A DNA stretch of 64,000 nt from Tahibacter amnicola. GTDB lineage: Bacteria > Pseudomonadota > Gammaproteobacteria > Xanthomonadales > Rhodanobacteraceae. The first letter of the stretch is position 1, and each line of letters starts with the position of its first letter. The notes under the pieces are model-generated. The model was not told where the DNA came from. It saw only the letters and a list, made by a program, of their open reading frames with translations, and made no database searches. Positions 1 to 64,000 of the stretch are shown here, piece after piece. The stretch lies in contig NZ_CP104694.1 of NCBI RefSeq assembly GCF_025398735.1, forward strand, positions 5,793,465 through 5,857,464, in the 5' to 3' direction. Made by a program: the position numbers and the translations under genes.

Positions 1-1
1 T

Positions 2-343
2 ACCACCGCCATGGGTCAACCGCCCGTGCGGCTGGCCGTGCTGCAGCTGGCCCTGGCCGCAGCGGCCCGCGGTTGGCCGCCGCCGGCGCAGACGTCCTAC
101 CGGGAAGGTCTGGAGCTGCTGCGCAAGCTCGGCCGATGGAATGACGACACCGTGTTTCACGCCAGCGCCATGGGTGCGTTCCAACGTGCGGGCGCTACTG
201 CCGAGGCAGCGCGCGCGCAGAAGAGCGCCCAGGATGCGCTTTCGCGCTGGCTGGCCGGCTTGCCGGCCGACCAGCGTGCCACCGCCGAGGCGGCGCTGCG
301 CCGGCGCATCACTGCGGAGGCCGGCCATGACCTCTCCTTCTGA
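2..343 (+). CDS. C-terminal fragment of a helical, TPR-like protein (5' end outside window)
   Basis: The reading frame is open from the first bases of the window, so only the last ~113 residues are present; the first ATG at 11 is probably internal. The fragment is Ala/Leu/Arg-rich and looks like stacked amphipathic helices typical of TPR-type repeats (for example 'ARAQKSAQDALSRWLAG'). Its end overlaps the next gene, a soluble histidine kinase, by 17 bp, which suggests co-translation. The kinase has no membrane segment, so this protein could supply input to it; that is inference. The family cannot be named from the visible part. Confidence 0.6.
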   Translation, partial: TTAMGQPPVRLAVLQLALAAAARGWPPPAQTSYREGLELLRKLGRWNDDTVFHASAMGAFQRAGATAEAARAQKSAQDALSRWLAGLPADQRATAEAALRRRITAEAGHDLSF

Positions 344-1112
344 CGCGCAGTCCCTCGCCCAGCTGCGCGAGCACATCACGGAACTGATGGGCCAGCACGA
401 ACGCCTGCTGGAACAGATCGCCGGCGGTGCGCAGGATTTCAAGCGCCTGGCCCGCTCGGTCTGGCGCGTGCAGGAAGAAGAACGCCGGCGTCTGGCGCGT
501 GAGCTGCACGACGGCATCGGCCAGAACCTGGCCGTTCTGACCCATCAGATCGCCGCAGTGATCGGAAGCCTTCCGCCCGGCGCCAGCGACATCCGCGGGG
601 CCCTGGAAGCCTCCGCACGCCTGGTGCGCAGCACGCTCGATGACACGCGCGCGCTGTCCCGCCTGCTGCGTCCGCAGGTGCTGGACGACCTGGGCCTTGC
701 CGCCGCCCTGAAGTGGCTGGCGCGCACATTGGCGGTGGATGGCGAATTGACCATCGACATCGTCGCCGACACGCCCGAGCAACGGCTGGACCCGGACGTC
801 GAGATCCTGGTGTTCCGCGTCGCTCAGGAGGCGCTGACCAACGTCACCCGGCACGCCCATGCCCGGCGTGCCCTGGTGGCGTTATCCACCGGGCCGCGCC
901 AGCTGCAACTGGTGATCAGCGACGACGGCCGCGGCTGTGATCCGGATGCGGCGCAGCGTCTGGGGAGCAACGGCCTCGCTGCGGGCCTCGGGGGCATGCG
1001 CGACCGCGCGCGCGCAATGGACGGAAAATTCTATTTTGATGCCGCACCCGGTCGTGGCTGCCGGGTTACCCTTGTGCTGCCCTTGCCGGCCGAGCCCCGG
1101 GAATCCGCATGA
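327..1112 (+). CDS. Soluble NarL/UhpB-type sensor histidine kinase
   Basis: 261 aa. Start chosen at ATG 327 because GCGGAGG lies six bases upstream; longer in-frame versions run through the upstream gene. There is no membrane segment and no recognisable sensor domain: a short N-terminal coiled coil leads into a HisKA_3 dimerisation domain with phospho-acceptor His61 in 'ELHDGIGQNL', then a HATPase_c domain with an N-box ('ALTNVTRHA') and G-box ('DDGRGCD'). It would autophosphorylate and pass phosphate to the NarL-type regulator that overlaps it by 4 bp (ATGA). Input must come from a partner, possibly the upstream helical protein. Confidence 0.9.
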   Translation: MTSPSDAQSLAQLREHITELMGQHERLLEQIAGGAQDFKRLARSVWRVQEEERRRLARELHDGIGQNLAVLTHQIAAVIGSLPPGASDIRGALEASARLVRSTLDDTRALSRLLRPQVLDDLGLAAALKWLARTLAVDGELTIDIVADTPEQRLDPDVEILVFRVAQEALTNVTRHAHARRALVALSTGPRQLQLVISDDGRGCDPDAAQRLGSNGLAAGLGGMRDRARAMDGKFYFDAAPGRGCRVTLVLPLPAEPRESA

Positions 1113-1744
1113 TCCGCGTCCTGATCGCCGATGACCACACGCTGGTGCGCGAAAGCCTGGCCTCGGCGATTGATGCCAGCCCCGGTTGCCACATCGTGGC
1201 GCAGTGCGCCGACGGCATCAGCGCGATCGAGCAGGCCCATGCGCTGCGCCCTGACCTGGCCATCGTCGACATTTCCATGCCACGACTCTCGGGCATGGAA
1301 GTGGTGCGCCGGCTGCATGCGGAGCTGCCGCGAACACGCGTGCTCGTGCTGACGATGCACGAGGAAGAGGAATACGTCGTGCCGATGGTGCGGGCAGGCG
1401 CATCCGGTTACCTGGTCAAGCACGCAGCTGTGGCGGAACTGCTGGAGGCCATCCGGGCGATCGCGGCCGGGGGCGTGTACTTCGGCAGCTATGCCAGCAA
1501 GGCCCTGGCCGAGCACGTGCGGCAGCCGGATGCGGACAGCGATCCCTACGGCACGCTGTCGCCGCGCGAGCGCGAGGTGTTCCATCTGATCGTCGATGGC
1601 CTCACCACCAAGGAAATCGCCCGACGGCTGGATATCAGCACGAAAACGGCGGAGAACCACCGGCTGCGCATCCTGGCCAAGCTCGATGTGCGCAACGCCG
1701 CCGAGCTGGTGCGCTACGCCGCGCGCAAGCGCCTGATCGACTGA
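1109..1744 (+). CDS. NarL/FixJ-family response regulator (REC + LuxR HTH)
   Basis: 211 aa. The receiver domain (about 1-120) has Asp54 as phospho-acceptor in 'AIVDISMPRLSG' and the conserved Lys in 'YLVKHA'. A C-terminal LuxR-type helix-turn-helix (about 145-205) contains 'LSPREREVFHLIVDGLTTK'. The start codon overlaps the kinase stop (ATGA), so the two form a translationally coupled two-component pair. Target genes cannot be deduced from the window. Confidence 0.93.
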   Translation: MIRVLIADDHTLVRESLASAIDASPGCHIVAQCADGISAIEQAHALRPDLAIVDISMPRLSGMEVVRRLHAELPRTRVLVLTMHEEEEYVVPMVRAGASGYLVKHAAVAELLEAIRAIAAGGVYFGSYASKALAEHVRQPDADSDPYGTLSPREREVFHLIVDGLTTKEIARRLDISTKTAENHRLRILAKLDVRNAAELVRYAARKRLID

Positions 1745-1772
1745 CGGAATCTGCCGCCGCGCCCGCCAGTTT

Positions 1773-1834
1773 TCACGGCCGTGACCGGCTTCACGTCGCT
1801 GTCACGGGCTTGTCCTGATCCTTCACAAATGTGA
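1773..1834. promoter_or_regulatory. Two TCAC-N4-GTGA palindromes upstream of the OmpR-type regulator
   Basis: The 130-bp gap before the OmpR-type regulator holds TCACGGCCGTGA at 1773-1784 and TCACAAATGTGA at 1823-1834 (extended to TTCAC-AAAT-GTGAA at 1822-1835). Both fit TCAC-N4-GTGA and are centred 50 bp apart, close to five helical turns. A further TTCAC...GTCAC pair lies between them. The arrangement looks like paired dimer sites, possibly for autoregulation by the downstream regulator or for a separate repressor. No binding protein is known from the sequence. Confidence 0.45.
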
Positions 1835-1875
1835 AAAATGACCGGCGTTCCCAGCGAATGCCGGGGGAGAGGATC

Positions 1876-2604
1876 ATGAAGCAGCGCGACGAACAAACCG
1901 GCCTGATCCTGCTGATCGAGGACAACCGCGGCATTGCCGAGATGGTCGGCGAATACCTTGAGCGGCGCGGTTATGGCATCGACTACGCCACCGACGGGGT
2001 AACCGGCTTGCGGCTGGCGATCAACAACAGTTACGACGTGATTGTGCTCGACCTGATGTTGCCGGGCATGGATGGCATCGACCTGTGCCGCAAGTTGCGC
2101 GGCGAGGCGAAGAAGTCGACGCCGGTCCTCATGCTCACGGCCCGCGACACGCTCGATGACAAGCTCGTGGGACTGGAAGCCGGCGCAGACGATTACCTCG
2201 TCAAGCCCTTCGAGATCCGCGAGCTGGAAGCGCGCCTGCGTGCCCTGATCCGGCGCGACCGGCGACTGGTCAGCGCCGAGGTGCTCAAGGTGGCCGACCT
2301 GGTGCTCGATACGGCAACCCTGCGGCTCACCCGCGAAGGCAACGAACTGGTGGTATCGCCCATCGGGGTGAAGCTCCTGACTATCCTGATGCGCGAATCT
2401 CCGCGCGTCGTGAGCCGGCGCGATATCGAGCGCGAAATCTGGGGCGAAAGCCTGCCGGACTCCGATACGCTGCGCTCGCACTTGTACAACTTGCGCAAAA
2501 TTATCGACAAACCGTTCCAGCGCCCGCTGTTGCACACCATCCACAGCGCCGGCTACCGCCTGGCCGATCTCGACGCGGAAATCGCCGCAACCAGCCGGGC
2601 CTGA
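1876..2604 (+). CDS. OmpR/PhoB-family response regulator
   Basis: 242 aa from ATG 1876, chosen because GGGGGAGAGG lies immediately upstream (1863-1872); an in-frame start at 1831 has no ribosome binding site and overlaps the operator-like palindrome. The receiver domain has Asp59 in 'IVLDLMLPGMDG' and Lys in 'DDYLVKPF'; the C-terminal winged-helix domain ends with 'TIHSAGYRLADL', the usual trans_reg_C signature. It is followed after two bases by its sensor kinase, so it forms a standard two-component operon. Confidence 0.94.
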   Translation: MKQRDEQTGLILLIEDNRGIAEMVGEYLERRGYGIDYATDGVTGLRLAINNSYDVIVLDLMLPGMDGIDLCRKLRGEAKKSTPVLMLTARDTLDDKLVGLEAGADDYLVKPFEIRELEARLRALIRRDRRLVSAEVLKVADLVLDTATLRLTREGNELVVSPIGVKLLTILMRESPRVVSRRDIEREIWGESLPDSDTLRSHLYNLRKIIDKPFQRPLLHTIHSAGYRLADLDAEIAATSRA

Positions 2605-2606
2605 TC

Positions 2607-3914
2607 ATGCGGCGGCCGGCCGGCATTCGCCGCAAGATCTGGGTTGTCTTCGTGCTCCAGCTGGCGGCGATCAGCTTTGCCACGGTAGTGAGCGTCTTTG
2701 GCGCCGCGACCATACTCGAAGACGTGCTGGTCAAGCGCACCCTGGCCAACGAAGCGGCGCACTTTTTCGAGCAACGCCACCGCCAGACGCTGCCGCCACC
2801 CAACACCTATACGCTGCGTGGCTACTTCGTGGATGGCTCGCGCAACACCGACAGCCTGCCGGCGTCGCTGCGCCAGCTGCAGGAGGGCTACCACCATGTC
2901 CGCGCCGACGGACTGGACGACCTGGTCCATGTCCAGCGCGGCGCGGGTGGCACCCTGTACCTGCTGTTCCAGCGCGGACCGGTGCATCGCCTGGCGCTGA
3001 CCTTCGGCGTGATCCCGCTGGCTGTCGTTTTGGTGATCATCGCCATCAGCACCTGGGTCACCTACCGGGCTTCGCGTCGCGCGCTGTCGCCCATCGTGGC
3101 GCTCGCGGCGAATGTGCGGGAATGGGATCCGAAACGTCCCGAGCTCAACCGGCTGGAACCCGAGCAGCTTCCCGGCGAGGTGGATCACGATGTGGAGGTG
3201 CTGTCGCGCGCGCTGCACCGTTTCGCCACGCGCATCGAGGAATTCGTCGAACGCGAGCGCAATTTCACGCGCGACGCCAGCCACGAGCTGCGCAGTCCGC
3301 TGACCGTCATCAAAGTCGCCGCCGATGTGCTCGCGGATGATCCGCGCCTGGACGAGTTCGCGCGTCGCGTGGTGGCCCGCATCCAGACGGCCGGGCGTGA
3401 CATGGAAGCGCTGATCGAAACCTTCCTGATCCTCGCCCGCGAGGCCGATACGGGGTTGCCGGAGGAGGACTTCGACGTCAATACCATCGCCCGCGAGGAA
3501 GTCGAGCGGGCGCGGCCCTACGTCGAGCAGAAACCCGTGACACTCACGCTCGTCGAGCACGGCCAGTTCGCCCTGCATGCCTCCTCGCGCGTGGTGTCGG
3601 TCATGCTGGGCAACCTCGTCCGCAACGCCTGTCTTTTCACCGACCACGGCAGTGTGACGGTCACCGTCGGCAGCGACTACGTCAAGGTGGAGGACACCGG
3701 CGGCGGCATGAGCCAGGCCGAGCTGGCCCAGGTGTTCAGGCCGGCCATGATCACTGGCCCCGCCCTGCGCGGCCGCCATGGCGTTGGTCTCACCATCGTC
3801 AAGCGCCTGTCGGACCGTTTTGGCTGGCCGATCACCATCGACAGCGAACTGGGGCGCGGCACGATCGCTATCATCGGATTTCCCCAGGCACGCCCGACCG
3901 CGGCAGCCGCCTGA
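2607..3914 (+). CDS. Membrane sensor histidine kinase partner of the OmpR-type regulator
   Basis: 435 aa. N-terminal membrane segment at about 10-32, a periplasmic sensor region of about 95 residues, and a second membrane segment at about 129-153 ('VIPLAVVLVIIAISTWVTY'). HisKA follows with His226 in 'ASHELRSPLTVIKVAADVL', then HATPase_c with 'MLGNLVRNACLFTD' and 'GVGLTIVKRL'. The periplasmic part has no recognisable ligand-binding family. It starts two bases after the regulator stop codon; together they are one operon. Confidence 0.92.
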   Translation: MRRPAGIRRKIWVVFVLQLAAISFATVVSVFGAATILEDVLVKRTLANEAAHFFEQRHRQTLPPPNTYTLRGYFVDGSRNTDSLPASLRQLQEGYHHVRADGLDDLVHVQRGAGGTLYLLFQRGPVHRLALTFGVIPLAVVLVIIAISTWVTYRASRRALSPIVALAANVREWDPKRPELNRLEPEQLPGEVDHDVEVLSRALHRFATRIEEFVERERNFTRDASHELRSPLTVIKVAADVLADDPRLDEFARRVVARIQTAGRDMEALIETFLILAREADTGLPEEDFDVNTIAREEVERARPYVEQKPVTLTLVEHGQFALHASSRVVSVMLGNLVRNACLFTDHGSVTVTVGSDYVKVEDTGGGMSQAELAQVFRPAMITGPALRGRHGVGLTIVKRLSDRFGWPITIDSELGRGTIAIIGFPQARPTAAAA

Positions 3915-3948
3915 CACCTTCTTCGCCCCGCCTATGGAGCCCGAGCGC

Positions 3949-4944
3949 ATGCCGCCGTACATTTGTCGCCTGATCACCGTGATTGCGGGAGCGTTCTGCA
4001 TGGCCGCCGGTGCCGCCGAGGTGAAGCCCGTCCTCGTCATCCATGGCGGGGCCGGCGTGATGAAGAAGTCGCTCGCCCCCGAGCGGCGCAAGGCGATCGA
4101 AACGGCGCTGCACGAAGCACTGTCAGCCGGCTATGGCGTCCTCAAGGACGGCGGCAGCAGCCTGGAAGCGGCCACCGCCGCTGTCGTCGTGCTGGAAGAT
4201 TCGCCCTACTTCAACGCCGGCAAGGGCGCAGTATTCAACCACGACGGCAAGAATGAGCTCGATGCCTCCGTCATGGACGGCGCGACGCGACGTGCCGGCA
4301 GCGTAGCGGGCCTGCACCGGGTGAAGAATCCCGTTCGTCTGGCCCGCGCCGTGATGGAGAAATCCGCTCACGTGATGCTGGTCGGCGACGGCGCGGAAGC
4401 CTTCGCCAAGGACGCCGGCATCGAGCTGGTGGATCCCTCGTATTTTCGAACCGAGGAACGCTGGAACCAGCTGCAGGAAGCCCTCAAGGCCGAAGCTGCG
4501 AACAAGATTGCCGAACTGCCGGCCGCGTTGCGGCACGGGACCGTCGGCGCCGTCGCGCTGGACAAGGACGGCCACCTCGCCGCTGCCACCTCGACCGGCG
4601 GCATGACCAACAAGCGCTGGGGGCGCATCGGCGATTCGCCGGTGATCGGCGCCGGCACTTATGCCAATGCCGATTGCGCCGCCTCCGGCACCGGCTGGGG
4701 CGAGTACTTCATCCGCACGGTCGCGACGCATTCGATCTGCTCGCGCGTTGCCGCAGGGAGCGACAGCGTCGGGAGCGCCGCAACTGCCGTACTCAAGGAC
4801 ATCGAAACCCTGGGCGGCGACGGCGGCGTGATCGTGCTCGACGCAAAGGGCAATTTCGCGACGCCGTTCAACACCGAAGGCATGTTCCGCGGCTGGGTGG
4901 ACCGCGACGGGAAATTCCACGTCGCGATACTTCCCGGCGAATAG
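3949..4944 (+). CDS. iaaA: Exported isoaspartyl peptidase / L-asparaginase (Ntn-hydrolase, threonine type)
   Basis: 331 aa from ATG 3949, preceded by GGAG. A signal peptide (about 1-22, 'VIAGAFCMAAGAA') indicates the periplasm. The protein then matches the plant-type asparaginase family: 'VLVIHGGAGV' at the start of the mature part, an autocleavage site before Thr198 in 'RHGTVGAVALD', and the 'STGGMTNK' substrate loop. The precursor is expected to cleave itself into alpha and beta subunits and hydrolyse isoaspartyl dipeptides and possibly asparagine. It is a single gene, convergent with tamB. Confidence 0.9.
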   Translation: MPPYICRLITVIAGAFCMAAGAAEVKPVLVIHGGAGVMKKSLAPERRKAIETALHEALSAGYGVLKDGGSSLEAATAAVVVLEDSPYFNAGKGAVFNHDGKNELDASVMDGATRRAGSVAGLHRVKNPVRLARAVMEKSAHVMLVGDGAEAFAKDAGIELVDPSYFRTEERWNQLQEALKAEAANKIAELPAALRHGTVGAVALDKDGHLAAATSTGGMTNKRWGRIGDSPVIGAGTYANADCAASGTGWGEYFIRTVATHSICSRVAAGSDSVGSAATAVLKDIETLGGDGGVIVLDAKGNFATPFNTEGMFRGWVDRDGKFHVAILPGE

Positions 4945-4953
4945 CCCGTCGCT

Positions 4954-7900
4954 CTATTTTTCGTAGCGGTAGTTGAGTCCCGCGCGGTTCTCCACGGTGG
5001 CGTTCTGCGCCTCCAGTTCCCAGCGCTTGCTGAGCTTGTAGCGCAAGGTGATCACCTCGCCCGGCTGGAAGATGCCGACGCCGTAGCCGATGTAGAGCTT
5101 CGGCGAGAGGTACTTGCCGACCGTGAAGGCAGTGCCGCCGACACCCGCGTTGTCGCGTACTTCAGCCTCGATGCCCAGCCGCGCGCCGATGCTCTTGGCC
5201 AAAAGGTCGCCCGTAGCCGAACCCAACGCCTGGGCGGCCGTGCGCACCAGATCCGTGTCGCCGCCCTTGAGCCCCGACAACGGTTTGCCGGTGATGAGGT
5301 AGGAGAGCGCCTCGGACTGTTCCATCGCCGGTTCGGCAAATACGGTGAGCACAGGTACCTGCGCGGTACCCTGGACCCGCAAGCCTGGCTTGACGTCCTT
5401 GAGGTCGCGCACCGCACGCAGATCAAGGCCAGGGTTGTCGATTGCCGTGCCGGCGAACAGCAGGCGGCCCGTCTCGATGCGCAGATCCTGCCCGTAGGCG
5501 CGGTAGGTACCGCCTACCCGCACTTCACCACGCCCCACGGTCTGGCGCCCGGGCCGCTCGACAATGGCCAGCTGGCCGTCCAGCTTGCCATCGAGGCCAA
5601 ATCCCTTCAGCCGCACGTCATCGCCCAGGCGCAGCGTGACATCGGCCACCACGGGCAACGCCGCTTTCACCGCAGCCGCTTCTTCATCGGTCACCACGAC
5701 GTCCGGAGACGTCTTGGCGACCCCACCGCCGGGCAATTTGGACAGATCCACATTGGCCGACGGCATGTCAACCTGCCCGCTGACACGGAACTCCGCCTGG
5801 CTGTATTCCAGTTTCAGGTGCGGACCGACGACCACGCGCGCACCGGGAATGTCGGCCGCGAGAAAGTCCTTGCCTTCGATCGACACCAGAATCGGCGTGG
5901 TCGCTCGCGTATCGCCGCTGCCCGTGAAGGTGATCTGTCCGGTGCCGGAACGGATGCCGCCTTCGATCCGCACCTGCTGCGACGGATCGACGGTGACGCT
6001 GGCCGTGCCGTCCTGGAGCGTGATGCCGGCGGCGGGCACTTCGGCCCCGAGTTCGAGCAGGCGCAGCGTACCGTCCACCTGCGGCTGGGCCAGCGTGCCG
6101 CCGACGTGAAGGCTGCCATTGGCGCGCCCCTTCACCGCGGCGAGGTCAGTAGTAAACAATTCCACCAGTGAAAGATTGGCAATTGCCAGGGTTATGGTTC
6201 CGTCCAGCACCTGCGATGCGCCACGTGCCTGCACCCGGCCCTCGACGCGGCCGCCATCAGCGAAGGCCGCCCGCAAGGTGAGGTCCTGCCCTTCCGGTGA
6301 CAGTGCGGCTTCGATCGCGACATCGCGGTAGTCCAGCACCGGCTTGGCGGCATCCGGATACCCGATCTGCCCGCGCGCCGAACCGATACGCGCGCTGCCA
6401 CGCCACTGGCCCTGCGCCGAACCGGCCACATCGCCACTGCCATCGATCTCGCCCTGCAGCGTGAACGGCGCGTCCGGTGCGGCCAGCACCATCACCATCG
6501 CCAGGGGCAATCGTTCGATGCGGTAGCGCGCCGTGGTGGCGCCATCGGCAGTGCGGTCGCCGGCCAGGCACAGGCGGGGCCCGGACGCGGTCAGGCACAG
6601 CTCGCCCAGGTGCAGCGCCTGCTCCCGCCAGCTCAGCGTCACCGGCTGCTGCAAGGTCCATTGCGGCTGGTCGCGCAGCGAGAGATTCAGCGTCTCCAGC
6701 ATGCCGTTCCAGTTGGCGTCGGTGTTGGCGCCACGCACGGTCACCTGGCCTGACAGCGGGTCGCCGTTGAGCGCGAGCGTCAGGGTGTGCGCATTCCGGT
6801 CACCCTTGCCGTCGATACTGACCCGCTCGAAATGCAGATTGCCCTGCGCCACGCCGGTTGCCAGCACGCTGACGTTGCCGCGCGGTGCGCTGGCGTCGGC
6901 GATATCGGCCGTCAGTTCCACCGAGCCGGCTTTCGTTCCGTCATAGGACACGCTCTGGCCGTCCAGACGGCCGTTGAGCGCCAGGGCAGGCCACGCCCCC
7001 TTGACCTGCCACTCACCCTTGACGCGTCCCTGGGCACCCGGCAGCAGGTCGCCGAGCGACTGGATCGTGAATCCGACCGTGGCATCGGTCTGGTGACCAC
7101 CGCGGCCGCGGATCGCGACGGTGCTCTCTCCCGATGCCAGCGCCAGCGTTCCATCGATGACCAGGCCCGGGGACACACGGATATCCGCTGTGCCGGTGAC
7201 AGGCCGCTGCCGCAATGTACCGTCGAGCTTGTCGAGCTTCACGCTGGCAGTGACGCCGGCGTCGGCCAGGCTGCCCTCGCTGTGCAGAGTCAGGCCGAGC
7301 GAGCCCGGCCAGCCGGCGACCAGGGCGCCGGGGTCGAACCGTTCCGCCCGGACCTCGCCTTTCCACGCCACGGACGGTGCCAGGGTGACGGTGCCCTGCG
7401 CCTGGAGGTAACCCCGTGGTTGCTGCAGCGCCAGGCGGTTGACCAGCACCTGCTTCGCGGTACCGGCCACGTCCAGGCTGATCTCTGCAATCTTCCCCGG
7501 CGGGCCGAGCTTCACGGTGCCCTTCGCGCCGTATTCCTGCAGCGTGCCGGCAACATCCAGGCGCCCGTCGCTGTGCAATACCTGCCCGGCAAGATCCTCG
7601 GGCAGCACGACGCCGCTCCAGGTCAGGCCGAGAATGGTCGCGACGGACCCGCCCGTCAGATCCACCGATCCGGTTACGTCCAGGCGGCCGCTGGCCTCCG
7701 GCGAACGCAAGGTCAGTGCCTGGACGGAAAGGACCTGATTTTCCCAGCCGAACTGGAGCGGGTCGACCAGCACAGTGTGGCCGTTGACGCCGACCTGGCC
7801 ACTGATCGATCCCCCCTTGCCCGATCCGTTGCCCTTGAGGGTCAATGCTACGGACTGCAGAGCTGTGTCTTTCACGATGACGGACGGCGAAAAGGCGGGC

Positions 7901-8664
7901 ACGGCGAGATCAAAATCCCATGCCTGGCTGCCGGTGGTATCGACAGCAGCGCGCAGATCGGCAGCGGCCGGCTGCGTCAGCACCGCGTGCGCGGTCGCCT
8001 TTCCGGCGGTACTGGTCGCATCGAGTGTACCCGCGTAGCGAATATCGCCCAGGCGCCAGTCGAATTGCCCTTTTGCACCGCCCGCGTACGGGGCGAGCGA
8101 AAGGAGGTTGGCTTCCAGGTCCACGCTTCCTTCCGGCGCGCGCACGGCCAGCCGCTTCAGGCGCATGCCTTCCAGGGTCCAGCCGGCCTCGGCCTCGATG
8201 GAATCGACCGCCAGCGTGGGCTGGCCGTCGGTAGTAAGGGCCAGTCGCGTGACCATCAGACGGTCGAGCGTGATATCCAGCGGCGGCACCAGCGAAAACG
8301 GCTCGGACGGCGACGCGGCCGGCTCGGCGGGGAGCGTGGTCAGCTTGACCGTCAGCCCGTCGATTTCCACGTTCTCCACGTGCGCGTGGCGCTTGAGCAC
8401 CGCCCACGGCGCCACGTCGAGCAGCACGCGCTCGGCGTGGACGATCACGGCCTTGTCGTGCCAGCGCACGTTGTGCAGGACCAGTGGTCCGGCGATGGCA
8501 CCTTCGCTGCGCTCCACCGTCAGCAGGCCGCCGCTCCCGGCGACGATCCGCGCCAGCACCATGCGCGCACCGACGCCCGAATAGAGCAGGCCGAGCAGCG
8601 CCGCCGCCAGGATGACCAGGAGGGCGGCCAGCGCGCCAGCGATACGTCTGGTCCAGCGTTTCAT
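4954..8664 (-). CDS. tamB: Translocation and assembly module inner-membrane protein TamB
   Basis: 1236 aa. One N-terminal membrane anchor (about 8-30) is followed by a very long periplasmic region of repetitive beta-strand segments typical of AsmA/TamB-like proteins, and a C-terminal TamB (DUF490) domain ending in 'RAGLNYRYEK'. TamB spans the periplasm and works with TamA in outer-membrane biogenesis; the family is now linked to phospholipid transfer and autotransporter assembly. Its ATG overlaps the tamA stop by 4 bp, so the pair is translationally coupled. Length is close to E. coli TamB (1259 aa). Confidence 0.94.
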   Translation of the reverse strand: MKRWTRRIAGALAALLVILAAALLGLLYSGVGARMVLARIVAGSGGLLTVERSEGAIAGPLVLHNVRWHDKAVIVHAERVLLDVAPWAVLKRHAHVENVEIDGLTVKLTTLPAEPAASPSEPFSLVPPLDITLDRLMVTRLALTTDGQPTLAVDSIEAEAGWTLEGMRLKRLAVRAPEGSVDLEANLLSLAPYAGGAKGQFDWRLGDIRYAGTLDATSTAGKATAHAVLTQPAAADLRAAVDTTGSQAWDFDLAVPAFSPSVIVKDTALQSVALTLKGNGSGKGGSISGQVGVNGHTVLVDPLQFGWENQVLSVQALTLRSPEASGRLDVTGSVDLTGGSVATILGLTWSGVVLPEDLAGQVLHSDGRLDVAGTLQEYGAKGTVKLGPPGKIAEISLDVAGTAKQVLVNRLALQQPRGYLQAQGTVTLAPSVAWKGEVRAERFDPGALVAGWPGSLGLTLHSEGSLADAGVTASVKLDKLDGTLRQRPVTGTADIRVSPGLVIDGTLALASGESTVAIRGRGGHQTDATVGFTIQSLGDLLPGAQGRVKGEWQVKGAWPALALNGRLDGQSVSYDGTKAGSVELTADIADASAPRGNVSVLATGVAQGNLHFERVSIDGKGDRNAHTLTLALNGDPLSGQVTVRGANTDANWNGMLETLNLSLRDQPQWTLQQPVTLSWREQALHLGELCLTASGPRLCLAGDRTADGATTARYRIERLPLAMVMVLAAPDAPFTLQGEIDGSGDVAGSAQGQWRGSARIGSARGQIGYPDAAKPVLDYRDVAIEAALSPEGQDLTLRAAFADGGRVEGRVQARGASQVLDGTITLAIANLSLVELFTTDLAAVKGRANGSLHVGGTLAQPQVDGTLRLLELGAEVPAAGITLQDGTASVTVDPSQQVRIEGGIRSGTGQITFTGSGDTRATTPILVSIEGKDFLAADIPGARVVVGPHLKLEYSQAEFRVSGQVDMPSANVDLSKLPGGGVAKTSPDVVVTDEEAAAVKAALPVVADVTLRLGDDVRLKGFGLDGKLDGQLAIVERPGRQTVGRGEVRVGGTYRAYGQDLRIETGRLLFAGTAIDNPGLDLRAVRDLKDVKPGLRVQGTAQVPVLTVFAEPAMEQSEALSYLITGKPLSGLKGGDTDLVRTAAQALGSATGDLLAKSIGARLGIEAEVRDNAGVGGTAFTVGKYLSPKLYIGYGVGIFQPGEVITLRYKLSKRWELEAQNATVENRAGLNYRYEK

Positions 8665-10511
8665 AGGTCAGGCCCGATCACGAGGTGGATCTGGTACGCA
8701 CTGCGGTCCTCGCGGTCGCGCAGCGGCACGCCGATGTCCAGACGCACCATGCCCACGGGCGAGCGCCAGCGCACGCCGGCGCCGGCGCCGACTTTCAGGC
8801 GGTAGTCCGTACCGGAGAAGGCATCGCCCGCGTCGACGAATGCCGCGACACCCCATTTGCGGTGGAAATAGAACTCGTATTCCGCGCTGCCGGCCAGGAG
8901 ATGTTTGCCGCCGACCACGACCGGGTGCAGCTCCGGCGGCGCACCCGGAACCTGCGAGGTGACCTCCACGTTCTGCACCGGACCGATCGTCTGGTAGCCA
9001 TAGCCGCGCACGGAACGGTCGCCGCCGGCGAAGAAGCGCAGGTCAGGCGGAAGGTCGTTGAATTCGCCCACCCGCATGGTGCCGGCACTGCCGCGGACAA
9101 TCAGGCGGTTGCGCCAGTTGAAGGCGCGAATCCATTTCAGGTCGGCCCGCAACTGCAGGAAGCTGGTATCCGACAACGCCCCCTTCTGCGCGGCGCGCGC
9201 CAGCAGGTTGAGCGAGTAGCCGCGGCGCACGAAGAGCGGATCATCCGCACGCTTTCGCGTCAGCGCCAATTGCGGGTACAGCATGGTGGAGTTGCCGCGG
9301 ACCGCGAAATCGTCGTTCGTGCGGTCGCGGATCTCGAAATCGCCGGTCTGCAGATGCAGGCCCATCGTGCGCGTGAAGCCCATCCACTGGCGCGTTTCGT
9401 TCGCCACCACCGACGTGACGCGCGAGCGCGTGGCGTCTGACGCTTCGTCCTTGTAATTGATACCGAAGTTGAAGCTGCGGCTGTCCGGACCGGGCAACGG
9501 AATCTGGTACTGGGCCGACGCCGTCTTGAGGCGCTGGGCGACAATGGCTTCGGTCTTGAGCTTGTGACCACGCTGGTTCATCCAGCGCCGCTCCAACCCG
9601 CCGCGAACGCCAAAGCCGGTGTCCGTCCCGACGAACAGTCCGCCGGTGTAGATGCTGCGCTTGGCCGGGGCCAGTGCGATGACGATCGGCACCACACCCC
9701 CCTTGGCATGCTCGATGTCGGGGTTCACGTCGACGACGCTGAAATAGTCCGCATCCACCAGGCGCTGCTGCAAAGACAGCAGCGACTCCTGGGTGTAGTA
9801 GTCACCTTCGCTCCACGGCACGTAGCGCTGCAGGAAGTCGGTCGGAAACTGCCCACCTTCGAAGCGGACTGCGCCCATGCGGAAGCGTTCGCCGGGTTCC
9901 CAGGTCAGGGTGATGCGCGCCTTGCGCGTGGCCCGGGTGACCTCGGCGCGGTGCGCCGACAGCCGGGCATCCAGGTAACCGTTGGCGAACAGCGCCGCCT
10001 GGATGGCGGCCTTGCCACGCTCGTAGGCGTCATGATTCATGGGCTGGCCGACCTGCGGCGCAAAGGCGCGCACGGCACGGCGCACGGCTTGCATTTTCCC
10101 GGCCTCGCCCGGCACGGAAAGCGCGAGGTCCTCGACCACCACCGGTTCACCGGGCTTGACCGTGAAGAGCGCCTCCCAGCCACCGGGCACCTCCTTGAGG
10201 CTGCCATCGACGGTCGCGTCGTAGTACCCGTAAGGTTCCAGCGCCTCCGCCACCTGGGCGGGGACCGCCTCGTACAGGCGGCGGACCTGCGCCGCGCTGA
10301 CATCCCGGCCGACGTAGTGTTCGATCTCCATGGCCGCCAGCACGGCCAGTTTCAGGTCGCCGTCGACGCCACCCACGGTGGTGGTGACCTTGGCAGCGTG
10401 GACCGGCGTCACGATCAGTAGGCCCAGCCAGGCCACGGCCGACCATCGCGGGCCCCGCCGCGATACCGTCGGCGAGTGCGGCCTTGGCGGCCGTCGAGTG
10501 TTGCGGATCAT
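8661..10511 (-). CDS. tamA: Outer-membrane assembly protein TamA (Omp85 superfamily)
   Basis: 616 aa from the ATG at 10511; the longer open frame upstream runs through the divergent gene's promoter region. An N-terminal Arg-rich segment and hydrophobic stretch ('VAWLGLLIVTPVHA') form a signal peptide. Three POTRA-like repeats (about 30-280) precede a 16-stranded Omp85 barrel; the barrel carries the lid-lock type motif 'RFFAGGDRSVRGYGY' and ends 'YQIHLVIGPDL'. The neighbour tamB overlaps its stop codon. Confidence 0.94.
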   Translation of the reverse strand: MIRNTRRPPRPHSPTVSRRGPRWSAVAWLGLLIVTPVHAAKVTTTVGGVDGDLKLAVLAAMEIEHYVGRDVSAAQVRRLYEAVPAQVAEALEPYGYYDATVDGSLKEVPGGWEALFTVKPGEPVVVEDLALSVPGEAGKMQAVRRAVRAFAPQVGQPMNHDAYERGKAAIQAALFANGYLDARLSAHRAEVTRATRKARITLTWEPGERFRMGAVRFEGGQFPTDFLQRYVPWSEGDYYTQESLLSLQQRLVDADYFSVVDVNPDIEHAKGGVVPIVIALAPAKRSIYTGGLFVGTDTGFGVRGGLERRWMNQRGHKLKTEAIVAQRLKTASAQYQIPLPGPDSRSFNFGINYKDEASDATRSRVTSVVANETRQWMGFTRTMGLHLQTGDFEIRDRTNDDFAVRGNSTMLYPQLALTRKRADDPLFVRRGYSLNLLARAAQKGALSDTSFLQLRADLKWIRAFNWRNRLIVRGSAGTMRVGEFNDLPPDLRFFAGGDRSVRGYGYQTIGPVQNVEVTSQVPGAPPELHPVVVGGKHLLAGSAEYEFYFHRKWGVAAFVDAGDAFSGTDYRLKVGAGAGVRWRSPVGMVRLDIGVPLRDREDRSAYQIHLVIGPDL

Positions 10512-10643
10512 TCCATCAATCCTTGGGCGCGAAGGCGCGTTATAGCAGGGGCCGCGTGGTTTGGGCATCAAATAGCCGCCCCGGGCGATTGCGCCGGCCG
10601 CCGGCGCAGACAAGACTGTGCGCTGTTCGACGGATCCGCGCCC

Positions 10644-10982
10644 ATGTCCAGCTACCTCACCCCGATCCTGCTGCTGATCGCCTCCAACGTGTTCATGACC
10701 TTCGCCTGGTATGGGCACCTAAAGCACACCCACCGCCCCCTGCTGCTGGTGATCCTGGCGAGCTGGGGCATCGCCTTCTTCGAATACTGCCTGCAGGTAC
10801 CCGCCAATCGGCTGGGGGCTGCCGTCTACCACCCGGCCCAGTTGAAGGTGATCCAGGAAGTGATCACCCTGGTGGTGTTCGCTGTGTTCTCGGTCACCTA
10901 CCTCGATGTGCCGATCCGCTGGAATCATGCGGTGGCCTTCGCCCTGGTCGTCGTGGCGAGCTTCTTCGTCTTCATGGACTGA
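10644..10982 (+). CDS. DMT-family inner-membrane protein (DUF486)
   Basis: 112 aa from ATG 10644. Four hydrophobic segments cover nearly the whole chain. The pattern 'SNVFMTFAWYGHLK', 'WGIAFFEYCLQVPANRLG' and 'AQLKVIQEVITL' is characteristic of the DUF486 branch of the drug/metabolite transporter superfamily. The substrate is unknown. It is transcribed divergently from tamA, with 132 bp between the start codons. Function beyond membrane location cannot be assigned. Confidence 0.85.
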   Translation: MSSYLTPILLLIASNVFMTFAWYGHLKHTHRPLLLVILASWGIAFFEYCLQVPANRLGAAVYHPAQLKVIQEVITLVVFAVFSVTYLDVPIRWNHAVAFALVVVASFFVFMD

Positions 10983-11045
10983 ACGCGGTCACGGACCGGC
11001 GCGGCGGATCAGTCCATCCTGCCGTGCCGACCAGGAGTGAGTGCA

Positions 11046-12593
11046 ATGCGTGTCCGACGCCTGCTGTGGCTTGCCATCCTTTTTGCCAGCCTCGATGCAG
11101 CGGCGCAGAGCACCTTCGACTGCGCAGCGCCCGCGGCACCGTCGACCGCTGGCGCCGTGGTGCTGGGCAATGGCAGCTCCGGCAGCGTCAGCGGTGCGCA
11201 ACTCCAGGCGGCGCTCAACGCCGGCGGCGTGATCAGACTGAACATCGGCACCTCGACGCTGACCTTGACACAGGAGCTGTCGATCACCCGCGAGACCGTC
11301 CTTGACGCCGGCGGCGCTACGCTTTCCGGTGCAAACGCGGTGCGTGTGTTGCGCGTTTCCAATCCGGGCAATCTCACCTATACCTTCAGCCTGCTCAACG
11401 CGGTCGTGATCAATGGCAGCACGCCGACCGGTTCCGGCGCGGGCCTCTACAAAGCGACCGGAGGGCCATGGCAAGCCGTCACCATCCGCATCTTCCATTC
11501 GCGCTTTGCCGGCAACCAGGCCATCACCACGGCGCAGGACGACGGCGGCGGCGCCATCTACGTGGTCGGCGCCCAGGAGATCGCACTGGTCAACACGGTG
11601 CTGGAAAACAATCGCGGTGCGAATGGCGGCGGCCTCTACTCGCTGGGCTCCCGGCGCGTGAATCTCTTTGACAGCCGCCTGTCCGGCAACAGCGCCACCG
11701 GTACCGGCGGCAATCCCGGCAACGGGGGCAACGCCGGCGCCATCGGTGTGGATGGCGCCGACCGCTACGTCAACCTCTGCCGCGTCGCGCTGATCGACAA
11801 CACTGCCAACGCCTACGGCGCCGGCCTCTTTACCACGGTGTACGACACCACGAGTTTCACGCGGATCGAGAACTCGACCCTGCAGGGCAACAACAGCACC
11901 GGCAGCAGCAATGCGCACACCGGCGGCGCCTATATCCAGGGCGGGCCAGTTGCGATCCGCGGCAGCACCTTCCGCGCCAACCAGGCGGCCGGCTACGGCG
12001 GTTTGTCGCTGTTTGACCACCAGACCGGCAACGGACTGGTCCGCACCTCGGGCGACATCACCAACTGCACCTTCCAGGGAAACATCGCGCGCACCGGCCT
12101 GGGCGGCGCGATGAACATCACGGCTACTGGCAATCTGCTGCTGCAGAACCTGACCATCGCCAACAACCGCGCCCTGTGCGACGTGTGTTTCGCCGGCGGC
12201 ATCTCTAACGCGGCGGGTCTGCCGATCACCCTGCGAAACTCCGTATTCCTGGATAACACCGGCGGCAATGCCTTCAATCCCTGGGCCCTGCTCAATCCGG
12301 TCAGCGGCAGCAACAACCTGCAGTGGCCGCAGGTGCGGCCCAATTCCTTCGGCCAGACGGAGAATCCGGTCACGCCGGGCGCGATCTTCGCCGACGCGCT
12401 GTTGTCGCCACCGGCAATGAACGGCGGCCTGACCGAGACGATGGCGCTGCCTGCCGCCTCGCCCGCCATCAATGCGGGAACGGCAACGGGCGCACCCGCG
12501 ACGGATCAGCGCGGGGTCGGTCGCGTCGGGGCCGTCGATGCGGGCGCTTACGAGTTCCAGGGGGACATCATCTTCCGCAACGGCTTCCAGTAG
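11046..12593 (+). CDS. Secreted right-handed beta-helix protein with a C-terminal F-R-N-G-F-Q tail
   Basis: 515 aa from ATG 11046; CAGGAG at 11032-11036 is nine bases upstream, while the GTG at 11037 sits directly on it. A signal peptide (about 1-20, 'LLWLAILFASLDAAAQ') leads into Gly/Asn-rich repeats of the parallel beta-helix type ('GGGLYSLGSRRVNLFDSRLS', 'NTANAYGAGLFTTV'), resembling polymorphic outer-membrane or adhesin-like surface proteins. It ends in 'IFRNGFQ', a tail shared in form with two other secreted proteins of this window. Enzymatic activity is not evident. Confidence 0.82.
   Translation: MRVRRLLWLAILFASLDAAAQSTFDCAAPAAPSTAGAVVLGNGSSGSVSGAQLQAALNAGGVIRLNIGTSTLTLTQELSITRETVLDAGGATLSGANAVRVLRVSNPGNLTYTFSLLNAVVINGSTPTGSGAGLYKATGGPWQAVTIRIFHSRFAGNQAITTAQDDGGGAIYVVGAQEIALVNTVLENNRGANGGGLYSLGSRRVNLFDSRLSGNSATGTGGNPGNGGNAGAIGVDGADRYVNLCRVALIDNTANAYGAGLFTTVYDTTSFTRIENSTLQGNNSTGSSNAHTGGAYIQGGPVAIRGSTFRANQAAGYGGLSLFDHQTGNGLVRTSGDITNCTFQGNIARTGLGGAMNITATGNLLLQNLTIANNRALCDVCFAGGISNAAGLPITLRNSVFLDNTGGNAFNPWALLNPVSGSNNLQWPQVRPNSFGQTENPVTPGAIFADALLSPPAMNGGLTETMALPAASPAINAGTATGAPATDQRGVGRVGAVDAGAYEFQGDIIFRNGFQ
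12570..12593 (+). other. C-terminal tail I-F-R-N-G-F-Q
   Basis: The last seven codons of the beta-helix protein encode IFRNGFQ before the stop. Compare LFGDGFE (28179-28202) and VFRDGFE (57606-57629, minus strand), also at extreme C-termini of exported proteins. It could be a short sorting or secretion tag; that is inference. Confidence 0.5.
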
Positions 12594-12838
12594 CTGGCCG
12601 CAGGGGACTACAGGGTTTCCGGAGCCGGAAAAGAAAACGCCGCCGCAGGTTCAGGGGTGGCCGGCGGCGGCGCGATGAGACAATTGCTTGCCTCGATGAA
12701 AGATACACGTAACGGGAACCGCAAAGGGATCAGCCAGTGCGAAAATATTTTGCGCCGAATGGAAAATCGGGCATCTGGTCACAAATTGCGCGTCCGGCAT
12801 TTCCCTTTTCATCCACTGCCGAGTTCGCTCGCAGCCAT

Positions 12839-12868
12839 CTCGCCGGGCGCCGTATGGCGCCCGGCGAG
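12839..12868. terminator. Perfect 13-bp GC hairpin between convergent genes, no U tract
   Basis: CTCGCCGGGCGCC (12839-12851) pairs perfectly with GGCGCCCGGCGAG (12856-12868) around a GTAT loop, 12 bp after the peptidase stop codon. Neither strand has a following T run. Similar U-less hairpins sit at 32127, 33640, 41009 and 44347. The rest of the 286-bp gap (12594-12879) shows nothing recognisable. Confidence 0.55.
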
Positions 12869-12879
12869 GGGTAGTGCAC

Positions 12880-15711
12880 TTACGGCGTCGAGATCTGCAC
12901 GTAGAACGACGCGGCGTCGTTGTAGGTCTTGTTGAAGACCGCCAGACCCAGATAGTCCGAGGTCGCACCGTCATAGGTGTAGGAGATCTGCTCCGATCCG
13001 CCCGCGCCCGTCGCGTCCGCCGACTTCACCGCCTGGCTGCGCCGCTGGGCCAGGCTGGCCGAATCGGCGGCGTTTGAACGATACAGCGCCACACCGAAGT
13101 CCGCAGCCTCGTTGCCGGCGGCCGGGATGATCTTGATCGTGCGGGTGCTGTTGGCGGCGAACTGGATGTCGAACACCTCCAGTGCGCGGATCGAATTGAG
13201 CGAGTACGGGCCGTAGGTGCCGTTGCCCAGCGCCGAGAACGTGACGCCCGGATGCGACGCGCCCAGCTGCACCGAACCGCTGCCGCTGAAGCGGGTCATG
13301 CGGTAATGCTCCGTCTCGCCGGCCGGCCAGTGATTGCCGTCCACGACGATGAAGTCGACCCCCGTGCCGCCGTAGGACGATGCCGCGATCTGCTGGCGGC
13401 CATTAGGATCGGCAAACCACGAGCTGGAGTACAGGCGCAGGTCGTAGTCGCCCGAGTTCGGGCGGATCGCCACGCCACGCCAGTTCGTGGAGACACCCAT
13501 CTCGGCCGGATGCAAATCGAAGTGATCGCCCAGCGGCGTCGGCGTGGAGCGCGTGTACCAGGAGCCGTCCGTGATGCGGTTGACGCCGCTCCACCAGGCC
13601 GCCGCCATGTGCGTCGACACGCCCTCCCATTCACCGAACAGCGTGCCCTTGACGACGTAGATGTCCGTCTCCGGCGCGGTGAATTCCACAATCTCGAACG
13701 GGTTCGGCGTACTCGTCGAACTGGCGACCAGGGTGGTGCCGTCGCCGCGATAGGCGCGAAGGTCGAGGTCTCCCGGCAGCGAATCGGCAATGAAGGGCAG
13801 CAAGGGGCTCGACTGCCAGTGCATCACGAAGCGCACGCGCTCGCCCTTCTTGGCCAGGACGTACCAGGTACGCGGGAAGCTGTCGCCGTTGACGGTTTCG
13901 TGCGACCAATGGCCGCGTTCGACAATCGCCGCCGATGCAGTACCGGTGATGCCACCCGCACCATCCACGCCCGACAGGCGCGAACTGCCTTCGATGTTGT
14001 GCAGCGCGCCGGCCATCAGGATCGCCTTGAGCGCAGCGGGCTTGTCGTCCAGGTCCGGATCCGCCTCAATCAGTGCCGCAGCCAGGCCGCTGACCATGGG
14101 GGCGGCGAAACTCGTGCCGCTGCCGATGCCGCCAACCGCGCTCGCCGCATCGCTGCTGACCAGTGTGCTGGTGATGGTTGTGCCGACTGCGGCCACTTCG
14201 GGCTTCTCGTGATTGCCGGTCGCACCGTCGCCCCGTGGATTACCGAAACTGGAGCAGTTGCTCATCATGTCGCTGGTCCAGGTCAGGTTGTTGTTGTCGT
14301 CGTAGTTGCCGACGGTCAACGTGTTGTAGCCCTTGCCCGGCGAGGTGACGAAGTCGCTGGTGAATCCATTGTTGCTGCAGCCGTTGCCCACATTGCCGGC
14401 GGATTTGACGGCCAGGTCATTGAGGAAGCGCGAGATGTAGTCCAGGCGCCGGTCGCCGGAATTGAACGACTGGGTGGAATCATCGTCGGCGAAAAAGCTG
14501 TGGTTGAGCACGCGGGCGTTGTCCGAACCCCAGTCGAGGCGATCCGGATAGTCGCCATTGGCGCTCACGATGGCAGCGTCCGGCGCGATACCGCGGTGCG
14601 TGCCATGGCGCGAGGCGATGATGCCGGCGACGCCCGTCGCGTGGCCGCTGGCGGTCTCATCGTCATCCTGCGTCTGCGCGACGGTCAGGAAGGGGTTGTC
14701 ATCGAACACGCGGCCGCCTTCGGTGACCGACACGGTCACACCATTGCCGGTGTAGCCGACATCAGCAATGGGCGTGATGTTCTGACTGGGGCGCGCGTTG
14801 CCCAGGTCGTCGCCGAAGCGCGTGGGCATGACGTCGATGGAATCAATTTCGGTCCAGCGCGACAAGCGCGCCAGGGCTGCCGCGTCAACTTCCACGACGA
14901 CGGACGGCACCAGGTCGCTTGCGTGCTTGATCGTGAGCTTCTCGGCGCGCAGGCGGGCCAGCAGGCGTTCACGGGTCGGTGCGAGCAAGGCACGCAAGGT
15001 GGCGCGGTGATCGCGGTCAGCCTGGGCAGCGGCGGCCAGCGCCGTACGGCTGTAATCCTGTTGCGCTGCGTCGATGGCGAACTCGGCGACACTGCCCTTC
15101 TCTTTTTCCACAACCAGGTTGGCCGATGCCTTGCCGGTCATCAGGTCCGATGGCACGGTCGCCAGCGCAACCGCTTCGACCTTGCCACGACTGGCGGCCA
15201 CCGCGGTGCGCACTTTCTCGCTCTCGCGCAGTTCCGAAAGACTGGCCAGCTGCTTCTCGCTGGGCGAGGTGGCCTGCGCAAGGACCGCCCATTCCTTCGG
15301 TACGTCGGCCAGGTACCACACATCCACCGCGATGCGTTCGCCCTTCTTCAGACTGGCGGCGCGCTTGACGGTGTTGGGGGTCTGCGCGCCATGCACCGAA
15401 CGCCAGAACTGCGCCGCTTCGCGCTTGGCCTGGCGCGCATCAACCGGCATGCCGTTGCGGAACGCGGCGTAGACGGTGCTGCCGTCGCGCCGGTTCACGC
15501 CCTTTATTTCCTGCAGCTGGCTGCCGTCGAGAAGCCGCGCCTCGTTGGATTCGGCGTCGACGATATCGCTGGCGTCGATACCTGTCCGCTGCGCCAGGAT
15601 ACCGGCCGGGCCACCGGCGGCGACAGCCATCGAGGATGCTACGCAAAGCGTCGCAGACAGGGCGGCGCAGAGCGGGTTGATACGAAGGAACTTCTTGCCA
15701 CGTGTATTCAT
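12880..15711 (-). CDS. Secreted S8-family (subtilisin-like) serine peptidase with Glu at the Asp position
   Basis: 943 aa from ATG 15711, preceded by AGGGAG. Signal peptide about 1-32 ('LCVASSMAVAAGG'), a long pro-region (about 33-310), the S8 catalytic domain (about 315-590), then beta-rich C-terminal domains including a PPC-like region. His357 ('ASGHATGVAGIIAS') and Ser534 ('GSGTSFAAPMVSG') are in place, and the oxyanion Asn is in 'VKSAGNVGN'. Where the family usually has Asp in D-[ST]-G, this protein reads 'VSVTEGGRV', with Glu331. It is probably exported through the Sec and type II systems. The gene is monocistronic. Confidence 0.87.
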   Translation of the reverse strand: MNTRGKKFLRINPLCAALSATLCVASSMAVAAGGPAGILAQRTGIDASDIVDAESNEARLLDGSQLQEIKGVNRRDGSTVYAAFRNGMPVDARQAKREAAQFWRSVHGAQTPNTVKRAASLKKGERIAVDVWYLADVPKEWAVLAQATSPSEKQLASLSELRESEKVRTAVAASRGKVEAVALATVPSDLMTGKASANLVVEKEKGSVAEFAIDAAQQDYSRTALAAAAQADRDHRATLRALLAPTRERLLARLRAEKLTIKHASDLVPSVVVEVDAAALARLSRWTEIDSIDVMPTRFGDDLGNARPSQNITPIADVGYTGNGVTVSVTEGGRVFDDNPFLTVAQTQDDDETASGHATGVAGIIASRHGTHRGIAPDAAIVSANGDYPDRLDWGSDNARVLNHSFFADDDSTQSFNSGDRRLDYISRFLNDLAVKSAGNVGNGCSNNGFTSDFVTSPGKGYNTLTVGNYDDNNNLTWTSDMMSNCSSFGNPRGDGATGNHEKPEVAAVGTTITSTLVSSDAASAVGGIGSGTSFAAPMVSGLAAALIEADPDLDDKPAALKAILMAGALHNIEGSSRLSGVDGAGGITGTASAAIVERGHWSHETVNGDSFPRTWYVLAKKGERVRFVMHWQSSPLLPFIADSLPGDLDLRAYRGDGTTLVASSTSTPNPFEIVEFTAPETDIYVVKGTLFGEWEGVSTHMAAAWWSGVNRITDGSWYTRSTPTPLGDHFDLHPAEMGVSTNWRGVAIRPNSGDYDLRLYSSSWFADPNGRQQIAASSYGGTGVDFIVVDGNHWPAGETEHYRMTRFSGSGSVQLGASHPGVTFSALGNGTYGPYSLNSIRALEVFDIQFAANSTRTIKIIPAAGNEAADFGVALYRSNAADSASLAQRRSQAVKSADATGAGGSEQISYTYDGATSDYLGLAVFNKTYNDAASFYVQISTP

Positions 15712-16048
15712 GTCAGTCTCCCTTACGCTGCAGAAGGAAGGTGCAGCGCCTCGGACATGGAGAACGCCGCAGTTTCGACAAAGCGAACACACTTTCGGAT
15801 AGCGCGGGGTTTCATGAAATGGCGCACAGACCAACTGCGCAGGCGCTCGCGGAAATCCCGCGACCGGGCTGCAAGGGCCAAGTCCGCACGCCCCGGGGCC
15901 ACACCCGGATGCATCACGGCGGTGAGCGAAGAAGGCAGGAACGACGGGGAAGGGGCAAGCCGAACACGAGGCGGCCCACGCCCTTCCGGCGCAGGGCCGG
16001 TCAACCGCCCGCTATCGAATCAGCAGCTGGCTACGGGCCGCGGAAGAC
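15712..16048. other. Gene-free 337-bp stretch upstream of the S8 peptidase gene
   Basis: This stretch separates the peptidase start (minus strand) from the end of the DUF962 gene (minus strand). It contains the AGGGAG ribosome binding site of the peptidase (15717-15722) and a TTTCATGAAA palindrome at about 15815-15824. I see no convincing promoter boxes, RNA gene or conserved ORF. Confidence 0.4.
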
Positions 16049-16354
16049 TCAGAAGCGAATGCGCCCGGTCAGCATGTCGCGCAACATGACCCAGTCGCCG
16101 ATGAAACTGTAGAACGGATGCTTGAAGGTGGCCGGCCGGTTCTTCTCGAAAAAGAAGTGTCCGACCCAGGCGAAGGCGTAGCCGCTGAGCAACGCCCCCA
16201 GCAGCCACCAGCCCACGCCGGTGAACAGTGCCGTTGTGATGAAGCCCAGGGCGACGAAACTGCCGACGTAGTGCAGCCGGCGGCAGGTCGGGTTGGCATG
16301 CTCGCCGAGGTAATACGGGTAGAACTCGCGAAAACTGGCGAATGCCTTGGGCAT
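16049..16354 (-). CDS. DUF962 (Mpo1-like) membrane protein
   Basis: 101 aa from ATG 16354, with GGAG about seven bases upstream. The conserved bacterial DUF962 pattern is complete: 'FREFYPYYLGEHANPTCRR', two membrane segments in the middle, 'GYAFAWVGHFFFEKNRPATF' and 'YSFIGDWVM'. Yeast Mpo1, in the same family, is a 2-hydroxy fatty acid dioxygenase of the ER; the conserved His residues (in HANPT, LHYVG, GHFF and FKHP) would be metal ligands. The bacterial role is not established. Confidence 0.85.
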   Translation of the reverse strand: MPKAFASFREFYPYYLGEHANPTCRRLHYVGSFVALGFITTALFTGVGWWLLGALLSGYAFAWVGHFFFEKNRPATFKHPFYSFIGDWVMLRDMLTGRIRF

Positions 16355-16473
16355 GATGCACTCCGCGAATAGTCGGCAACGGCCCGGGAAATGTACCACC
16401 GCGCCGGCACGGACAAGTCAACCAGCGCTCCGCCGGGCCGTTCTTACGGGCAATACCAGCCGCGGAGTCCGCC

Positions 16474-16926
16474 ATGAAAAACCAGCCCTTGTTCCTGCTG
16501 TTCGCTGCCACGCTGGGCGTTGCCGTCGCCGGCGCCCTGGTCGTCGACCGCCCGGCCACGGCCGCCGCCACCGTGCCGGTGGAAGCCGCCGCCGCTGACA
16601 GCCCGTCCGCCGGACGCGACCTGCGCCGAGGCGATCGGCCAGGCCGTTTCGCCGAGCGGGCTCGCAGCCGCGGCCGGCACTTGGCCGAACCCGTGCGGGC
16701 CGTGGTGCGCGATCTGCGCACCCTGGAGCATCTGTATCTCCTCGACGGCCGCGCCAAGGAGATACCGGATCTCTACCGCGACCTGCTCAAGCGCACTGAG
16801 CACCCGATGCTGCGCCAGTTCGCCTATCGTCGCCTGACCCGGCTGGAACTGCGCCCGACCAATACCGACGGCGCCATCGCCCTGGCCCGCCAGAGCCTGG
16901 AGGAGGATCTCAAGCGCATTCAGTGA
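16474..16926 (+). CDS. Small exported hypothetical protein, probably carrying two compensating frameshifts
   Basis: 150 aa as read, from an ATG with GGAG-like context ('cggagtccgcc'). The first 20 residues form a signal peptide or anchor ('FLLFAATLGVAVAGALVV'). The last third ('RTLEHLYLLDGRAKEIPDLY') is helical and coding-like. The central part, about residues 46-72, is Arg-rich with lower third-position GC; the +1 frame over 16600-16690 has much higher GC3 and reads 'DATCAEAIGQAVSPSGLAA'. That suggests one indel on each side. No family is recognised. Confidence 0.5.
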   Translation: MKNQPLFLLFAATLGVAVAGALVVDRPATAAATVPVEAAAADSPSAGRDLRRGDRPGRFAERARSRGRHLAEPVRAVVRDLRTLEHLYLLDGRAKEIPDLYRDLLKRTEHPMLRQFAYRRLTRLELRPTNTDGAIALARQSLEEDLKRIQ

Positions 16927-17059
16927 TCTCCGGGCGCAGCGAAAACCGGCGGCTGTCAGCTGGCACGATTGGCCATTCAGGCACGATTTACTCCCGGCGA
17001 CGAAATCGCCATCAGTCGCACCGCCGCGTAATCTTTCGGCACTGCAACCGTTCGGGGTT

Positions 17060-17180
17060 CTGCTGCATCCTTGTTCCCGGACGCGGATCTCCTACCGCGT
17101 CCCACCCCACGGAGTCGCCGCCCCCATCGGCACTCCGTACCCCAAGCGGGCACCAAACCCCTGGTGCCCGCTTTCTTTTC
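17060..17180 (+). ncRNA. sX13-like small RNA (three hairpins, four C-rich single-stranded motifs)
   Basis: Three successive perfect or near-perfect hairpins: GGACGCGG/CCGCGTCC (17079-17086 with 17095-17102), ACGGAGT+GCCG with CGGC+ACTCCGT (17109-17138, one bulged C), and AGCGGGCACCA/TGGTGCCCGCT (17145-17172) followed by TTCTTTTC. C-rich unpaired motifs are CCACCCC between hairpins 1 and 2, CCCCC in loop 2, ACCCCA between 2 and 3, and AACCCC in loop 3. This is the architecture described for sX13 of Xanthomonas, whose C-rich loops bind G-rich ribosome binding sites. TAATCT near 17031 is a possible -10. The 5' end is approximate. Confidence 0.68.
17145..17180 (+). terminator. Strong intrinsic terminator of the sX13-like RNA
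   Basis: An 11-bp perfect stem, AGCGGGCACCA with TGGTGCCCGCT, loop of six bases (AACCCC), then TTCTTTTC. The T run is on the plus strand only, so it ends a plus-strand transcript. The nearest plus-strand CDS ends more than 200 bp upstream, which supports a separate RNA gene. Confidence 0.85.
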
Positions 17181-17188
17181 CGGGCGCG

Positions 17189-17989
17189 TCAGATTTCCGT
17201 CGCGGCGGATTTCTCTTCGGCCTTTGCCCGGTCCCACAGGGCATCCTGCTGGGCCAGGGTCATTCCCTTCAGACCCCCGGCATCCACCGCGAGCTGTTCC
17301 ATGCGGCGGAAACGGCGCTCGAACTTGGCGTTAGCCGATCGCAGCGCGCGTGAAACGTCCACCTTGGCGTGCCGCGCAATATTCACGCTGACGAACAGCA
17401 GGTCGCCGATCTCGTCATTCAGGCGTTCGGCGTCACCGCCGGCGAATTCAGCGCGCACTTCGTCGATTTCCTCGTGCAACTTGTCGAAAACCGGTGCCAC
17501 GTCCGGCCAGTCGAACCCGACTGTCGCCGCACGCGCCTGCAGCTTCCGCGCACGCTGCCACTCGGGCATGCCGCGGGAAATCCCGGCGAGCAGGCTGTTG
17601 TCGCTCTCGCCCCGGGCCTCGCGCTCGGCGCGCTTGTGCGATTCCCAGGCCCGCGTCTGGGCCTGGGCGTCGGCCACTTCCGCGCCGGCGAACACATGCG
17701 GGTGGCGCCGCACCATCTTCGTACAGATTGCCTCGACGACATCGGCGAAACGGAAGTGTCCGGCCTCTTCAGCCATGCGCGCGTGGAACACCACCTGGAA
17801 CAACAGGTCGCCCAGTTCATCGCAGAGCTGGCTGTAGTCACGGCGATCGATCGCGTCGGCGACTTCATACGCCTCTTCGATCGTGTAGGGAGCGATGGTG
17901 TCGAAATCCTGCTGCACATCCCAGGGGCAGCCGCCATCGGGATTGCGCAGCGTCGCCATGATGCGCAGGAGGTCGTCGATCGTATGCAT
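17189..17989 (-). CDS. mazG: Nucleoside triphosphate pyrophosphohydrolase MazG
   Basis: 266 aa from ATG 17989 (AAGGG upstream), matching E. coli MazG (263 aa). Both MazG domains are present: N-terminal 'PDGGCPWDVQQ', 'EEAYEVADAI' and 'ELGDLLFQVVFH', with the second domain near 'EIDEVRAEFAGG' and 'EIGDLLFVSVNIARH'. The enzyme hydrolyses (d)NTPs to NMP and pyrophosphate and lowers (p)ppGpp-related signals in E. coli. It follows cysQ by 47 bp and is the last gene of the minus-strand run from gspG. Confidence 0.95.
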   Translation of the reverse strand: MHTIDDLLRIMATLRNPDGGCPWDVQQDFDTIAPYTIEEAYEVADAIDRRDYSQLCDELGDLLFQVVFHARMAEEAGHFRFADVVEAICTKMVRRHPHVFAGAEVADAQAQTRAWESHKRAEREARGESDNSLLAGISRGMPEWQRARKLQARAATVGFDWPDVAPVFDKLHEEIDEVRAEFAGGDAERLNDEIGDLLFVSVNIARHAKVDVSRALRSANAKFERRFRRMEQLAVDAGGLKGMTLAQQDALWDRAKAEEKSAATEI

Positions 17990-18036
17990 GTGTCGCCCTT
18001 GCGGTGATGCCAACGCACCAGTGCCGGCGCGGCCGG

Positions 18037-18846
18037 CTAGCCCGTACCCAGGCGTTCCGGCCAGGCGACGGAGCGGTCGCCATAGGCCACGAAGTCGCCG
18101 TTGAGCAATGTGCTACGCGCGTTGTAGCGGAATGATTCGCCGGCCAGGGTCGTTACGGCACCGCCGGCCTGCTCCAGAACGCATTGGGCGGCGGCCGTAT
18201 CCCACTCGGACGTCGGCCCCAGACGCAGGTACAGGTCGGCCGCGCCTTCCGCGATACGGCAGAACTTGAGCGAAGAGCCCAGGGCGAACTTCTCGATATC
18301 GCCCAGGCGCGCGAGCAATTCCGCCTCACGCTCGCCGCCGTGCGAGCGGCTGCCGGCTACCCGCAGCGGCTGCGCACAGGCACGCGTGCGCAACGGGACC
18401 GTTTTTCCACCCGGCGTGGCCTGCCCGAAGGCACCACCGCTGTCCCATGCGAACCACAGTTCACCGGTGACGGGCGCCTGCACGATGCCGATGACCGGGC
18501 GATGTGCTTCGATCAGCGCGATATTGACGGTGAACTCCCCGTTGCGCTTGATGAATTCGCGGGTTCCGTCCAGCGGATCGACCAGCCAGTAACGCGACCA
18601 GCGGGCGCGCTCTTCGAACGCGATCTCGGCCGATTCTTCCGAGAGCACCGGCAAATCGGGTGTCAGCGCCGACAAGCCGTCCACGATCACGCGGTGCGAG
18701 GCGAGGTCGGCCGCTGTCAGCGGGGAGCGGTCATCCTTGTGCGTGACCGCGAACTCGCTATGGTAGACCTCCAGGATGGCCGCACCGGCCGTTCGCGCCA
18801 GATCACAGGCGGCGCGACAGAGTGACTCACGATCCGCCGCACTCAT
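18037..18846 (-). CDS. cysQ: 3'(2'),5'-bisphosphate nucleotidase CysQ
   Basis: 269 aa. An inositol-monophosphatase-superfamily enzyme with metal-binding motif 'LVDPLDGTREFIKRNGEFT', upstream Glu pair in 'VLSEESAE', and C-terminal 'SEWDTAAAQCVLEQAGG', the pattern of CysQ. It removes the 3'-phosphate from PAP produced in sulfate assimilation. Its ATG overlaps the nudE stop by 4 bp; the same nudE-cysQ order is common in gammaproteobacteria. Confidence 0.92.
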   Translation of the reverse strand: MSAADRESLCRAACDLARTAGAAILEVYHSEFAVTHKDDRSPLTAADLASHRVIVDGLSALTPDLPVLSEESAEIAFEERARWSRYWLVDPLDGTREFIKRNGEFTVNIALIEAHRPVIGIVQAPVTGELWFAWDSGGAFGQATPGGKTVPLRTRACAQPLRVAGSRSHGGEREAELLARLGDIEKFALGSSLKFCRIAEGAADLYLRLGPTSEWDTAAAQCVLEQAGGAVTTLAGESFRYNARSTLLNGDFVAYGDRSVAWPERLGTG

Positions 18847-19403
18847 GCGCCGGGCCTGTAGCGGCCACTGAGGTATTCCCGCGCGATAAAGAGTGCAGCG
18901 ATGGAGCGCCCCTCACTCACTTCTTCATGTTGCAGCAAAGTGTGCAATTCCGACAATTTCCACGGCACGACTTCGAGCTCCTCCGGCTCATCCCCCTGCA
19001 GCCGTTCCGGATATAGTTCCTGCGCCAGCACCACGTGGGTCATGCTGGTCATGTAGGCCGGCGAGAGGGAGAGCGTCGTCAGGATGCGCAGGTGGCGCGC
19101 GCCGAAGCCGATCTCTTCCTTCAGCTCGCGGTTGGCGCCCTGCTCCACGGTTTCATCCTGGTCGAGGCGCCCTTTCGGCAGGCCCAGCTCATAGCGGTCG
19201 ACGCCGACGCCGTATTCGCGCACCAGCAGGACGGTATCGTCATCGCGCATGGGCACGATGATCACCGCGCCCAGGCCGGAACCCTTGAGGCGTTCGTAGG
19301 TGCGGCGCTGACCGTTGGAGAACTCCAGGTCAACCTGTTCGACGCGGAGGAATCCGCTGGACTGGGCAAGGCGGGTGGCGTGGATCTTCGGGCGTTCGCG
19401 CAT
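18843..19403 (-). CDS. nudE: ADP compounds hydrolase NudE (Nudix)
   Basis: 186 aa from ATG 19403, identical in length to E. coli NudE. The Nudix box is complete: 'GRLDQDETVEQGANRELKEE' followed by IGF. It hydrolyses ADP-ribose, Ap3A and NADH-type compounds. It overlaps cysQ by 4 bp and begins 73 bp after the IMPase-like gene. Confidence 0.93.
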   Translation of the reverse strand: MRERPKIHATRLAQSSGFLRVEQVDLEFSNGQRRTYERLKGSGLGAVIIVPMRDDDTVLLVREYGVGVDRYELGLPKGRLDQDETVEQGANRELKEEIGFGARHLRILTTLSLSPAYMTSMTHVVLAQELYPERLQGDEPEELEVVPWKLSELHTLLQHEEVSEGRSIAALFIAREYLSGRYRPGA

Positions 19404-19476
19404 AGCCCCGATTGTACGCAGGCACGGGGCCAATCGCGTAGCCGCGCTTATGCCGATCCGTCCGCACGACCGGCGT

Positions 19477-20286
19477 TCAGGCCGGCGACTTGCCCAGCGC
19501 CGCGGTGAACTCGGCCAGTGCGCGCGCGTGCAGGCCCGGCGGGCCGGCAAGAATGCCGGTGGTTGCCAGGGAGGGCTCGCCGCCCTCCAGGTCGGTGAAC
19601 ACGGCGCCGGCTTCGCGCAGGATCACCACCAACGGCGCGAAGTCCAGGATGTTGACGTCGGATTCGACCACCAGGTCGATACAGCCGCGCGCCAGCAGGT
19701 GGTAATGAACGAAGTCGCCATAGCCGCGGGTGCGGCCGCTGCGCTGGATCATGCTCGCAAACGCCTGCCAGCGCGGGTCGCGTGACAGCGTCTTGATATT
19801 GCCGAAGGAAATGGCGGTCTGGGCGGTGAAATCCGTGGCCGCCGAAACCTGCACGCGCTCGCCGTTGAGATAAGCGCCGCCACCGCGGCGCGCCCACGCC
19901 AGCTCGCCGTACTCGCTCGCCGAGGATACGCCGGCCACCAGCTCGCCACGGTACATCAGGGCGATCTGCGTGGAGAAAAACGGATAGCGCCGGACGAAGC
20001 TCTTGGTACCGTCGATCGGATCGATCAGCCAGAGCCAGTCGCTGTCGCCCTCGCGTCCCTCTTCCTCGCCGTAGTAAGCGTGGTCGGGAAAGGCCGCGCG
20101 CAGCACGCGCTTGATCGCCGCTTCTGCCTCCCGGTCAGCGACCGTGACCGGCGTTTCGTCGGCCTTGATTTCCACGTCGAATCCGGCGCGGTAGTAGTGG
20201 CGGATCACCTCGGCCGCGGCGGCGGCGGCCTGGCGCGCCACGTCCAGCGCGTGATCGAGGAAGGCGTCGTCGGGTGCGATGGTCAT
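19477..20286 (-). CDS. Inositol monophosphatase family phosphatase (HisN-like)
   Basis: 269 aa from ATG 20286; a GTG at 20295 that overlaps the gspN stop (GTGA) would add three residues and is an equal alternative. Metal site motifs are 'YYGEEEGREG', 'LWLIDPIDGTKSFVRRYPFF' and 'ILDFAPLVVILREAGG'-like 'NILDFAPLVVILREAG'. The 'GTKSFVRRYPFF' version is closest to histidinol-phosphatase HisN enzymes rather than SuhB, but without comparison the substrate is uncertain. It sits directly after gspN. Confidence 0.82.
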   Translation of the reverse strand: MTIAPDDAFLDHALDVARQAAAAAAEVIRHYYRAGFDVEIKADETPVTVADREAEAAIKRVLRAAFPDHAYYGEEEGREGDSDWLWLIDPIDGTKSFVRRYPFFSTQIALMYRGELVAGVSSASEYGELAWARRGGGAYLNGERVQVSAATDFTAQTAISFGNIKTLSRDPRWQAFASMIQRSGRTRGYGDFVHYHLLARGCIDLVVESDVNILDFAPLVVILREAGAVFTDLEGGEPSLATTGILAGPPGLHARALAEFTAALGKSPA

Positions 20287-20291
20287 GGCGC

Positions 20292-21059
20292 TCACAGCAG
20301 CTTGAACAGCTGGCCATGGATCTTGAGCAGCGACGAGCCGTCCGGCTGCAGCTGCCCGATATAACGCAATGCTTCCTGCACCTGCGGATCGCCATTGCGC
20401 GCCGACAGGCGGGCCGTCACATCGAACTGGCCACCCTGCACGACAAACTGGCCGTCCACGATCAACCCACTGGTGCCGTCGTCCTTCACGGTGCCGGCAA
20501 TGCTGTGATCACCCTTCGAGGCGAATTCGACGGTCAGGTCACCAAAGCGGGCCTCGGCCTCGCCGGTGACACCGGCATCACGCCAACGCGCCTTGCCACG
20601 CGCGCCATGGACCCAGCCACCGGCCAGGCGCGCCTCGTCGATGTGTCCGTCCACGCGGCCGAGCAGCTTGAGCGAGGGGATATCCAGCGCGGGCGCGGCC
20701 AGTTCGGCCGGGAAGGCGAAATCGACGTTGTCGGCGGCAATGCTGCCATCCGGGTCGCGCATCACTTCGCCCTTGGCGGTGATCGACCCGCCGCTCAGAT
20801 TCAGCCGGGCCACGATCTGGCGCAGCAGGACGGGGGCTTTGTCCACCTGCCAGTCCAATGCCCCTACCGGGGTGCCGAACACCGTGACGCTGGCGGCACG
20901 GCCGTGCCAGAGCGTGCCGGAAACACCGGCAACCTGCACCGGCCCGAGGTTGGGCTTGAACCAGCGAAGGGCGAGATCGGCCGGCAGCGTGAAGGCCACG
21001 ATCAGCCCGGCAACGCCCAGGAAAAGAATGAGCAGGATCAGTCGACGCAGGAATCGCAT
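20292..21059 (-). CDS. gspN: Type II secretion system protein N
   Basis: 255 aa. A single N-terminal membrane segment ('LILLILFLGVAGLIVAFTLP') is followed by a periplasmic domain with 'VSGTLWHGRAASV' and 'LDWQVDK', characteristic of the GspN family. It is the last gsp gene of the run and starts 27 bp after gspM. In Xanthomonas the N component forms a complex with secretin D; gspD is not next to it here. Confidence 0.87.
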   Translation of the reverse strand: MRFLRRLILLILFLGVAGLIVAFTLPADLALRWFKPNLGPVQVAGVSGTLWHGRAASVTVFGTPVGALDWQVDKAPVLLRQIVARLNLSGGSITAKGEVMRDPDGSIAADNVDFAFPAELAAPALDIPSLKLLGRVDGHIDEARLAGGWVHGARGKARWRDAGVTGEAEARFGDLTVEFASKGDHSIAGTVKDDGTSGLIVDGQFVVQGGQFDVTARLSARNGDPQVQEALRYIGQLQPDGSSLLKIHGQLFKLL

Positions 21060-21086
21060 GCGTTCATTTCCACAAAGAAAGAAAAA

Positions 21087-21575
21087 TCAGGGTTCTTCGA
21101 GCGTGACGCGCGCATTGACGCGTCCGGCGCCCTCGCCGCGGTCGGCCGAAAAGCCGGTCACCACGACGCCGAAATCCCGCGAGAGGCCTTCCATCCAGTC
21201 GGCGATGGCATCGAAGGACGCGCCCTCGAAGCTGACGCGGACGGTACGCGGTCCGACCGGCTCGACGCGTTTCATCTCGTTGGCCAGCTGCGCGCCGCGC
21301 GCCGTGGCGTCGGCCAGCGCCAGGAGCGACTTGCCCTGGCGATCGACCTTGGCCCGTGCACCCTGCCCGCGCAGCTGCGCCACACGGGCCGCCTGGCTGC
21401 GCATCTGTTCGAAATCGGCTTCCTGCGCAGCCACCCGCACTTTCAATTCGCCCACTGAGCGGGAAAGCGGGTGCCAGATCATCGCCCAGCCCAGGAGCAC
21501 TGCGGTGGCGACACCGCCAACCAGGAGAACACGCTGCTCGCGCAGATCACGCTGGGACCACCACTGGCGGATCAT
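21087..21575 (-). CDS. gspM: Type II secretion system protein M
   Basis: 162 aa. A cytoplasmic N-terminus, one membrane segment at about 17-35 ('VLLVGGVATAVLLGWAMIWHP'-type), a coiled coil, and a small C-terminal ferredoxin-like domain ('VRVSFEGASFDAIADWM'). The start overlaps the gspL stop by 4 bp (ATGA). GspM binds GspL in the inner-membrane platform. Confidence 0.88.
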   Translation of the reverse strand: MIRQWWSQRDLREQRVLLVGGVATAVLLGWAMIWHPLSRSVGELKVRVAAQEADFEQMRSQAARVAQLRGQGARAKVDRQGKSLLALADATARGAQLANEMKRVEPVGPRTVRVSFEGASFDAIADWMEGLSRDFGVVVTGFSADRGEGAGRVNARVTLEEP

Positions 21576-22756
21576 TTCGTTCCCCCGGTCAGGCGCAGTC
21601 GGCCGTCGACACCGCCCTGGCTCTGATTCACCGCCGTCAGTTCCACCTGGACGCCAGGCACGGTGGCCAGGCGTTCGCGGATGGAGTCGAGAGTGGGAAC
21701 ATCGGGTGCGGAAATCGCCAGCTCCAGCGTGCCGTTGCGGAACTCCACGCTGCGCGTGGTCAGGCGCGTGGTCGATCCGATGATCGGTGCGATCTGCCCC
21801 AGGATATGCAAAAGGCCACCCGTGCCGGCGCCATCTCCGAGGCGCTGCATCGCGCTTTTCATCAGTGCCGCCGGATCACCGGCGACTTTTTCCATTTCAG
21901 GAAAACTCTGCAGCAGCACGGCGCGCATCGCGTCGTCCAGTCGCTGCGACTGGCGCGACAGGCTGTAGCGCTCCACCGCCATCTGGGCGAATGTGAGCAG
22001 GATGGCCGCACCGGCGAGCACGGCCGCCAGGCGCCACCAGCGCGCGACGGGGGCGGTGCGATGGCGCGGGGCGTACTCGCCCTGCAACAGGTTCAATACG
22101 GGCTCGGCACCGATGCGCTCAGCCAACAGGCCCAGCACGTCGCGCTGGCGCTCGTGGTACGCCGTCACCGGCACCGGCAGGTGCAGGCGGGCAGCCAGCC
22201 GGGAATCAAACACTTCCAGAGGCGGAAGACTGCCGTCGTTGGCCATCTCCAGCCATTCGAGCAGGAAATCCGGTTCCAGTGCCGCGGCACGCCAGCTTGC
22301 CAGGCGAAGCAAGGCGCCGTCGCCCTCGACCAGGAGGCCGCCGACCGGCAGCGCGAGGGATTCGGGAATCAGCACGTCGGGCCGGATACCCGCCTCGGAC
22401 AGCTGTGTCAGCCAGGCCTTGAGCGTCGCGTGCGCCACCGCGCCTACGCCGACCCGGCCCTGCTCCACTTTACCGGCCAGGGCAAAGTGCAATTCTTCCA
22501 CCGGCTGCGCGAGCTGATCTTCCAGCGCATAAGGCACGGCCTTGATCAGCTGCGCGCGCTGCCTGGTGACCGCCGCCGCCTCCAGCAGCAGCACCTGCGC
22601 CGCCGGCACCAGCACGACGATCTCGCGGGCCTGGGCGATGGTGTGCTCGGGCGGCGCGCCGTAGACCGTCGCGCCCAGCGCTTTGCCGTCAGCGCCCTGG
22701 GCCAGCCAGGACCAGCGGTCCTCGGCCTGCCAACGGACCAGCAGTCGATGCGACAT
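21572..22756 (-). CDS. gspL: Type II secretion system protein L
   Basis: 394 aa from ATG 22756. The cytoplasmic actin-like domain (about 1-235) carries 'KAVPYALEDQLAQPVEELHF', the GspL signature; a membrane segment at about 250-268 ('LAAVLAGAAILLTFAQMAV') and a periplasmic ferredoxin-like domain follow. It links the GspE ATPase to the membrane platform. A 203-bp gap separates it from gspK, unusual because other gsp genes here overlap or nearly abut. Confidence 0.9.
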   Translation of the reverse strand: MSHRLLVRWQAEDRWSWLAQGADGKALGATVYGAPPEHTIAQAREIVVLVPAAQVLLLEAAAVTRQRAQLIKAVPYALEDQLAQPVEELHFALAGKVEQGRVGVGAVAHATLKAWLTQLSEAGIRPDVLIPESLALPVGGLLVEGDGALLRLASWRAAALEPDFLLEWLEMANDGSLPPLEVFDSRLAARLHLPVPVTAYHERQRDVLGLLAERIGAEPVLNLLQGEYAPRHRTAPVARWWRLAAVLAGAAILLTFAQMAVERYSLSRQSQRLDDAMRAVLLQSFPEMEKVAGDPAALMKSAMQRLGDGAGTGGLLHILGQIAPIIGSTTRLTTRSVEFRNGTLELAISAPDVPTLDSIRERLATVPGVQVELTAVNQSQGGVDGRLRLTGGTK

Positions 22757-22959
22757 GGGCCCGCCCGTCAGCGACCGCGGCCTGGGGTCTTCCACGCCAC
22801 CGGGCAGGCGGCGGGCGTCCGGACAGGCGACGCATTTACTCCAAGACTCATGGCAGGGGCTCTGGGGCGGCAGGGAGACCGGCGGATTGTAGCAGCAGGC
22901 CGGCCGGGCTCCGCGGCAGGCGCCCACAGACGTGACGCAGGTGGCAATCCCGCCGGGGG

Positions 22960-23895
22960 CTATTGCGAACCGCGCGAACGCTGCAGCACGCGCACGCCGT
23001 TGAAGCGCGTCAGCACGCTGACGGGATGAAACTCCAGGCCATCGAGCACGACATCACCCCTCACCTGGAAGTAGTCGCTGTAGGTGACCAGCCCCAGGTG
23101 GAACTCCGGTCCCAGGCCCACGTTGGCGCGCTGCAGTTCCTGCTGCAGTTCCAGCACGTCCTTGAACGTCGCTTTCCCGTCGTTCCACAAGCGCCGCGCC
23201 AGCTCCTCGGTGATATCCGGATCGAGCGACTGCAGCACGGGAATCGTGGCGGTATTGATGTTCAACGTACTGTTGCGCGGCAACGCGCACACGTGCGGCG
23301 CCAGGGCCGCGTACACGCGGGCATCCACGCCCTGCAGCAGGCGCAGCTCCGAGACGTGTTCGAAGAGACGGTTGGCCGTCTTGTAGGCCGGCGTGACGCC
23401 GGCGTAGTAGGCGTCCTCGGCACCCACGCCGCGGCTGATGCCGCCGGGCTCCAGGTCACCATCGAGCCAGTCGACCACCACGTCCAGCAAGGTGGGATCC
23501 AGGCGCAGCGCCTTGAGCAGGGCGGCGAAACGCTGCTGCCAGACGGCGGCGTGCCGCGAGCCCCACACATTGTTCACATTGAAACAGCCGTCCAGGTCGC
23601 GCACGGTAGCGCTGATGGTTCCGCCCGGCACATCCTGGGGAGGCATCGGGACCGACCAGATATCGTCGCGGAAGTCGCTGCGGCCTTCATCCAGGTCCTT
23701 GAGCAGGAGACGCGCGGCATACTGCTCCAGTCCACGTGCGTAGGCGTCGGCTTGCGAGGTACGCAGCGCATTGCGCGTACGCGCCGCCACCAGCTCGCCG
23801 CGATCGGTGAGACCGGCGATCAGCACCGTGGCCAGCGCCACGACCAGCAAGGCAATGATCAGCGCGACGCCGCGCTGCGGCGCGATACGTCTCAC
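22960..23895 (-). CDS. gspK: Type II secretion system minor pseudopilin K
   Basis: 311 aa from a GTG at 23895 that overlaps the gspJ stop (GTGA); upstream in-frame sequence lies inside gspJ. The prepilin-like N-terminus 'RGVALIIALLVVALATVL' lacks the Glu5 of other pseudopilins, as expected for GspK, the tip subunit. 'STLNINTATIPVLQSLDPDI' matches the helical GspK/SAM-like domain. Confidence 0.92.
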   Translation of the reverse strand: MRRIAPQRGVALIIALLVVALATVLIAGLTDRGELVAARTRNALRTSQADAYARGLEQYAARLLLKDLDEGRSDFRDDIWSVPMPPQDVPGGTISATVRDLDGCFNVNNVWGSRHAAVWQQRFAALLKALRLDPTLLDVVVDWLDGDLEPGGISRGVGAEDAYYAGVTPAYKTANRLFEHVSELRLLQGVDARVYAALAPHVCALPRNSTLNINTATIPVLQSLDPDITEELARRLWNDGKATFKDVLELQQELQRANVGLGPEFHLGLVTYSDYFQVRGDVVLDGLEFHPVSVLTRFNGVRVLQRSRGSQ

Positions 23896-24512
23896 GGCGA
23901 CACCCGCGGCGGCACATCCGGCCCGAGCAGTTCGATCAGCCGCGTGACCTCGCCCAGGCCATCGATATCCAGGCGAAATTCGATGGCGCGGGGCAGATCC
24001 GTATCCTTCGCGTCGCGTGGTGGCCACGCATCGACCCACTGGTTGCTGCCGCCGTTGAGATACCGGAGCTGGAATCGCGTCACGCCGTCGCGCAACGTCT
24101 GCATGACCGGGGTGGTGCTGGCCGCGCGATCGAGCACGACATAGCGGGCGCGGCGGAGGGTCTTGCCGTCCAGCAGATACCCCACCCGCTCGATGCTCGA
24201 ACGCGCTTCCGAATCGGGGCTGCCCCAGCCCAGGTGGCTGAACTCGATGCGGTCACCGTCGCCCTTTAGGGCAGGCAGTGCAGCGCCGTAATTGTCACGC
24301 ACCGGCCGCCGTACCACCGAAAGCAGGTCGCGCTCCAGGACACTGACCGAACGCAGTGTCCGGGTGAAGTCCTGCTGCTCGGCCGCCAGGGCCTCGCGCG
24401 AGCGGATGACGGCGCTCAGGCCGCCCCAGGCGAGGGCCGACATGATCGCGAAAACGGCCGTGGCGACCAGCGCCTCGACCAGGGTGAAGCCGTGCGCACG
24501 AAACGCCTTCAT
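23892..24512 (-). CDS. gspJ: Type II secretion system minor pseudopilin J
   Basis: 206 aa. Prepilin cleavage motif with Glu5: 'AHGFTLVEALVATAVFAIMS'. The 'LERDLLSVVRRPVRDNYG' region is the typical GspJ core. ATG overlaps the gspI stop by 4 bp. It forms the pseudopilus tip with I and K. Confidence 0.93.
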   Translation of the reverse strand: MKAFRAHGFTLVEALVATAVFAIMSALAWGGLSAVIRSREALAAEQQDFTRTLRSVSVLERDLLSVVRRPVRDNYGAALPALKGDGDRIEFSHLGWGSPDSEARSSIERVGYLLDGKTLRRARYVVLDRAASTTPVMQTLRDGVTRFQLRYLNGGSNQWVDAWPPRDAKDTDLPRAIEFRLDIDGLGEVTRLIELLGPDVPPRVSP

Positions 24513-24925
24513 GGGCCCAGGCTCTCCCCGGTGAACCCCGTCATCTGCACGACGGGATCGGTGCGTGCCTCGTCGGTGAAGACCTGCAGCTCCAGGCGAC
24601 GGATGGTCGGGTCCGGCGTTGCGGCCACGGTCATGTCCCAGTACCAGTCGCGGCCGGCGTAGCTTACCTGCCCGTCACGCCGCCCTTCCGCCGGCGTGGT
24701 TTCGGTCAGGCGCACGCGGGTCAGCACATTGGCGGCCACCCACCCGGCCAGGGTGCGTTCGCGCATCGCGCCGAAGTCGCGCGTCGACACACCTGCCGCG
24801 TGGACCAGCGCGGTGAGCGCCACGCCCAGCACGACCAGGGCGATGAGCACCTCCAGCAAGGTGAACCCCTGCATTTGTTGCCAACGCAGCAAAGGCAAGC
24901 GCGCGATCCGGTCAGCGTGACGCAT
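24509..24925 (-). CDS. gspI: Type II secretion system minor pseudopilin I
   Basis: 138 aa from ATG 24925, which overlaps the end of gspH by 14 bp; a later ATG directly before the prepilin motif is possible. The motif is 'MQGFTLLEVLIALVVLGVAL', followed by the 'WVAANVLTRVRL' helix typical of GspI ('A.N'-type). It starts pseudopilus tip assembly. Confidence 0.92.
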   Translation of the reverse strand: MRHADRIARLPLLRWQQMQGFTLLEVLIALVVLGVALTALVHAAGVSTRDFGAMRERTLAGWVAANVLTRVRLTETTPAEGRRDGQVSYAGRDWYWDMTVAATPDPTIRRLELQVFTDEARTDPVVQMTGFTGESLGP

Positions 24926-25457
24926 CGACGCGCTCCCGCTTCAGGTCACCGGCGATATCGCCCTCCAGGCGCCAGCGCTGGGACAGGTCTGCGATGCCCA
25001 GCTCAAGGCGGAATGGGGTGAGTTCGCCACTGGCGTGGCAGGCCACGGCGGGGCTGGCCGGCGGTTCGGTCGTGACTTCCACGAGGATTCCGTCACGGCT
25101 CAGTTCCGCACGAATCGGCCCCGGCCAACTGCGTTGCCGAAGCTCCCCCTCGCTGAACGGCTTCCAGCCGCCTTCCTTGAATTCGCTGAAGCCGTAACCG
25201 CCCGGCAACACGAAGAAGGCCACCGCGTGCCCGCCGATCTCCGCGCGTTCGCAGGCATAGCCCAGCAGCGCCTGCAGACGCTCGGACTCCCGCTCGAGCT
25301 GACGCTCGCCCCCTCCGCCGGAAAGACTCATGCTGACAGCAGCCGCCAGCACCGCCAGGATGACCACGATGACGAGAATTTCGATCAGCGTGAAGCCTGC
25401 GGCGCGCGTGGCGACACCGGCAGCGGCCGTTTGAGCGATGGACGTGCGCGTGCTCAC
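24912..25457 (-). CDS. gspH: Type II secretion system minor pseudopilin H
   Basis: 181 aa, GTG start at 25457. Prepilin motif 'AAGFTLIEILVIVVILAVLA' after a 20-residue leader, then a Gly-rich linker and beta-strand domain with 'GYGFSEFKEGGWKPF', typical of GspH/FimT-like proteins. Nine bases separate it from gspG. Confidence 0.91.
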   Translation of the reverse strand: MSTRTSIAQTAAAGVATRAAGFTLIEILVIVVILAVLAAAVSMSLSGGGGERQLERESERLQALLGYACERAEIGGHAVAFFVLPGGYGFSEFKEGGWKPFSEGELRQRSWPGPIRAELSRDGILVEVTTEPPASPAVACHASGELTPFRLELGIADLSQRWRLEGDIAGDLKRERVDASR

Positions 25458-25466
25458 GCCGCGGAA

Positions 25467-25925
25467 TCATTCCACCCAGTTGCCGATATCGGCGTTCTCG
25501 CCCTCGCCGCCCGGACGGCCATCCGCGCCGAGCGTGTAGACATCGATATCGCCGTGCGAACCGGGCGAGAGGTAGAGGTAGTCGCGACCCCATGGGTCTT
25601 TCGGGCGCTGGTCCAGGTAGCCGTCCTTGCGCCAGTTCGGCGCCTCGGGCGCGCCGGTGGGACGGGCGATCAGCGCCTGCAGGCCCTGCTCGGTGCTGGG
25701 GTAATTGAAATTGTCGAGCTTGTAGGTGCGCAGCGCCGTGACCAGCGCCTGGATATCGGCCTTGGCGCGCGCCGCGCGCGCTTCGCCGGGATGTTCCATC
25801 ACCTTGGGCACCACCACCGCCGCGAGGATGGCCAGGATGACCACCACGACGAGCACTTCGATCAGGGTGAAGCCAGAGGAGACAGACGGGTGGAGAGCGC
25901 GTGGCGACACGGGAGTGCGGTTCAT
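25467..25925 (-). CDS. gspG: Type II secretion system major pseudopilin G
   Basis: 152 aa. 'SSGFTLIEVLVVVVILAILA' is the prepilin cleavage site and hydrophobic helix; 'NFNYPSTEQGLQALI' and 'DPWGRDYLYLSPG' with the C-terminal Asp-rich calcium site are diagnostic of the major pseudopilin. First gene of the gspGHIJKLMN run. gspE and gspF, which precede gspG in Xanthomonas, are replaced here by the divergent bioA. Confidence 0.95.
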   Translation of the reverse strand: MNRTPVSPRALHPSVSSGFTLIEVLVVVVILAILAAVVVPKVMEHPGEARAARAKADIQALVTALRTYKLDNFNYPSTEQGLQALIARPTGAPEAPNWRKDGYLDQRPKDPWGRDYLYLSPGSHGDIDVYTLGADGRPGGEGENADIGNWVE

Positions 25926-25977
25926 TCCAGACCTTGGCTTGCGGCAACGGGAAACCGTCGCCGATCATAGCAAAGCC

Positions 25978-27345
25978 ATGTCGAACTCCCTTGCCTCCTC
26001 CAACGCGGCCCTGGCCGCGCGTGATCTCGCCGTGGTCTGGCATCCCTGCACGCAGATGCACGACCACGAATCCCTGCCCATGCTGCCGATCGTGCACGCC
26101 GAGGGCGTCTGGCTGCAGGATGCGGACGGGCGTCGCTACCTGGACGCCGTCAGCTCCTGGTGGACGAATGTCTTCGGCCACCGCCATCCCCATATCGTCG
26201 CCGCGCTCAAGGACCAGCTCGACCGCCTCGACCACGTGATGCTGGCCGGTTTCACCCACCAACCGGCGCTGCACCTGGCCGAGGAGCTGGTACGCATCGC
26301 GCCGCCGGGCCTGAGCCGGGTCTTCTATGCGGACAACGGATCCAGCGCGGTTGAAGTGGCGCTGAAGATGAGCTTTCACTACTGGCGCAATAGCGGCCGC
26401 AGCGACAAGACCCGCTTCATTGCCCTGACCGGCAGTTATCACGGCGAAACGCTGGGCGCGCTTTCCGTGACGGACGTCGCACTGTATCGCAACACCTATG
26501 CACCGCTGCTGCTCGAACCGATACTGACCCCCTCACCCGACGCCTATGAGGGCGAGCCCGGCGCAACGCCCGCCGAAACGGCAACGCGGCGCCTGTCAGA
26601 CCTTCGCCGCATCCTCGAACGCCACGCCGACGAAACTTGCGCCGTCATCATCGAGCCGCTGGTGCAGTGCGCCGCCGGCATGCGGATGTACGACGCCAGC
26701 TACCTGACCGGCCTGCGCGCACTGTGCGATGAGTTCGGCGTCCACCTGATCGCCGACGAGATCGCCGTCGGCTTCGGACGCACCGGCACCTTGTTCGCTT
26801 GTGAACAAGGCGGCATCACACCGGATTTCCTCTGCCTGTCAAAGGGACTGACCGGCGGCACCCTGCCCCTGTCCGCCGTCGTGACGAACGAAACGATCTA
26901 CCACGCCTTCTACGCCGAATACCGCGCGGGCAAGGCATTCCTGCATTCGCACAGCTACACCGGCAATCCGCTGGCCTGCCGCGCGGCACTGGCAACCCTT
27001 GAGCTGTTTCGCGACGGCACCACGCTGGAGCGCAACCGCGGGCTCTCGGCCCACCTGGCTCGGGCGCTGGAGGTATTCCGGGATCACCCCAACGTGGCGG
27101 ACGTGCGCCAGACCGGCCTGATTGCCGCCGTCGAGCTGGTGCGCGACCGCCGCACGCGCGAGCCGTTCCCAGCTGCAGAACGCCGCGGGCTGCGCGTGTA
27201 CCGCGCCGGCCTCGAGCGAGGCATGGTGCTGCGTCCGCTAGGAAACATCGTGTATTTCATGCCACCGTATGTGATTACGCCCGCGGAAATCTCGCAGATG
27301 GTGGACGCCGCCGTCGCCGGGATCGCCTCCGCAGTGCGCGAGTGA
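25978..27345 (+). CDS. bioA: Adenosylmethionine-8-amino-7-oxononanoate aminotransferase BioA
   Basis: 455 aa from ATG 25978. A PLP-dependent class III aminotransferase with N-terminal 'VWHPCTQMHDHESLPML' and 'SSWWTNVFGHRHPHIVAALK', diagnostic for BioA, and PLP Lys289 in 'FLCLSKGLTGGTLPL'. It converts 7-keto-8-aminopelargonate to 7,8-diaminopelargonate in biotin synthesis using S-adenosylmethionine. Divergent from gspG with only 52 bp between start codons, so promoters must overlap. No other bio gene is in the window. Confidence 0.95.
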   Translation: MSNSLASSNAALAARDLAVVWHPCTQMHDHESLPMLPIVHAEGVWLQDADGRRYLDAVSSWWTNVFGHRHPHIVAALKDQLDRLDHVMLAGFTHQPALHLAEELVRIAPPGLSRVFYADNGSSAVEVALKMSFHYWRNSGRSDKTRFIALTGSYHGETLGALSVTDVALYRNTYAPLLLEPILTPSPDAYEGEPGATPAETATRRLSDLRRILERHADETCAVIIEPLVQCAAGMRMYDASYLTGLRALCDEFGVHLIADEIAVGFGRTGTLFACEQGGITPDFLCLSKGLTGGTLPLSAVVTNETIYHAFYAEYRAGKAFLHSHSYTGNPLACRAALATLELFRDGTTLERNRGLSAHLARALEVFRDHPNVADVRQTGLIAAVELVRDRRTREPFPAAERRGLRVYRAGLERGMVLRPLGNIVYFMPPYVITPAEISQMVDAAVAGIASAVRE

Positions 27346-27449
27346 CCGGTGCCGGTCGCGCCCCACCACTCGGGTGATCAGGTTCGCTGCGTCTATCCGA
27401 TAGGAATAGATGGCCTCTGTCGGCCCGTAGACTCCCACGACGAATCACC

Positions 27450-28202
27450 ATGAAACGAACGTTACAGCACCCCCTGCAGCGACGCGCGCTGGGCACAGCC
27501 TTCGCCGCATCCCAGCTGCTGGCCGGTGTCGCCCTGGCACAGGACTGCACCCGACCCGAAGGATTGGGTCCCGCCGTGTCATTCGGCGGTGGGTCCGCCG
27601 CCTGGATCGGGCCGGCCGGATCACCCTGCGACCTCAGCGCCGTGCTCGATGGCGCCTACAACTATCGCATGGGCGGGTTTGCGGCTGGCCAACTCCCGTC
27701 GGCGCAATCGCATTTCCGGGCGCGATTCCGCGTGGACACCAGTGGCTTGACCCAGCTGACCCAGGTGACCGACTCCACTGCACTGTTCACCCTGGTCGGC
27801 GCGGAAAACCAGCCGGCCGAGTGGAATGCGCGCTCCAGGCACCTGGCCTGGATCGGACTGGTGGGTCGTTTCTCGGCGACTGACCTCACCGTGTTCCTCG
27901 GTGATTCCAGCGGTTTGGCGAAACAGGTGCCTGTCAGCGGGCCTTTCGATCTCGCCGTCGAAGTCGCGGCCATTGAATCGGGCTATCTGAAGTTCTGGGT
28001 AAATGGCACCTATTCGGATCCACCGACCGCCCGGCTGCCCGAGCAGGGCTTTGTCGACCTGAGCGCATATGAGGGCATTGCCGGCTATGCGATCGGCAAC
28101 ATGGCGCCGGGAACGGGTTTCCTGCCGTCCCACGCGGGACAGCCGATCGTCATGCGCAACATCGACTTCAGCGAGCACCTGTTTGGAGACGGCTTCGAAT
28201 GA
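27450..28202 (+). CDS. Secreted protein of unknown function with C-terminal L-F-G-D-G-F-E tail
   Basis: 250 aa. Signal peptide about 1-31 ('FAASQLLAGVALAQDC'). The mature part looks beta-rich and resembles a lectin/LamG-like sandwich ('FDLAVEVAAIESGYLKFWVN'), but no family can be assigned. It ends LFGDGFE, matching the tail type of two other exported proteins here. The stop overlaps the next start codon (ATGA), so the two small secreted proteins are translationally coupled. Confidence 0.72.
   Translation: MKRTLQHPLQRRALGTAFAASQLLAGVALAQDCTRPEGLGPAVSFGGGSAAWIGPAGSPCDLSAVLDGAYNYRMGGFAAGQLPSAQSHFRARFRVDTSGLTQLTQVTDSTALFTLVGAENQPAEWNARSRHLAWIGLVGRFSATDLTVFLGDSSGLAKQVPVSGPFDLAVEVAAIESGYLKFWVNGTYSDPPTARLPEQGFVDLSAYEGIAGYAIGNMAPGTGFLPSHAGQPIVMRNIDFSEHLFGDGFE
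28179..28202 (+). other. C-terminal tail L-F-G-D-G-F-E
   Basis: The last seven codons of the 250-aa secreted protein. The form F-x-[DN]-G-F-[EQ] recurs at 12570-12593 and 57606-57629. Confidence 0.5.
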
Positions 28203-28609
28203 GCACCTACGCAACGTTCGCGGCAGCCATCGCACTGCTGGCAGCGTCTATGACCGCCACCACCGCGGCCAACGCGGAAACAATCTCCGGCGACCTGTGC
28301 GTGAACGCCGACTCTGTCCACCATCTGGAGGGGGGCGCCATTCCGCTGCCGGGCAAAGACGTCGTCGTGGCCATCGACCTCGTCCCGGGCGAACCGGTGT
28401 CCATCACGTTCTCCGCCCCCACGGGGCCCGACCCCATTCTTGCGGTCTGCCCGACGACATCGCCCGCGGTGGGGTGCATCGCCATCCAGGACGCCGTCCA
28501 TGACACGGGAGCGGAAACCATCACCAATCTCGCTGGCAACGGCCATTATTTTATTATTGCAGAAAGCGGCTTTTGCGGCCCTTTCCAGCTGACGATCGAC
28601 CGGCAGTGA
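28199..28609 (+). CDS. Small exported protein of unknown function
   Basis: 136 aa. Signal peptide about 1-26 ('LLAASMTATTAANAE'). The mature ~110 residues contain four Cys and a beta pattern ('VSITFSAPTGPDPILAVC') similar to PPC-type sandwich domains. Its ATG overlaps the preceding gene's stop by 4 bp. No enzymatic residues are evident. It is followed by the Fur-type promoter of the haem receptor. Confidence 0.65.
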   Translation: MSTYATFAAAIALLAASMTATTAANAETISGDLCVNADSVHHLEGGAIPLPGKDVVVAIDLVPGEPVSITFSAPTGPDPILAVCPTTSPAVGCIAIQDAVHDTGAETITNLAGNGHYFIIAESGFCGPFQLTIDRQ

Positions 28610-28634
28610 GCCCGCACGCATCGGGCGCATCCGC

Positions 28635-28666
28635 TTGACTCACCAATAAGAACGATTATCATTACC
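28635..28666 (+). promoter_or_regulatory. Sigma-70 promoter with overlapping Fur box for the haem receptor gene
   Basis: TTGACT (28635-28640), a 16-bp spacer, and TATCAT (28657-28662). The Fur-like 19-mer AAGAACGATTATCATTACC at 28648-28666 matches the GATAATGATAATCATTATC consensus at 14 of 19 positions and covers the -10. Iron-bound Fur would block polymerase. The hemP promoter has the same boxes and spacing. Confidence 0.75.
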
Positions 28667-28769
28667 ACTTCGTGAAGACGGGCGCCCGGCGCCCGCTTCC
28701 AGCCAGCCGGTACCGCCTGCGGTCCTGCGCCAGCGAACGTCGTCCACTACGTCCCGCTGCCAGGATTCC

Positions 28770-31013
28770 ATGCACTTTCGCCGTCTCGCTGTCGCCGTTG
28801 CCACGGCCTTGCCCTCACCCCTTGTCGTTGCGGTTACGGATGCGCCCACCGCGGCCGTGACGGAACTGGAGCGGATCGTCGTTTCCGCCACGCTGTACGG
28901 CCAGGCCGTGCGCGATATCGCGACGACCACCAGTGCGGTGTTGCGCGAGGAGATGGACCGGCGCCTGGTGCAGGATCTGCGTGATGCGCTGCGCTACGAA
29001 GCCGGCGTTTCGGTCATCGGCGGCGGTCGCTTCGGGATCGGTAGCGTTGCCGTGCGCGGACTGGACGGCAACCGCGTCCGCCTGGAAATTGACGGCGTGC
29101 GCCTGCCGGATGCGTTCGCCATTGGCAGCTTTTCCAGTGCCGGAAAGGATTTTGTCGACCCCGATACGCTCAAGCGTATCGAGGTTGTACGTGGCAGCGC
29201 CTCGGCACTGCACGGATCCGATGCCCTTGGCGGCATCGTCAGTTTTGTGACAAAGGATCCCGGTGACTATGTCGCCGGTGCCACGGACGGCACTCATTCT
29301 CACGTCAAGGCCAGCTACGACAGCGCCGACCGGCAAACCGTCGAAAGCGCGACCGTGGCACACCGCAGCGGCCGTCACGGATGGCTTGCGACAGTCAGTC
29401 ATCGGCAGGGCCATGAACTGGACAATCGCGGCGAGACCGACACGGCAGGTACCTCGCGAACGCGGGCCAATCCGCAGGACACCGACGGCGCCAGCGTTCT
29501 GGGCAAGTACGTATACGAAGGCAACCGGCATCGCGATCGCATCACGTTCGAAGGCGTGCAGCACACCGCGCGCACCGCGCTGCTCAACCAGCTCGGCGAA
29601 CGTAGCGTCGGCCCCTCGCGTGTCGACATTACCCGCCTGGATGGCGACGACCGGAAGCAGCGCGCACGCCTTTCCTGGCAGCAGGAGTGGCACTGGGACG
29701 CCACCTGGATCGACCGCCTCGACGCCCAGGTGTATTCGCAGATCAGTCGCACGCGCCAGGACACCTTTGAAGATCGCACCACCGTGGCAGGGCAGGACCG
29801 CGTGCGTCCGGTGCACCGTTTTCGCCGCTTTGATTTCGAGCAGCGCGAGCTGGGACTCACCCTCACGGCGTTCACGCAGATTCAGTCAGCGTCCGTGACG
29901 CACGCTCTGGCCTGGGGCGTGGACCTGGGCCAGGAGCGCATTCGCGAGCAGCGCGACGGGTTCCAGCTGGACCGCACCAGCGGCGTGGTCAGTCCCGTCG
30001 TGATGCCCGACATTTTTCCGGTACGCGATTTCCCGCTGAGTGATGTGCGACGGCGTGCGGCATTCGTGCAGGATGACATCGCCTTCGGCGATGGCCGCGT
30101 CCACCTGACGCCGGCGCTGCGCTATGACCACTACGCGATCTCGCCGCGGGCCGATGCGGTTTTCGCCCAGGACAACCCGGGCATCACGCCGGTCGGCCTC
30201 GACGCCGGCCGCGCCTCGCCGAAACTGGGCGCGCTGGTGTCACTGTCGCCGGCCTGGAAGATCTTCGGCCAGTATGCGGAAGGCTTCCGCGCACCGCCCT
30301 ACAACGACATCAATATCGGGTTCACCAACCTGGCGATGGGCTACATCGCCCTGCCCAACCGCGCACTCAAGCCCGAGTCCAGCCGCGGCATGGAAGTGGG
30401 TATCCGCGGTGATTTCACCTACGGCTACGCGGACCTGGCCACCTATCGCAATCGTTACCGCGACTTCATCGAATCGTTGCGCTATGTCGGAAACGACCCG
30501 GCCACCGGCCTGATGCAGTTCCAGTCGCAGAACCGTGGCCGCGTCGACATCCACGGCACCGAACTGCGCGCCGGTCTTTCACTCGACGCGTTCACCCCGG
30601 CGCTACGAAACTGGGAGCTGCGCAGCGCGCTGGCCTGGTCGCGCGGCAAGGATCGCCTGACGCGCGAACCACTCCTCAGCATCGAACCCGCCAAGGCCGT
30701 GATCGGACTGGTCTACGGCGGCGATCGCTGGGAATGGGAAACCAGTGCGACCCTCGCCGCCGCCAAGCGGCGTGTCGCTCCCACCGCCGCGTCGCCGACG
30801 CCGTTCCGTACACCGGGATGGTCGACCATCGACAGTTACGTCCGATACACACCGGTTGAGCGTCTGAGCCTGCACGCGGGTATCACGAATCTGGCCGACC
30901 GGCGCTACTGGTCGTGGAACGACGTTCGCGGCCTGCCCGCACACGCCACGATCGACCGCCTGAGTGCGCCCGGCCGCGCCTTCGCCGTGGGCGCGATGCT
31001 CACGCTGGATTGA
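28770..31013 (+). CDS. TonB-dependent haem/haemoglobin receptor
   Basis: 747 aa. Signal peptide about 1-22, TonB-box region 'ELERIVVSATL', plug domain ('LRYEAGVSVIGGG', 'VRLEIDGVRLPDAF', 'IEVVRGSASALHGSDALGG') and a 22-strand barrel. The 'YAEGFRAPPYNDINIGF' and 'NRALKPESS' stretches correspond to the FRAP/NPNL region of the haemoglobin/transferrin/lactoferrin receptor family. It imports haem or iron-protein ligand across the outer membrane. The Fur promoter upstream and the DUF6607 gene 24 bp downstream make an iron-starvation operon. Confidence 0.9.
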   Translation: MHFRRLAVAVATALPSPLVVAVTDAPTAAVTELERIVVSATLYGQAVRDIATTTSAVLREEMDRRLVQDLRDALRYEAGVSVIGGGRFGIGSVAVRGLDGNRVRLEIDGVRLPDAFAIGSFSSAGKDFVDPDTLKRIEVVRGSASALHGSDALGGIVSFVTKDPGDYVAGATDGTHSHVKASYDSADRQTVESATVAHRSGRHGWLATVSHRQGHELDNRGETDTAGTSRTRANPQDTDGASVLGKYVYEGNRHRDRITFEGVQHTARTALLNQLGERSVGPSRVDITRLDGDDRKQRARLSWQQEWHWDATWIDRLDAQVYSQISRTRQDTFEDRTTVAGQDRVRPVHRFRRFDFEQRELGLTLTAFTQIQSASVTHALAWGVDLGQERIREQRDGFQLDRTSGVVSPVVMPDIFPVRDFPLSDVRRRAAFVQDDIAFGDGRVHLTPALRYDHYAISPRADAVFAQDNPGITPVGLDAGRASPKLGALVSLSPAWKIFGQYAEGFRAPPYNDINIGFTNLAMGYIALPNRALKPESSRGMEVGIRGDFTYGYADLATYRNRYRDFIESLRYVGNDPATGLMQFQSQNRGRVDIHGTELRAGLSLDAFTPALRNWELRSALAWSRGKDRLTREPLLSIEPAKAVIGLVYGGDRWEWETSATLAAAKRRVAPTAASPTPFRTPGWSTIDSYVRYTPVERLSLHAGITNLADRRYWSWNDVRGLPAHATIDRLSAPGRAFAVGAMLTLD

Positions 31014-31037
31014 TCACGACAACTCCGGAAACCGCCC

Positions 31038-32102
31038 ATGCTGCCGACTGTCCGCCTCCTGACCCTCCTTGCCGCGCCGATGCTCGCCGTCGGCTGTGCC
31101 ACGACGGGCCACCGCTCCACCGGCGCCGCAAAGCAGAATGTCGCTGCCGCGGCGCCGACGGACTACGTCCGCCCCTGCCCCGTTCCGCCAGTCGATGCCA
31201 CATCGGCCTTCGAATGCGATCGGCGCAGCATCCTTGCCATGGCCGGCGAGTTTCGCGTCACCTTCGCCTTCGATGAATCACAGGCCCTGGCACCGGGCTA
31301 CGTCCCGCACGCCGCGCAACGCTCAGGCGGCACCGAGTGGGTGTTTGTCGTCGAAGACCAGGGCACGTCGATCGCGCTGCAGCACATTCTCGTGGTCGGT
31401 CCGGAACACACCGTCGTGAAGCATTGGCGGCAGGACTGGCGTTACCAGCCGGCGGATATCCTGCTGTTCCGCGGGCATGATCGTTTCGAGCGCGTAGCGG
31501 TCGATCCGGATCGCGCCAACGGCGCCTGGTCCCAGACGGTGTTCGAAGTCGACGACGCGCCGCGCTACGCTGGCATCGGCCGCTGGAGCCACGCAAACGG
31601 CGTGGACGCCTGGACGTCCGATTTCACCTGGCGTCCGCTGCCGCGTCGCGAGTACACCAAGCGCTCGGACTATCACGTGCTGGGCGCCATCAACCGCCAC
31701 ACGCTGACGCCACAGGGCTGGATGCACGAGCAGGACAACCTCAAACTGGTGCTGGCGGACGATGGCAGCACGCACGCACTGGTGCGCGAGGTGGGCGTGA
31801 ACACCTATTCGCGGGTGGACGACGTCGATTTCAGTGCCGGCAAAGCCTACTGGGAACGCACGGGTGAATTCTGGCGCACCGTGCGCCACTCCTGGCAGCG
31901 CGCTCTGGCGGCACCGGCCAGCGACATCGTCACCTCACTGGACGGCAAGCCACGATTCGAAGCACTGTTCGCGCTTGCGGAAAAGGTTGGTCCAGGCACG
32001 GCGGTATCCCAGGGCGACGTGGAACAGATCCTCGCACGCGCCATTCGTCCCTTGACTGCCGCTACCTCTGGTGCAGCAAGCGGTACGTCCGGCGGGAACT
32101 AG
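31038..32102 (+). CDS. DUF6607-family lipoprotein next to the haem receptor
   Basis: 354 aa. Lipobox at 'APMLAVGCATTG' (Cys about 20), no Asp at +2, so outer membrane is likely. The rest matches DUF6607 proteins as I know them: 'MAGEFRVTFAFDES', 'HWRQDWRYQPADILLF', 'SHANGVDAWTSDFTWRPLPR' and 'YHVLGAINRHTLTPQGWMHE'. The biochemical role is unknown. It starts 24 bp after the receptor gene and should share its Fur promoter, suggesting a role in haem or iron handling at the outer membrane. Confidence 0.78.
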   Translation: MLPTVRLLTLLAAPMLAVGCATTGHRSTGAAKQNVAAAAPTDYVRPCPVPPVDATSAFECDRRSILAMAGEFRVTFAFDESQALAPGYVPHAAQRSGGTEWVFVVEDQGTSIALQHILVVGPEHTVVKHWRQDWRYQPADILLFRGHDRFERVAVDPDRANGAWSQTVFEVDDAPRYAGIGRWSHANGVDAWTSDFTWRPLPRREYTKRSDYHVLGAINRHTLTPQGWMHEQDNLKLVLADDGSTHALVREVGVNTYSRVDDVDFSAGKAYWERTGEFWRTVRHSWQRALAAPASDIVTSLDGKPRFEALFALAEKVGPGTAVSQGDVEQILARAIRPLTAATSGAASGTSGGN

Positions 32103-32126
32103 CCGCTGCGCCTTGCACAGGCCGAT

Positions 32127-32150
32127 GCGGCGTCGCGACTACGACGCCGC
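32127..32150. terminator. 9-bp GC hairpin between convergent genes, no U tract
   Basis: GCGGCGTCG (32127-32135) pairs with CGACGCCGC (32142-32150) around CGACTA. It overlaps the stop codon of the minus-strand regulator and lies 25 bp after the DUF6607 stop. Confidence 0.45.
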
Positions 32151-33512
32151 CGAAATTCCCAGCTTCTCCAGACGCCGGTACAGCGCCTGTCGTGACAACC
32201 CCAGCTCCGCTGCTGCCTGGCTGATCACGCCGCGCGCGCGTCCAAGCGCCGCCTCGATGGCGGCGCGATCCGGTTCATCGACCGTGCGCTGCACAGGGCG
32301 CGCCGGACCGATACCCAGGTCAGCCGGTTGTACAATCCCCTCGCGGCACAGAATGCGGGCGCGCTGGATCGCATTCTTCAACTCGCGGACGTTGCCGGGC
32401 CAGCTGTGCGCCATCAGCGCATGACGGGACTCCTCCGACAGCCGCGCCTGCCCTTCCAGGAAATGCAGGGCCAGCGGGACGATGTCGTCCGGTCGTTCCT
32501 TGAGCGGCGGCAAGGACAGCTCGATGACATTGAGGCGATAGTAGAGGTCTTCCCGGAATCGCCCTTCGCGGATCATTGTGGACAGATCTGCATTTGTTGC
32601 ACTGAGCACACGCACCTTCACGGTGCGCGTGCGCCCGGAGCCCAGTCGCTCGAACTGGCCTGTTTCCAGTACGCGCAGCAACTTGATCTGGCCCGACAAC
32701 GGCAGATTGCCGATCTCGTCCAGGAACAGCGTGCCACCGTCGGCCATCTCGAACCGTCCTTCGCGCGCCTTGGTAGCACCGGTGTAGGCGCCCGCGTCGG
32801 CGCCGAAGAGCTCGGCTTCGATCAGCTCGTTGGGCAGCGCGCCGCAGTTCACCGCCACGAAAGGCCCACCCTTGACGCTGGAATTGGCGTGCACGATTTC
32901 CGCGATGCGTTCCTTGCCGGCGCCGTTGGGGCCGGTGATGAGTACGGGAAGATCGGCGCGGGCCACCTGGCAGGCGAGCTCGACGACACGCTCGGTGGCG
33001 CTGTCGGCGAAAACCAGATGACGCAGATCGAAACGCTGGCGCAGCGCCTCCTGGCTCTTGCTCCGGGCCCGCTTCAACCGCGTCACTTCACGCGTGGATT
33101 CGGCCAGCTCCAGAAGGTTTTCCACCGTGGCGACGAGCTTCTGGTCATCCCAGGGTTTGGCGAGGTAGTCAGCCGCGCCCGCCTTGACCAGCTCGACGGC
33201 GGTTTCCAGCCGCGTCCACGCGGTGAGCAGGATGACAGGCAGATCCGGGAAACGGGCGCGTATCGCACGGAACAGCACCACGCCCTCCTCGCCGGAGGTG
33301 GTGTCCTGGTGGAAGTTCATGTCGGCGATGACCAGATCCACGCTTTCGTGCTCAAGCAGTGCCAGGCCTTCGTCGGGTGACACGGCCGAAACGGTCCGGA
33401 TTTCGTTCAAGGACAGCAGGATTTCCAGGGCCGTAGCCACGGACGGATTGTCGTCAATCACCAGGACGGTGCGCATGGACTCGCGATCGGTCAGAGGAGG
33501 TGGCTGGCGCAT
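32139..33512 (-). CDS. NtrC-type sigma-54-dependent response regulator
   Basis: 457 aa from ATG 33512; an ATG at 33476 giving 445 aa is equally possible. REC domain with Asp64 in 'DLVIADMNF' and Lys in 'DYLAKPWDD'. AAA+ domain with Walker A 'GPNGAGKE', the sigma-54 contact loop as 'GAYTGA', and '[18 protein letters not shown]'. C-terminal Fis-type helix-turn-helix ('[20 protein letters not shown]'). No kinase gene is adjacent. It ends the minus-strand run behind the MacB-like exporter, 158 bp downstream of it, so it probably regulates or is linked to that exporter. Confidence 0.92.
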
Positions 33513-33639
33513 AGGCTGCATTGGATGCAGCGATGCGCAGTTTGGTTGCGCGGGAGAGTAGCGGTTATTGCCGATGACGGAAACCTGTGCCGGCAACCGT
33601 TGCAGCCCGGACACGCGCAGGGTCCGGGCCGCGGAAGTG

Positions 33640-33663
33640 GCGCTCCGGCGGATGCCGGAGCGC
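33640..33663. terminator. Perfect 10-bp GC hairpin after the exporter operon, no U tract
   Basis: GCGCTCCGGC (33640-33649) and GCCGGAGCGC (33654-33663) with a GGAT loop, seven bases beyond the permease stop on the minus strand. Confidence 0.45.
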
Positions 33664-33669
33664 GGTCAA

Positions 33670-34905
33670 TCACACGCTGCGGGTAGCTACCGCCGGCGGC
33701 ACGCGGGACGCGCGCGTGGCCGGACCGAGCACGGCCAGCTGCCCCAGCACCCACATCGACAACACGCCGACCAGCAAATACGCCATCGGCAGCACCTGGC
33801 CTTCGTTGGTGGTCATCAACCAGTAGTTGAAGCCGTAGGTCAGCAGGGATCCCAGGATCAGGCCCAGGGTGGTGATGATGAAGTTCTCGGTCAGGAAGTA
33901 GCGCAGGATGGCGCCGCGGGTTGCGCCCAGGGCGCGGCGCGTGCCGATCTGCTTGGTGCGCTGCGTGACCCAGAAGCTCGCCATGCCGACGATGCCCAGC
34001 GCGGTGATGGTCAGCAGCGAGGTGATGACGCCCAGCAGGATGATGGTCATGGAGCGATCTTCCCGGTAGCCGTCACCGCGGATCTCTTCCATTGTCTTGG
34101 CATCGCGCACGATACGGCTCTTGTTGCTCTCGATCATCTTGGCCTCGACCAGCTTCAGCACTTCGTTGCGGCGGCCCGGCTCGGCGCGGATCATGTAGCG
34201 CGACATGTTGCCGAAGGGCGCCAGCTGCGGAACGATCAGCGAGTACTCCACGCGATTGGAATCGTTCAGGCGTCCCGGGCCGATGTTCGGCCACGGCACC
34301 TGCAGCCGTTCGACGATGCCGATCACCGTCATCGGCGGCTGGTTTTCATCCAGCCACAACTGCTTGCCGACCGGGTCCTGCCCCGGCCACAGCTTCTCGG
34401 CCTGCGCCTTGGTCATGAGAACACTGGACGGCCAGGTCACTGAACGCTCGCCGCGGAAGGTGATTTCCTCCGGGCGGAAGTTACGGCCGGCGACCAGTTT
34501 CGTACCAAACGCGGATACTGCGTGCTCGTCACCGAAGTAGATCGCGGTGAAACCCACGGACTGCTTCTGCTCCGGCGACGTGCGCACGCCCTCGGACCAG
34601 CCACTGTTGGACAACGGTGCGGTATTCGTCGGCGCCGCGGCGGCGACGCCCGGCAGGTTGCGAAGCATGGCCACGTCGTCCTTGATGGCAGTTTCCACAT
34701 TGTAGGCTGTGCCGAAGCCCATGCTGGTGATCATGAACGTGTCGGTTTCGTTCATGCCGGAGGGACGGCCCATCTTCTCCAGGCGCTGGTTGATGATGAA
34801 CAGCGAGTTGCAGACGATCGCCAGGGTCAGCGCGATCTGCACGCCGATCAGGATCAAAGCGACCTTGCTGCGCATCAGGGCGGAAAGAATCGGACGGATT
34901 TCCAT
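33670..34905 (-). CDS. MacB/FtsX-type ABC transporter permease (second subunit)
   Basis: 411 aa from ATG 34905 with GAGGAA upstream; sequence further upstream in this frame lies inside the other permease gene. One N-terminal membrane segment ('VALILIGVQIALTLAIVCNS'), a large periplasmic MacB-like domain, and three C-terminal segments with the FtsX signature 'RTKQIGTRRALGATRGAIL'. Starts nine bases after the first permease gene. The pair would make a heterodimeric mechanotransmission ABC exporter core. Confidence 0.9.
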   Translation of the reverse strand: MEIRPILSALMRSKVALILIGVQIALTLAIVCNSLFIINQRLEKMGRPSGMNETDTFMITSMGFGTAYNVETAIKDDVAMLRNLPGVAAAAPTNTAPLSNSGWSEGVRTSPEQKQSVGFTAIYFGDEHAVSAFGTKLVAGRNFRPEEITFRGERSVTWPSSVLMTKAQAEKLWPGQDPVGKQLWLDENQPPMTVIGIVERLQVPWPNIGPGRLNDSNRVEYSLIVPQLAPFGNMSRYMIRAEPGRRNEVLKLVEAKMIESNKSRIVRDAKTMEEIRGDGYREDRSMTIILLGVITSLLTITALGIVGMASFWVTQRTKQIGTRRALGATRGAILRYFLTENFIITTLGLILGSLLTYGFNYWLMTTNEGQVLPMAYLLVGVLSMWVLGQLAVLGPATRASRVPPAVATRSV

Positions 34906-34913
34906 GACGTTCC

Positions 34914-36224
34914 TCACTGCGTTTTCAGCTGGGCGGCCGGCGCTATCTGGCACGCCCGCCATGTCGGATACAGTCCGGCGACAATTGCCGCGGCAACGGA
35001 CAGGAGGATCGTGGTGATCACCATGACCCAGTCCAGCCGCGCAACCTGCTCGAAACCTTCGTTGAGCGCGCGCACGGCGGTCAGACCCAGGAAGGTCAGC
35101 AACAGGCCGAGCAACCCGCCGCTGACGCCAATCACACCCGACTCCACGATGTACTGGGTAAACAGTTGCGACTTCTTCGCACCCAGCGCACGCCGCAGCC
35201 CGATCTCGCCGGACTTGCGCAGGAACTTCGCCAGCAGCAGGCCAATGGTGTTCACCAGGCACACCGCGAGGAAGGCGAAGGACAGGCCGACCTGGATACG
35301 CACGTCCTGCGGCACCACTTTCTGTACTTCCATCCACTCCGTCACGTTGTGCAGGCGATTGTTGAGCGGACGCGGGAACCGGCCCAGCTTCTTCTGCTCG
35401 TTGACGTAGTTGTCGAGATAGCTCCTGTACTCGGCCACGCGCGATGCGCTGGACAATTCGACCCAATACTGGATCCAGATGCACTCGGACTGCAGGTAAC
35501 CTTCCCAGCCTTCCGCCGTATTGTTGTTCCAGCAATTGTTGTTGCCGGCCGAATTCGTCTTCAGCTCGATCGAGGTGGTGAACGGCACGTAGAAGTCTTC
35601 GGAATCGTTGAGCGTGCCATTGGTGAGGTCGTAGTACTTGACGCGCGGCTCCCAGGTATCGAGCACGCCGGCGACGGTGAACTCGACATCGTTGAGCTTG
35701 ACGCGCTTGCCGACGCTGTTCTGGCCGCCGAACAACTTCTCGTTGGTTTCACGGCTGAGCACCACGACGCGCGCATGCTCCTTGTCACCGCCCCGATCCC
35801 AGCCGTTGCCGTAGAGGAAAGGCGTATCGAACATCGGGAAGAAGTCGCCATAGGTCGCGCGGCCCAACCCCATGAACGGCTTGATCTCGGGATTTTCCGG
35901 CTGCACCGGCCAGGCGATCTTGTACATCGCGGTCTGGCGATCGGCCTTGCCGTCTTCCACCAGGGTGGATGCATCGCGGTATGTCATCTGGTCGGGCGGC
36001 AGATTGGGTTCGTCAAACGCCTGGAGCGGATCCCAACTGTCGACCTGGGCGATGAACAGCTTGTCACTCTTCCAGGGAATCGGATCGCTGCCCATGAGGT
36101 AGAACACGGTGAGGCTGGTCATGCTGGTGCCGATACCCAGCGCGATGCCGAACACCATCAGCAGCGTGAGAATCGGATTGCGCTTCAAGCTGCGCAGTCC
36201 CAGTTGCAGGTAGTAGGCAAACAT
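34914..36224 (-). CDS. MacB/FtsX-type ABC transporter permease (first subunit)
   Basis: 436 aa. 'LQLGLRSLKRNPILTLLMVF' begins the first membrane segment; a long periplasmic domain follows, then FtsX with 'LRKSGEIGLRRALGAKKSQL' and three segments. The second permease is a distant paralogue. The start codon is nine bases beyond the ATPase gene stop. Substrate is unknown; comparable bacterial clusters export peptides, macrolides or lipoproteins. Confidence 0.9.
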   Translation of the reverse strand: MFAYYLQLGLRSLKRNPILTLLMVFGIALGIGTSMTSLTVFYLMGSDPIPWKSDKLFIAQVDSWDPLQAFDEPNLPPDQMTYRDASTLVEDGKADRQTAMYKIAWPVQPENPEIKPFMGLGRATYGDFFPMFDTPFLYGNGWDRGGDKEHARVVVLSRETNEKLFGGQNSVGKRVKLNDVEFTVAGVLDTWEPRVKYYDLTNGTLNDSEDFYVPFTTSIELKTNSAGNNNCWNNNTAEGWEGYLQSECIWIQYWVELSSASRVAEYRSYLDNYVNEQKKLGRFPRPLNNRLHNVTEWMEVQKVVPQDVRIQVGLSFAFLAVCLVNTIGLLLAKFLRKSGEIGLRRALGAKKSQLFTQYIVESGVIGVSGGLLGLLLTFLGLTAVRALNEGFEQVARLDWVMVITTILLSVAAAIVAGLYPTWRACQIAPAAQLKTQ

Positions 36225-36233
36225 GGTCGCTCC

Positions 36234-36953
<720 letters not shown>

Positions 36954-37019
36954 GTCGTACTCCAGTTCGGGACCACGTCAAAGAGGTGCTGCGATCGTCG
37001 GGATCGCGCGGATGAAGAA

Positions 37020-38297
37020 TCAGCGGGACAGGGCGACGCGTTCGGCGCCCTTGAAATCGTCAGTGCCGGAGATGATCAGGCGATCGCCTTCCTTCACGCC
37101 GGACACCAGTTCGACGGCGTTGAGGCTGGTGGCGCCCACCTCGATCGCCAGGCGCTCGGCCATGCCGTCGCGCACCACGTAGGCCACGCGGCCGGCGCCC
37201 GAATCGACGAAGGGCCCGCGCTCCACCATCAGCACGTTCGGGTGTTCGTCGATCAGGATGCGGGTGGACAGGCGCTGGTTCTGGCGCAGGCCGTCCGGCT
37301 TCTTGTCGGTGAAACGCACGCGGGCATTCACCTGGCCGTTCACCACTTCCGGGCTCACCGCAGAGAGCTCGCCCACGTAGCGGTCGGCGCCATTGACGAT
37401 CTCGGCCGGCATGCCGATGGCCAGGTCGCGTGCAAAGGTCTCGGACACCGGCACTTCCACTTCCAGCGCCGTCAGGTCGATCACGGTCATCAGCGGGGCG
37501 TTCGCCGCGACGTTGGCCTTCTGCTGCACCAGCAGTTGACCAATCTGGCCGGACACTGGCGCGCGCAGCTTCAGCTCGTCGACCTGGCGCTGCAGGTCGG
37601 CCACCAGCAGGCGCTGGCGATCGCGTGTCAGGCGCTTGCTCTTGAGTTCGAAATCCAGGCTTTCGCGTTCCAGCTGCGCGTCCTTGTTGGCGTGTGCCAG
37701 CGTGACTTCGGCCTTCTGCAGGGCATCGGTGGCGCGCATGACGTCCAGCTTGGGAAGCGCACCCAGCGTGAAGGCCTTCTCCGTGCGCTCGACTTCACGT
37801 GCCGCGGTCTGCCGGTCGATCTGGGCCTGGTCGACCGCCTTCTGGGTCGCCAGCTGCTGCTTGCGATTGGTGATGCTGGCGCGCTCGGTTTCCAGTTCGA
37901 GGCTCTGCAGCGACGCCTGTTCCTGCGCCAGGCGGTTGGTCAGTTCGGGGCTCACGACCTCGGCGATGATTTGCCCTTTTTCCACTTTGTCGCCAGCCTG
38001 GACTGCCAGGGTCACCGTGCCTGCCGCCTGGGCGTACAGCGTCGGGCTGACCGCCGCGACCACGCGCCCCTGCGCCGAGATATCGCGCACCAGGTTGCCG
38101 CGCTTGACCTCGGCCACGCGCAGACGCTCCAGGCTGAAGGAGGCACCCGAACCCAGGGTCCGCAGCATGCCTGGTGCCACCCAGCCGCCCAGCAGCAGCA
38201 CGCCTGCCGCAATGGCGATGAACTTCCAGTGGCGGCGCGCCGGCGCGGTGGCCGGCTGGGTCATCGGTCTGTCCTGGGCCGAGGTATCGCGGATCAT
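37020..38297 (-). CDS. Efflux periplasmic adaptor (HlyD/MacA family)
   Basis: 425 aa, ATG at 38297 with GGAG eight bases upstream. Membrane anchor at about 24-44, then lipoyl/barrel-sandwich halves ('AQAAGTVTLAVQAGDKVEKG' and 'LRAPVSGQIGQLLVQQKANV') flanking a long alpha-helical hairpin (about 115-235), then beta-barrel domains. It would connect the FtsX-type permeases to an outer-membrane channel; no TolC-like gene is in the window. First gene of the exporter operon. Confidence 0.92.
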   Translation of the reverse strand: MIRDTSAQDRPMTQPATAPARRHWKFIAIAAGVLLLGGWVAPGMLRTLGSGASFSLERLRVAEVKRGNLVRDISAQGRVVAAVSPTLYAQAAGTVTLAVQAGDKVEKGQIIAEVVSPELTNRLAQEQASLQSLELETERASITNRKQQLATQKAVDQAQIDRQTAAREVERTEKAFTLGALPKLDVMRATDALQKAEVTLAHANKDAQLERESLDFELKSKRLTRDRQRLLVADLQRQVDELKLRAPVSGQIGQLLVQQKANVAANAPLMTVIDLTALEVEVPVSETFARDLAIGMPAEIVNGADRYVGELSAVSPEVVNGQVNARVRFTDKKPDGLRQNQRLSTRILIDEHPNVLMVERGPFVDSGAGRVAYVVRDGMAERLAIEVGATSLNAVELVSGVKEGDRLIISGTDDFKGAERVALSR

Positions 38298-38547
38298 GGT
38301 CGAGCTCCGTTCGGGTGTCCGCCTCCAACCAGTCGGGGCGGGTTCGGACGGTATTTAGCAATCGGCGTGCCAATCAATAAAGCCATGATTGTAAAGAAAT
38401 TTACTGGAATCTCTCGCCCGTATGCCCGTCCGCGGACACGGGTGCGGACAGGCGACCGCGACTGCTGTCCGGTGTCCGGACGCTCCGCCGCGACGTCCTT
38501 GCGCGCCCCCTTGCGACCGATCCGGTATCCGGCGCATCTATGTCGCC

Positions 38548-39129
38548 GTGGAACGATCATCCTTCGCCATTGATGTCCCCCAATCCCTGCTCGAACGCGC
38601 GCAGCGTGGCGAGTTGCGGGCCTTCGAGCAGATCTACCGGCTGTTCGAGCGGCCGGTCTATTCGATGGCCTTTCGCCTGCTCAACGACGCGGACGTGGCC
38701 AGGGAGATCCTTCACGATGCCATGCTCAAGCTGTTCCAGCGCCTGAGCCAGTTCCGCGGCGACGCGCCCTTCTGGGGCTGGTTGCGGCAGATCGCGCTCA
38801 ACGAGGCACTGATGCGGCTGCGCAAGGACAAGCGGCTGGAATTCGACGCGGTCTATGACGAGGTCGAATCGGAAACCGCCGCGCCCTGGGTGCATGCCGA
38901 TGCGATCGTGCTCGAACAGGCGATGGCGAAGCTGCCGGCAGTCACACGCAGTGTGTTGTGGCTGTTCCATGTCGAGGGTTACTCCCATCCGGAGATCGCC
39001 GAAGCCCTCAGCAAGACCACCAGTTTTTCAAAGTCGCAAGTAGCGCGCGGCACTGCCCGTCTGCGCACGCTGCTTGCCGACGTAACGGAGTCCGCACCAT
39101 GTCTGATCGCAGCGACACAACCGGGTTGA
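38548..39129 (+). CDS. ECF-type RNA polymerase sigma factor
   Basis: 193 aa from GTG 38548; no good ribosome binding site is seen, so the exact start is uncertain. Region 2 spans about 20-90 ('ELRAFEQIYRLFERPVYSMA', 'RGDAPFWGWLRQIALNEAL') and region 4 about 130-180 ('AMAKLPAVTRSVLWLFHVEG', 'SHPEIAEAL'). The end overlaps the next gene by 31 bp. The AT-rich stretch at 38370-38405 upstream is the likely promoter region shared with the divergent adaptor gene. Confidence 0.9.
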   Translation: MERSSFAIDVPQSLLERAQRGELRAFEQIYRLFERPVYSMAFRLLNDADVAREILHDAMLKLFQRLSQFRGDAPFWGWLRQIALNEALMRLRKDKRLEFDAVYDEVESETAAPWVHADAIVLEQAMAKLPAVTRSVLWLFHVEGYSHPEIAEALSKTTSFSKSQVARGTARLRTLLADVTESAPCLIAATQPG

Positions 39130-39698
39130 CCGACGAGGCCGTCGGCGCGGCGCTGCGCGAGCTGCCGCTGGTCGCCCCTGCCTCCCCTGTCTGGACCCAA
39201 CTGGAGCAATCCCTGCGCGCACAGGGCCTGGTCCGCGAGGCGCAGCCGCGTCGCCGGGACTGGCGCATTGCCGCCATTGCCGCGGGGCTTGCGGCCGTCG
39301 CGGTGACATTCCTCGTCCTGCGCCCTACCCCGCCGGCGACGCCCGTCGTCGCCACCGCCGCACCGGTTGCCGGGGCTACCGAAATCGACCAGTTGCGGCG
39401 TGACTCGCAGCGTCTGGAAACGTGGCTGCGTGATGTGGCCAGCCAGGGCGCGCCGCTCGACGGCGCCGACCTGATGGCCGCCACCGAGATTGAAGACCTG
39501 ATCGCACTGGTCGACCTGCAACTGGCCGGCGGCAATGAAAGCAGCACGGAGACCGCGGCGCTGTGGCGCCAGCGGGTGGAACTGCTGCGGGATCTGGCCG
39601 TCGTGCGTACGTCCTACAGCCTGGCTGACAACCGCGTTGCCGCGAACGGAGCTGCTGCAACGCCCTCCTCCTGGAATACCGAAAGAGGTCTGCAATGA
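39099..39698 (+). CDS. Anti-sigma-factor-like single-pass membrane protein
   Basis: 199 aa from ATG 39099, preceded by AACGGAG. A short cytoplasmic N-terminus (about 1-45) without a zinc-binding HxxxCxxC motif, one membrane segment at about 48-68 ('IAAIAAGLAAVAVTFLVLRP'), and a helical periplasmic region. Its overlap with the sigma factor and coupling to the PDZ gene support an anti-sigma role; sequence alone does not prove it. Confidence 0.7.
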   Translation: MSDRSDTTGLTDEAVGAALRELPLVAPASPVWTQLEQSLRAQGLVREAQPRRRDWRIAAIAAGLAAVAVTFLVLRPTPPATPVVATAAPVAGATEIDQLRRDSQRLETWLRDVASQGAPLDGADLMAATEIEDLIALVDLQLAGGNESSTETAALWRQRVELLRDLAVVRTSYSLADNRVAANGAAATPSSWNTERGLQ

Positions 39699-40999
39699 AA
39701 CTCACGCGACTGTGGGCCGGTATCACGCTGGCCATCGCCAGCGTCGCCGCCGGCGCCGCTGAACCTTCGACCGCTCCGAAAGCCACTGCGTCCCCTGCGC
39801 CCTCGGCGCCGGTGGCGACGACGGATAAGGCAGCTGTTTCTTCCTCCGCAACACCGGCGGCGGTGGCCGCCGCCCGCGCCGGCGCAACCGAAGCACGTGC
39901 GTCGGCGCAGGTCGCCGCGGACGCAGCCGCCCAGGCCCAGGCCGACGCGCGTGCCGAACTGGCCGAACTGCGCGCGCAAATGCGCCAGATCAGCCGCAAG
40001 ATGGCCGATCTGTCGGGGCAACTGGGCGACGCCGGACCGCGCGGCTACGCCCTGCGCTACCTCGGTGATAGCGAACGCGCCATCCTCGGCATCGTCTTGC
40101 GCGAACACAAGAAGGGCGTGGCGATCGCCGCGGTCACTCCGGGCGGCCCCGCCGACAAGGCTGGCATCAAGAATGGCGATGTACTGGTGTCCGTCGACGG
40201 AAAGAACCTGGACGGCGGCGATGCATCCGTCAGTGCAGCCAGCAAGGCACTGTCGGACCTGAAGATCGATCAGGAGCTAAAGCTGGGTCTGCTGCGCGAT
40301 GGCAAGAACTCCACTGTCACGGTCAAGGCCGCTCGCCGGGAAGCCTGGAGCTGGCCGCGCATGATCGCGCACGACCACATGCTGTCCGAGGACGACACGA
40401 TCAAGATCGTCCACCACCCGGACATTCAACGTATCCACGAGATGGTGAAGCATCGCAGCCCGGAAGTCGTGGTCGATCGCGAGACGACGCGGCGCATCGC
40501 CGGCCACGCCCTGCGCTCGGTGCAGATGCGCATGCCCTGGTGGGGTATGCACCTGGTATCGCTGAACAAGGATCTGTCGCCGTATTTCGGCACGGATGAC
40601 GGCGTGCTGGTACTGGCAGTCGATCCGGAAACGGCGCCGACGCTCAAGAGTGGCGACATCGTGCAGGCTATCGACGGCAAGTCCGTGTCGTCCCCCGAGG
40701 ACGCCATGCGGCAGCTGCGCGATGCGCCCTCGGGCAGCGAGCTCAGACTGAAGGTACTGCGTCAGCGCAAGAGCCTGGACCTGGCGATGAAGGCACCGAC
40801 GTTCAAGAATCTCTTCCCCGCCCTGCCGCCGCCACCGCCGGAGGCGCCCGAGCCGCCTGAAGCACCGGAACCTCCGGAGGCGCCCGAGCCACCGGAACCG
40901 CCGGAGATCGGGCGCATGGCCAGGCCGGCAACGCCGCCCGCACCACCGTCGGTACCCACACCGCCGACACCGCCACGCGCGGATGGCGTCGAGGTTTGA
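39695..40999 (+). CDS. Exported double-PDZ protein with coiled coil and Pro/Glu-rich tail
   Basis: 434 aa, start overlapping the upstream stop (ATGA). Signal peptide about 1-22, Ala-rich coiled coil about 50-105, PDZ1 about 110-215 ('VTPGGPADKAGIKNGDVLVS'), PDZ2 about 283-370 ('SGDIVQAIDGKSVSSPEDAM'), then a tail of repeated P-E-A-P-E-P units (about 375-405). No protease domain is present, so unlike DegS it cannot cleave by itself. In an operon with sigma and anti-sigma genes it may sense or scaffold in the periplasm. Confidence 0.85.
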   Translation: MKLTRLWAGITLAIASVAAGAAEPSTAPKATASPAPSAPVATTDKAAVSSSATPAAVAAARAGATEARASAQVAADAAAQAQADARAELAELRAQMRQISRKMADLSGQLGDAGPRGYALRYLGDSERAILGIVLREHKKGVAIAAVTPGGPADKAGIKNGDVLVSVDGKNLDGGDASVSAASKALSDLKIDQELKLGLLRDGKNSTVTVKAARREAWSWPRMIAHDHMLSEDDTIKIVHHPDIQRIHEMVKHRSPEVVVDRETTRRIAGHALRSVQMRMPWWGMHLVSLNKDLSPYFGTDDGVLVLAVDPETAPTLKSGDIVQAIDGKSVSSPEDAMRQLRDAPSGSELRLKVLRQRKSLDLAMKAPTFKNLFPALPPPPPEAPEPPEAPEPPEAPEPPEPPEIGRMARPATPPAPPSVPTPPTPPRADGVEV

Positions 41000-41008
41000 C
41001 GGGTTCCG

Positions 41009-41038
41009 CGACGCGGCAGGACACGTCCGGCCGCGTCG
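41009..41038. terminator. Long GC hairpin between convergent genes, no U tract
   Basis: CGACGCGGC-A-GGAC (41009-41022) pairs with GTCC-G-GCCGCGTCG (41025-41038), a 13-bp stem with one A/G mismatch. It fills the 40-bp gap between the PDZ gene and the convergent haem-associated gene. Confidence 0.5.
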
Positions 41039-41039
41039 G

Positions 41040-41642
41040 TCAGCTCAGGCAATGCGACCGTACGACGGGCGCCGCCGCGTCCAGCGTGCGGCAAATCGCG
41101 ACAACGCGGCGCCAGCCGGATTCGGAAAGGGTTTTGACCGGCGCGACCAGCAGGTAATCGTCCTGTTCGTCCATCGCCAACGGCTGGAATCGTACCGGCG
41201 CTGCCTGCCAGCGGCGGCCGCTGCGAATCCAGGCCAGTTCGCGCAGGCAGCGGTGGATATCCGCCGCACGGGTCGAATCCGGCGCGGACGCCGATTCGAG
41301 CAGCCGCTCCCAGCCGAGATAGTCGCTGTCGGGAAGCAGGCAGAGACGGGCGACCTCGCGCCCGTCGTGCGCGACGAGGCTCACGCCCTCGTGGACACCG
41401 TCCGGACCGACGTGATGCAAGGCGTGCCAGGCATGGACCTTTGCGAAGTCGAACGCCTTGGCGTCGCCGCCGCGCCATAGCCACAGCACCGGTCCCAACG
41501 CTGGCAGGCGACGCAGAAATTCAGCCAGGCGCGAACCCGCCAGAAGGGGCACCGCCTGCGAAACAGGTGTTGCGGACACGCCCTTGCCCGACCGGGGTAT
41601 GAAACGTTCGACACGGCGTCGCAGAAAGAGAGGAGCAGGCAT
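41040..41642 (-). CDS. Conserved protein downstream of hemP, possible haem-handling protein
   Basis: 200 aa from ATG 41642, with GGAGG five bases upstream. No signal peptide or membrane segment; cytoplasmic. A His-rich stretch 'AWHALHHVGPDGVHEGV' precedes 'VARLCLLPDSDYLGWERLL', which resembles part of HemS/ChuS-like haem-utilisation proteins, and Xanthomonas relatives in this position carry a 'hemin transport protein' label as I recall. The resemblance is weak. It lies 119 bp after hemP on the same strand and probably belongs to the same Fur-controlled unit. Confidence 0.55.
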   Translation of the reverse strand: MPAPLFLRRRVERFIPRSGKGVSATPVSQAVPLLAGSRLAEFLRRLPALGPVLWLWRGGDAKAFDFAKVHAWHALHHVGPDGVHEGVSLVAHDGREVARLCLLPDSDYLGWERLLESASAPDSTRAADIHRCLRELAWIRSGRRWQAAPVRFQPLAMDEQDDYLLVAPVKTLSESGWRRVVAICRTLDAAAPVVRSHCLS

Positions 41643-41761
41643 GGTCACCTCCGTCGGGCACAGGAAGTGGCTGGCTTAGGAACCGGGATGGCAGTCGGTT
41701 CCAGGCTGGCTTGCGCGCTGTGGCGGCCGCCGTCACCCGGGAGTGATCGCCGCCAGATGTA

Positions 41762-41959
41762 CTATTTTGTAAGAATCAACTTATCATTGCGCGTGCGGCG
41801 CAGGCGGTATTCCTGGCCCATGTGTTCGATGACCAGCTCTTTGGATTCGCGCAGCAGCAGCCGGCTGTCGATCCGGCGCTGCGCCGGCGGTGCCGGAGCA
41901 CGGGCAGCCGCGCTGACAGGGGCGGTGTGAAGCGCAAGGGTGGACGTGGTCGCCGGCAT
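41762..41959 (-). CDS. hemP: Haemin uptake protein HemP
   Basis: 65 aa, ATG at 41959 with GGGAG upstream. The C-terminal half carries the HemP pattern: 'SRLLLRESKELVIEHMGQEY' then RLRRTRNDKLILTK. HemP is a small conserved cytoplasmic protein linked to haem uptake genes in proteobacteria. It has its own Fur-type promoter (41986-42017) rather than lying next to the haem receptor, which is 11 kb away. Confidence 0.88.
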   Translation of the reverse strand: MPATTSTLALHTAPVSAAARAPAPPAQRRIDSRLLLRESKELVIEHMGQEYRLRRTRNDKLILTK

Positions 41960-41985
41960 GGTCTACTCCCGATCCCAGATTGAAT

Positions 41986-42017
41986 GTGAATGATAACCAT
42001 TCTCATCCGAGAGTCAA
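41986..42017 (-). promoter_or_regulatory. Sigma-70 promoter with overlapping Fur box for hemP
   Basis: Read on the minus strand: TTGACT (42012-42017), 16-bp spacer, TATCAT (41990-41995). The Fur-like 19-mer GAGAATGGTTATCATTCAC (41986-42004) matches consensus at 14 of 19 positions and covers the -10. The boxes and spacing are identical to those of the haem receptor promoter. The region between 42018 and the divergent esterase start at 42251 shows nothing else recognisable. Confidence 0.75.
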
Positions 42018-42250
42018 TGCTCGGACGGCTATTCGTTAGCGCGGACCACATACGGACCACGCGCGCGGCTGGCGCGCTCCGCCTTGGTTCCGCATGTCAT
42101 CCGTCCGCTCTCGCACGTTGAACGCGACCGCGCAGTCCGACCGCGCCGCTTGTGTAGACTGCGCTGCTTTGCTGCAGGACGGGCGCCAGCATTGCTAGCA
42201 GATCCGTCCAGCGCGAGGCGCCCCGTCGTCCTTCTTCCGGGAGAACTCCG

Positions 42251-43135
42251 ATGTCGTTGTTCCAGCGCGCCGCGCGCCTGCTTTTCGCAGGACTCGCCCT
42301 GACCCTCAGCACCGCGGGCATTGCCGGGGAAGCGCTCCCGCCGGCAACGCAGCTGCAGCAGTTCACCGTCGAATCCAGGGCGGTGGCAGAGACGCGCCGC
42401 ATCAATGTATACATTCCCGACACCTATGCCGCCGACACCACGCTGCGCCTGCCGGTGCTCTACATGCCGGACGGCGGTTTGCAGGAGGATTTCCCGCACG
42501 TCGCCAGCACACTTCACACGGCGATCGGTTCCGGCGCGATGCGTCCGTTCCTTCTGGTGGGTATCGAAAACACCCAGCGCCGCCGCGACCTGACACCGCC
42601 GACGCAGGTCGAAGCCGACCGGAAGATCGCCCCGCAGGTCGGAGGATCCGCGGCCTTCCGCCAGTTCATCCGTGACGAGCTGATGCCCCAGGTATCCACC
42701 CGATACCGGACGACGCCGGAAACCGCCATCATCGGTGAATCGCTCGCGGGCCTTTTCATCGTCGAGACTCTGCTGCACGAACCCCGCCTGTTCGACACCT
42801 ACATCGCGCTCGACCCCAGCCTCTGGTGGAATGCCAAAGCCTTGCCGCTGCAAGCCAAGGAGGCGCTGGCCCGGCATGCACTCACCGGCCGGACGGTCTA
42901 TCTCACCACGTCGCAGGAGCCGGGTATCGTCGAGGGAACAGCGATGCTGGCAGAGGTACTGGGGCACCTGGACACCGCGGGATTGCGCAGCACCTACCGG
43001 CCGCGAACCGATCTGCGCCATGACAACATCTATCGCACCATGGCCCCGGTCATCCTGCGCGCCGTGTTTCCGCCCATGAGCACGCCGGCGCCAACCCAGG
43101 CACCCGAACTGGCGCGGCCCATGCACGCGCCCTGA
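42251..43135 (+). CDS. Exported alpha/beta-hydrolase esterase (esterase D / Fes-like)
   Basis: 294 aa from ATG 42251 (GGGAGAAC upstream). Signal peptide about 1-25. The fold matches the putative esterase family that includes enterobactin esterase Fes/IroE: 'RINVYIPDTYAADTTLRLPV', oxyanion strand 'VLYMPDGG', nucleophile Ser in 'AIIGESLAGLFIVETLL', and the closing His in 'RHDNIYRTM'. Predicted periplasmic. It is divergent from hemP across the Fur box; a siderophore-ester role is possible but unproven. Confidence 0.82.
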   Translation: MSLFQRAARLLFAGLALTLSTAGIAGEALPPATQLQQFTVESRAVAETRRINVYIPDTYAADTTLRLPVLYMPDGGLQEDFPHVASTLHTAIGSGAMRPFLLVGIENTQRRRDLTPPTQVEADRKIAPQVGGSAAFRQFIRDELMPQVSTRYRTTPETAIIGESLAGLFIVETLLHEPRLFDTYIALDPSLWWNAKALPLQAKEALARHALTGRTVYLTTSQEPGIVEGTAMLAEVLGHLDTAGLRSTYRPRTDLRHDNIYRTMAPVILRAVFPPMSTPAPTQAPELARPMHAP

Positions 43136-43341
43136 TCAGGACATCGTGTCCGGCCACCCCCGGATCACTGTCGCATGCCCCGGCCGTGCATCGTGACGGA
43201 CACGGCCGGTGTTCCCGCGTGAAATGCAAGATCCTTCCCGGCGGATTGCCGCCGGCGTGTGTCTGTGCGGGCTGGCCCTTCCCTTGCGTCACACAGGCTG
43301 GCGGTCAATCCGCCATCCTCTGACTCGCAAGGAGTTCGACA

Positions 43342-43890
43342 ATGGCACACATCCACAAACTCGCCGCTGTGATCGCCGGTGTCCTCGCCCTGGCAGGCAC
43401 GTCCGGATACCTCAGCGCTGCCGGCAACACGGACGAAAAGGCCGGCAAGGAAATGAGCTATCCCGGTGACCAGGCATTCGTGGACAAGGCAGCCAAGAGC
43501 GGCCTGAAAGAAGTACGTATTTCCACAATGGCAGAACAGAAGACCGAAGCCGGCGACGTTCGCGACATTGCCAAGACCATGGTGACGGATCACACAGCCG
43601 TGAACGAGAAGCTCAAGTCCATCGCCTCGGCCAAGGGACTGCAGGTGCCCGAGAAGATGTCCGACGACGCGGAGAAGGTGAAACAGGAACTGGATCAGAA
43701 GAAGGGCGCCGACTTTGACGCGGCCTACGCCAAAGACCTGGTGCACAGCCACGAAAAGTCCGTCGCATTGTTCCGCGCGGCCTCCGAAAAGGCCGATGCG
43801 CCCGAGCTGCGCAACTTCGCCAAGGAAACCTTGCCGAAGATCGAGCATCACCTCCAGATGGCCAAGAATCTCGACGCCAAGAAGCGCTGA
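43342..43890 (+). CDS. Exported DUF4142 protein
   Basis: 182 aa. Signal peptide about 1-26 ('VIAGVLALAGTSGYLSAAG'). The mature protein is a helical DUF4142 bundle: 'GDQAFVDKAAKSGLKEVRIS', 'VRDIAKTMVTDHTAVNEKLK', 'YAKDLVHSHEKSVALFRAAS'. The family is ferritin-like in fold and periplasmic; its function is unknown, sometimes linked to stress. The 206-bp upstream gap holds no further gene. Confidence 0.87.
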   Translation: MAHIHKLAAVIAGVLALAGTSGYLSAAGNTDEKAGKEMSYPGDQAFVDKAAKSGLKEVRISTMAEQKTEAGDVRDIAKTMVTDHTAVNEKLKSIASAKGLQVPEKMSDDAEKVKQELDQKKGADFDAAYAKDLVHSHEKSVALFRAASEKADAPELRNFAKETLPKIEHHLQMAKNLDAKKR

Positions 43891-43971
43891 CCGCCATCGC
43901 CCGTTTCAAGCTGCTGCCCCGTCTTCCCGGACCCATCGCGTCCCCGCTATTTCATTGCAAGGAGCACCCTC

Positions 43972-44328
43972 ATGCGCAAGTCCATCGCTCTCATCATGGC
44001 TGGCCTGTGCATTGCCGGCGCCAGCACGCTGTCCGCGCAGACCTCGCCACCCGAACAGCTCAATCAGACCGATCCGTCCGAACAGCGTCCCAACCGGCCG
44101 CGCGGCTCCGACCAGAACCCCGTCGGTAGTAATGTCGGCGCGGAATTCAGCGTGCTGGACCAGAACAACGACGGATTCATCACCCGCGACGAACTCAATC
44201 GCGATTCGCTGCGCGCGCGCCAGTTCGCCAGCCTCGACCGCGACCGCAACGGCAAGATCACCCGTGACGAATTTCCGAAAGCACCGATCGAGCAACGGCA
44301 CGACGAAGATCGCGCCAAGGATTTCTGA
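43972..44328 (+). CDS. Small exported EF-hand protein
   Basis: 118 aa. Signal peptide about 1-22. Two EF-hand loops: 'DQNNDGFITRDEL' and 'DRDRNGKITRDEF', both with full calcium ligands, as in the short periplasmic EF-hand proteins of Xanthomonadales. It lies 81 bp after the DUF4142 gene and may be cotranscribed. Confidence 0.85.
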   Translation: MRKSIALIMAGLCIAGASTLSAQTSPPEQLNQTDPSEQRPNRPRGSDQNPVGSNVGAEFSVLDQNNDGFITRDELNRDSLRARQFASLDRDRNGKITRDEFPKAPIEQRHDEDRAKDF

Positions 44329-44346
44329 TCCTGCCCAGGCGAGCCA

Positions 44347-44374
44347 CGCCCGGCGTCGATCTCGACGCCGGGCG
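44347..44374. terminator. Perfect GC hairpin between convergent genes, no U tract
   Basis: CGCCCGGCGTCGA (44347-44359) pairs with TCGACGCCGGGCG (44362-44374). It fills most of the 50-bp gap between the EF-hand gene and the end of the macroglobulin operon. Confidence 0.5.
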
Positions 44375-44378
44375 CTAG

Positions 44379-45206
44379 CTAGCGCGCGGCGTAGACAAAG
44401 CTGCCGACCAGCGTGATTTCGCCTTCGCGCCGCATCGGCACGACAAACGACTGGCGCTTCTCGTGAATCGTGTTCTCGTCGGTGATCATGGTCACCGTGG
44501 CCACCGTGATGGTCGCCGGCGAACCGGGTGAATCCGTCCCGGAGCCACCGTAGTAGTTGACGTAAACGTAGTACATGCCCGGTGTGATGGCGGGCGTGGC
44601 GAAGATTTCCGGGCCATAGCCGTCGGTGACATCCACATCCAGCGCACCGCCGTTGGGAATCACGCGCTCGCCGTACCAGCAGTGCTGTCCGTCCGGGGTG
44701 AGGACGTGCAGGTCCAGGTCACTGTTGTCGCTATCCCAGGACAGAACAACGCGCACTTTGGCGGGAATCTTGTTGTCCTGCGCCTCGTAGAACTGCACGC
44801 GGCTACGTTCAGCGCCGTCGGGACTGGCTATTTCCACATTGTTGGAGCCGGGACCGAACGAATACGGCCGCGAGAAATTGCCCGCGTCGTCGATCCGGAT
44901 CGGCATCGGCACGCCATTGACCACCAGGGTGTACGGGCCGGAAGCAGGTCCGCCCCCGGCATCCTTCGCGTTCGCCTTTACGGAGCCTGCGATCAGAGCG
45001 AAGCGGCTCTGCCCTTCCGGTGTGTTCACATCGGAAGCCGGGTAGTGCACCGATTGCTGGAAGGTTTGCGTGGCGTTATCCAGCGTGGAATTGCGCCAGC
45101 CGGCCTGTGGCGCGTCGAAGCGAATCGACGCGTCGTCCGCTGCGCCCGCGGCGGACGACGCCAGGACGCCCGCCAGGCCGATCAGCACGCCTCTACTGCG
45201 CCCCAT
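44379..45206 (-). CDS. yfaP: YfaP-like DUF2135 protein of the alpha-2-macroglobulin operon
   Basis: 275 aa from ATG 45206. Signal peptide about 1-22. 'PQAGWRNSTLDNATQTFQQS' begins the YfaP family region and 'VVLSWDSDNSDLDLHVLTPD' to 'HCWYGERVIPNGGALDVDVT' is the DUF2135 core. Last gene of the yfaATSQP order. It overlaps yfaQ by 14 bp. Periplasmic; the exact job is unknown, but in P. aeruginosa the equivalent operon products form a complex with MagD. Confidence 0.88.
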   Translation of the reverse strand: MGRSRGVLIGLAGVLASSAAGAADDASIRFDAPQAGWRNSTLDNATQTFQQSVHYPASDVNTPEGQSRFALIAGSVKANAKDAGGGPASGPYTLVVNGVPMPIRIDDAGNFSRPYSFGPGSNNVEIASPDGAERSRVQFYEAQDNKIPAKVRVVLSWDSDNSDLDLHVLTPDGQHCWYGERVIPNGGALDVDVTDGYGPEIFATPAITPGMYYVYVNYYGGSGTDSPGSPATITVATVTMITDENTIHEKRQSFVVPMRREGEITLVGSFVYAAR

Positions 45207-45570
45207 GGGCCAACTCCCGCGCCAGCGTTTCAATGTAGTTTTCGTCGCCGCTGCGCGGATGATCGCGCAGCGCCAGATGCAGGTATTCATGGATGAAAGC
45301 CACCTCGTCATTCTCGGTGCGCAGCGCATTGGCAAAGATCCGGCCACGCGCGATATCGGTATAGGGACGGCGGGCCCGCAGCCGGCATACGCTGACCTGT
45401 GCGGGGTGTGCATAGCCCGGTTCGCGCGCGAGCCGCGACACCCAGCGCGATTGCTGGTGCGCCAGCCACTGCTCCAGCTGAGGCTCGCGAACACACGGCG
45501 CATCGGCCGGCACACCGTGGCCGCCGGCCATTCCCAGGAACGCCACCCAGGCTGACAGCCATGCGCTCAT
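45193..45570 (-). CDS. Short YfaQ/MagE-like protein with HEYLH motif
   Basis: 125 aa, its ATG overlapping the yfaS stop by 4 bp. Signal peptide about 1-20. Only a module corresponding to the C-terminal part of YfaQ (DUF2300, about 550 aa in E. coli) is present, with 'VAFIHEYLHLALRDHP' containing an HExxH metal-binding motif and a distal Glu in 'DENYIETLARELAHG'. Position between yfaS and yfaP supports the assignment. Possibly a minimal periplasmic metalloprotease-like component; activity is inferred only. Confidence 0.68.
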   Translation of the reverse strand: MSAWLSAWVAFLGMAGGHGVPADAPCVREPQLEQWLAHQQSRWVSRLAREPGYAHPAQVSVCRLRARRPYTDIARGRIFANALRTENDEVAFIHEYLHLALRDHPRSGDENYIETLARELAHGAQ

Positions 45571-48500
45571 CGGATCACCCACGGGCCAGGACTTTCCGAC
45601 TCGACGGCGCGGGTGGCCGGCGTGTACATCGGCACAAACCTGACCTTTGGCACTGCGTACTGCCCTTTCCCGCCCAGGCGCAGAAGATGCCGTACGACGT
45701 GCTTGCCGGACAGCTGCTCGACCGGCACCGCGTAGTAGGTGTCGAACACCTGAGCGCGGTTCGGGCTGAGCACTGCCGCGGCGTTGAGCACCGGTTCGCC
45801 GTTCACATCCAGTGGTTCCTCGCCCTCGCCCGGCTCGACCAGGTCGCTCAAACCACCAATCGCAAAGCCGAACCGCTGGGGCTCCAGCTGCGTACCCGGC
45901 GGGATAGGCACTTCGATCAGACCATAGGGCACTGCGGCACCGTCGCGTTTGAGCACGATTTCATCCACGTACAGGGCGTTGGCCTCGAGCTCGCCCATGA
46001 CCGGTTCAATCTCGAATTCACCGGACGTGCCGGTTCCGCCCACCTTGTAAAGGTGACGCTCGATGCTCACCGACAGCGGCATTCCGGCGGGCTCCGCGGC
46101 GTCGTAGCTCACCCGCAGCGATACCGACTGTGCCGGCGCCTGGGTGAATTGCAGCGCCTGAGGCACATCCGGTCCACGGTAAATCCACACTGGCCCGGTC
46201 GCGCTGTCTTCCCGTTGCCAGTTCTCGCCGAGTGTCCAGGTGGGCTGCTCGCTGGAGGCGGCGCGCTGCACCGCCCGGTGCAACCACGCCAAGACCAGCG
46301 CGCGCTCCATGGTCGGCGCATCGGGGCCGAGCTGCTGCAGGGTATCGCGCACGCGCTCGACGCTGGGCGTCGCCGCCAATGCCCCCGCGATGGCCTGCGA
46401 CAGGGCGCTGCCGCCGGAGAGATCCGCCTCGGCCTGCTTTGCCTGCGCAATCAGCACCGCATCGACCGAGTTCGCGGCAACGGCACGCCAGAGCAACACA
46501 GCCACGCGTGCAGACCATGGCTGGCGGTCCGCGGCAGGATCGACCAGCATGAACCGCTCCGGCGCGCCGGCGGCGGCACTCCAGGCCGGCAGCTCGGTGT
46601 TCTTGCGTAGCGCGGATTCAAGGCCTTCCAGCAGTGTGGCCGTCGGCAGGCCCATCTCGCGCATCATCCAGATCGCCAGTGCGCGATGCAGAACCGGCGC
46701 ATCCGCCGCCGATGCCTGGTAGACCTCAACCAGGCGTTTCCAATGCGCGTCCGGCAGTGCCAGCGACAAGCTGCGGCTGGCGTGCCAGTCGGCAAAGTAG
46801 GCGTAGCTGTTGAGCAGCAGATCCGGCTTGCCGTCCGGCCCGGCGGTCTGGTCGCCCCACCAGGTAAATCGCGCGTCGGGACCCGCCATCGCCGCCAGGC
46901 GACCGCGCGAGGTCTGGATTCGCTGCGCAAGACGTAGCGCCATGGCGCTGCCGGCCGCTTCCCGGGGTACCATCTGAAGGCTCATCGCCAGTGGAATCAA
47001 CCGGCTGGCGGTCTGTTCCACACAGCCGTAGGGGTAGCTGACCAGTTCGTCGGCGACCGCGCCGAATACGTCCTGCACGGTGGACGCACTTCGTATCTGT
47101 ATCTGCCGTGCGTCGGCGGGCAGCGAAAGTGCTTCGTCTGACTTCACCACCAGTGCCTGCGTTGACGACCAGGTTGCCGTGTCGACGCGGATCGGCACTT
47201 CCAGCCGGTCGGCTACCGCATCCCCCTGTTTCAGGGTCAATGTGGCGGTCGTCGATTGCGCCGGCGACAGCGACAGCGTCTGGACATTCGCGCCTGGCGC
47301 CAGCGTGATCGTTCGCAGGGGATCAACCGAGTCGATTCCGTCGACGGCGAGCTGCGCCGTCACCGGTTCTGCGGTTTCATTGAACACCGCGACGCCAACC
47401 ACGGGTTTGTCGCCGCCGCGGAAGCGCGTCGGACCGGTCCAGCGTAGCGAGACGGGCTTGCTGGAGCGCAGGTGCGCCGTTCCCTGCCCGGCGACGGCAT
47501 CGCTGCTGAGCGCCCGCGCCGTGATGCGCCAGCGCGACAGGGAATCGGGCATCACGAAGCGGAAGCTCACCTTGCCCTGGTCGTTCGTGCGCAGCGTCGG
47601 CTCCCAGGCGGCCGTGTCGATGTTTTCGCGGCGCGAGCGCAGCGGCATCTTGGTGTCGCGCTGGCGATAGGCAAATCCACCGAGCTGGCTGCCTTCCGGC
47701 GTCCAGGCCAGATCGTAGCCATAGAAATTGAGGCTGGAGGTGGTGCGCACGCTGTTGCGACGCGGGTGATAGAAGAAGTCGAAGATGCCCGGCGCCACTT
47801 CCGGCTGCAGGACGTACACCATCTCGTCCACCACGGAAGCGGTCAGCACCGTTGACACCGGCTTGCCAGAAACGCTCGCGGCGATGGTTACTTCGACCGT
47901 TTCGCCGGGACGGTAGACCGGTTTGTCCGATGTAATCGCCAGGTCAATGGACGGCTGCGCGACGAGCAGGCCCAGGTTCTGGAATTCGTAGGTTCCCGCA
48001 CCAACGGCCAGCACCGAGAAACTCATGTTCGGGCTGTAGTCTGACTTCACCGGTACGCTGACCTTCCACTGGCGTGCACTGTCGCGCTTTACTGACAGCC
48101 AGCCCTCGGCCGCCGTCCCCAGTGCGAACAGATCGATCTGGTCGCGCTCGAGGGTCAGCAGGGCGTCTTTGACATCCTGCGGGAATGTGATCTCGATCTG
48201 CGCCGTGTCACCGATCTGGTAGCGGGCCTTGTCGCTGCGCAGGCGGATACCCTGGAGGGTTGCCGCTGCCGCTCCCGTACGCGTGTAAGCCGTCTGCGCG
48301 ATGACTTTTCCGTCGTTGTCGCGGACGAACACGCTGTAGCCGCCGGGTTTGTCGAAGGCGACGGTGAACTCGCCCTTCACAGCGTCCACCTTGCCGCTCA
48401 GCGTGCTGCGGTCCTCCAGGCGGATCGCCTCCCAGGTCTTCGCCGCGCCGGCACCTTTGCCATCCGAGATCCGGAACGTCACCGGGGCGTCCGGATCTGC

Positions 48501-50201
48501 AGACGCTGATGGCGTGATGGTGTGGCTGGCGGCACCCGCCTGCAACACGATCTCCGCCTCGGCCACGACGGGAAAAGTACCGCGCTCCGCCGCATGTGCC
48601 TGCAGCACGTAGCGGCTTGGCACGCTGGCCGCCGGCAGGCTGAACGTGGCAGTGCCGTCCTTGCCGACACTGATTTCCTGGTCGTCCAGCTTGATCGGGA
48701 AACGCCCGGAACCTGCCGCCTCGCCGGCCACCATCGACAGCGCCTGGGACTTCAGGCCGAGGGTCACGGTGGCCTCGCGCACGGGTGTGCCGTCGGCATA
48801 GCGCAGCGCGACGCGACCGGTGACCGCTTCACCCGGACGGAAATCCGGGCGATCGAACAAAATATCTGCCTGGAAATGCGGCCTGGCGTAGTTGGCAACA
48901 CGGAACGCGCCGCCGTACACGGAACGCCCGTGGCGCAGGCGCAATTCGTATCCGCCGAGCACGGCATTGTCCGGCAAAGGCATGGCGAGGTCGCCACCAT
49001 CACCGGGCGCGACCCGCAGTGGCCGGCTCATCACCACCTGGCCCATCGCATCGACCATCTCCAGCTGCCCGTCGATGGGTTCGATCGGCCGTGACTCGCG
49101 CGCGCCCGTGAAATGCCGCGCATACGCCTTGATGCGCACCGTATCGCCCGGCTTGTACAGTGGACGATCGGTAAAAAGATACACTTTCGTATCGTATATT
49201 TCGCTGTCGTAGTAGAAATTCTCCGACACGAAGACGCCGCCGGCACGGTCACGCCCGATGACATAACTCTTCTGGGGGGCATCGTGCTCCAAGTGCAGCA
49301 GTCCCCGGCGATCCGTGACACCGCTCTTGAGCACACCGCTGCCGTCAGTCCAGACGACATCCGCATTACCGACGGCTTCGCCGGAGGTCTTGTCGGCCGT
49401 CCATACCAGGAGCGAACGGCTGGCAGTCTTGGTCACCGCAATGGTGTCGGAAACGAACACCAGCGTCGTGGCCCGGTGATCTGCCAGATAGGCCTCGACG
49501 AAATACAGGCCCGGCGTGAGCTTGCCCAGCGGCACGTACACATTGCCGGCGCTGGCTTCGACGAAGTTCGAGCTGCTGCCTTCCAGCTTTGTGTCGTCGG
49601 GCGGCTTGATCGGACGGGCCTGCTGTACCGGATAGCGGAAGCGCGAGACAAACTCGAACTGCTTGAGCGGGCGATAGCGCGGCAAGGACTGGTACTGCGG
49701 CCCGAAGGTGCGGTAGTCATCCTGCTTGAGCGTGGGCACTGTCTCCACCACCGCCCGCCGCGACTGCACGGTGAACAGCTGCTGCCAGCTCATCCGCGAC
49801 TGCTTGAACCAGCGGTCCCACAGATAGGCCAGCACATTGGCAAGGCCCTCCCCGGTGTACTCCCCGGCGACGCTGACCCGGTGCAGGTCTTTCTGCGCCT
49901 TGAGGAAGGTCATCGGATTGGGCACGCGGTAGAGGACGATGTCGATGCCGGCGTAGTCTTCCATCGACCACGGGTCGCCTTCCAGGCGGACGCGCGCCTC
50001 GTCCCGGGTCGTGAACCCACTGTCGGCGAGCACGAAGAACGGCGCGCCGGCCACGGACCGGTAGCCGCTCGACAGGTTGGCCGGCACGTGCGCGACGGCC
50101 TCCGCGGCTCGCGAGGGCGCGCCAAGGACCAGGCTCAGCGCGACAAGAAACGCAGCCGGAATATGCCGACGAAATTGGGATTGTCGCTTCGCGGTTGCCA
50201 A
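45567..50201 (-). CDS. yfaS: Bacterial alpha-2-macroglobulin (YfaS/MagD type) with CVEQ motif
   Basis: 1544 aa. The start is TTG 50201, backed by GGAGAG nine bases upstream; no ATG fits. Signal peptide about 1-32. Macroglobulin (MG) domains follow ('[20 protein letters not shown]', '[17 protein letters not shown]'), a bait-like region, the A2M domain ('[20 protein letters not shown]'), and a helical thioester domain with Cys1060-V-E-Q1063 in '[16 protein letters not shown]'. Periplasmic protease trap. As I recall, MagD and E. coli YfaS are described as lacking the thioester, so the CxEQ is notable. Overlaps yfaT by 67 bp. Confidence 0.92.
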
Positions 50202-50785
50202 CGCACATCTCTCCAGGTGAATAGCTGGTGCGCGCTCACGGCGCGCAATCCGGAATCGTGTTTGGTGTTCTTGCCGGTGTGGTAGGCGATGTAGTCGCCC
50301 ATCCAGATCATCAGGTGCTGGTCATCACCCTGGTCGAAATAGAGCAGGTCGCCGGGCTGTGCCTGGTGGAGGTCCCGGGACACGAAGGTGCTGTTTTCCT
50401 GCACCAGCGCGAACGCCGCCGCGTACGCGCCCCGCGACCCGTCGGCGCGCCGCCAGTTCTGACGCCAGGCGCGCTGCTCGGGCGATAGCACCAGCTCAGG
50501 CGGCAGGCGTCGCTGCAAAAGACCGTTCTGCTGCCGCCACTGGGTATCGTGCGTCCGCAGCGCTTCGTCCACTGCAAAACGCACAAGACCCGCGCAGTCA
50601 CGGTGCGACCAGCGTGGGTTGGGCCCCTGGCGCAGTTGCTCGGCGACCAGCACCGTGAACCAGGCGCGGAAGCGTTGCGACTGCTCGGTATCGAACGGCG
50701 CTGCCTCGCGTGGCGCTGCCGGGACGGCCAGGGCTATCCCGAGCAACAAGGCCAGCATCAGCGCGCGGCGGGCAAGCTTTGCCAT
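50135..50785 (-). CDS. yfaT: DUF1175 protein (YfaT-like)
   Basis: 216 aa from ATG 50785; a start at 50800 is possible. Signal peptide about 1-24 ('[17 protein letters not shown]'). DUF1175 features: '[18 protein letters not shown]', '[20 protein letters not shown]' and '[16 protein letters not shown]'. The Cys/His arrangement (DCAGL... QHLMIW) recalls NlpC/P60-type papain folds. Starts inside the end of yfaA and ends inside yfaS. Confidence 0.87.
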
Positions 50786-52394
50786 AGCAGCGGCTGCCAC
50801 GAACGGGTCTCGGTCGCCAATGGATCCGGCAGGGAAACCGCCACGGGTGCGAACTGACCGACCGCTTCCAGGCGCGGCAACAGCAGGCGTTGTGCAGCGT
50901 TCTGGAACAGCGGTTCCGATTCGGCCGGCAGGTCACCCTGCACCTGCTCGCCCAGCAGGGCGGTCAAGGTCTGGGGGGTGATGACCGCGGCGGTGTAGCG
51001 GTGATCCTTGGGCAAGGTATCGGCGATGGCCGGACGGCGCTTTTCCTGCACGGCGAGCGCGTTCTGCACCAGCGCCTGGTCGGGAGAGAACAGCAGCCAG
51101 TCGCCGTGCAGAGAGAGCTGCGGCGTCAGTGCCGCGAAGTCGTTCTCGATGCTGCGGGACCAGGAATACGTTTTTTCTTCCTCGCTCGATTCCACCGCGC
51201 CCCCGCCGTCATCCTGGTAAACATTCCCGATGCTGGCGCGGAACAGTGCGGCCCACTGTTCCTTCCGGGCCATCGCGCCCGAGGTCGGCACGAGAACCAG
51301 CGGGCTGTAGAGCCCCCCTCGGGATACCAGCAAATGGCGGCGGGCGACCGCAGGGTATCGAGCAATGCCGGATCGACACGGCTGTCGCTGGCGTGCAGCG
51401 CCTCGAAGGTGGGCTTGAGCGTCGTCCAGTCCACCGGAGCAGCGGCACACAGGCTGGCATCCGCCGGCGCGCTGGCCCACAGTGCGCGGGTGTCGAACTG
51501 GCGCGGAAGGTCCGGCTTGCCGGCCAGGCGCACGTAGCTGCCCCAGTTCGTGCCGTCGAAATCGAAACGCAGCGCCTCGAGCGCGGGAAACACGTGCTGG
51601 TAGTTGAAGGTCATGGCCGCCGCGTTGATGACCAGTGCGTGCTTTCCGGCAAACGCATCGAGGCCGAAGTGGCGGCGCAGGGGATTGGCTTTCCAGCGGC
51701 CATCAAGAAGTGCCTTCCAGACCGGAGCCTTCTCGGCGGCCGTGCCGAAGCCATCCTCGAGAAAGGCCGCGTCGGAGAACACCAGCACCTTGTCGCGGAA
51801 TCCCGCGAAGTACAGTTCCCGGTGCGCGTACTCGAAGCGGAACAGCGGCGTCTGGCCACCTTCGGCAGTTGGCAAGCTCCCCGCCTGGGATACGCCGCTG
51901 TCGCCGCCGGACATTCGCGCGGCCGTCTCCATCACGGCGATCCAGTCCGAACGTGTGGCGTTGATCATCCAGTGGCGCAGCCGGCCATCAGGGCCGCGCC
52001 AGAGGGCCACGTCACCGGGCTGGTCAAGAATCAGTCCGATCACCTCGTCCCGCGTGGTCAGCTGGTTCTCATAGGCCAGTCGGCGCAGGCTGCCTTTGAG
52101 TCCGAGCAGCGCCTCGTTTTCTTCGTAGTAGAAGACGAGATCCTCGGTGAGGGCTGTCTTGAGCAGGGGAACGGCGAGCAGGTCGCGGGGGAGATCGCGC
52201 AGCCTGGTCGATACGACCAGCGCATCCGGCCGGGCCAGCTTTACCGGCGCGATATCCAGCAATTCGGCCGGAATCGGTTGCGCAAGCCGGTTTTCACGCG
52301 CCCAGTGCCGTACCCCGTAGGCCGCCGCCAGCAGGGCGGCCATTCCACCCAGGACGGCCACTACGCGGACCAGGCGGGAACGGGTGGTACCCAT
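50758..52394 (-). pseudogene. yfaA: DUF2138 protein (YfaA-like), frameshifted in a G6 run
   Basis: First gene of the macroglobulin operon. From ATG 52394 (AAGG upstream; GTG 52400 also possible) the frame reads a membrane anchor (about 8-25) and DUF2138 core up to 'RSPAAICWYPEGG'. At the C6 run 51313-51318 (G6 on the coding strand) it goes out of frame; the next frame continues correctly from 'LYSPLVLVPTSGAMARKEQW' to '[13 protein letters not shown]'. One more G would give an intact protein of about 545 aa. Either a sequencing error, a variable tract or a real mutation. Confidence 0.85.
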
Positions 52395-52631
52395 GGACAC
52401 CTTGCAGATGAGGAGTGAGGGGGGAACGGGCCGCGGGGCACGTCACGCGTGCGGCGGACCCGGCGCAAGTGTTCCAGAGATTCAGGCAGTTGATAAGGCG
52501 GGCTGGCAAAAGTCATTGTCCCGCCAGAAAACCTGCCGGTTTCGGCCCGGATCCGAGGGAACCCGTGCGACAGCTTGTCCGGACCTGCGGTGTTTCCCGT
52601 TGCGCCGGCGTCACCTAGAATCCGCGCACTC
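52395..52631. other. Intergenic region with possible promoters between yfaA and the Mn riboswitch
   Basis: This 237-bp stretch separates divergent units. TAGAAT at 52616-52621 is a plausible -10 for the riboswitch transcript and would place its start a few bases before the aptamer; the -35 (GTTTCC at 52592, 18-bp spacing) is weak. I see no gene here. Confidence 0.4.
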
Positions 52632-52800
52632 CATCGGGGAGTAGCCGGCCGCGGCTTCGTCGCGGAATCTGCGTCAACACACTTGATCGGAACGGATCAT
52701 GGCGCAGGGCACGCTCAGCGTGCGGCGAGACCTTTGGCATGCGGGCGCACCCGGTCGGGGCGACGCCGGCGTGTCATTGCGTCCCTTCGCCCCGCCCCCA
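52632..52800 (+). promoter_or_regulatory. yybP-ykoY manganese riboswitch
   Basis: The leader of the Mn exporter gene has the conserved blocks of the yybP-ykoY family: GGGGAGTAGCC (52636-52646), GCGTCAACACACTTG (52671-52685) and GGCGAGACCTTTGGC (52724-52738). These form the two loops that clamp Mn2+. The distal part (52741-52800) is GC-rich and ends 10 bp before the ATG, consistent with control of translation or termination. The boundaries are approximate. Confidence 0.85.
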
Positions 52801-52810
52801 AAGGTTCAAC

Positions 52811-53368
52811 ATGCCGGCACTGCTGGTCGCCCTGTTCGCCGTCGCCATCGCCGAGATCGGTGATAAGACCCAACTGCTCTCGCTGATTCTCGCCGCCCGC
52901 TACCGGAAGCCGTGGGCGATCTGCGGAGGCATCCTCATTGCCACCCTCGCCAACCATGCGCTGGCGGGCTGGGCCGGCGCGATCGTGGCCCAGTGGTTCA
53001 CGCCACCGGTGCTGCGCTGGCTGGTGGCCCTCAGTTTTCTCGGCGTGGCGGCCTGGGCGCTCGTGCCGGACAAAGCGGACGACCAGGCCGATTCCAGCAG
53101 CCGCCACGGCGTGCTGGTGGCGACCACCATCGCGTTCTTCCTCGCCGAGATGGGTGACAAGACGCAGGTCGCCACGGTCGTGCTGGCGGCACAGTACCCG
53201 CCACTCTGGCAGGTGATCGTGGGAACAACATTCGGCATGCTCGCGGCCAATGTGCCGGTGGTGTTCCTGGGCGCCCGTCTGGCCGAGCGGCTGCCGCTGC
53301 GCGCCGCACGCATCGCGACGGCAGCAATTTTTTGCGTTCTTGCCTTGTGGATAATTGCGCGCGGCTGA
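52811..53368 (+). CDS. mneA: Mn2+ exporter of the UPF0016/GDT1 family (MneA-like)
   Basis: 185 aa from ATG 52811. Six membrane segments in two homologous halves, each with the family's signature: 'AIAEIGDKTQLLSLILAARY' and 'FLAEMGDKTQVATVVLAAQY'. Proteins of this family (MneA in Vibrio and Xanthomonas) export manganese. The Mn riboswitch directly upstream confirms the function. Convergent with the diguanylate cyclase gene with no gap. Confidence 0.93.
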   Translation: MPALLVALFAVAIAEIGDKTQLLSLILAARYRKPWAICGGILIATLANHALAGWAGAIVAQWFTPPVLRWLVALSFLGVAAWALVPDKADDQADSSSRHGVLVATTIAFFLAEMGDKTQVATVVLAAQYPPLWQVIVGTTFGMLAANVPVVFLGARLAERLPLRAARIATAAIFCVLALWIIARG

Positions 53369-54784
53369 TCAGGACATCGTCGCAAAGAGATTGCCGCGCG
53401 CCGCCACGACCGTGTTGCGCCCGGCGTCCTTGGCCCGGTAGAGCGCCTGGTCGCAGCGACGCAGGCAATCTTCCAGCGGTTCGCCCGACTGCAGCTCGGC
53501 GACGCCGACACTGATGGTGACGCGCAGGCCAGGCGCCGCGGGCACGGTCATCTTCTCCACCCTGCTGCGCAACTCCTCCGCGCGGCGGCAGGCGTCGGTC
53601 AATGCTGTTCCGGGCAGGACCAGGAAGAACTCCTCGCCGCCCCAGCGCGCCGCATGACGACTGTCGCCCTGCAACGCGTCGAGCTGCTGCGCGACGGCGA
53701 CGAGCGCCTTGTCGCCAACATTGTGCCCATAGTTGTCATTGATACGTTTGAAATGATCGATATCGGCCAGCAGCATGCAGAAACCGCCCTGGCCCCGGCT
53801 GTCGCTGCTGGCCTGCGCCAGCATTTCGATCATGGCGCGACGATTGAGCAGGCTGGTCAAGGGATCGGTCAACGCCGCTTCGGCCAGGAGCGCCTCGACC
53901 TGGAGGCGATTTTCGATTTCCGCCTTGAGCTGCCCGCTGGCAGCTTCGATCTCACGCGTGCGCTCGGCAACACGTGACTCCAGCCGCGCGTTGGACTCGG
54001 TCAGCGCATGCAAGGCGCTTTCACGCTCGGCAGCGGTCTGGCGCAGCCGCTGCGCGACCAGGTCGAATTCCTCGATGACCCGGTCAAACTCGTCGCCGAT
54101 CGCCGGGAGCCCACGCGGCATTTCCTGTCCGCTGGCCAGCGCATGGCAGCGCTGGCCCAGCGCTTCAATGCGTCGCTGCATGCGTTCGGCCATCAGCCGG
54201 GAGGTGACCAGCGCCAGCAGGATGCCGAACAGGAATGCCAGCAACCCCGACAGGCGCAGAAACCGCAGGCTGGCCTGGAGGCTGGCGGCATCCAGGCGGA
54301 GCACCCCGACATAACGCAGCTCGCCAGATCCAAAATTCACGACCGCGGACAATTCGGTGCGTTCCCGCGCGGCCTCGCCGACATTGCCCAGCACGCCGCG
54401 CTGGGCGCCACTGCGCCACAAGTCGCGCTCTTCCGGGGAAAGCCCTTCGGCCGGCTCATTACCCAGCCCGGCCAGGCGGCGCGGCTGTCCGCCACGCACA
54501 TCCACGAGGGTGGCACTCGCCCAGTCACCGCTGACATCCATGAGCCTGCGCAGTTGCTGCTCGACGCGCGTCTTTGCTGTCGCGTCCGTGTTGTCGGCCA
54601 GGGCGTCAAGGTCGGCGCTGACGAGTGTCAGCGGCATCAGGCGCACATTGTCGAGAACCCGGTGACCGACGCTTTCGAGCAACTGCGCGACCGCAGCGAA
54701 ATACAGATAGAGACCGAGCGTGCCGGCCCCGACGAGGATAACCGCCAGGTGGCTCAGCAACAGCCTTTTCTTGATTGTCAGCAC
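53369..54784 (-). CDS. Membrane-bound diguanylate cyclase (HAMP-GGDEF)
   Basis: 471 aa from GTG 54784, just after GGGGGAAG; upstream in-frame codons run through low-complexity Arg/Pro sequence. First membrane segment about 10-32, periplasmic sensor about 33-175 (uncharacterised, CHASE-like size), second segment about 178-198, HAMP, coiled coil, then GGDEF with 'ARWGGEEFFLVLPG' as active site and 'LLADIDHFKRINDNYGHNVG'. The RxxD inhibitory site is not visible before the GGEEF. It makes c-di-GMP. Confidence 0.9.
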   Translation of the reverse strand: MLTIKKRLLLSHLAVILVGAGTLGLYLYFAAVAQLLESVGHRVLDNVRLMPLTLVSADLDALADNTDATAKTRVEQQLRRLMDVSGDWASATLVDVRGGQPRRLAGLGNEPAEGLSPEERDLWRSGAQRGVLGNVGEAARERTELSAVVNFGSGELRYVGVLRLDAASLQASLRFLRLSGLLAFLFGILLALVTSRLMAERMQRRIEALGQRCHALASGQEMPRGLPAIGDEFDRVIEEFDLVAQRLRQTAAERESALHALTESNARLESRVAERTREIEAASGQLKAEIENRLQVEALLAEAALTDPLTSLLNRRAMIEMLAQASSDSRGQGGFCMLLADIDHFKRINDNYGHNVGDKALVAVAQQLDALQGDSRHAARWGGEEFFLVLPGTALTDACRRAEELRSRVEKMTVPAAPGLRVTISVGVAELQSGEPLEDCLRRCDQALYRAKDAGRNTVVAARGNLFATMS

Positions 54785-55077
54785 ACTTCCCCCGTTGACC
54801 GGCTCGATGACGCCAGCCTCGTCCCGGCACGAGTATACGGCCGCCGCGACCAGGGCGGCGGCTCTGCTGCGGCAGGACCGGTGCTGCCGCGGCCCGTGGA
54901 TTTCGTATCTCTTTCCGCAAAAGTGCCACGGATTGCCGCACCGCACCGGTGGCCGCCGCGCCGGCAGCGGCCACCGCCCGGGTGCAGCGCGCCTTGCCTC
55001 GCCATTCGCGCTTGAACTACGCTCCCGCCACTTTGCGGCATGGGTTTCCCCGGCCGCCACCTTGGTTTGGGGGATAC
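54785..55077. other. Gene-free 293-bp divergent intergenic region
   Basis: It lies between the diguanylate cyclase (minus) and nucleoside transporter (plus) starts. A GGGGGA ribosome binding site for the transporter is at about 55069-55074. I see no other convincing element. Confidence 0.35.
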
Positions 55078-56580
55078 ATGCAGGCTGCCCTTTGGCATAT
55101 CTCGTTCGGCCTTTTCGGTCTTTTCGTCCTCGTGATGATCGCCTTCGCGTTTTCCAACAACCGCCGCCAGGTGGACTGGAAACTGGTCATCACCGGCATC
55201 TCGCTACAAATCCTGTTTGCCGCTTTCGTCCTCAAGTCCAGCGTCGGTGCCACGATCTTCAAGAGCCTGGGCGATGGCTTCGTGAAGCTGCTGGAGTTCA
55301 ACAAGGTGGGCTCCGAATTCATCTTCGGCAAGCTGCTGGACATCGGTTCCTTCGGCTTCATCTTCGCCTTCCAGGTACTGCCCACCATCATCTTCTTCGC
55401 TGCACTGATGGGCGTGCTGTACCACCTGGGCGTGATGCAGATGGTGGTAAAGGCCATGTCCTGGGCGATCACCAAGGTGATGAATGTTTCCGGCGCCGAG
55501 ACCACCTCCGTCTGCGCGAGCGTGTTTATCGGCCAGACCGAAGCGCCCCTGACGATCAAGCCCTACCTGGAGAAAATGACCGAGTCGGAACTGATGACGG
55601 TCATGATCGGCGGCATGGCGCACATCGCCGGCGGTGTCCTGGCGGCCTACGTGGGCCTGCTGGGCGGCGGCGACCCGGTGGAATCCTCTAAGTATGCGCA
55701 ACACCTGCTGGCCGCCAGCATCATGGCGGCGCCGGCGACCCTGGTACTGGCCAAGATCCTCATCCCCGAATCCGGCGAACCGCTCACCCGCGGCACGGTC
55801 CGCCTGGAAGTGGAACGCCACAGCGCGAACGTGGTGGATGCCGCCGCCTCCGGCGCCGGCGACGGCCTGCGGCTGGCACTCAACGTCGGCGCGATGCTGC
55901 TGGCCTTCGTCTCCCTGATCGCGGTGCTCAACGCGCCGCTGCAGTGGCTGGGCACGCTCACCTGGCACGACTCGGCGCGCCTGCCGCTGATTCTGGCCGC
56001 GGGCCTTTTCGCCCTGCTCGCCGCCGGCCTGATCGGCACGCGGATGGGCTTGGTCAACCAGCCGTTGCTCGGCCGCGCTGCCGGCTCGAAGTCCCTGATC
56101 GCGCTTGTCGTGGTACTGCTGCTCATCGCCCTGGGTGGCGTGCTGATGTTCGACACCCTGCACGGCGGCACGATCAACAGCTGGCTTTCCGCCGGCAAGA
56201 GCGCCGAAGTGAAGCTGAGCCTGCAGACTATCCTGGGCTACGGCCTTGCCCCGATCGCCTGGCTGATCGGCGTGCCCCGCGAAGACGCCGTGCTGGTGGG
56301 CAGCTTCATCGGCCAGAAAGTGGTACTGAATGAATTTGTGGCGTATGTGGACTTGTCCAAGAACATGAGCCTGCTGCAGGAACACAGCCGTGTGATCGCG
56401 GCCTATGCCCTGTGTGGCTTCGCGAACTTCTCCTCGATCGCCATCCAGATCGGCGGCATCGGCGGCCTGGCTCCCAGCCGGCGCGGCGATCTGGCCCGCC
56501 TGGGCATGCGCGCCGTGCTGGGCGGGTCGCTGGCCACTTTCATGACGGCCACGATCGCCGGCGTGCTGACCCAACTCTGA
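55078..56580 (+). CDS. Concentrative nucleoside transporter (NupC/CNT family)
   Basis: 500 aa from ATG 55078 with GGGGGA upstream. CNT signatures: 'GFIFAFQVLPTIIFFAALMG', 'SVFIGQTEAPLTIKPYL' and 'LCGFANFSSIAIQIGG'. It imports nucleosides with H+ or Na+. It is about 75-100 residues longer than E. coli NupC (400 aa), the extra length lying in the middle around 250-375 with added hydrophobic segments. A ribokinase-family gene follows after five bases. Confidence 0.92.
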   Translation: MQAALWHISFGLFGLFVLVMIAFAFSNNRRQVDWKLVITGISLQILFAAFVLKSSVGATIFKSLGDGFVKLLEFNKVGSEFIFGKLLDIGSFGFIFAFQVLPTIIFFAALMGVLYHLGVMQMVVKAMSWAITKVMNVSGAETTSVCASVFIGQTEAPLTIKPYLEKMTESELMTVMIGGMAHIAGGVLAAYVGLLGGGDPVESSKYAQHLLAASIMAAPATLVLAKILIPESGEPLTRGTVRLEVERHSANVVDAAASGAGDGLRLALNVGAMLLAFVSLIAVLNAPLQWLGTLTWHDSARLPLILAAGLFALLAAGLIGTRMGLVNQPLLGRAAGSKSLIALVVVLLLIALGGVLMFDTLHGGTINSWLSAGKSAEVKLSLQTILGYGLAPIAWLIGVPREDAVLVGSFIGQKVVLNEFVAYVDLSKNMSLLQEHSRVIAAYALCGFANFSSIAIQIGGIGGLAPSRRGDLARLGMRAVLGGSLATFMTATIAGVLTQL

Positions 56581-56585
56581 TCGCC

Positions 56586-57599
56586 ATGGGAACGGATCGA
56601 AACGAGGCTTCGGACGCCGCCGTGCAATCGGGCGGCGTCGTGGTCGTGGGTTCCTACGTGCAGGACCACGCCTGGCAGGTCGAGCAGTTTCCGCGCCCTG
56701 GTGAAACCTGCCGGGCGCGCGGTTTTGCGACCGGACCCGGCGGCAAGGGCTTCAACCAGGCCGTGGCCTGCGTGCGCCAGGGCGTGCCCACCGCGTTCAT
56801 CGGCGCCATCGGCCAGGACGCGCTGGGCGATGTCGCGCAGGGCTTTGCGACGGCGGAAAACCTGCCATGCCGGTGGCTGCGCCTGGCAGACATGCCGACC
56901 GCCGCCTCCAGCATCCTGGTGGACGCCAGCGGCCAGAATCAGATCGCGGTCAATCTTTCCGCCAACGAACGCCTGAATCCGGATTTCATCGCCGCCCAGG
57001 CCGACTGGTTCGACGCAGCGCGCGTCGTGCTGTGCCAGATGGAGAACAACCTGGAGGCGATCGCCGCCAGCTTCCGCCTGGCAAGCCAACGCCCCTGCCT
57101 GCGTATCCTCAATCCCGCTCCGGTACACGCCGGACTGGACCGGTCGCTGCTGGCCCTGGTGGATATCCTCACGCCGAACGAAACCGAGTTCAGCCTGGTC
57201 CACCAGCGGCTGGGCACGGCAGCGGTGGATCCGCAGGCACTCGCCGACATGGATGACGCGACACTTCACGCCCTGGCGCGCAAGCTGGACGTGCCGACGG
57301 TCATCATCACGCTCGGCCGCCACGGCTGCTTCGTCTCGCACGCCGAAGGCGCGCCCCTCGCGGATGCGCCCTGCTACCGCCTGGCGCCCGAAGCGGTCCA
57401 GACCGTCGATACGACCGGTGCGGGCGATGCGTTCTCCGGCGCGCTCGCGGCGGCGCTGGTGCTGCTGCGCGATCAGCCGTTCCGCAACGTCGTCAGGCAC
57501 GCCAACCGGGTGGCTGCACTGAGCACGGAGAAGATGGGCACGGCGCCCGCGATGCCGAGGCTCGACGAGGTTATCGCGCGGTTCGGTCGCAGCTTCTGA
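56586..57599 (+). CDS. rbsK: Ribokinase (PfkB family)
   Basis: 337 aa from ATG 56586. PfkB motifs: 'GFATGPGGKGFNQAVACVRQ' near the N-terminus, 'NPAPVHAGLD' and 'ILTPNETEF', and the C-terminal signature 'VDTTGAGDAFSGALAAAL' with catalytic Asp. The GGKG(F/A)NQA and NPAP motifs are typical of ribokinase. Cotranscribed with the nucleoside transporter, it probably phosphorylates ribose released from imported nucleosides. A nucleoside-specific kinase is an alternative. Confidence 0.85.
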   Translation: MGTDRNEASDAAVQSGGVVVVGSYVQDHAWQVEQFPRPGETCRARGFATGPGGKGFNQAVACVRQGVPTAFIGAIGQDALGDVAQGFATAENLPCRWLRLADMPTAASSILVDASGQNQIAVNLSANERLNPDFIAAQADWFDAARVVLCQMENNLEAIAASFRLASQRPCLRILNPAPVHAGLDRSLLALVDILTPNETEFSLVHQRLGTAAVDPQALADMDDATLHALARKLDVPTVIITLGRHGCFVSHAEGAPLADAPCYRLAPEAVQTVDTTGAGDAFSGALAAALVLLRDQPFRNVVRHANRVAALSTEKMGTAPAMPRLDEVIARFGRSF

Positions 57600-57605
57600 C
57601 GGAAG

Positions 57606-57629
57606 CTATTCGAAGCCGTCGCGAAACAC
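57606..57629 (-). other. C-terminal tail V-F-R-D-G-F-E
   Basis: Last seven codons of the interrupted secreted protein. The same form is at 12570-12593 and 28179-28202. Confidence 0.5.
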
Positions 57630-59848
57630 GTTGTCGCCGACATGCAGGTAGACCGGAATCGGGGTCAGGCCCCGGCCGGCATCGCTCGTGCGCAGGCAGA
57701 GCGTCGCCGCATGACCGCCGTCGGCCAGCCCCGCGCTATCGACCTGCACGGTCACGCTGTCGCTGTCACCGGGCCCGACGACGCCAGCGGTCGCACTGAT
57801 CGATAACCAGGGCACGTCGATATCCTGCGTGCAGACACCCGCGCGGGCGATGGCAAACGCGTCGTACTGGCCGCTCGTCCCGATGCGACCGATCGTCGTG
57901 GCGTGGCCTGTCCCCAGATCCACGCGGCGCAGCGTGCCGTCGCCATTACCGGCGTGCGATGCCATGTAGAGCACATTGTCCCGCTCGTCGAAATCCAGGT
58001 CCTGCGCGAAGTTGGCGTCAAAGCCCAGTGGCCCGATTACGGTGGCGAAACCCGAACGCTTGTCGATGCGGATCAGCGAGTCGTTGTCGATATCCACGCC
58101 ATACAGGTCGCCCGTCGCGCTGGCCGCGATATCGATCACCAACGTCGCCGGCGAAACGATCCCGATGACGCTGGCTGCGCCAGTCGCCGGATCGATTGTC
58201 GCGAGCGTCGTGGTCTCGCCGCTTTCATCAATCAGCGTTACATAGACCCTTCCGCTCACGGCATCGGCCGCCATTCCCGTCCATAGGGCCGTTCCCGGTG
58301 GGCGCGTGAGCGCGGCGACAAGGGATTCGGCACCCGTCGTCGTATCCAGCGTCATCAGCTGGCTGGTCGCGTTGTCGATGACATGCAGGCGGGAAAAGTC
58401 GCCGCCGAAAAAGTCACCCGCGTAAATGTCGCGCGCCTGGGGTGCAATCGTGGTTGTCAACGCGGGCGTGGCCAGGTCGAACGACACGAGATTGCGGCTG
58501 CGCAGATTGACAGCGTAGGCGATGATCGGGTCGGCGCTCCGCGCCATCGGCACTGCAGTGGATGGCGCCTCTCTTTTTCCGGCACGTCGCGTACCGCCCT
58601 GGCCAGGACCGGCGACCGATGGCCCGGCGGCGTGACGGGAGTGGCCGCCGACACCGTTTCCGACAGATTCCACGAGAAGCTGGCATCGCCGACGTTGCCG
58701 ATCGTCAGGGTCTTCTGCGCCGCTTGCCCTGGCAGCAGGCCGAAATCCACGCGTTGCGCGTTGAGCGTCATCTTTGGCGACTGCGCCACCACGGCCGCGG
58801 CGTCGGTGGATACGGCCTGATCGGGCGTGATCGGCGTGAAGCGGATGGCCAGGCCACTGCCGACCACGGGCTGATTGAACGCAAAGGGTACGGCGACCGG
58901 TCCGAAACTCAGTCCCACCGTCGCCGAGGCGCCGTTGTTCCAGGCGGCATTGCCGAAATCCACATCGGCGTACTGGAACACGATGCTGCCGTCCTCCTCG
59001 GACAGGATCACCTGGAAGGTCACGCCATTGGGCGAGGCCGGCGGCGGATCCTCGAAATGCGGACGCTGGTGCCACTGGATGATGGCCTTGCGCTGCGGCG
59101 CCGCGCCACGCACTTCGTAGTAGACATTGCCCGCCTGGTCAGACAGGTCATCCCAGAAGGGCAGCAGCGCATTGCCGATGGCGGGTGCCGGCAAGGCGAG
59201 GTTTTCGTAGTCGGCGTCGCCCTGGGTCACGCCGAACAGCACCGCGCCATTGTTGGCCACGCGCAGCTGGTCGGAGACCACGCCGTTGAAGGAAAACAGG
59301 AACGGCAGCGCGACGTTGAACTCGGCATCGTCGAACAGCGACAAAGGGGTTCCAGTCGCCGCGATGTCGACGAACGCGTAGGCCGGGCCTCCCGGCTGCG
59401 CGCTCGTGGCGACGGCATAGGGCAGGCTGGCGCGCGAGGACCAGGTGGCCGGGTTGACGACGGCGCTGAAGATCACGCGGCGCGCCGTCGCCCGCGTACT
59501 TTCACCAGGCGCCAGCTCCAGTGTCTGGTTGACCAGAACCGGGCCGAAACTGTCGGAAAGGTCGTGGTAACGCAGCAACTGGCTGCCGGTATTGGTGACC
59601 GTGTAGCAGAACTGCACCTGCGTGCCGGCTTCGACGGCGATCGCGCTGGCCGTCGCGCAAACCGCCGGGTCGAGCACGGTACCGACCGTGGTGTCGAGCT
59701 GGATCTGCGCCGCACCCACTGCGAGGCCGGGCAGCAGGAGCATCAGGGCAGATGCGCGGCGGGCCGCAAATACGGATGTGGCGGAACTGTGGACCACGTT
59801 GCACACCTTGCAGGGCAGGATCGGGCGCAGCCCCCCGAAGGAGGCCAC
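57606..59848 (-). pseudogene. Large secreted protein with C-terminal F-R-D-G-F-E tail, interrupted by a frameshift
   Basis: Two adjacent minus-strand frames appear to be one gene. The first (from 59848) has a signal peptide ('LMLLLPGLAVGAAQ') and beta-sandwich domains ('VQFCYTVTNTGSQLLRYHDL') and runs to about 'TPVTPPGHRSPVLA'. The second begins to make sense near 'SADPIIAYAVNLRSRNLVSF' and continues with a repeated beta-propeller-like region to the end VFRDGFE. The frames differ by one missing base around 58530-58640; GGAAAAAG near 58575 is a candidate. The second part has no start or signal peptide of its own. Expected intact length is about 745 aa. Confidence 0.7.
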
Positions 59849-59909
59849 GCCGCAGCGTAGCGGCGCCCGCAGGCATGATCAACGCGCAGGGCGGCGCCCC
59901 GGCGCGGTT

Positions 59910-59927
59910 TGTCGACATCTGTTGACA
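59910..59927. promoter_or_regulatory. Direct repeat TGTYGACA upstream of dusB
   Basis: TGTCGACA (59910-59917) and TGTTGACA (59920-59927) repeat with a 10-bp period, one helical turn, 45 bp before the dusB start. TTGACA inside the second copy also looks like a -35 box, but no -10 lies at the right distance. Possibly a regulator site. Confidence 0.35.
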
Positions 59928-59971
59928 GGCCTGCCGGGGCGCCGGACGGAAAGGTCTACTACAATGGCCGG

Positions 59972-60958
59972 ATGCGCATTGGTTCCCATGACATCTCGCC
60001 GCCACTAATCCTGGCCCCTATGGCCGGGGTCACGGACAAACCCTTCCGTCAGCTGTGCAAGCGCATGGGCGCGGGACTGGCCGTTTCCGAGATGACCACG
60101 AGCGACCCGCGCTTGTGGAATACGCGTAAATCGCTGCACCGTATGGACCACGTCGGCGAACCGGCGCCGATCAGCGTGCAGATTGCCGGCTATGACCCGG
60201 CGATGCTCGCCGATGCGGCGCGCTACAACGTCGAGCACGGCGCCCAGATCATCGATATCAACATGGGCTGCCCGGCCAAAAAAGTGTGCAATGTATACGC
60301 CGGCAGTGCGCTGCTGCAGGATGAGCCCCTGGTCGAGCGCATCGTGACGGCCGTCGTCAAGGCAGTCGACGTACCGGTGACGCTGAAGATCCGCACCGGC
60401 TGGAACCGCGCCAACCGCAACGGCGTCACGATTGCGCGGATCGCCGAGAACGCCGGCATTGCAGCCCTGGCCGTACACGGTCGCACCCGCGCCGATCTGT
60501 ACGAGGGTGACGCCGAATACGAAACGATTGCCGCGATCAAGCAGGCCGTACGCATCCCGGTGCTTGCCAATGGTGATATCGATTCCCCCGCCAAGGCGCG
60601 CGAGGTGCTGCGACTCACGGGCGCCGATGGCCTGCTGATCGGCCGCGCGGCGCAGGGCCGACCGTGGATTTTCCGCGAAGTCGCCCATTACCTGCAGACC
60701 GGCCAGATACTCGCCACGCCCCCGCCGGACGAGGTCTGTCGCATCCTCCTGGGCCATCTGGACGCGCTGCACGCCTTCTACGGCGAAGTGCAAGGCGTGC
60801 GCATCGCGCGCAAACACCTGGGCTGGTACGCAAAGGACCGCCCCGAGAACGCTGCGTTCCGGACAGTCGTCAACCGCGCCGAATCGGCTGCGGAACAGAT
60901 CCGGCTCACCCGCGAGTACTTCGCCTCGCTCCAGGCACCGGGCGCGCTGGCCGCGTGA
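59972..60958 (+). CDS. dusB: tRNA-dihydrouridine synthase B
   Basis: 328 aa from ATG 59972. TIM-barrel flavoprotein: 'LILAPMAGVTDKPFRQLCKR', catalytic Cys100 in 'IDINMGCPAKKVCNVYAGSA', 'KIRTGWNRANRN', 'ALAVHGRTR' and 'LIGRAAQGRPWIF', the DusB pattern. It reduces specific uridines of tRNA to dihydrouridine. In many gammaproteobacteria fis follows dusB; here the next gene is a DUF4893 protein instead. Confidence 0.95.
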   Translation: MRIGSHDISPPLILAPMAGVTDKPFRQLCKRMGAGLAVSEMTTSDPRLWNTRKSLHRMDHVGEPAPISVQIAGYDPAMLADAARYNVEHGAQIIDINMGCPAKKVCNVYAGSALLQDEPLVERIVTAVVKAVDVPVTLKIRTGWNRANRNGVTIARIAENAGIAALAVHGRTRADLYEGDAEYETIAAIKQAVRIPVLANGDIDSPAKAREVLRLTGADGLLIGRAAQGRPWIFREVAHYLQTGQILATPPPDEVCRILLGHLDALHAFYGEVQGVRIARKHLGWYAKDRPENAAFRTVVNRAESAAEQIRLTREYFASLQAPGALAA

Positions 60959-61027
60959 ATTCCGTCCTGCTGGCACCGGCGCGGTTCGGGTAAGCTCGCC
61001 GGCAGCCGCCGCAAGGAAGACCTGCCG

Positions 61028-61630
61028 ATGCGCCCGTTCCACCAGATCGTTCTTTCGCTCCTTCTTCCGGTCGTCATGGCACCGGCCCTGGCGCAATCGC
61101 CGGATGCGGCATATCCGGTGAGAGACGAACACCGCGAACGGATTACCCACTGGCGCATCGTGGTCGACCAGGTGAACGCGGACCCGGGTATTCCCAGGTC
61201 CGACGGAGAAGGCAAGGCCGTGGTCGAGGAACTGCTGGCCGCGAAAGCCGAAAAGCCGTCCCGTGCCGATCTCCTCGGCGACTGGCGGGTCCGTTCGATC
61301 CAGGGCACCCGCTACGGCATCTTCACCTACCCGTATTTCAAGGCGCGCATCGCCGAGCGAGACGGCCGCCTGTTTTTCGAAAAGACCAGCGGCTCGCAGC
61401 GCCGCAGCGGCTACCTGCACGCGCCGGAACACGGCGGGCCGGAATGGATCTTCACCGGCGGCGCCAGCGTCAACGACGACCCTCAGGTCAGCTACAGTCT
61501 CGATAGCGGCGCGACGTCGGCCCAGGACAGCGATTCCGTCGGCGTCCTTTGGAAGGTGGACGACCAGCTCATCATGGTGCTGGATGCGCGCGGCGACGAC
61601 TACGAGATCTACCAGCTCAAGCGCCCCTGA
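61028..61630 (+). CDS. Exported DUF4893-like protein
   Basis: 200 aa. Signal peptide about 1-22 ('LSLLLPVVMAPALAQ'). The mature part has 'DEHRERITHWRIVVDQVNAD', 'LLGDWRVRSIQG' and 'RLFFEKTSGSQRRSGYL', which fit DUF4893 as I know it. Periplasmic, function unknown. The ATG has AAGGAAG-type context (GCAAGGAAGACC upstream). Confidence 0.7.
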   Translation: MRPFHQIVLSLLLPVVMAPALAQSPDAAYPVRDEHRERITHWRIVVDQVNADPGIPRSDGEGKAVVEELLAAKAEKPSRADLLGDWRVRSIQGTRYGIFTYPYFKARIAERDGRLFFEKTSGSQRRSGYLHAPEHGGPEWIFTGGASVNDDPQVSYSLDSGATSAQDSDSVGVLWKVDDQLIMVLDARGDDYEIYQLKRP

Positions 61631-61716
61631 AACGGATCGACTGACGCGCAAGCATCGTCACCTCCGGCACAGGGCGCCGCGCTAGTATCGCGCCCTCTTC
61701 CGCTGGGGATGCTTCC

Positions 61717-62679
61717 GTGTCTCGTCGTGTTTCCGCCATCACCCTGGCGCTGTTGCTGCTCGCCGGTTGCCATTCTCCGTCACCCTCGCCGCCCACGCCG
61801 TCGGATGCGCCGGCGTCCAGCGCACAGGCCCCTGCGACGCTGGCGCAGGCGCGCCGCGGGTTTGCGACAGCGCTGACGCAACGCACGTCCGCGCAACGTC
61901 CGGCACCAACGCCGCCGGCCGGAATCTTCACCACAATCCGGTATCCCTCGCCCGCCGGCAACCTGGTCGGCTACCTCACGCCCGATCCCGGCGACGGCCA
62001 GCGCCACCCGGCCATCATCTGGATCACCGGCGGTGACAACAACACGATCGGCGACGTGTGGAGCGAGGCCGCGCCCGACAATGACCAGACCGCCGCCGCC
62101 TACCGGAAGGCCGGAATTGTCATGCTGTTTCCCTCCCAGCGCGGCGGCAATGACCATGCAGGGCCGAAGGAAGGCTTCCTGGGCGAAGTCGACGATGTGA
62201 TCGCTGCGGCCGAATTTCTCGCCGCGCAACCGTGGGTCGATCCGGCACGCATCTACCTGGGCGGCCACAGCACGGGCGGCACGCTGGCCCTGCTGACGGC
62301 AGAGACGACAGACCGTTTTCGCGCCGTTTTCGCCTTCGGTCCGGTGGCGGACATCGTCGAGTACGGCGCGCGCCATGTGCCGGCGGATCTCGGACAGGCT
62401 CGGGAGCGGGCCTTGCGTTCACCGCTGTACTGGCTTGACTCGATTCGCTCGCCCACGTTCGTGATCGAAGGCGAGGAAGGCAATCGCGACGCGCTCGACC
62501 AGATGACGGCGCGCAACCGCAATCTAAACAATCGTTTCCTCCTGGTGAAAGGTACCGACCATTTCGCGACGCTGGCGCCGATCAATGCGCTGATTGCGCA
62601 GAAGATTCTGGCCGACACCGGGGCCCGGTCCACGCTCACGCTCAGCCAGGCGGAAGTTGCCGCGCCGTTCGCCCGATAG
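61717..62679 (+). CDS. Lipoprotein alpha/beta-hydrolase (prolyl oligopeptidase-like family)
   Basis: 320 aa from GTG 61717, with GGGGA seven bases upstream. Lipobox 'LALLLLAGC' (Cys18) then a Pro/Ser-rich linker to about residue 65. Hydrolase fold: 'HPAIIWITGGDNNTIGDVW', nucleophile Ser in 'YLGGHSTGGTLALL', Asp region 'SPTFVIEGEEGNRDALDQM' and His in 'LVKGTDHFATLAP'. Probably anchored in the outer membrane facing the periplasm; substrate unknown. Confidence 0.85.
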   Translation: MSRRVSAITLALLLLAGCHSPSPSPPTPSDAPASSAQAPATLAQARRGFATALTQRTSAQRPAPTPPAGIFTTIRYPSPAGNLVGYLTPDPGDGQRHPAIIWITGGDNNTIGDVWSEAAPDNDQTAAAYRKAGIVMLFPSQRGGNDHAGPKEGFLGEVDDVIAAAEFLAAQPWVDPARIYLGGHSTGGTLALLTAETTDRFRAVFAFGPVADIVEYGARHVPADLGQARERALRSPLYWLDSIRSPTFVIEGEEGNRDALDQMTARNRNLNNRFLLVKGTDHFATLAPINALIAQKILADTGARSTLTLSQAEVAAPFAR

Positions 62680-62928
62680 GCATGGACGGCACCGCTGTCC
62701 GGACATCCCCCACTTGATTGGCAAAAACGGCCATGAGGCGTCACGGGCTGGCCGCTTGGACGCCCCGATCTGACGTGTCCGATCTCTTCCTGTCCGCTCC
62801 GGCTGACGTCGGGCCGTCGCCGGTGACAAAAACCCGGCACCCCGCCGCGCCGATTCGCGCGCCGTGACACACATACCCCGTGGCATGGAAGCTGCTATGA
62901 CCCCCGTTGAGGTATCAGGGGCCGCGTC

Positions 62929-63165
62929 ATGCAACCACAAACAAAAACACGCCGGATGGGCAAGGTTTTTCTTTCGGGCAGCGGCGACGCGCCGCTCGAC
63001 GGCGAAACCATCGTGGCGATCGTGCGCGAGAAAAACGGCGAGCTCGTTCCGATCATCGCCGAGTTCCATGCCCACGATGCCGTGTTCGTCGCCGTCGACG
63101 AGCACGATGGCCAGCAGTTCAAGTGGCCCGAGGAAGTCTATTCCTGGTCGCTGCCCCGCAGCTGA
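62929..63165 (+). CDS. Small hypothetical protein
   Basis: 78 aa from ATG 62929 (GGGG about nine bases upstream); ATG 62956 is an alternative. No signal or membrane segment; acidic with two beta-strand-like stretches ('ETIVAIVREKNGELVPIIAE', 'DAVFVAVDEHDGQQFKW'). No family recognised. The 249-bp gap before it (62680-62928) holds nothing recognisable. Confidence 0.5.
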   Translation: MQPQTKTRRMGKVFLSGSGDAPLDGETIVAIVREKNGELVPIIAEFHAHDAVFVAVDEHDGQQFKWPEEVYSWSLPRS

Positions 63166-63191
63166 TCAGTTGTCGCACCAACTCGCACGCG

Positions 63192-63746
63192 TCAGCGCGG
63201 CCAACGCGCGATCTCCACATAGGCAGTGTCCTGCGCGAGCTGGCTATCGATGAGAACGAAATGATCGACCGGCCAGGTCACGGGTGCCACTGGCACGGCC
63301 GGCGGATCACCGGGCGGATCGCGCCGGATCGTAAGGTGCGGCACATAGGGCCCGCATTCCACGCGCAGACCGCGCTGGCGCAGAGCAGCGCCCAGGTCGG
63401 TCCATAAGCGATTGAGCGGTTCCGGTGTCTGCGTGACACCTAGCCACCACGGCGCGCGGTGCCTGGAAAACCGCGCCACATGATCGAACGACAACGCGAA
63501 CGGCATCATGGTCACGGCATCGCCTGCGGCCACTGCGTCGCTCAGGGCGCGCTCGCTGCAATCGGCCGCAAAATCGCCGAGGAATTGCAACGTGACATGG
63601 AAGCGCGCCGGCCTCACCCAGCGACCACCACCGGTGCAACGACGACGCAGGTCGTCGACCACCTCGGCCAGCGCGACGCGCACCGGCGGCGTCGGCCACA
63701 ACGCAAAAAACAGTCGACGCGCGGCAGATGACGATGGCCTGGACAT
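63192..63746 (-). CDS. thpR: RNA 2',3'-cyclic phosphodiesterase ThpR (LigT)
   Basis: 184 aa from ATG 63746 (GGAG eight bases upstream). 2H phosphoesterase with both HxT motifs: 'ARFHVTLQFLGDF' and 'YVPHLTIRRD', N-terminal 'RLFFALWPTPPVR', typical of LigT/ThpR. It opens 2',3'-cyclic phosphates on RNA to 2'-phosphate. Single gene. Confidence 0.93.
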   Translation of the reverse strand: MSRPSSSAARRLFFALWPTPPVRVALAEVVDDLRRRCTGGGRWVRPARFHVTLQFLGDFAADCSERALSDAVAAGDAVTMMPFALSFDHVARFSRHRAPWWLGVTQTPEPLNRLWTDLGAALRQRGLRVECGPYVPHLTIRRDPPGDPPAVPVAPVTWPVDHFVLIDSQLAQDTAYVEIARWPR

Positions 63747-63948
63747 GATGCGCTCCGGTTGGGCCAATGCATCCTAGGATCACGCTGCCGGAGGCTCAAT
63801 GGTCCACGCCGGTGGCATCGCGACGTGGCGCGCACCCGGCCGCTTCTTCGGTTATGCGACCGGCGTGGCATTTCCACGGTGCAGCCCGCACAGTTCCACC
63901 GCGAGCGCTGTGCTATTGCTACCGCCATCCTGTCGGGGAGCTAACGGC

Positions 63949-64000
63949 ATGCGGGCGCGTCCGCTTTCACTCATCCTGGGATTGGCCCTGGCCCATGCGG
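63949..64000 (+). CDS. Start of an exported protein (3' end outside window)
   Basis: ATG 63949 follows GGGGAG at 63935-63940 with eight bases spacing. The 17 visible residues (MRARPLSLILGLALAHA) form a signal peptide. The product cannot be identified. Confidence 0.6.
   Translation, partial: MRARPLSLILGLALAHA

Follow-up and report, generated by a model that had tools for sequence, protein, structure and literature searches.

A genus-specific, covarying three-hairpin element of Tahibacter is very probably a small RNA gene that resembles sX13 in design

The sX13 RNA of Xanthomonas is, according to the available part of PMC3771888, built of three stems with C4, C4 and C5 loops and encoded beside polA. 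The same part of that source reports that the C-rich loops are needed and that mRNAs with G-rich start regions are targeted. Repression by sX13 does not depend on Hfq. Similarly, the loop motifs of NfeR1 pair with start regions, as described in the accessible section of PMC10746234. For Tahibacter, a full-text search of the literature combining the genus name with 'small RNA', in that wording alone, found no paper. The element considered here lies in a Tahibacter genome consisting of a single contig of 6.46 Mb, and the window, i.e. the whole stretch of 64,000 nucleotides that was analysed, corresponds to G000:C1:5793465-5857464.

On the plus strand, the predicted fold of 17076-17180 comprises three successive GC-rich hairpins (17079-17102, 17109-17138 and 17144-17173), as had been claimed by an earlier reading made from the letters of the window (hereafter the sequence-only reading). 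Folding of 17040-17180, the check proposed there, gave an energy of −64.7 kcal/mol vs −39.9 ± 3.6 kcal/mol for dinucleotide shuffles (z −6.9), and none of the 200 shuffles was equally stable. The proposed sRNA (17076-17180, ~105 nt) is supported by this fold, by the orthologues and by their covariation, and its 5′ end is placed at 17076 from the start of conservation and structure. Hairpin 1 carries the loop AUCUCCUA (17087-17094), and the UCUCCU within it is of the anti-Shine-Dalgarno type, a core absent from the list of motifs in the sequence-only reading. The unpaired C-rich motifs that were on that list are all visible in the window, namely CCCCCAU in loop 2 (17121-17127), AACCCC in loop 3, CACCCC in linker 1 (17103-17108) and ACCCC in linker 2 (17139-17143), but the C-run of linker 2 is not strictly conserved and that of loop 3 is kept in only two of seven orthologous sequences.

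Hairpin 3 contains 12 pairs and is followed by a U-rich tail, so that 17144-17180 reads as an intrinsic terminator on the plus strand; the terminator scan reported a terminator-like site here, and both of the sites it found in 16900-17300 are on the plus strand. As the minus strand of the element folds nearly as well (z −6.7), it is mainly the terminator tail that supports the strand assignment. Open reading frames called mechanically cross the stretch, which counts against a non-coding sRNA gene. Conversely, no AUG was found in the RNA of the window (17076-17180) and indels of 1 and 2 nt separate the species in the seven-sequence alignment, and these two features argue against a coding role.

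Two genes flank the element. The upstream gene (16474-16926, plus strand) encodes a 150-aa protein with a signal-peptide-like start, as read by eye, and no Pfam family matched it. The earlier view that this gene is damaged was not borne out: homologues were found in 20 of 37 genomes, its own included, none of them with internal stops, and 15 of the 20 matches are near full length, starting no later than residue 14 and ending no earlier than residue 147. The terminator had also been thought to have no coding sequence to serve. The terminator itself stands, but this conserved, intact gene ends ~150 nt before the hairpin element on the same strand. Downstream, the convergent neighbour is mazG (17189-17989, minus strand; PF03819, 4e-41). 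The upstream gene and mazG form the same convergent pair of neighbours in a further 10 genera. In one of the Tahibacter genomes (G007) mazG is 13.7 kb away and the RNA is still found beside the upstream gene.

Between the stop of the upstream gene and the hairpins lies a promoter-like element (17038-17069, plus strand), which consists of GGCACTGCAACC (17038-17049), a variable spacer of 15 nt and GCATC (17065-17069). The first block (GGCAC..GCAACC) and the GCATC block are conserved, and the spacer is exactly 15 nt in all seven sequences. The exact two-block pattern occurs once per genome in six of the eight genomes of the genus, always at this RNA; relative to this pattern, the first block of G007 has one additional base and one substitution. 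A reversed control pattern occurred once in the eight genomes. We take the GCAAC block to be reminiscent of an ECF-type −35 element. Judged from its sequence, the two-block element is probably the promoter of the RNA. It remains a candidate, since the promoter scan found no sigma-70 consensus match in these blocks, and the RNA could instead be cut from the mRNA of the upstream gene.

By DNA search, the element is present in seven of eight Tahibacter genomes. The eighth (G005, 680 contigs) gave short chance-level matches only; neither mazG nor the upstream gene was found in it, which makes the absence of the RNA there uninformative. Alignment of the few available sequences, seven from a single genus (111 columns), allowed RNAalifold to recover the three hairpins with 26 pairs, of which 10 are changed on both sides. 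In this alignment 93.3% of cells pair, vs 38-50% after displacement of the partners by 1-3 columns, and the covariation score was reached by none of 500 shuffles, the shuffle contrasts being inflated by the relatedness of the sequences and by the derivation of the structure from the same alignment. The alignment energy was −40.4 kcal/mol vs −13.9 ± 2.9 kcal/mol for column-class shuffles (z −9.2; reached by none of 300). Helix 1 is the weakest, with 85.5% of cells paired and two of eight pairs changed on both sides, while the stem of hairpin 2 has four of nine pairs so changed. Folded singly, all seven sequences form three hairpins and leave both UCUCCU and CCCCCAU unpaired, stem 1 differing slightly between them.

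Over the same alignment the loop seeds are fixed while the stems vary. UCUCCU of loop 1 is identical in all seven sequences, as is CCCCCAU of loop 2 together with the surrounding GCCCCCAUCGGC, and linker 1 retains a C-run of at least three in each. The C-run of loop 3 is restricted to the window and G007. Conservation of the C-rich loops in related genomes, the lack of which the sequence-only reading had listed among the results that would refute it, holds for loop 2 and linker 1. The element combines conserved, covarying structure and a terminator in a position between genes, as is generally asked of a trans-acting sRNA gene, and with regard to its sequence features it is very probably an sRNA gene.

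A covariance model of this RNA, trained on the seven Tahibacter sequences (R1), scored these training genomes at 82.5-100 bits, and the next best match among the candidates scored in 117 genomes of the family reached 34.2 bits. In 299 genomes of the order, five matched at E 0.005, i.e. three Tahibacter genomes together with G019 and G572, the latter two via terminators; in 229 genomes of the class, the genome of the window alone matched at E 0.001. These whole-genome scans scored at most 13-34 candidates per genome, so that weak relatives may be missed, and they did not report a 36-bit sX13 of G021 considered below. Five weak-match loci (best 34.2 bits) were examined as homologues outside the genus and rejected, the strong agreement being in all five a AAACGGGCGCC-type terminator hairpin. 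A pattern scan of named genomes gave two matches, both from Tahibacter (T. harae and T. aquaticus), although the pattern is one base too long for five of the seven variants and the scan is accordingly weak evidence of absence elsewhere.

The syntenic site was likewise inspected in other genomes, where R1 scored no more than 13.5 bits at any of 36 loci that surround the upstream gene or mazG. In the 10 other genera, the gap that separates these two genes contains neither UCUCCU nor CCCCCAU. Folding predicts a hairpin loop with a run of four C in one of the 10 gaps (G020), and visual inspection shows terminator-type hairpins in some of them, e.g. in G014, G019 and G020. In G017 a hairpin unit of the GCCGATAAATCGGCTCCCACA type, REP-like by eye, recurs several times between the upstream-gene homologue and mazG. 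The element is real, covarying and specific to the genus Tahibacter.

The sequence-only reading had proposed a homologue or analogue of sX13. At the gathering cut-off of 50 bits, the Rfam sX13 model (RF02232) has no match in the window. The covariance search suggested as a check returned 18 bits for this RNA, from the terminator hairpin only (model positions 45-74), and thereby counts against sX13. Among six orthologous loci RF02232 matched one (25.1 bits, E 0.34). The genome does have an sX13 of its own at C1:800514-800625 on the minus strand, where it follows the likewise oriented polA gene (PF00476 DNA_pol_A, 2.7e-162) at ~130 nt. This true sX13 scores 42.5 bits and also falls below the cut-off, so that the cut-off test alone is not decisive. 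RF02232 seems too narrow for this bacterial family: only 10 of 41 genomes pass its cut-off, and nine of the 10 sub-threshold loci that were fetched have polA close by. Altogether, polA was found within the fetched stretch at 18 of 20 sX13 loci, one of the 18 being a polA fragment only. The RNA described here does not lie beside polA; its neighbours are mazG and the upstream gene without a Pfam family.

A second model (R2) was built from 17 sX13 RNAs found within the family; polA, whole or in part, is close to 16 of them, and several are below the Rfam cut-off. Over 485 kb, R2 matched none of the seven orthologues even at E 10; its structure is rough, as the terminators align imperfectly. On the genome's own sX13 it gave 89.7 bits, as expected for a training sequence. 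In the reverse direction, R1 matched the sX13 of G021, from another genus, over its full length at 36 bits, which is merely a hint given that terminator-type matches of R1 in whole-genome scans reach 30.8 bits in the same genome as the window and up to 34.2 bits elsewhere. Three further sX13 genes scored 17-21 bits, within the background (maximum 21.4 bits over the window plus 400 kb, 464 kb of the genome), a level that the G021 match exceeds, and none of seven Tahibacter sX13 loci was matched at E 1.

A 4C/5C motif in every apical loop, the trait of Xanthomonas sX13, is not what was found: three stems are present and the C5 of loop 2 is invariant, loop 1 reads UCUCCU, and loop 3 has a C-run in two of seven sequences. 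The sX13 RNAs of the family themselves have CUCCCU rather than 4C as the core of loop 1 in the 17-RNA alignment. The AACGGC leader of sX13 is absent from this RNA. Membership in sX13 is accordingly unsupported by both RF02232 and R2, and the RNA, although built like sX13, is a gene separate from the polA-linked sX13 of its own genome, descent from sX13 not being supported. Of the original proposal the analogue fits, in view of the size class, the three hairpins, the anti-SD-like loop 1, the C5 loop 2 and the terminator in hairpin 3, and the homologue is not supported.

The searches for sX13 brought up two further loci. In the genome of the window, a second sX13 match (G000:C1:2278730-2278816, plus strand, 34 bits) lies just downstream of a reading frame with a YYDR-type repeat end, and its terminator loop UUCCCCU is kept in all six genus sequences examined. 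It was considered as a form of the present RNA and rejected, its hairpins following the YYDR-type repeat frame, and possibly it is a 3′-UTR-derived C-rich RNA. In G001 (C4:37500-44000) two sX13 copies are separated by 3.7 kb; one adjoins polA and the other adjoins fragments of a polA-like gene, apparently as the outcome of a local duplication. Elsewhere in the window, at 52628-52795 on the plus strand, an ordinary manganese (yybP-ykoY) riboswitch scored 46.8 bits (cut-off 45 bits), and the gene immediately behind it (52811-53368) encodes a divalent cation/proton antiporter of the GDT1 family (PF01169, 1e-41).

Loop 1 is complementary to AGGAGA, a motif of Shine-Dalgarno type, and loop 2 to (AU)GGGGG. 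Motifs were counted by a simple script with rough gene calls for 336 genes of the window plus 400 kb, the ribosome-binding region being taken as −25 to +10. AGGAGA was found in 13 ribosome-binding regions vs none at −60 to −26 and one in samples of coding sequence. Within the ribosome-binding regions its 13 occurrences narrowly exceed those of every other arrangement of the same letters (next 12). GGGG was found in 42 ribosome-binding regions vs 29 upstream (−60 to −26) and 15 in coding sequence. Any anti-SD loop would show such counts, which are thus permissive and not decisive. The many GGAG and GGGGA sites predicted for this stretch do exist, in 16 and six, respectively, of 56 window genes (−25 to +10, rough gene calls), but they are not special to the locus (GGAG 95 of 336, GGGGA 19 of 336). 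Seeds as short as these (6-7 nt) find matches in many ribosome-binding sites and do not allow a specific target to be named. By analogy with the described RNAs, the loops likely act on ribosome-binding sites and would make the RNA a broad regulator of translation initiation.

In combination, these results lead us to favour, as a likely explanation, a Tahibacter-specific gene on the plus strand for a trans-acting sRNA of ~105 nt, with its own promoter and with seeds that pair with ribosome-binding sites. Transcription would proceed on the plus strand, probably from a promoter within approximately 17038-17069, and would be ended by the third hairpin. Hairpins 1 and 2 would expose UCUCCU and CCCCCAU as single-stranded seeds, to which linker 1 would add a C-run. 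The seeds could then pair with Shine-Dalgarno sequences (AGGAGA) and G-runs (GGGG) near the start codons of several mRNAs, and such pairing would block the entry of ribosomes, after the manner of sX13 and NfeR1, with repression as the presumed outcome.

An unlikely alternative is that the element belongs to the upstream gene (16474-16926) as a structured 3′ UTR, in which the hairpins terminate and stabilise the mRNA and from which an sRNA is perhaps released by processing. This reading would account for hairpins that follow this gene at ~150 nt on its own strand, for an RNA that stays by it in G007 despite the displacement of mazG by 13.7 kb, and for the terminator-type hairpins noted by eye at the same spot in some other genera (G014, G019 and G020). 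A mere terminator would, however, have no need of hairpins 1 and 2 or of invariant loops, and the two-block element of fixed spacing between the stop of the gene and the RNA resembles a separate promoter.

The remaining alternatives are both very improbable. A true member of the sX13 family, having arisen as a second copy of the gene at polA and since diverged, would be expected to resemble the Tahibacter sX13 loci most closely if copied there, yet none of the seven was matched at E 1. The order of features is the same, and the sX13 RNAs of the family likewise have an anti-SD-like loop 1 (core CUCCCU); the 36 bits obtained with R1 for the full-length sX13 of G021, with three more at the background level of 17-21 bits, scarcely exceed terminator-type matches of 30-34 bits. 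Moreover, RF02232 gives 18 bits from the terminator only, the family model finds none of the seven orthologues, and the AACGGC leader and C-rich loop 3 are absent or not conserved. Equally doubtful is an action of the element on a protein or from the other strand, as a protein sponge, as the 3′ end of mazG or through G-rich loops of a minus-strand RNA. That the minus strand folds nearly as well and that mazG is transcribed toward the element would suit such a role, against which the terminator scan places its sites on the plus strand only.

For the origin of the preferred sRNA gene, it may tentatively be supposed, with confidence somewhat short of even, that a second RNA of the sX13 design arose between convergent genes independently of the polA-linked sX13, and that the two unrelated RNAs draw on a single pool of ribosome-binding sites, held in common or divided between them. 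If true, this would be a convergent birth of a broad translation-tuning RNA under its own conserved promoter. The element adds a covariation-supported candidate sRNA family without an above-cut-off match in Rfam. It may also serve as a case for the origin of C-rich-loop RNAs, as an old sX13 at polA and a genus-limited RNA occur in one genome while sister genera keep the site without the loop motifs. The finding is modest in that its mode of action, if right, is already known.

Among described RNAs, ncS35 of Burkholderia (RF02870) combines a terminator with a hairpin whose loop reads ACCCCCAUCG. Its model matched the RNA of the window weakly over the full length (17.8 bits, E 0.058, cut-off 79 bits) and reported nothing in six orthologous loci at E 3; the likeness is accordingly regarded as chance. 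PmaR of Agrobacterium, so far as the available account goes, is likewise narrowly distributed and pairs with its targets through an accessible C-rich loop, but consists of one long stem with one loop. Another is αr14/NfeR1 of Sinorhizobium and other rhizobia, which in the accessible section of PMC10746234 has three hairpins whose stems vary while their anti-SD loop motifs stay invariant. There, the same CCUCCUCCC motif stands in all three hairpins, whereas the present RNA has UCUCCU, CCCCCAU and a variable loop 3 and does not repeat CCUCCUCCC in its three hairpins. From sX13 (RF02232, Xanthomonadaceae) it differs in its position away from polA, in lacking an above-cut-off Rfam match and the AACGGC leader, in a loop 3 whose C-run is not conserved, and in sharing its genome with a true sX13. 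With sX13 it nevertheless has in common a length of ~105-115 nt, three hairpins with C-rich or anti-SD loops 1 and 2, a third hairpin that forms the intrinsic terminator, and loops complementary to G-rich ribosome-binding sites.
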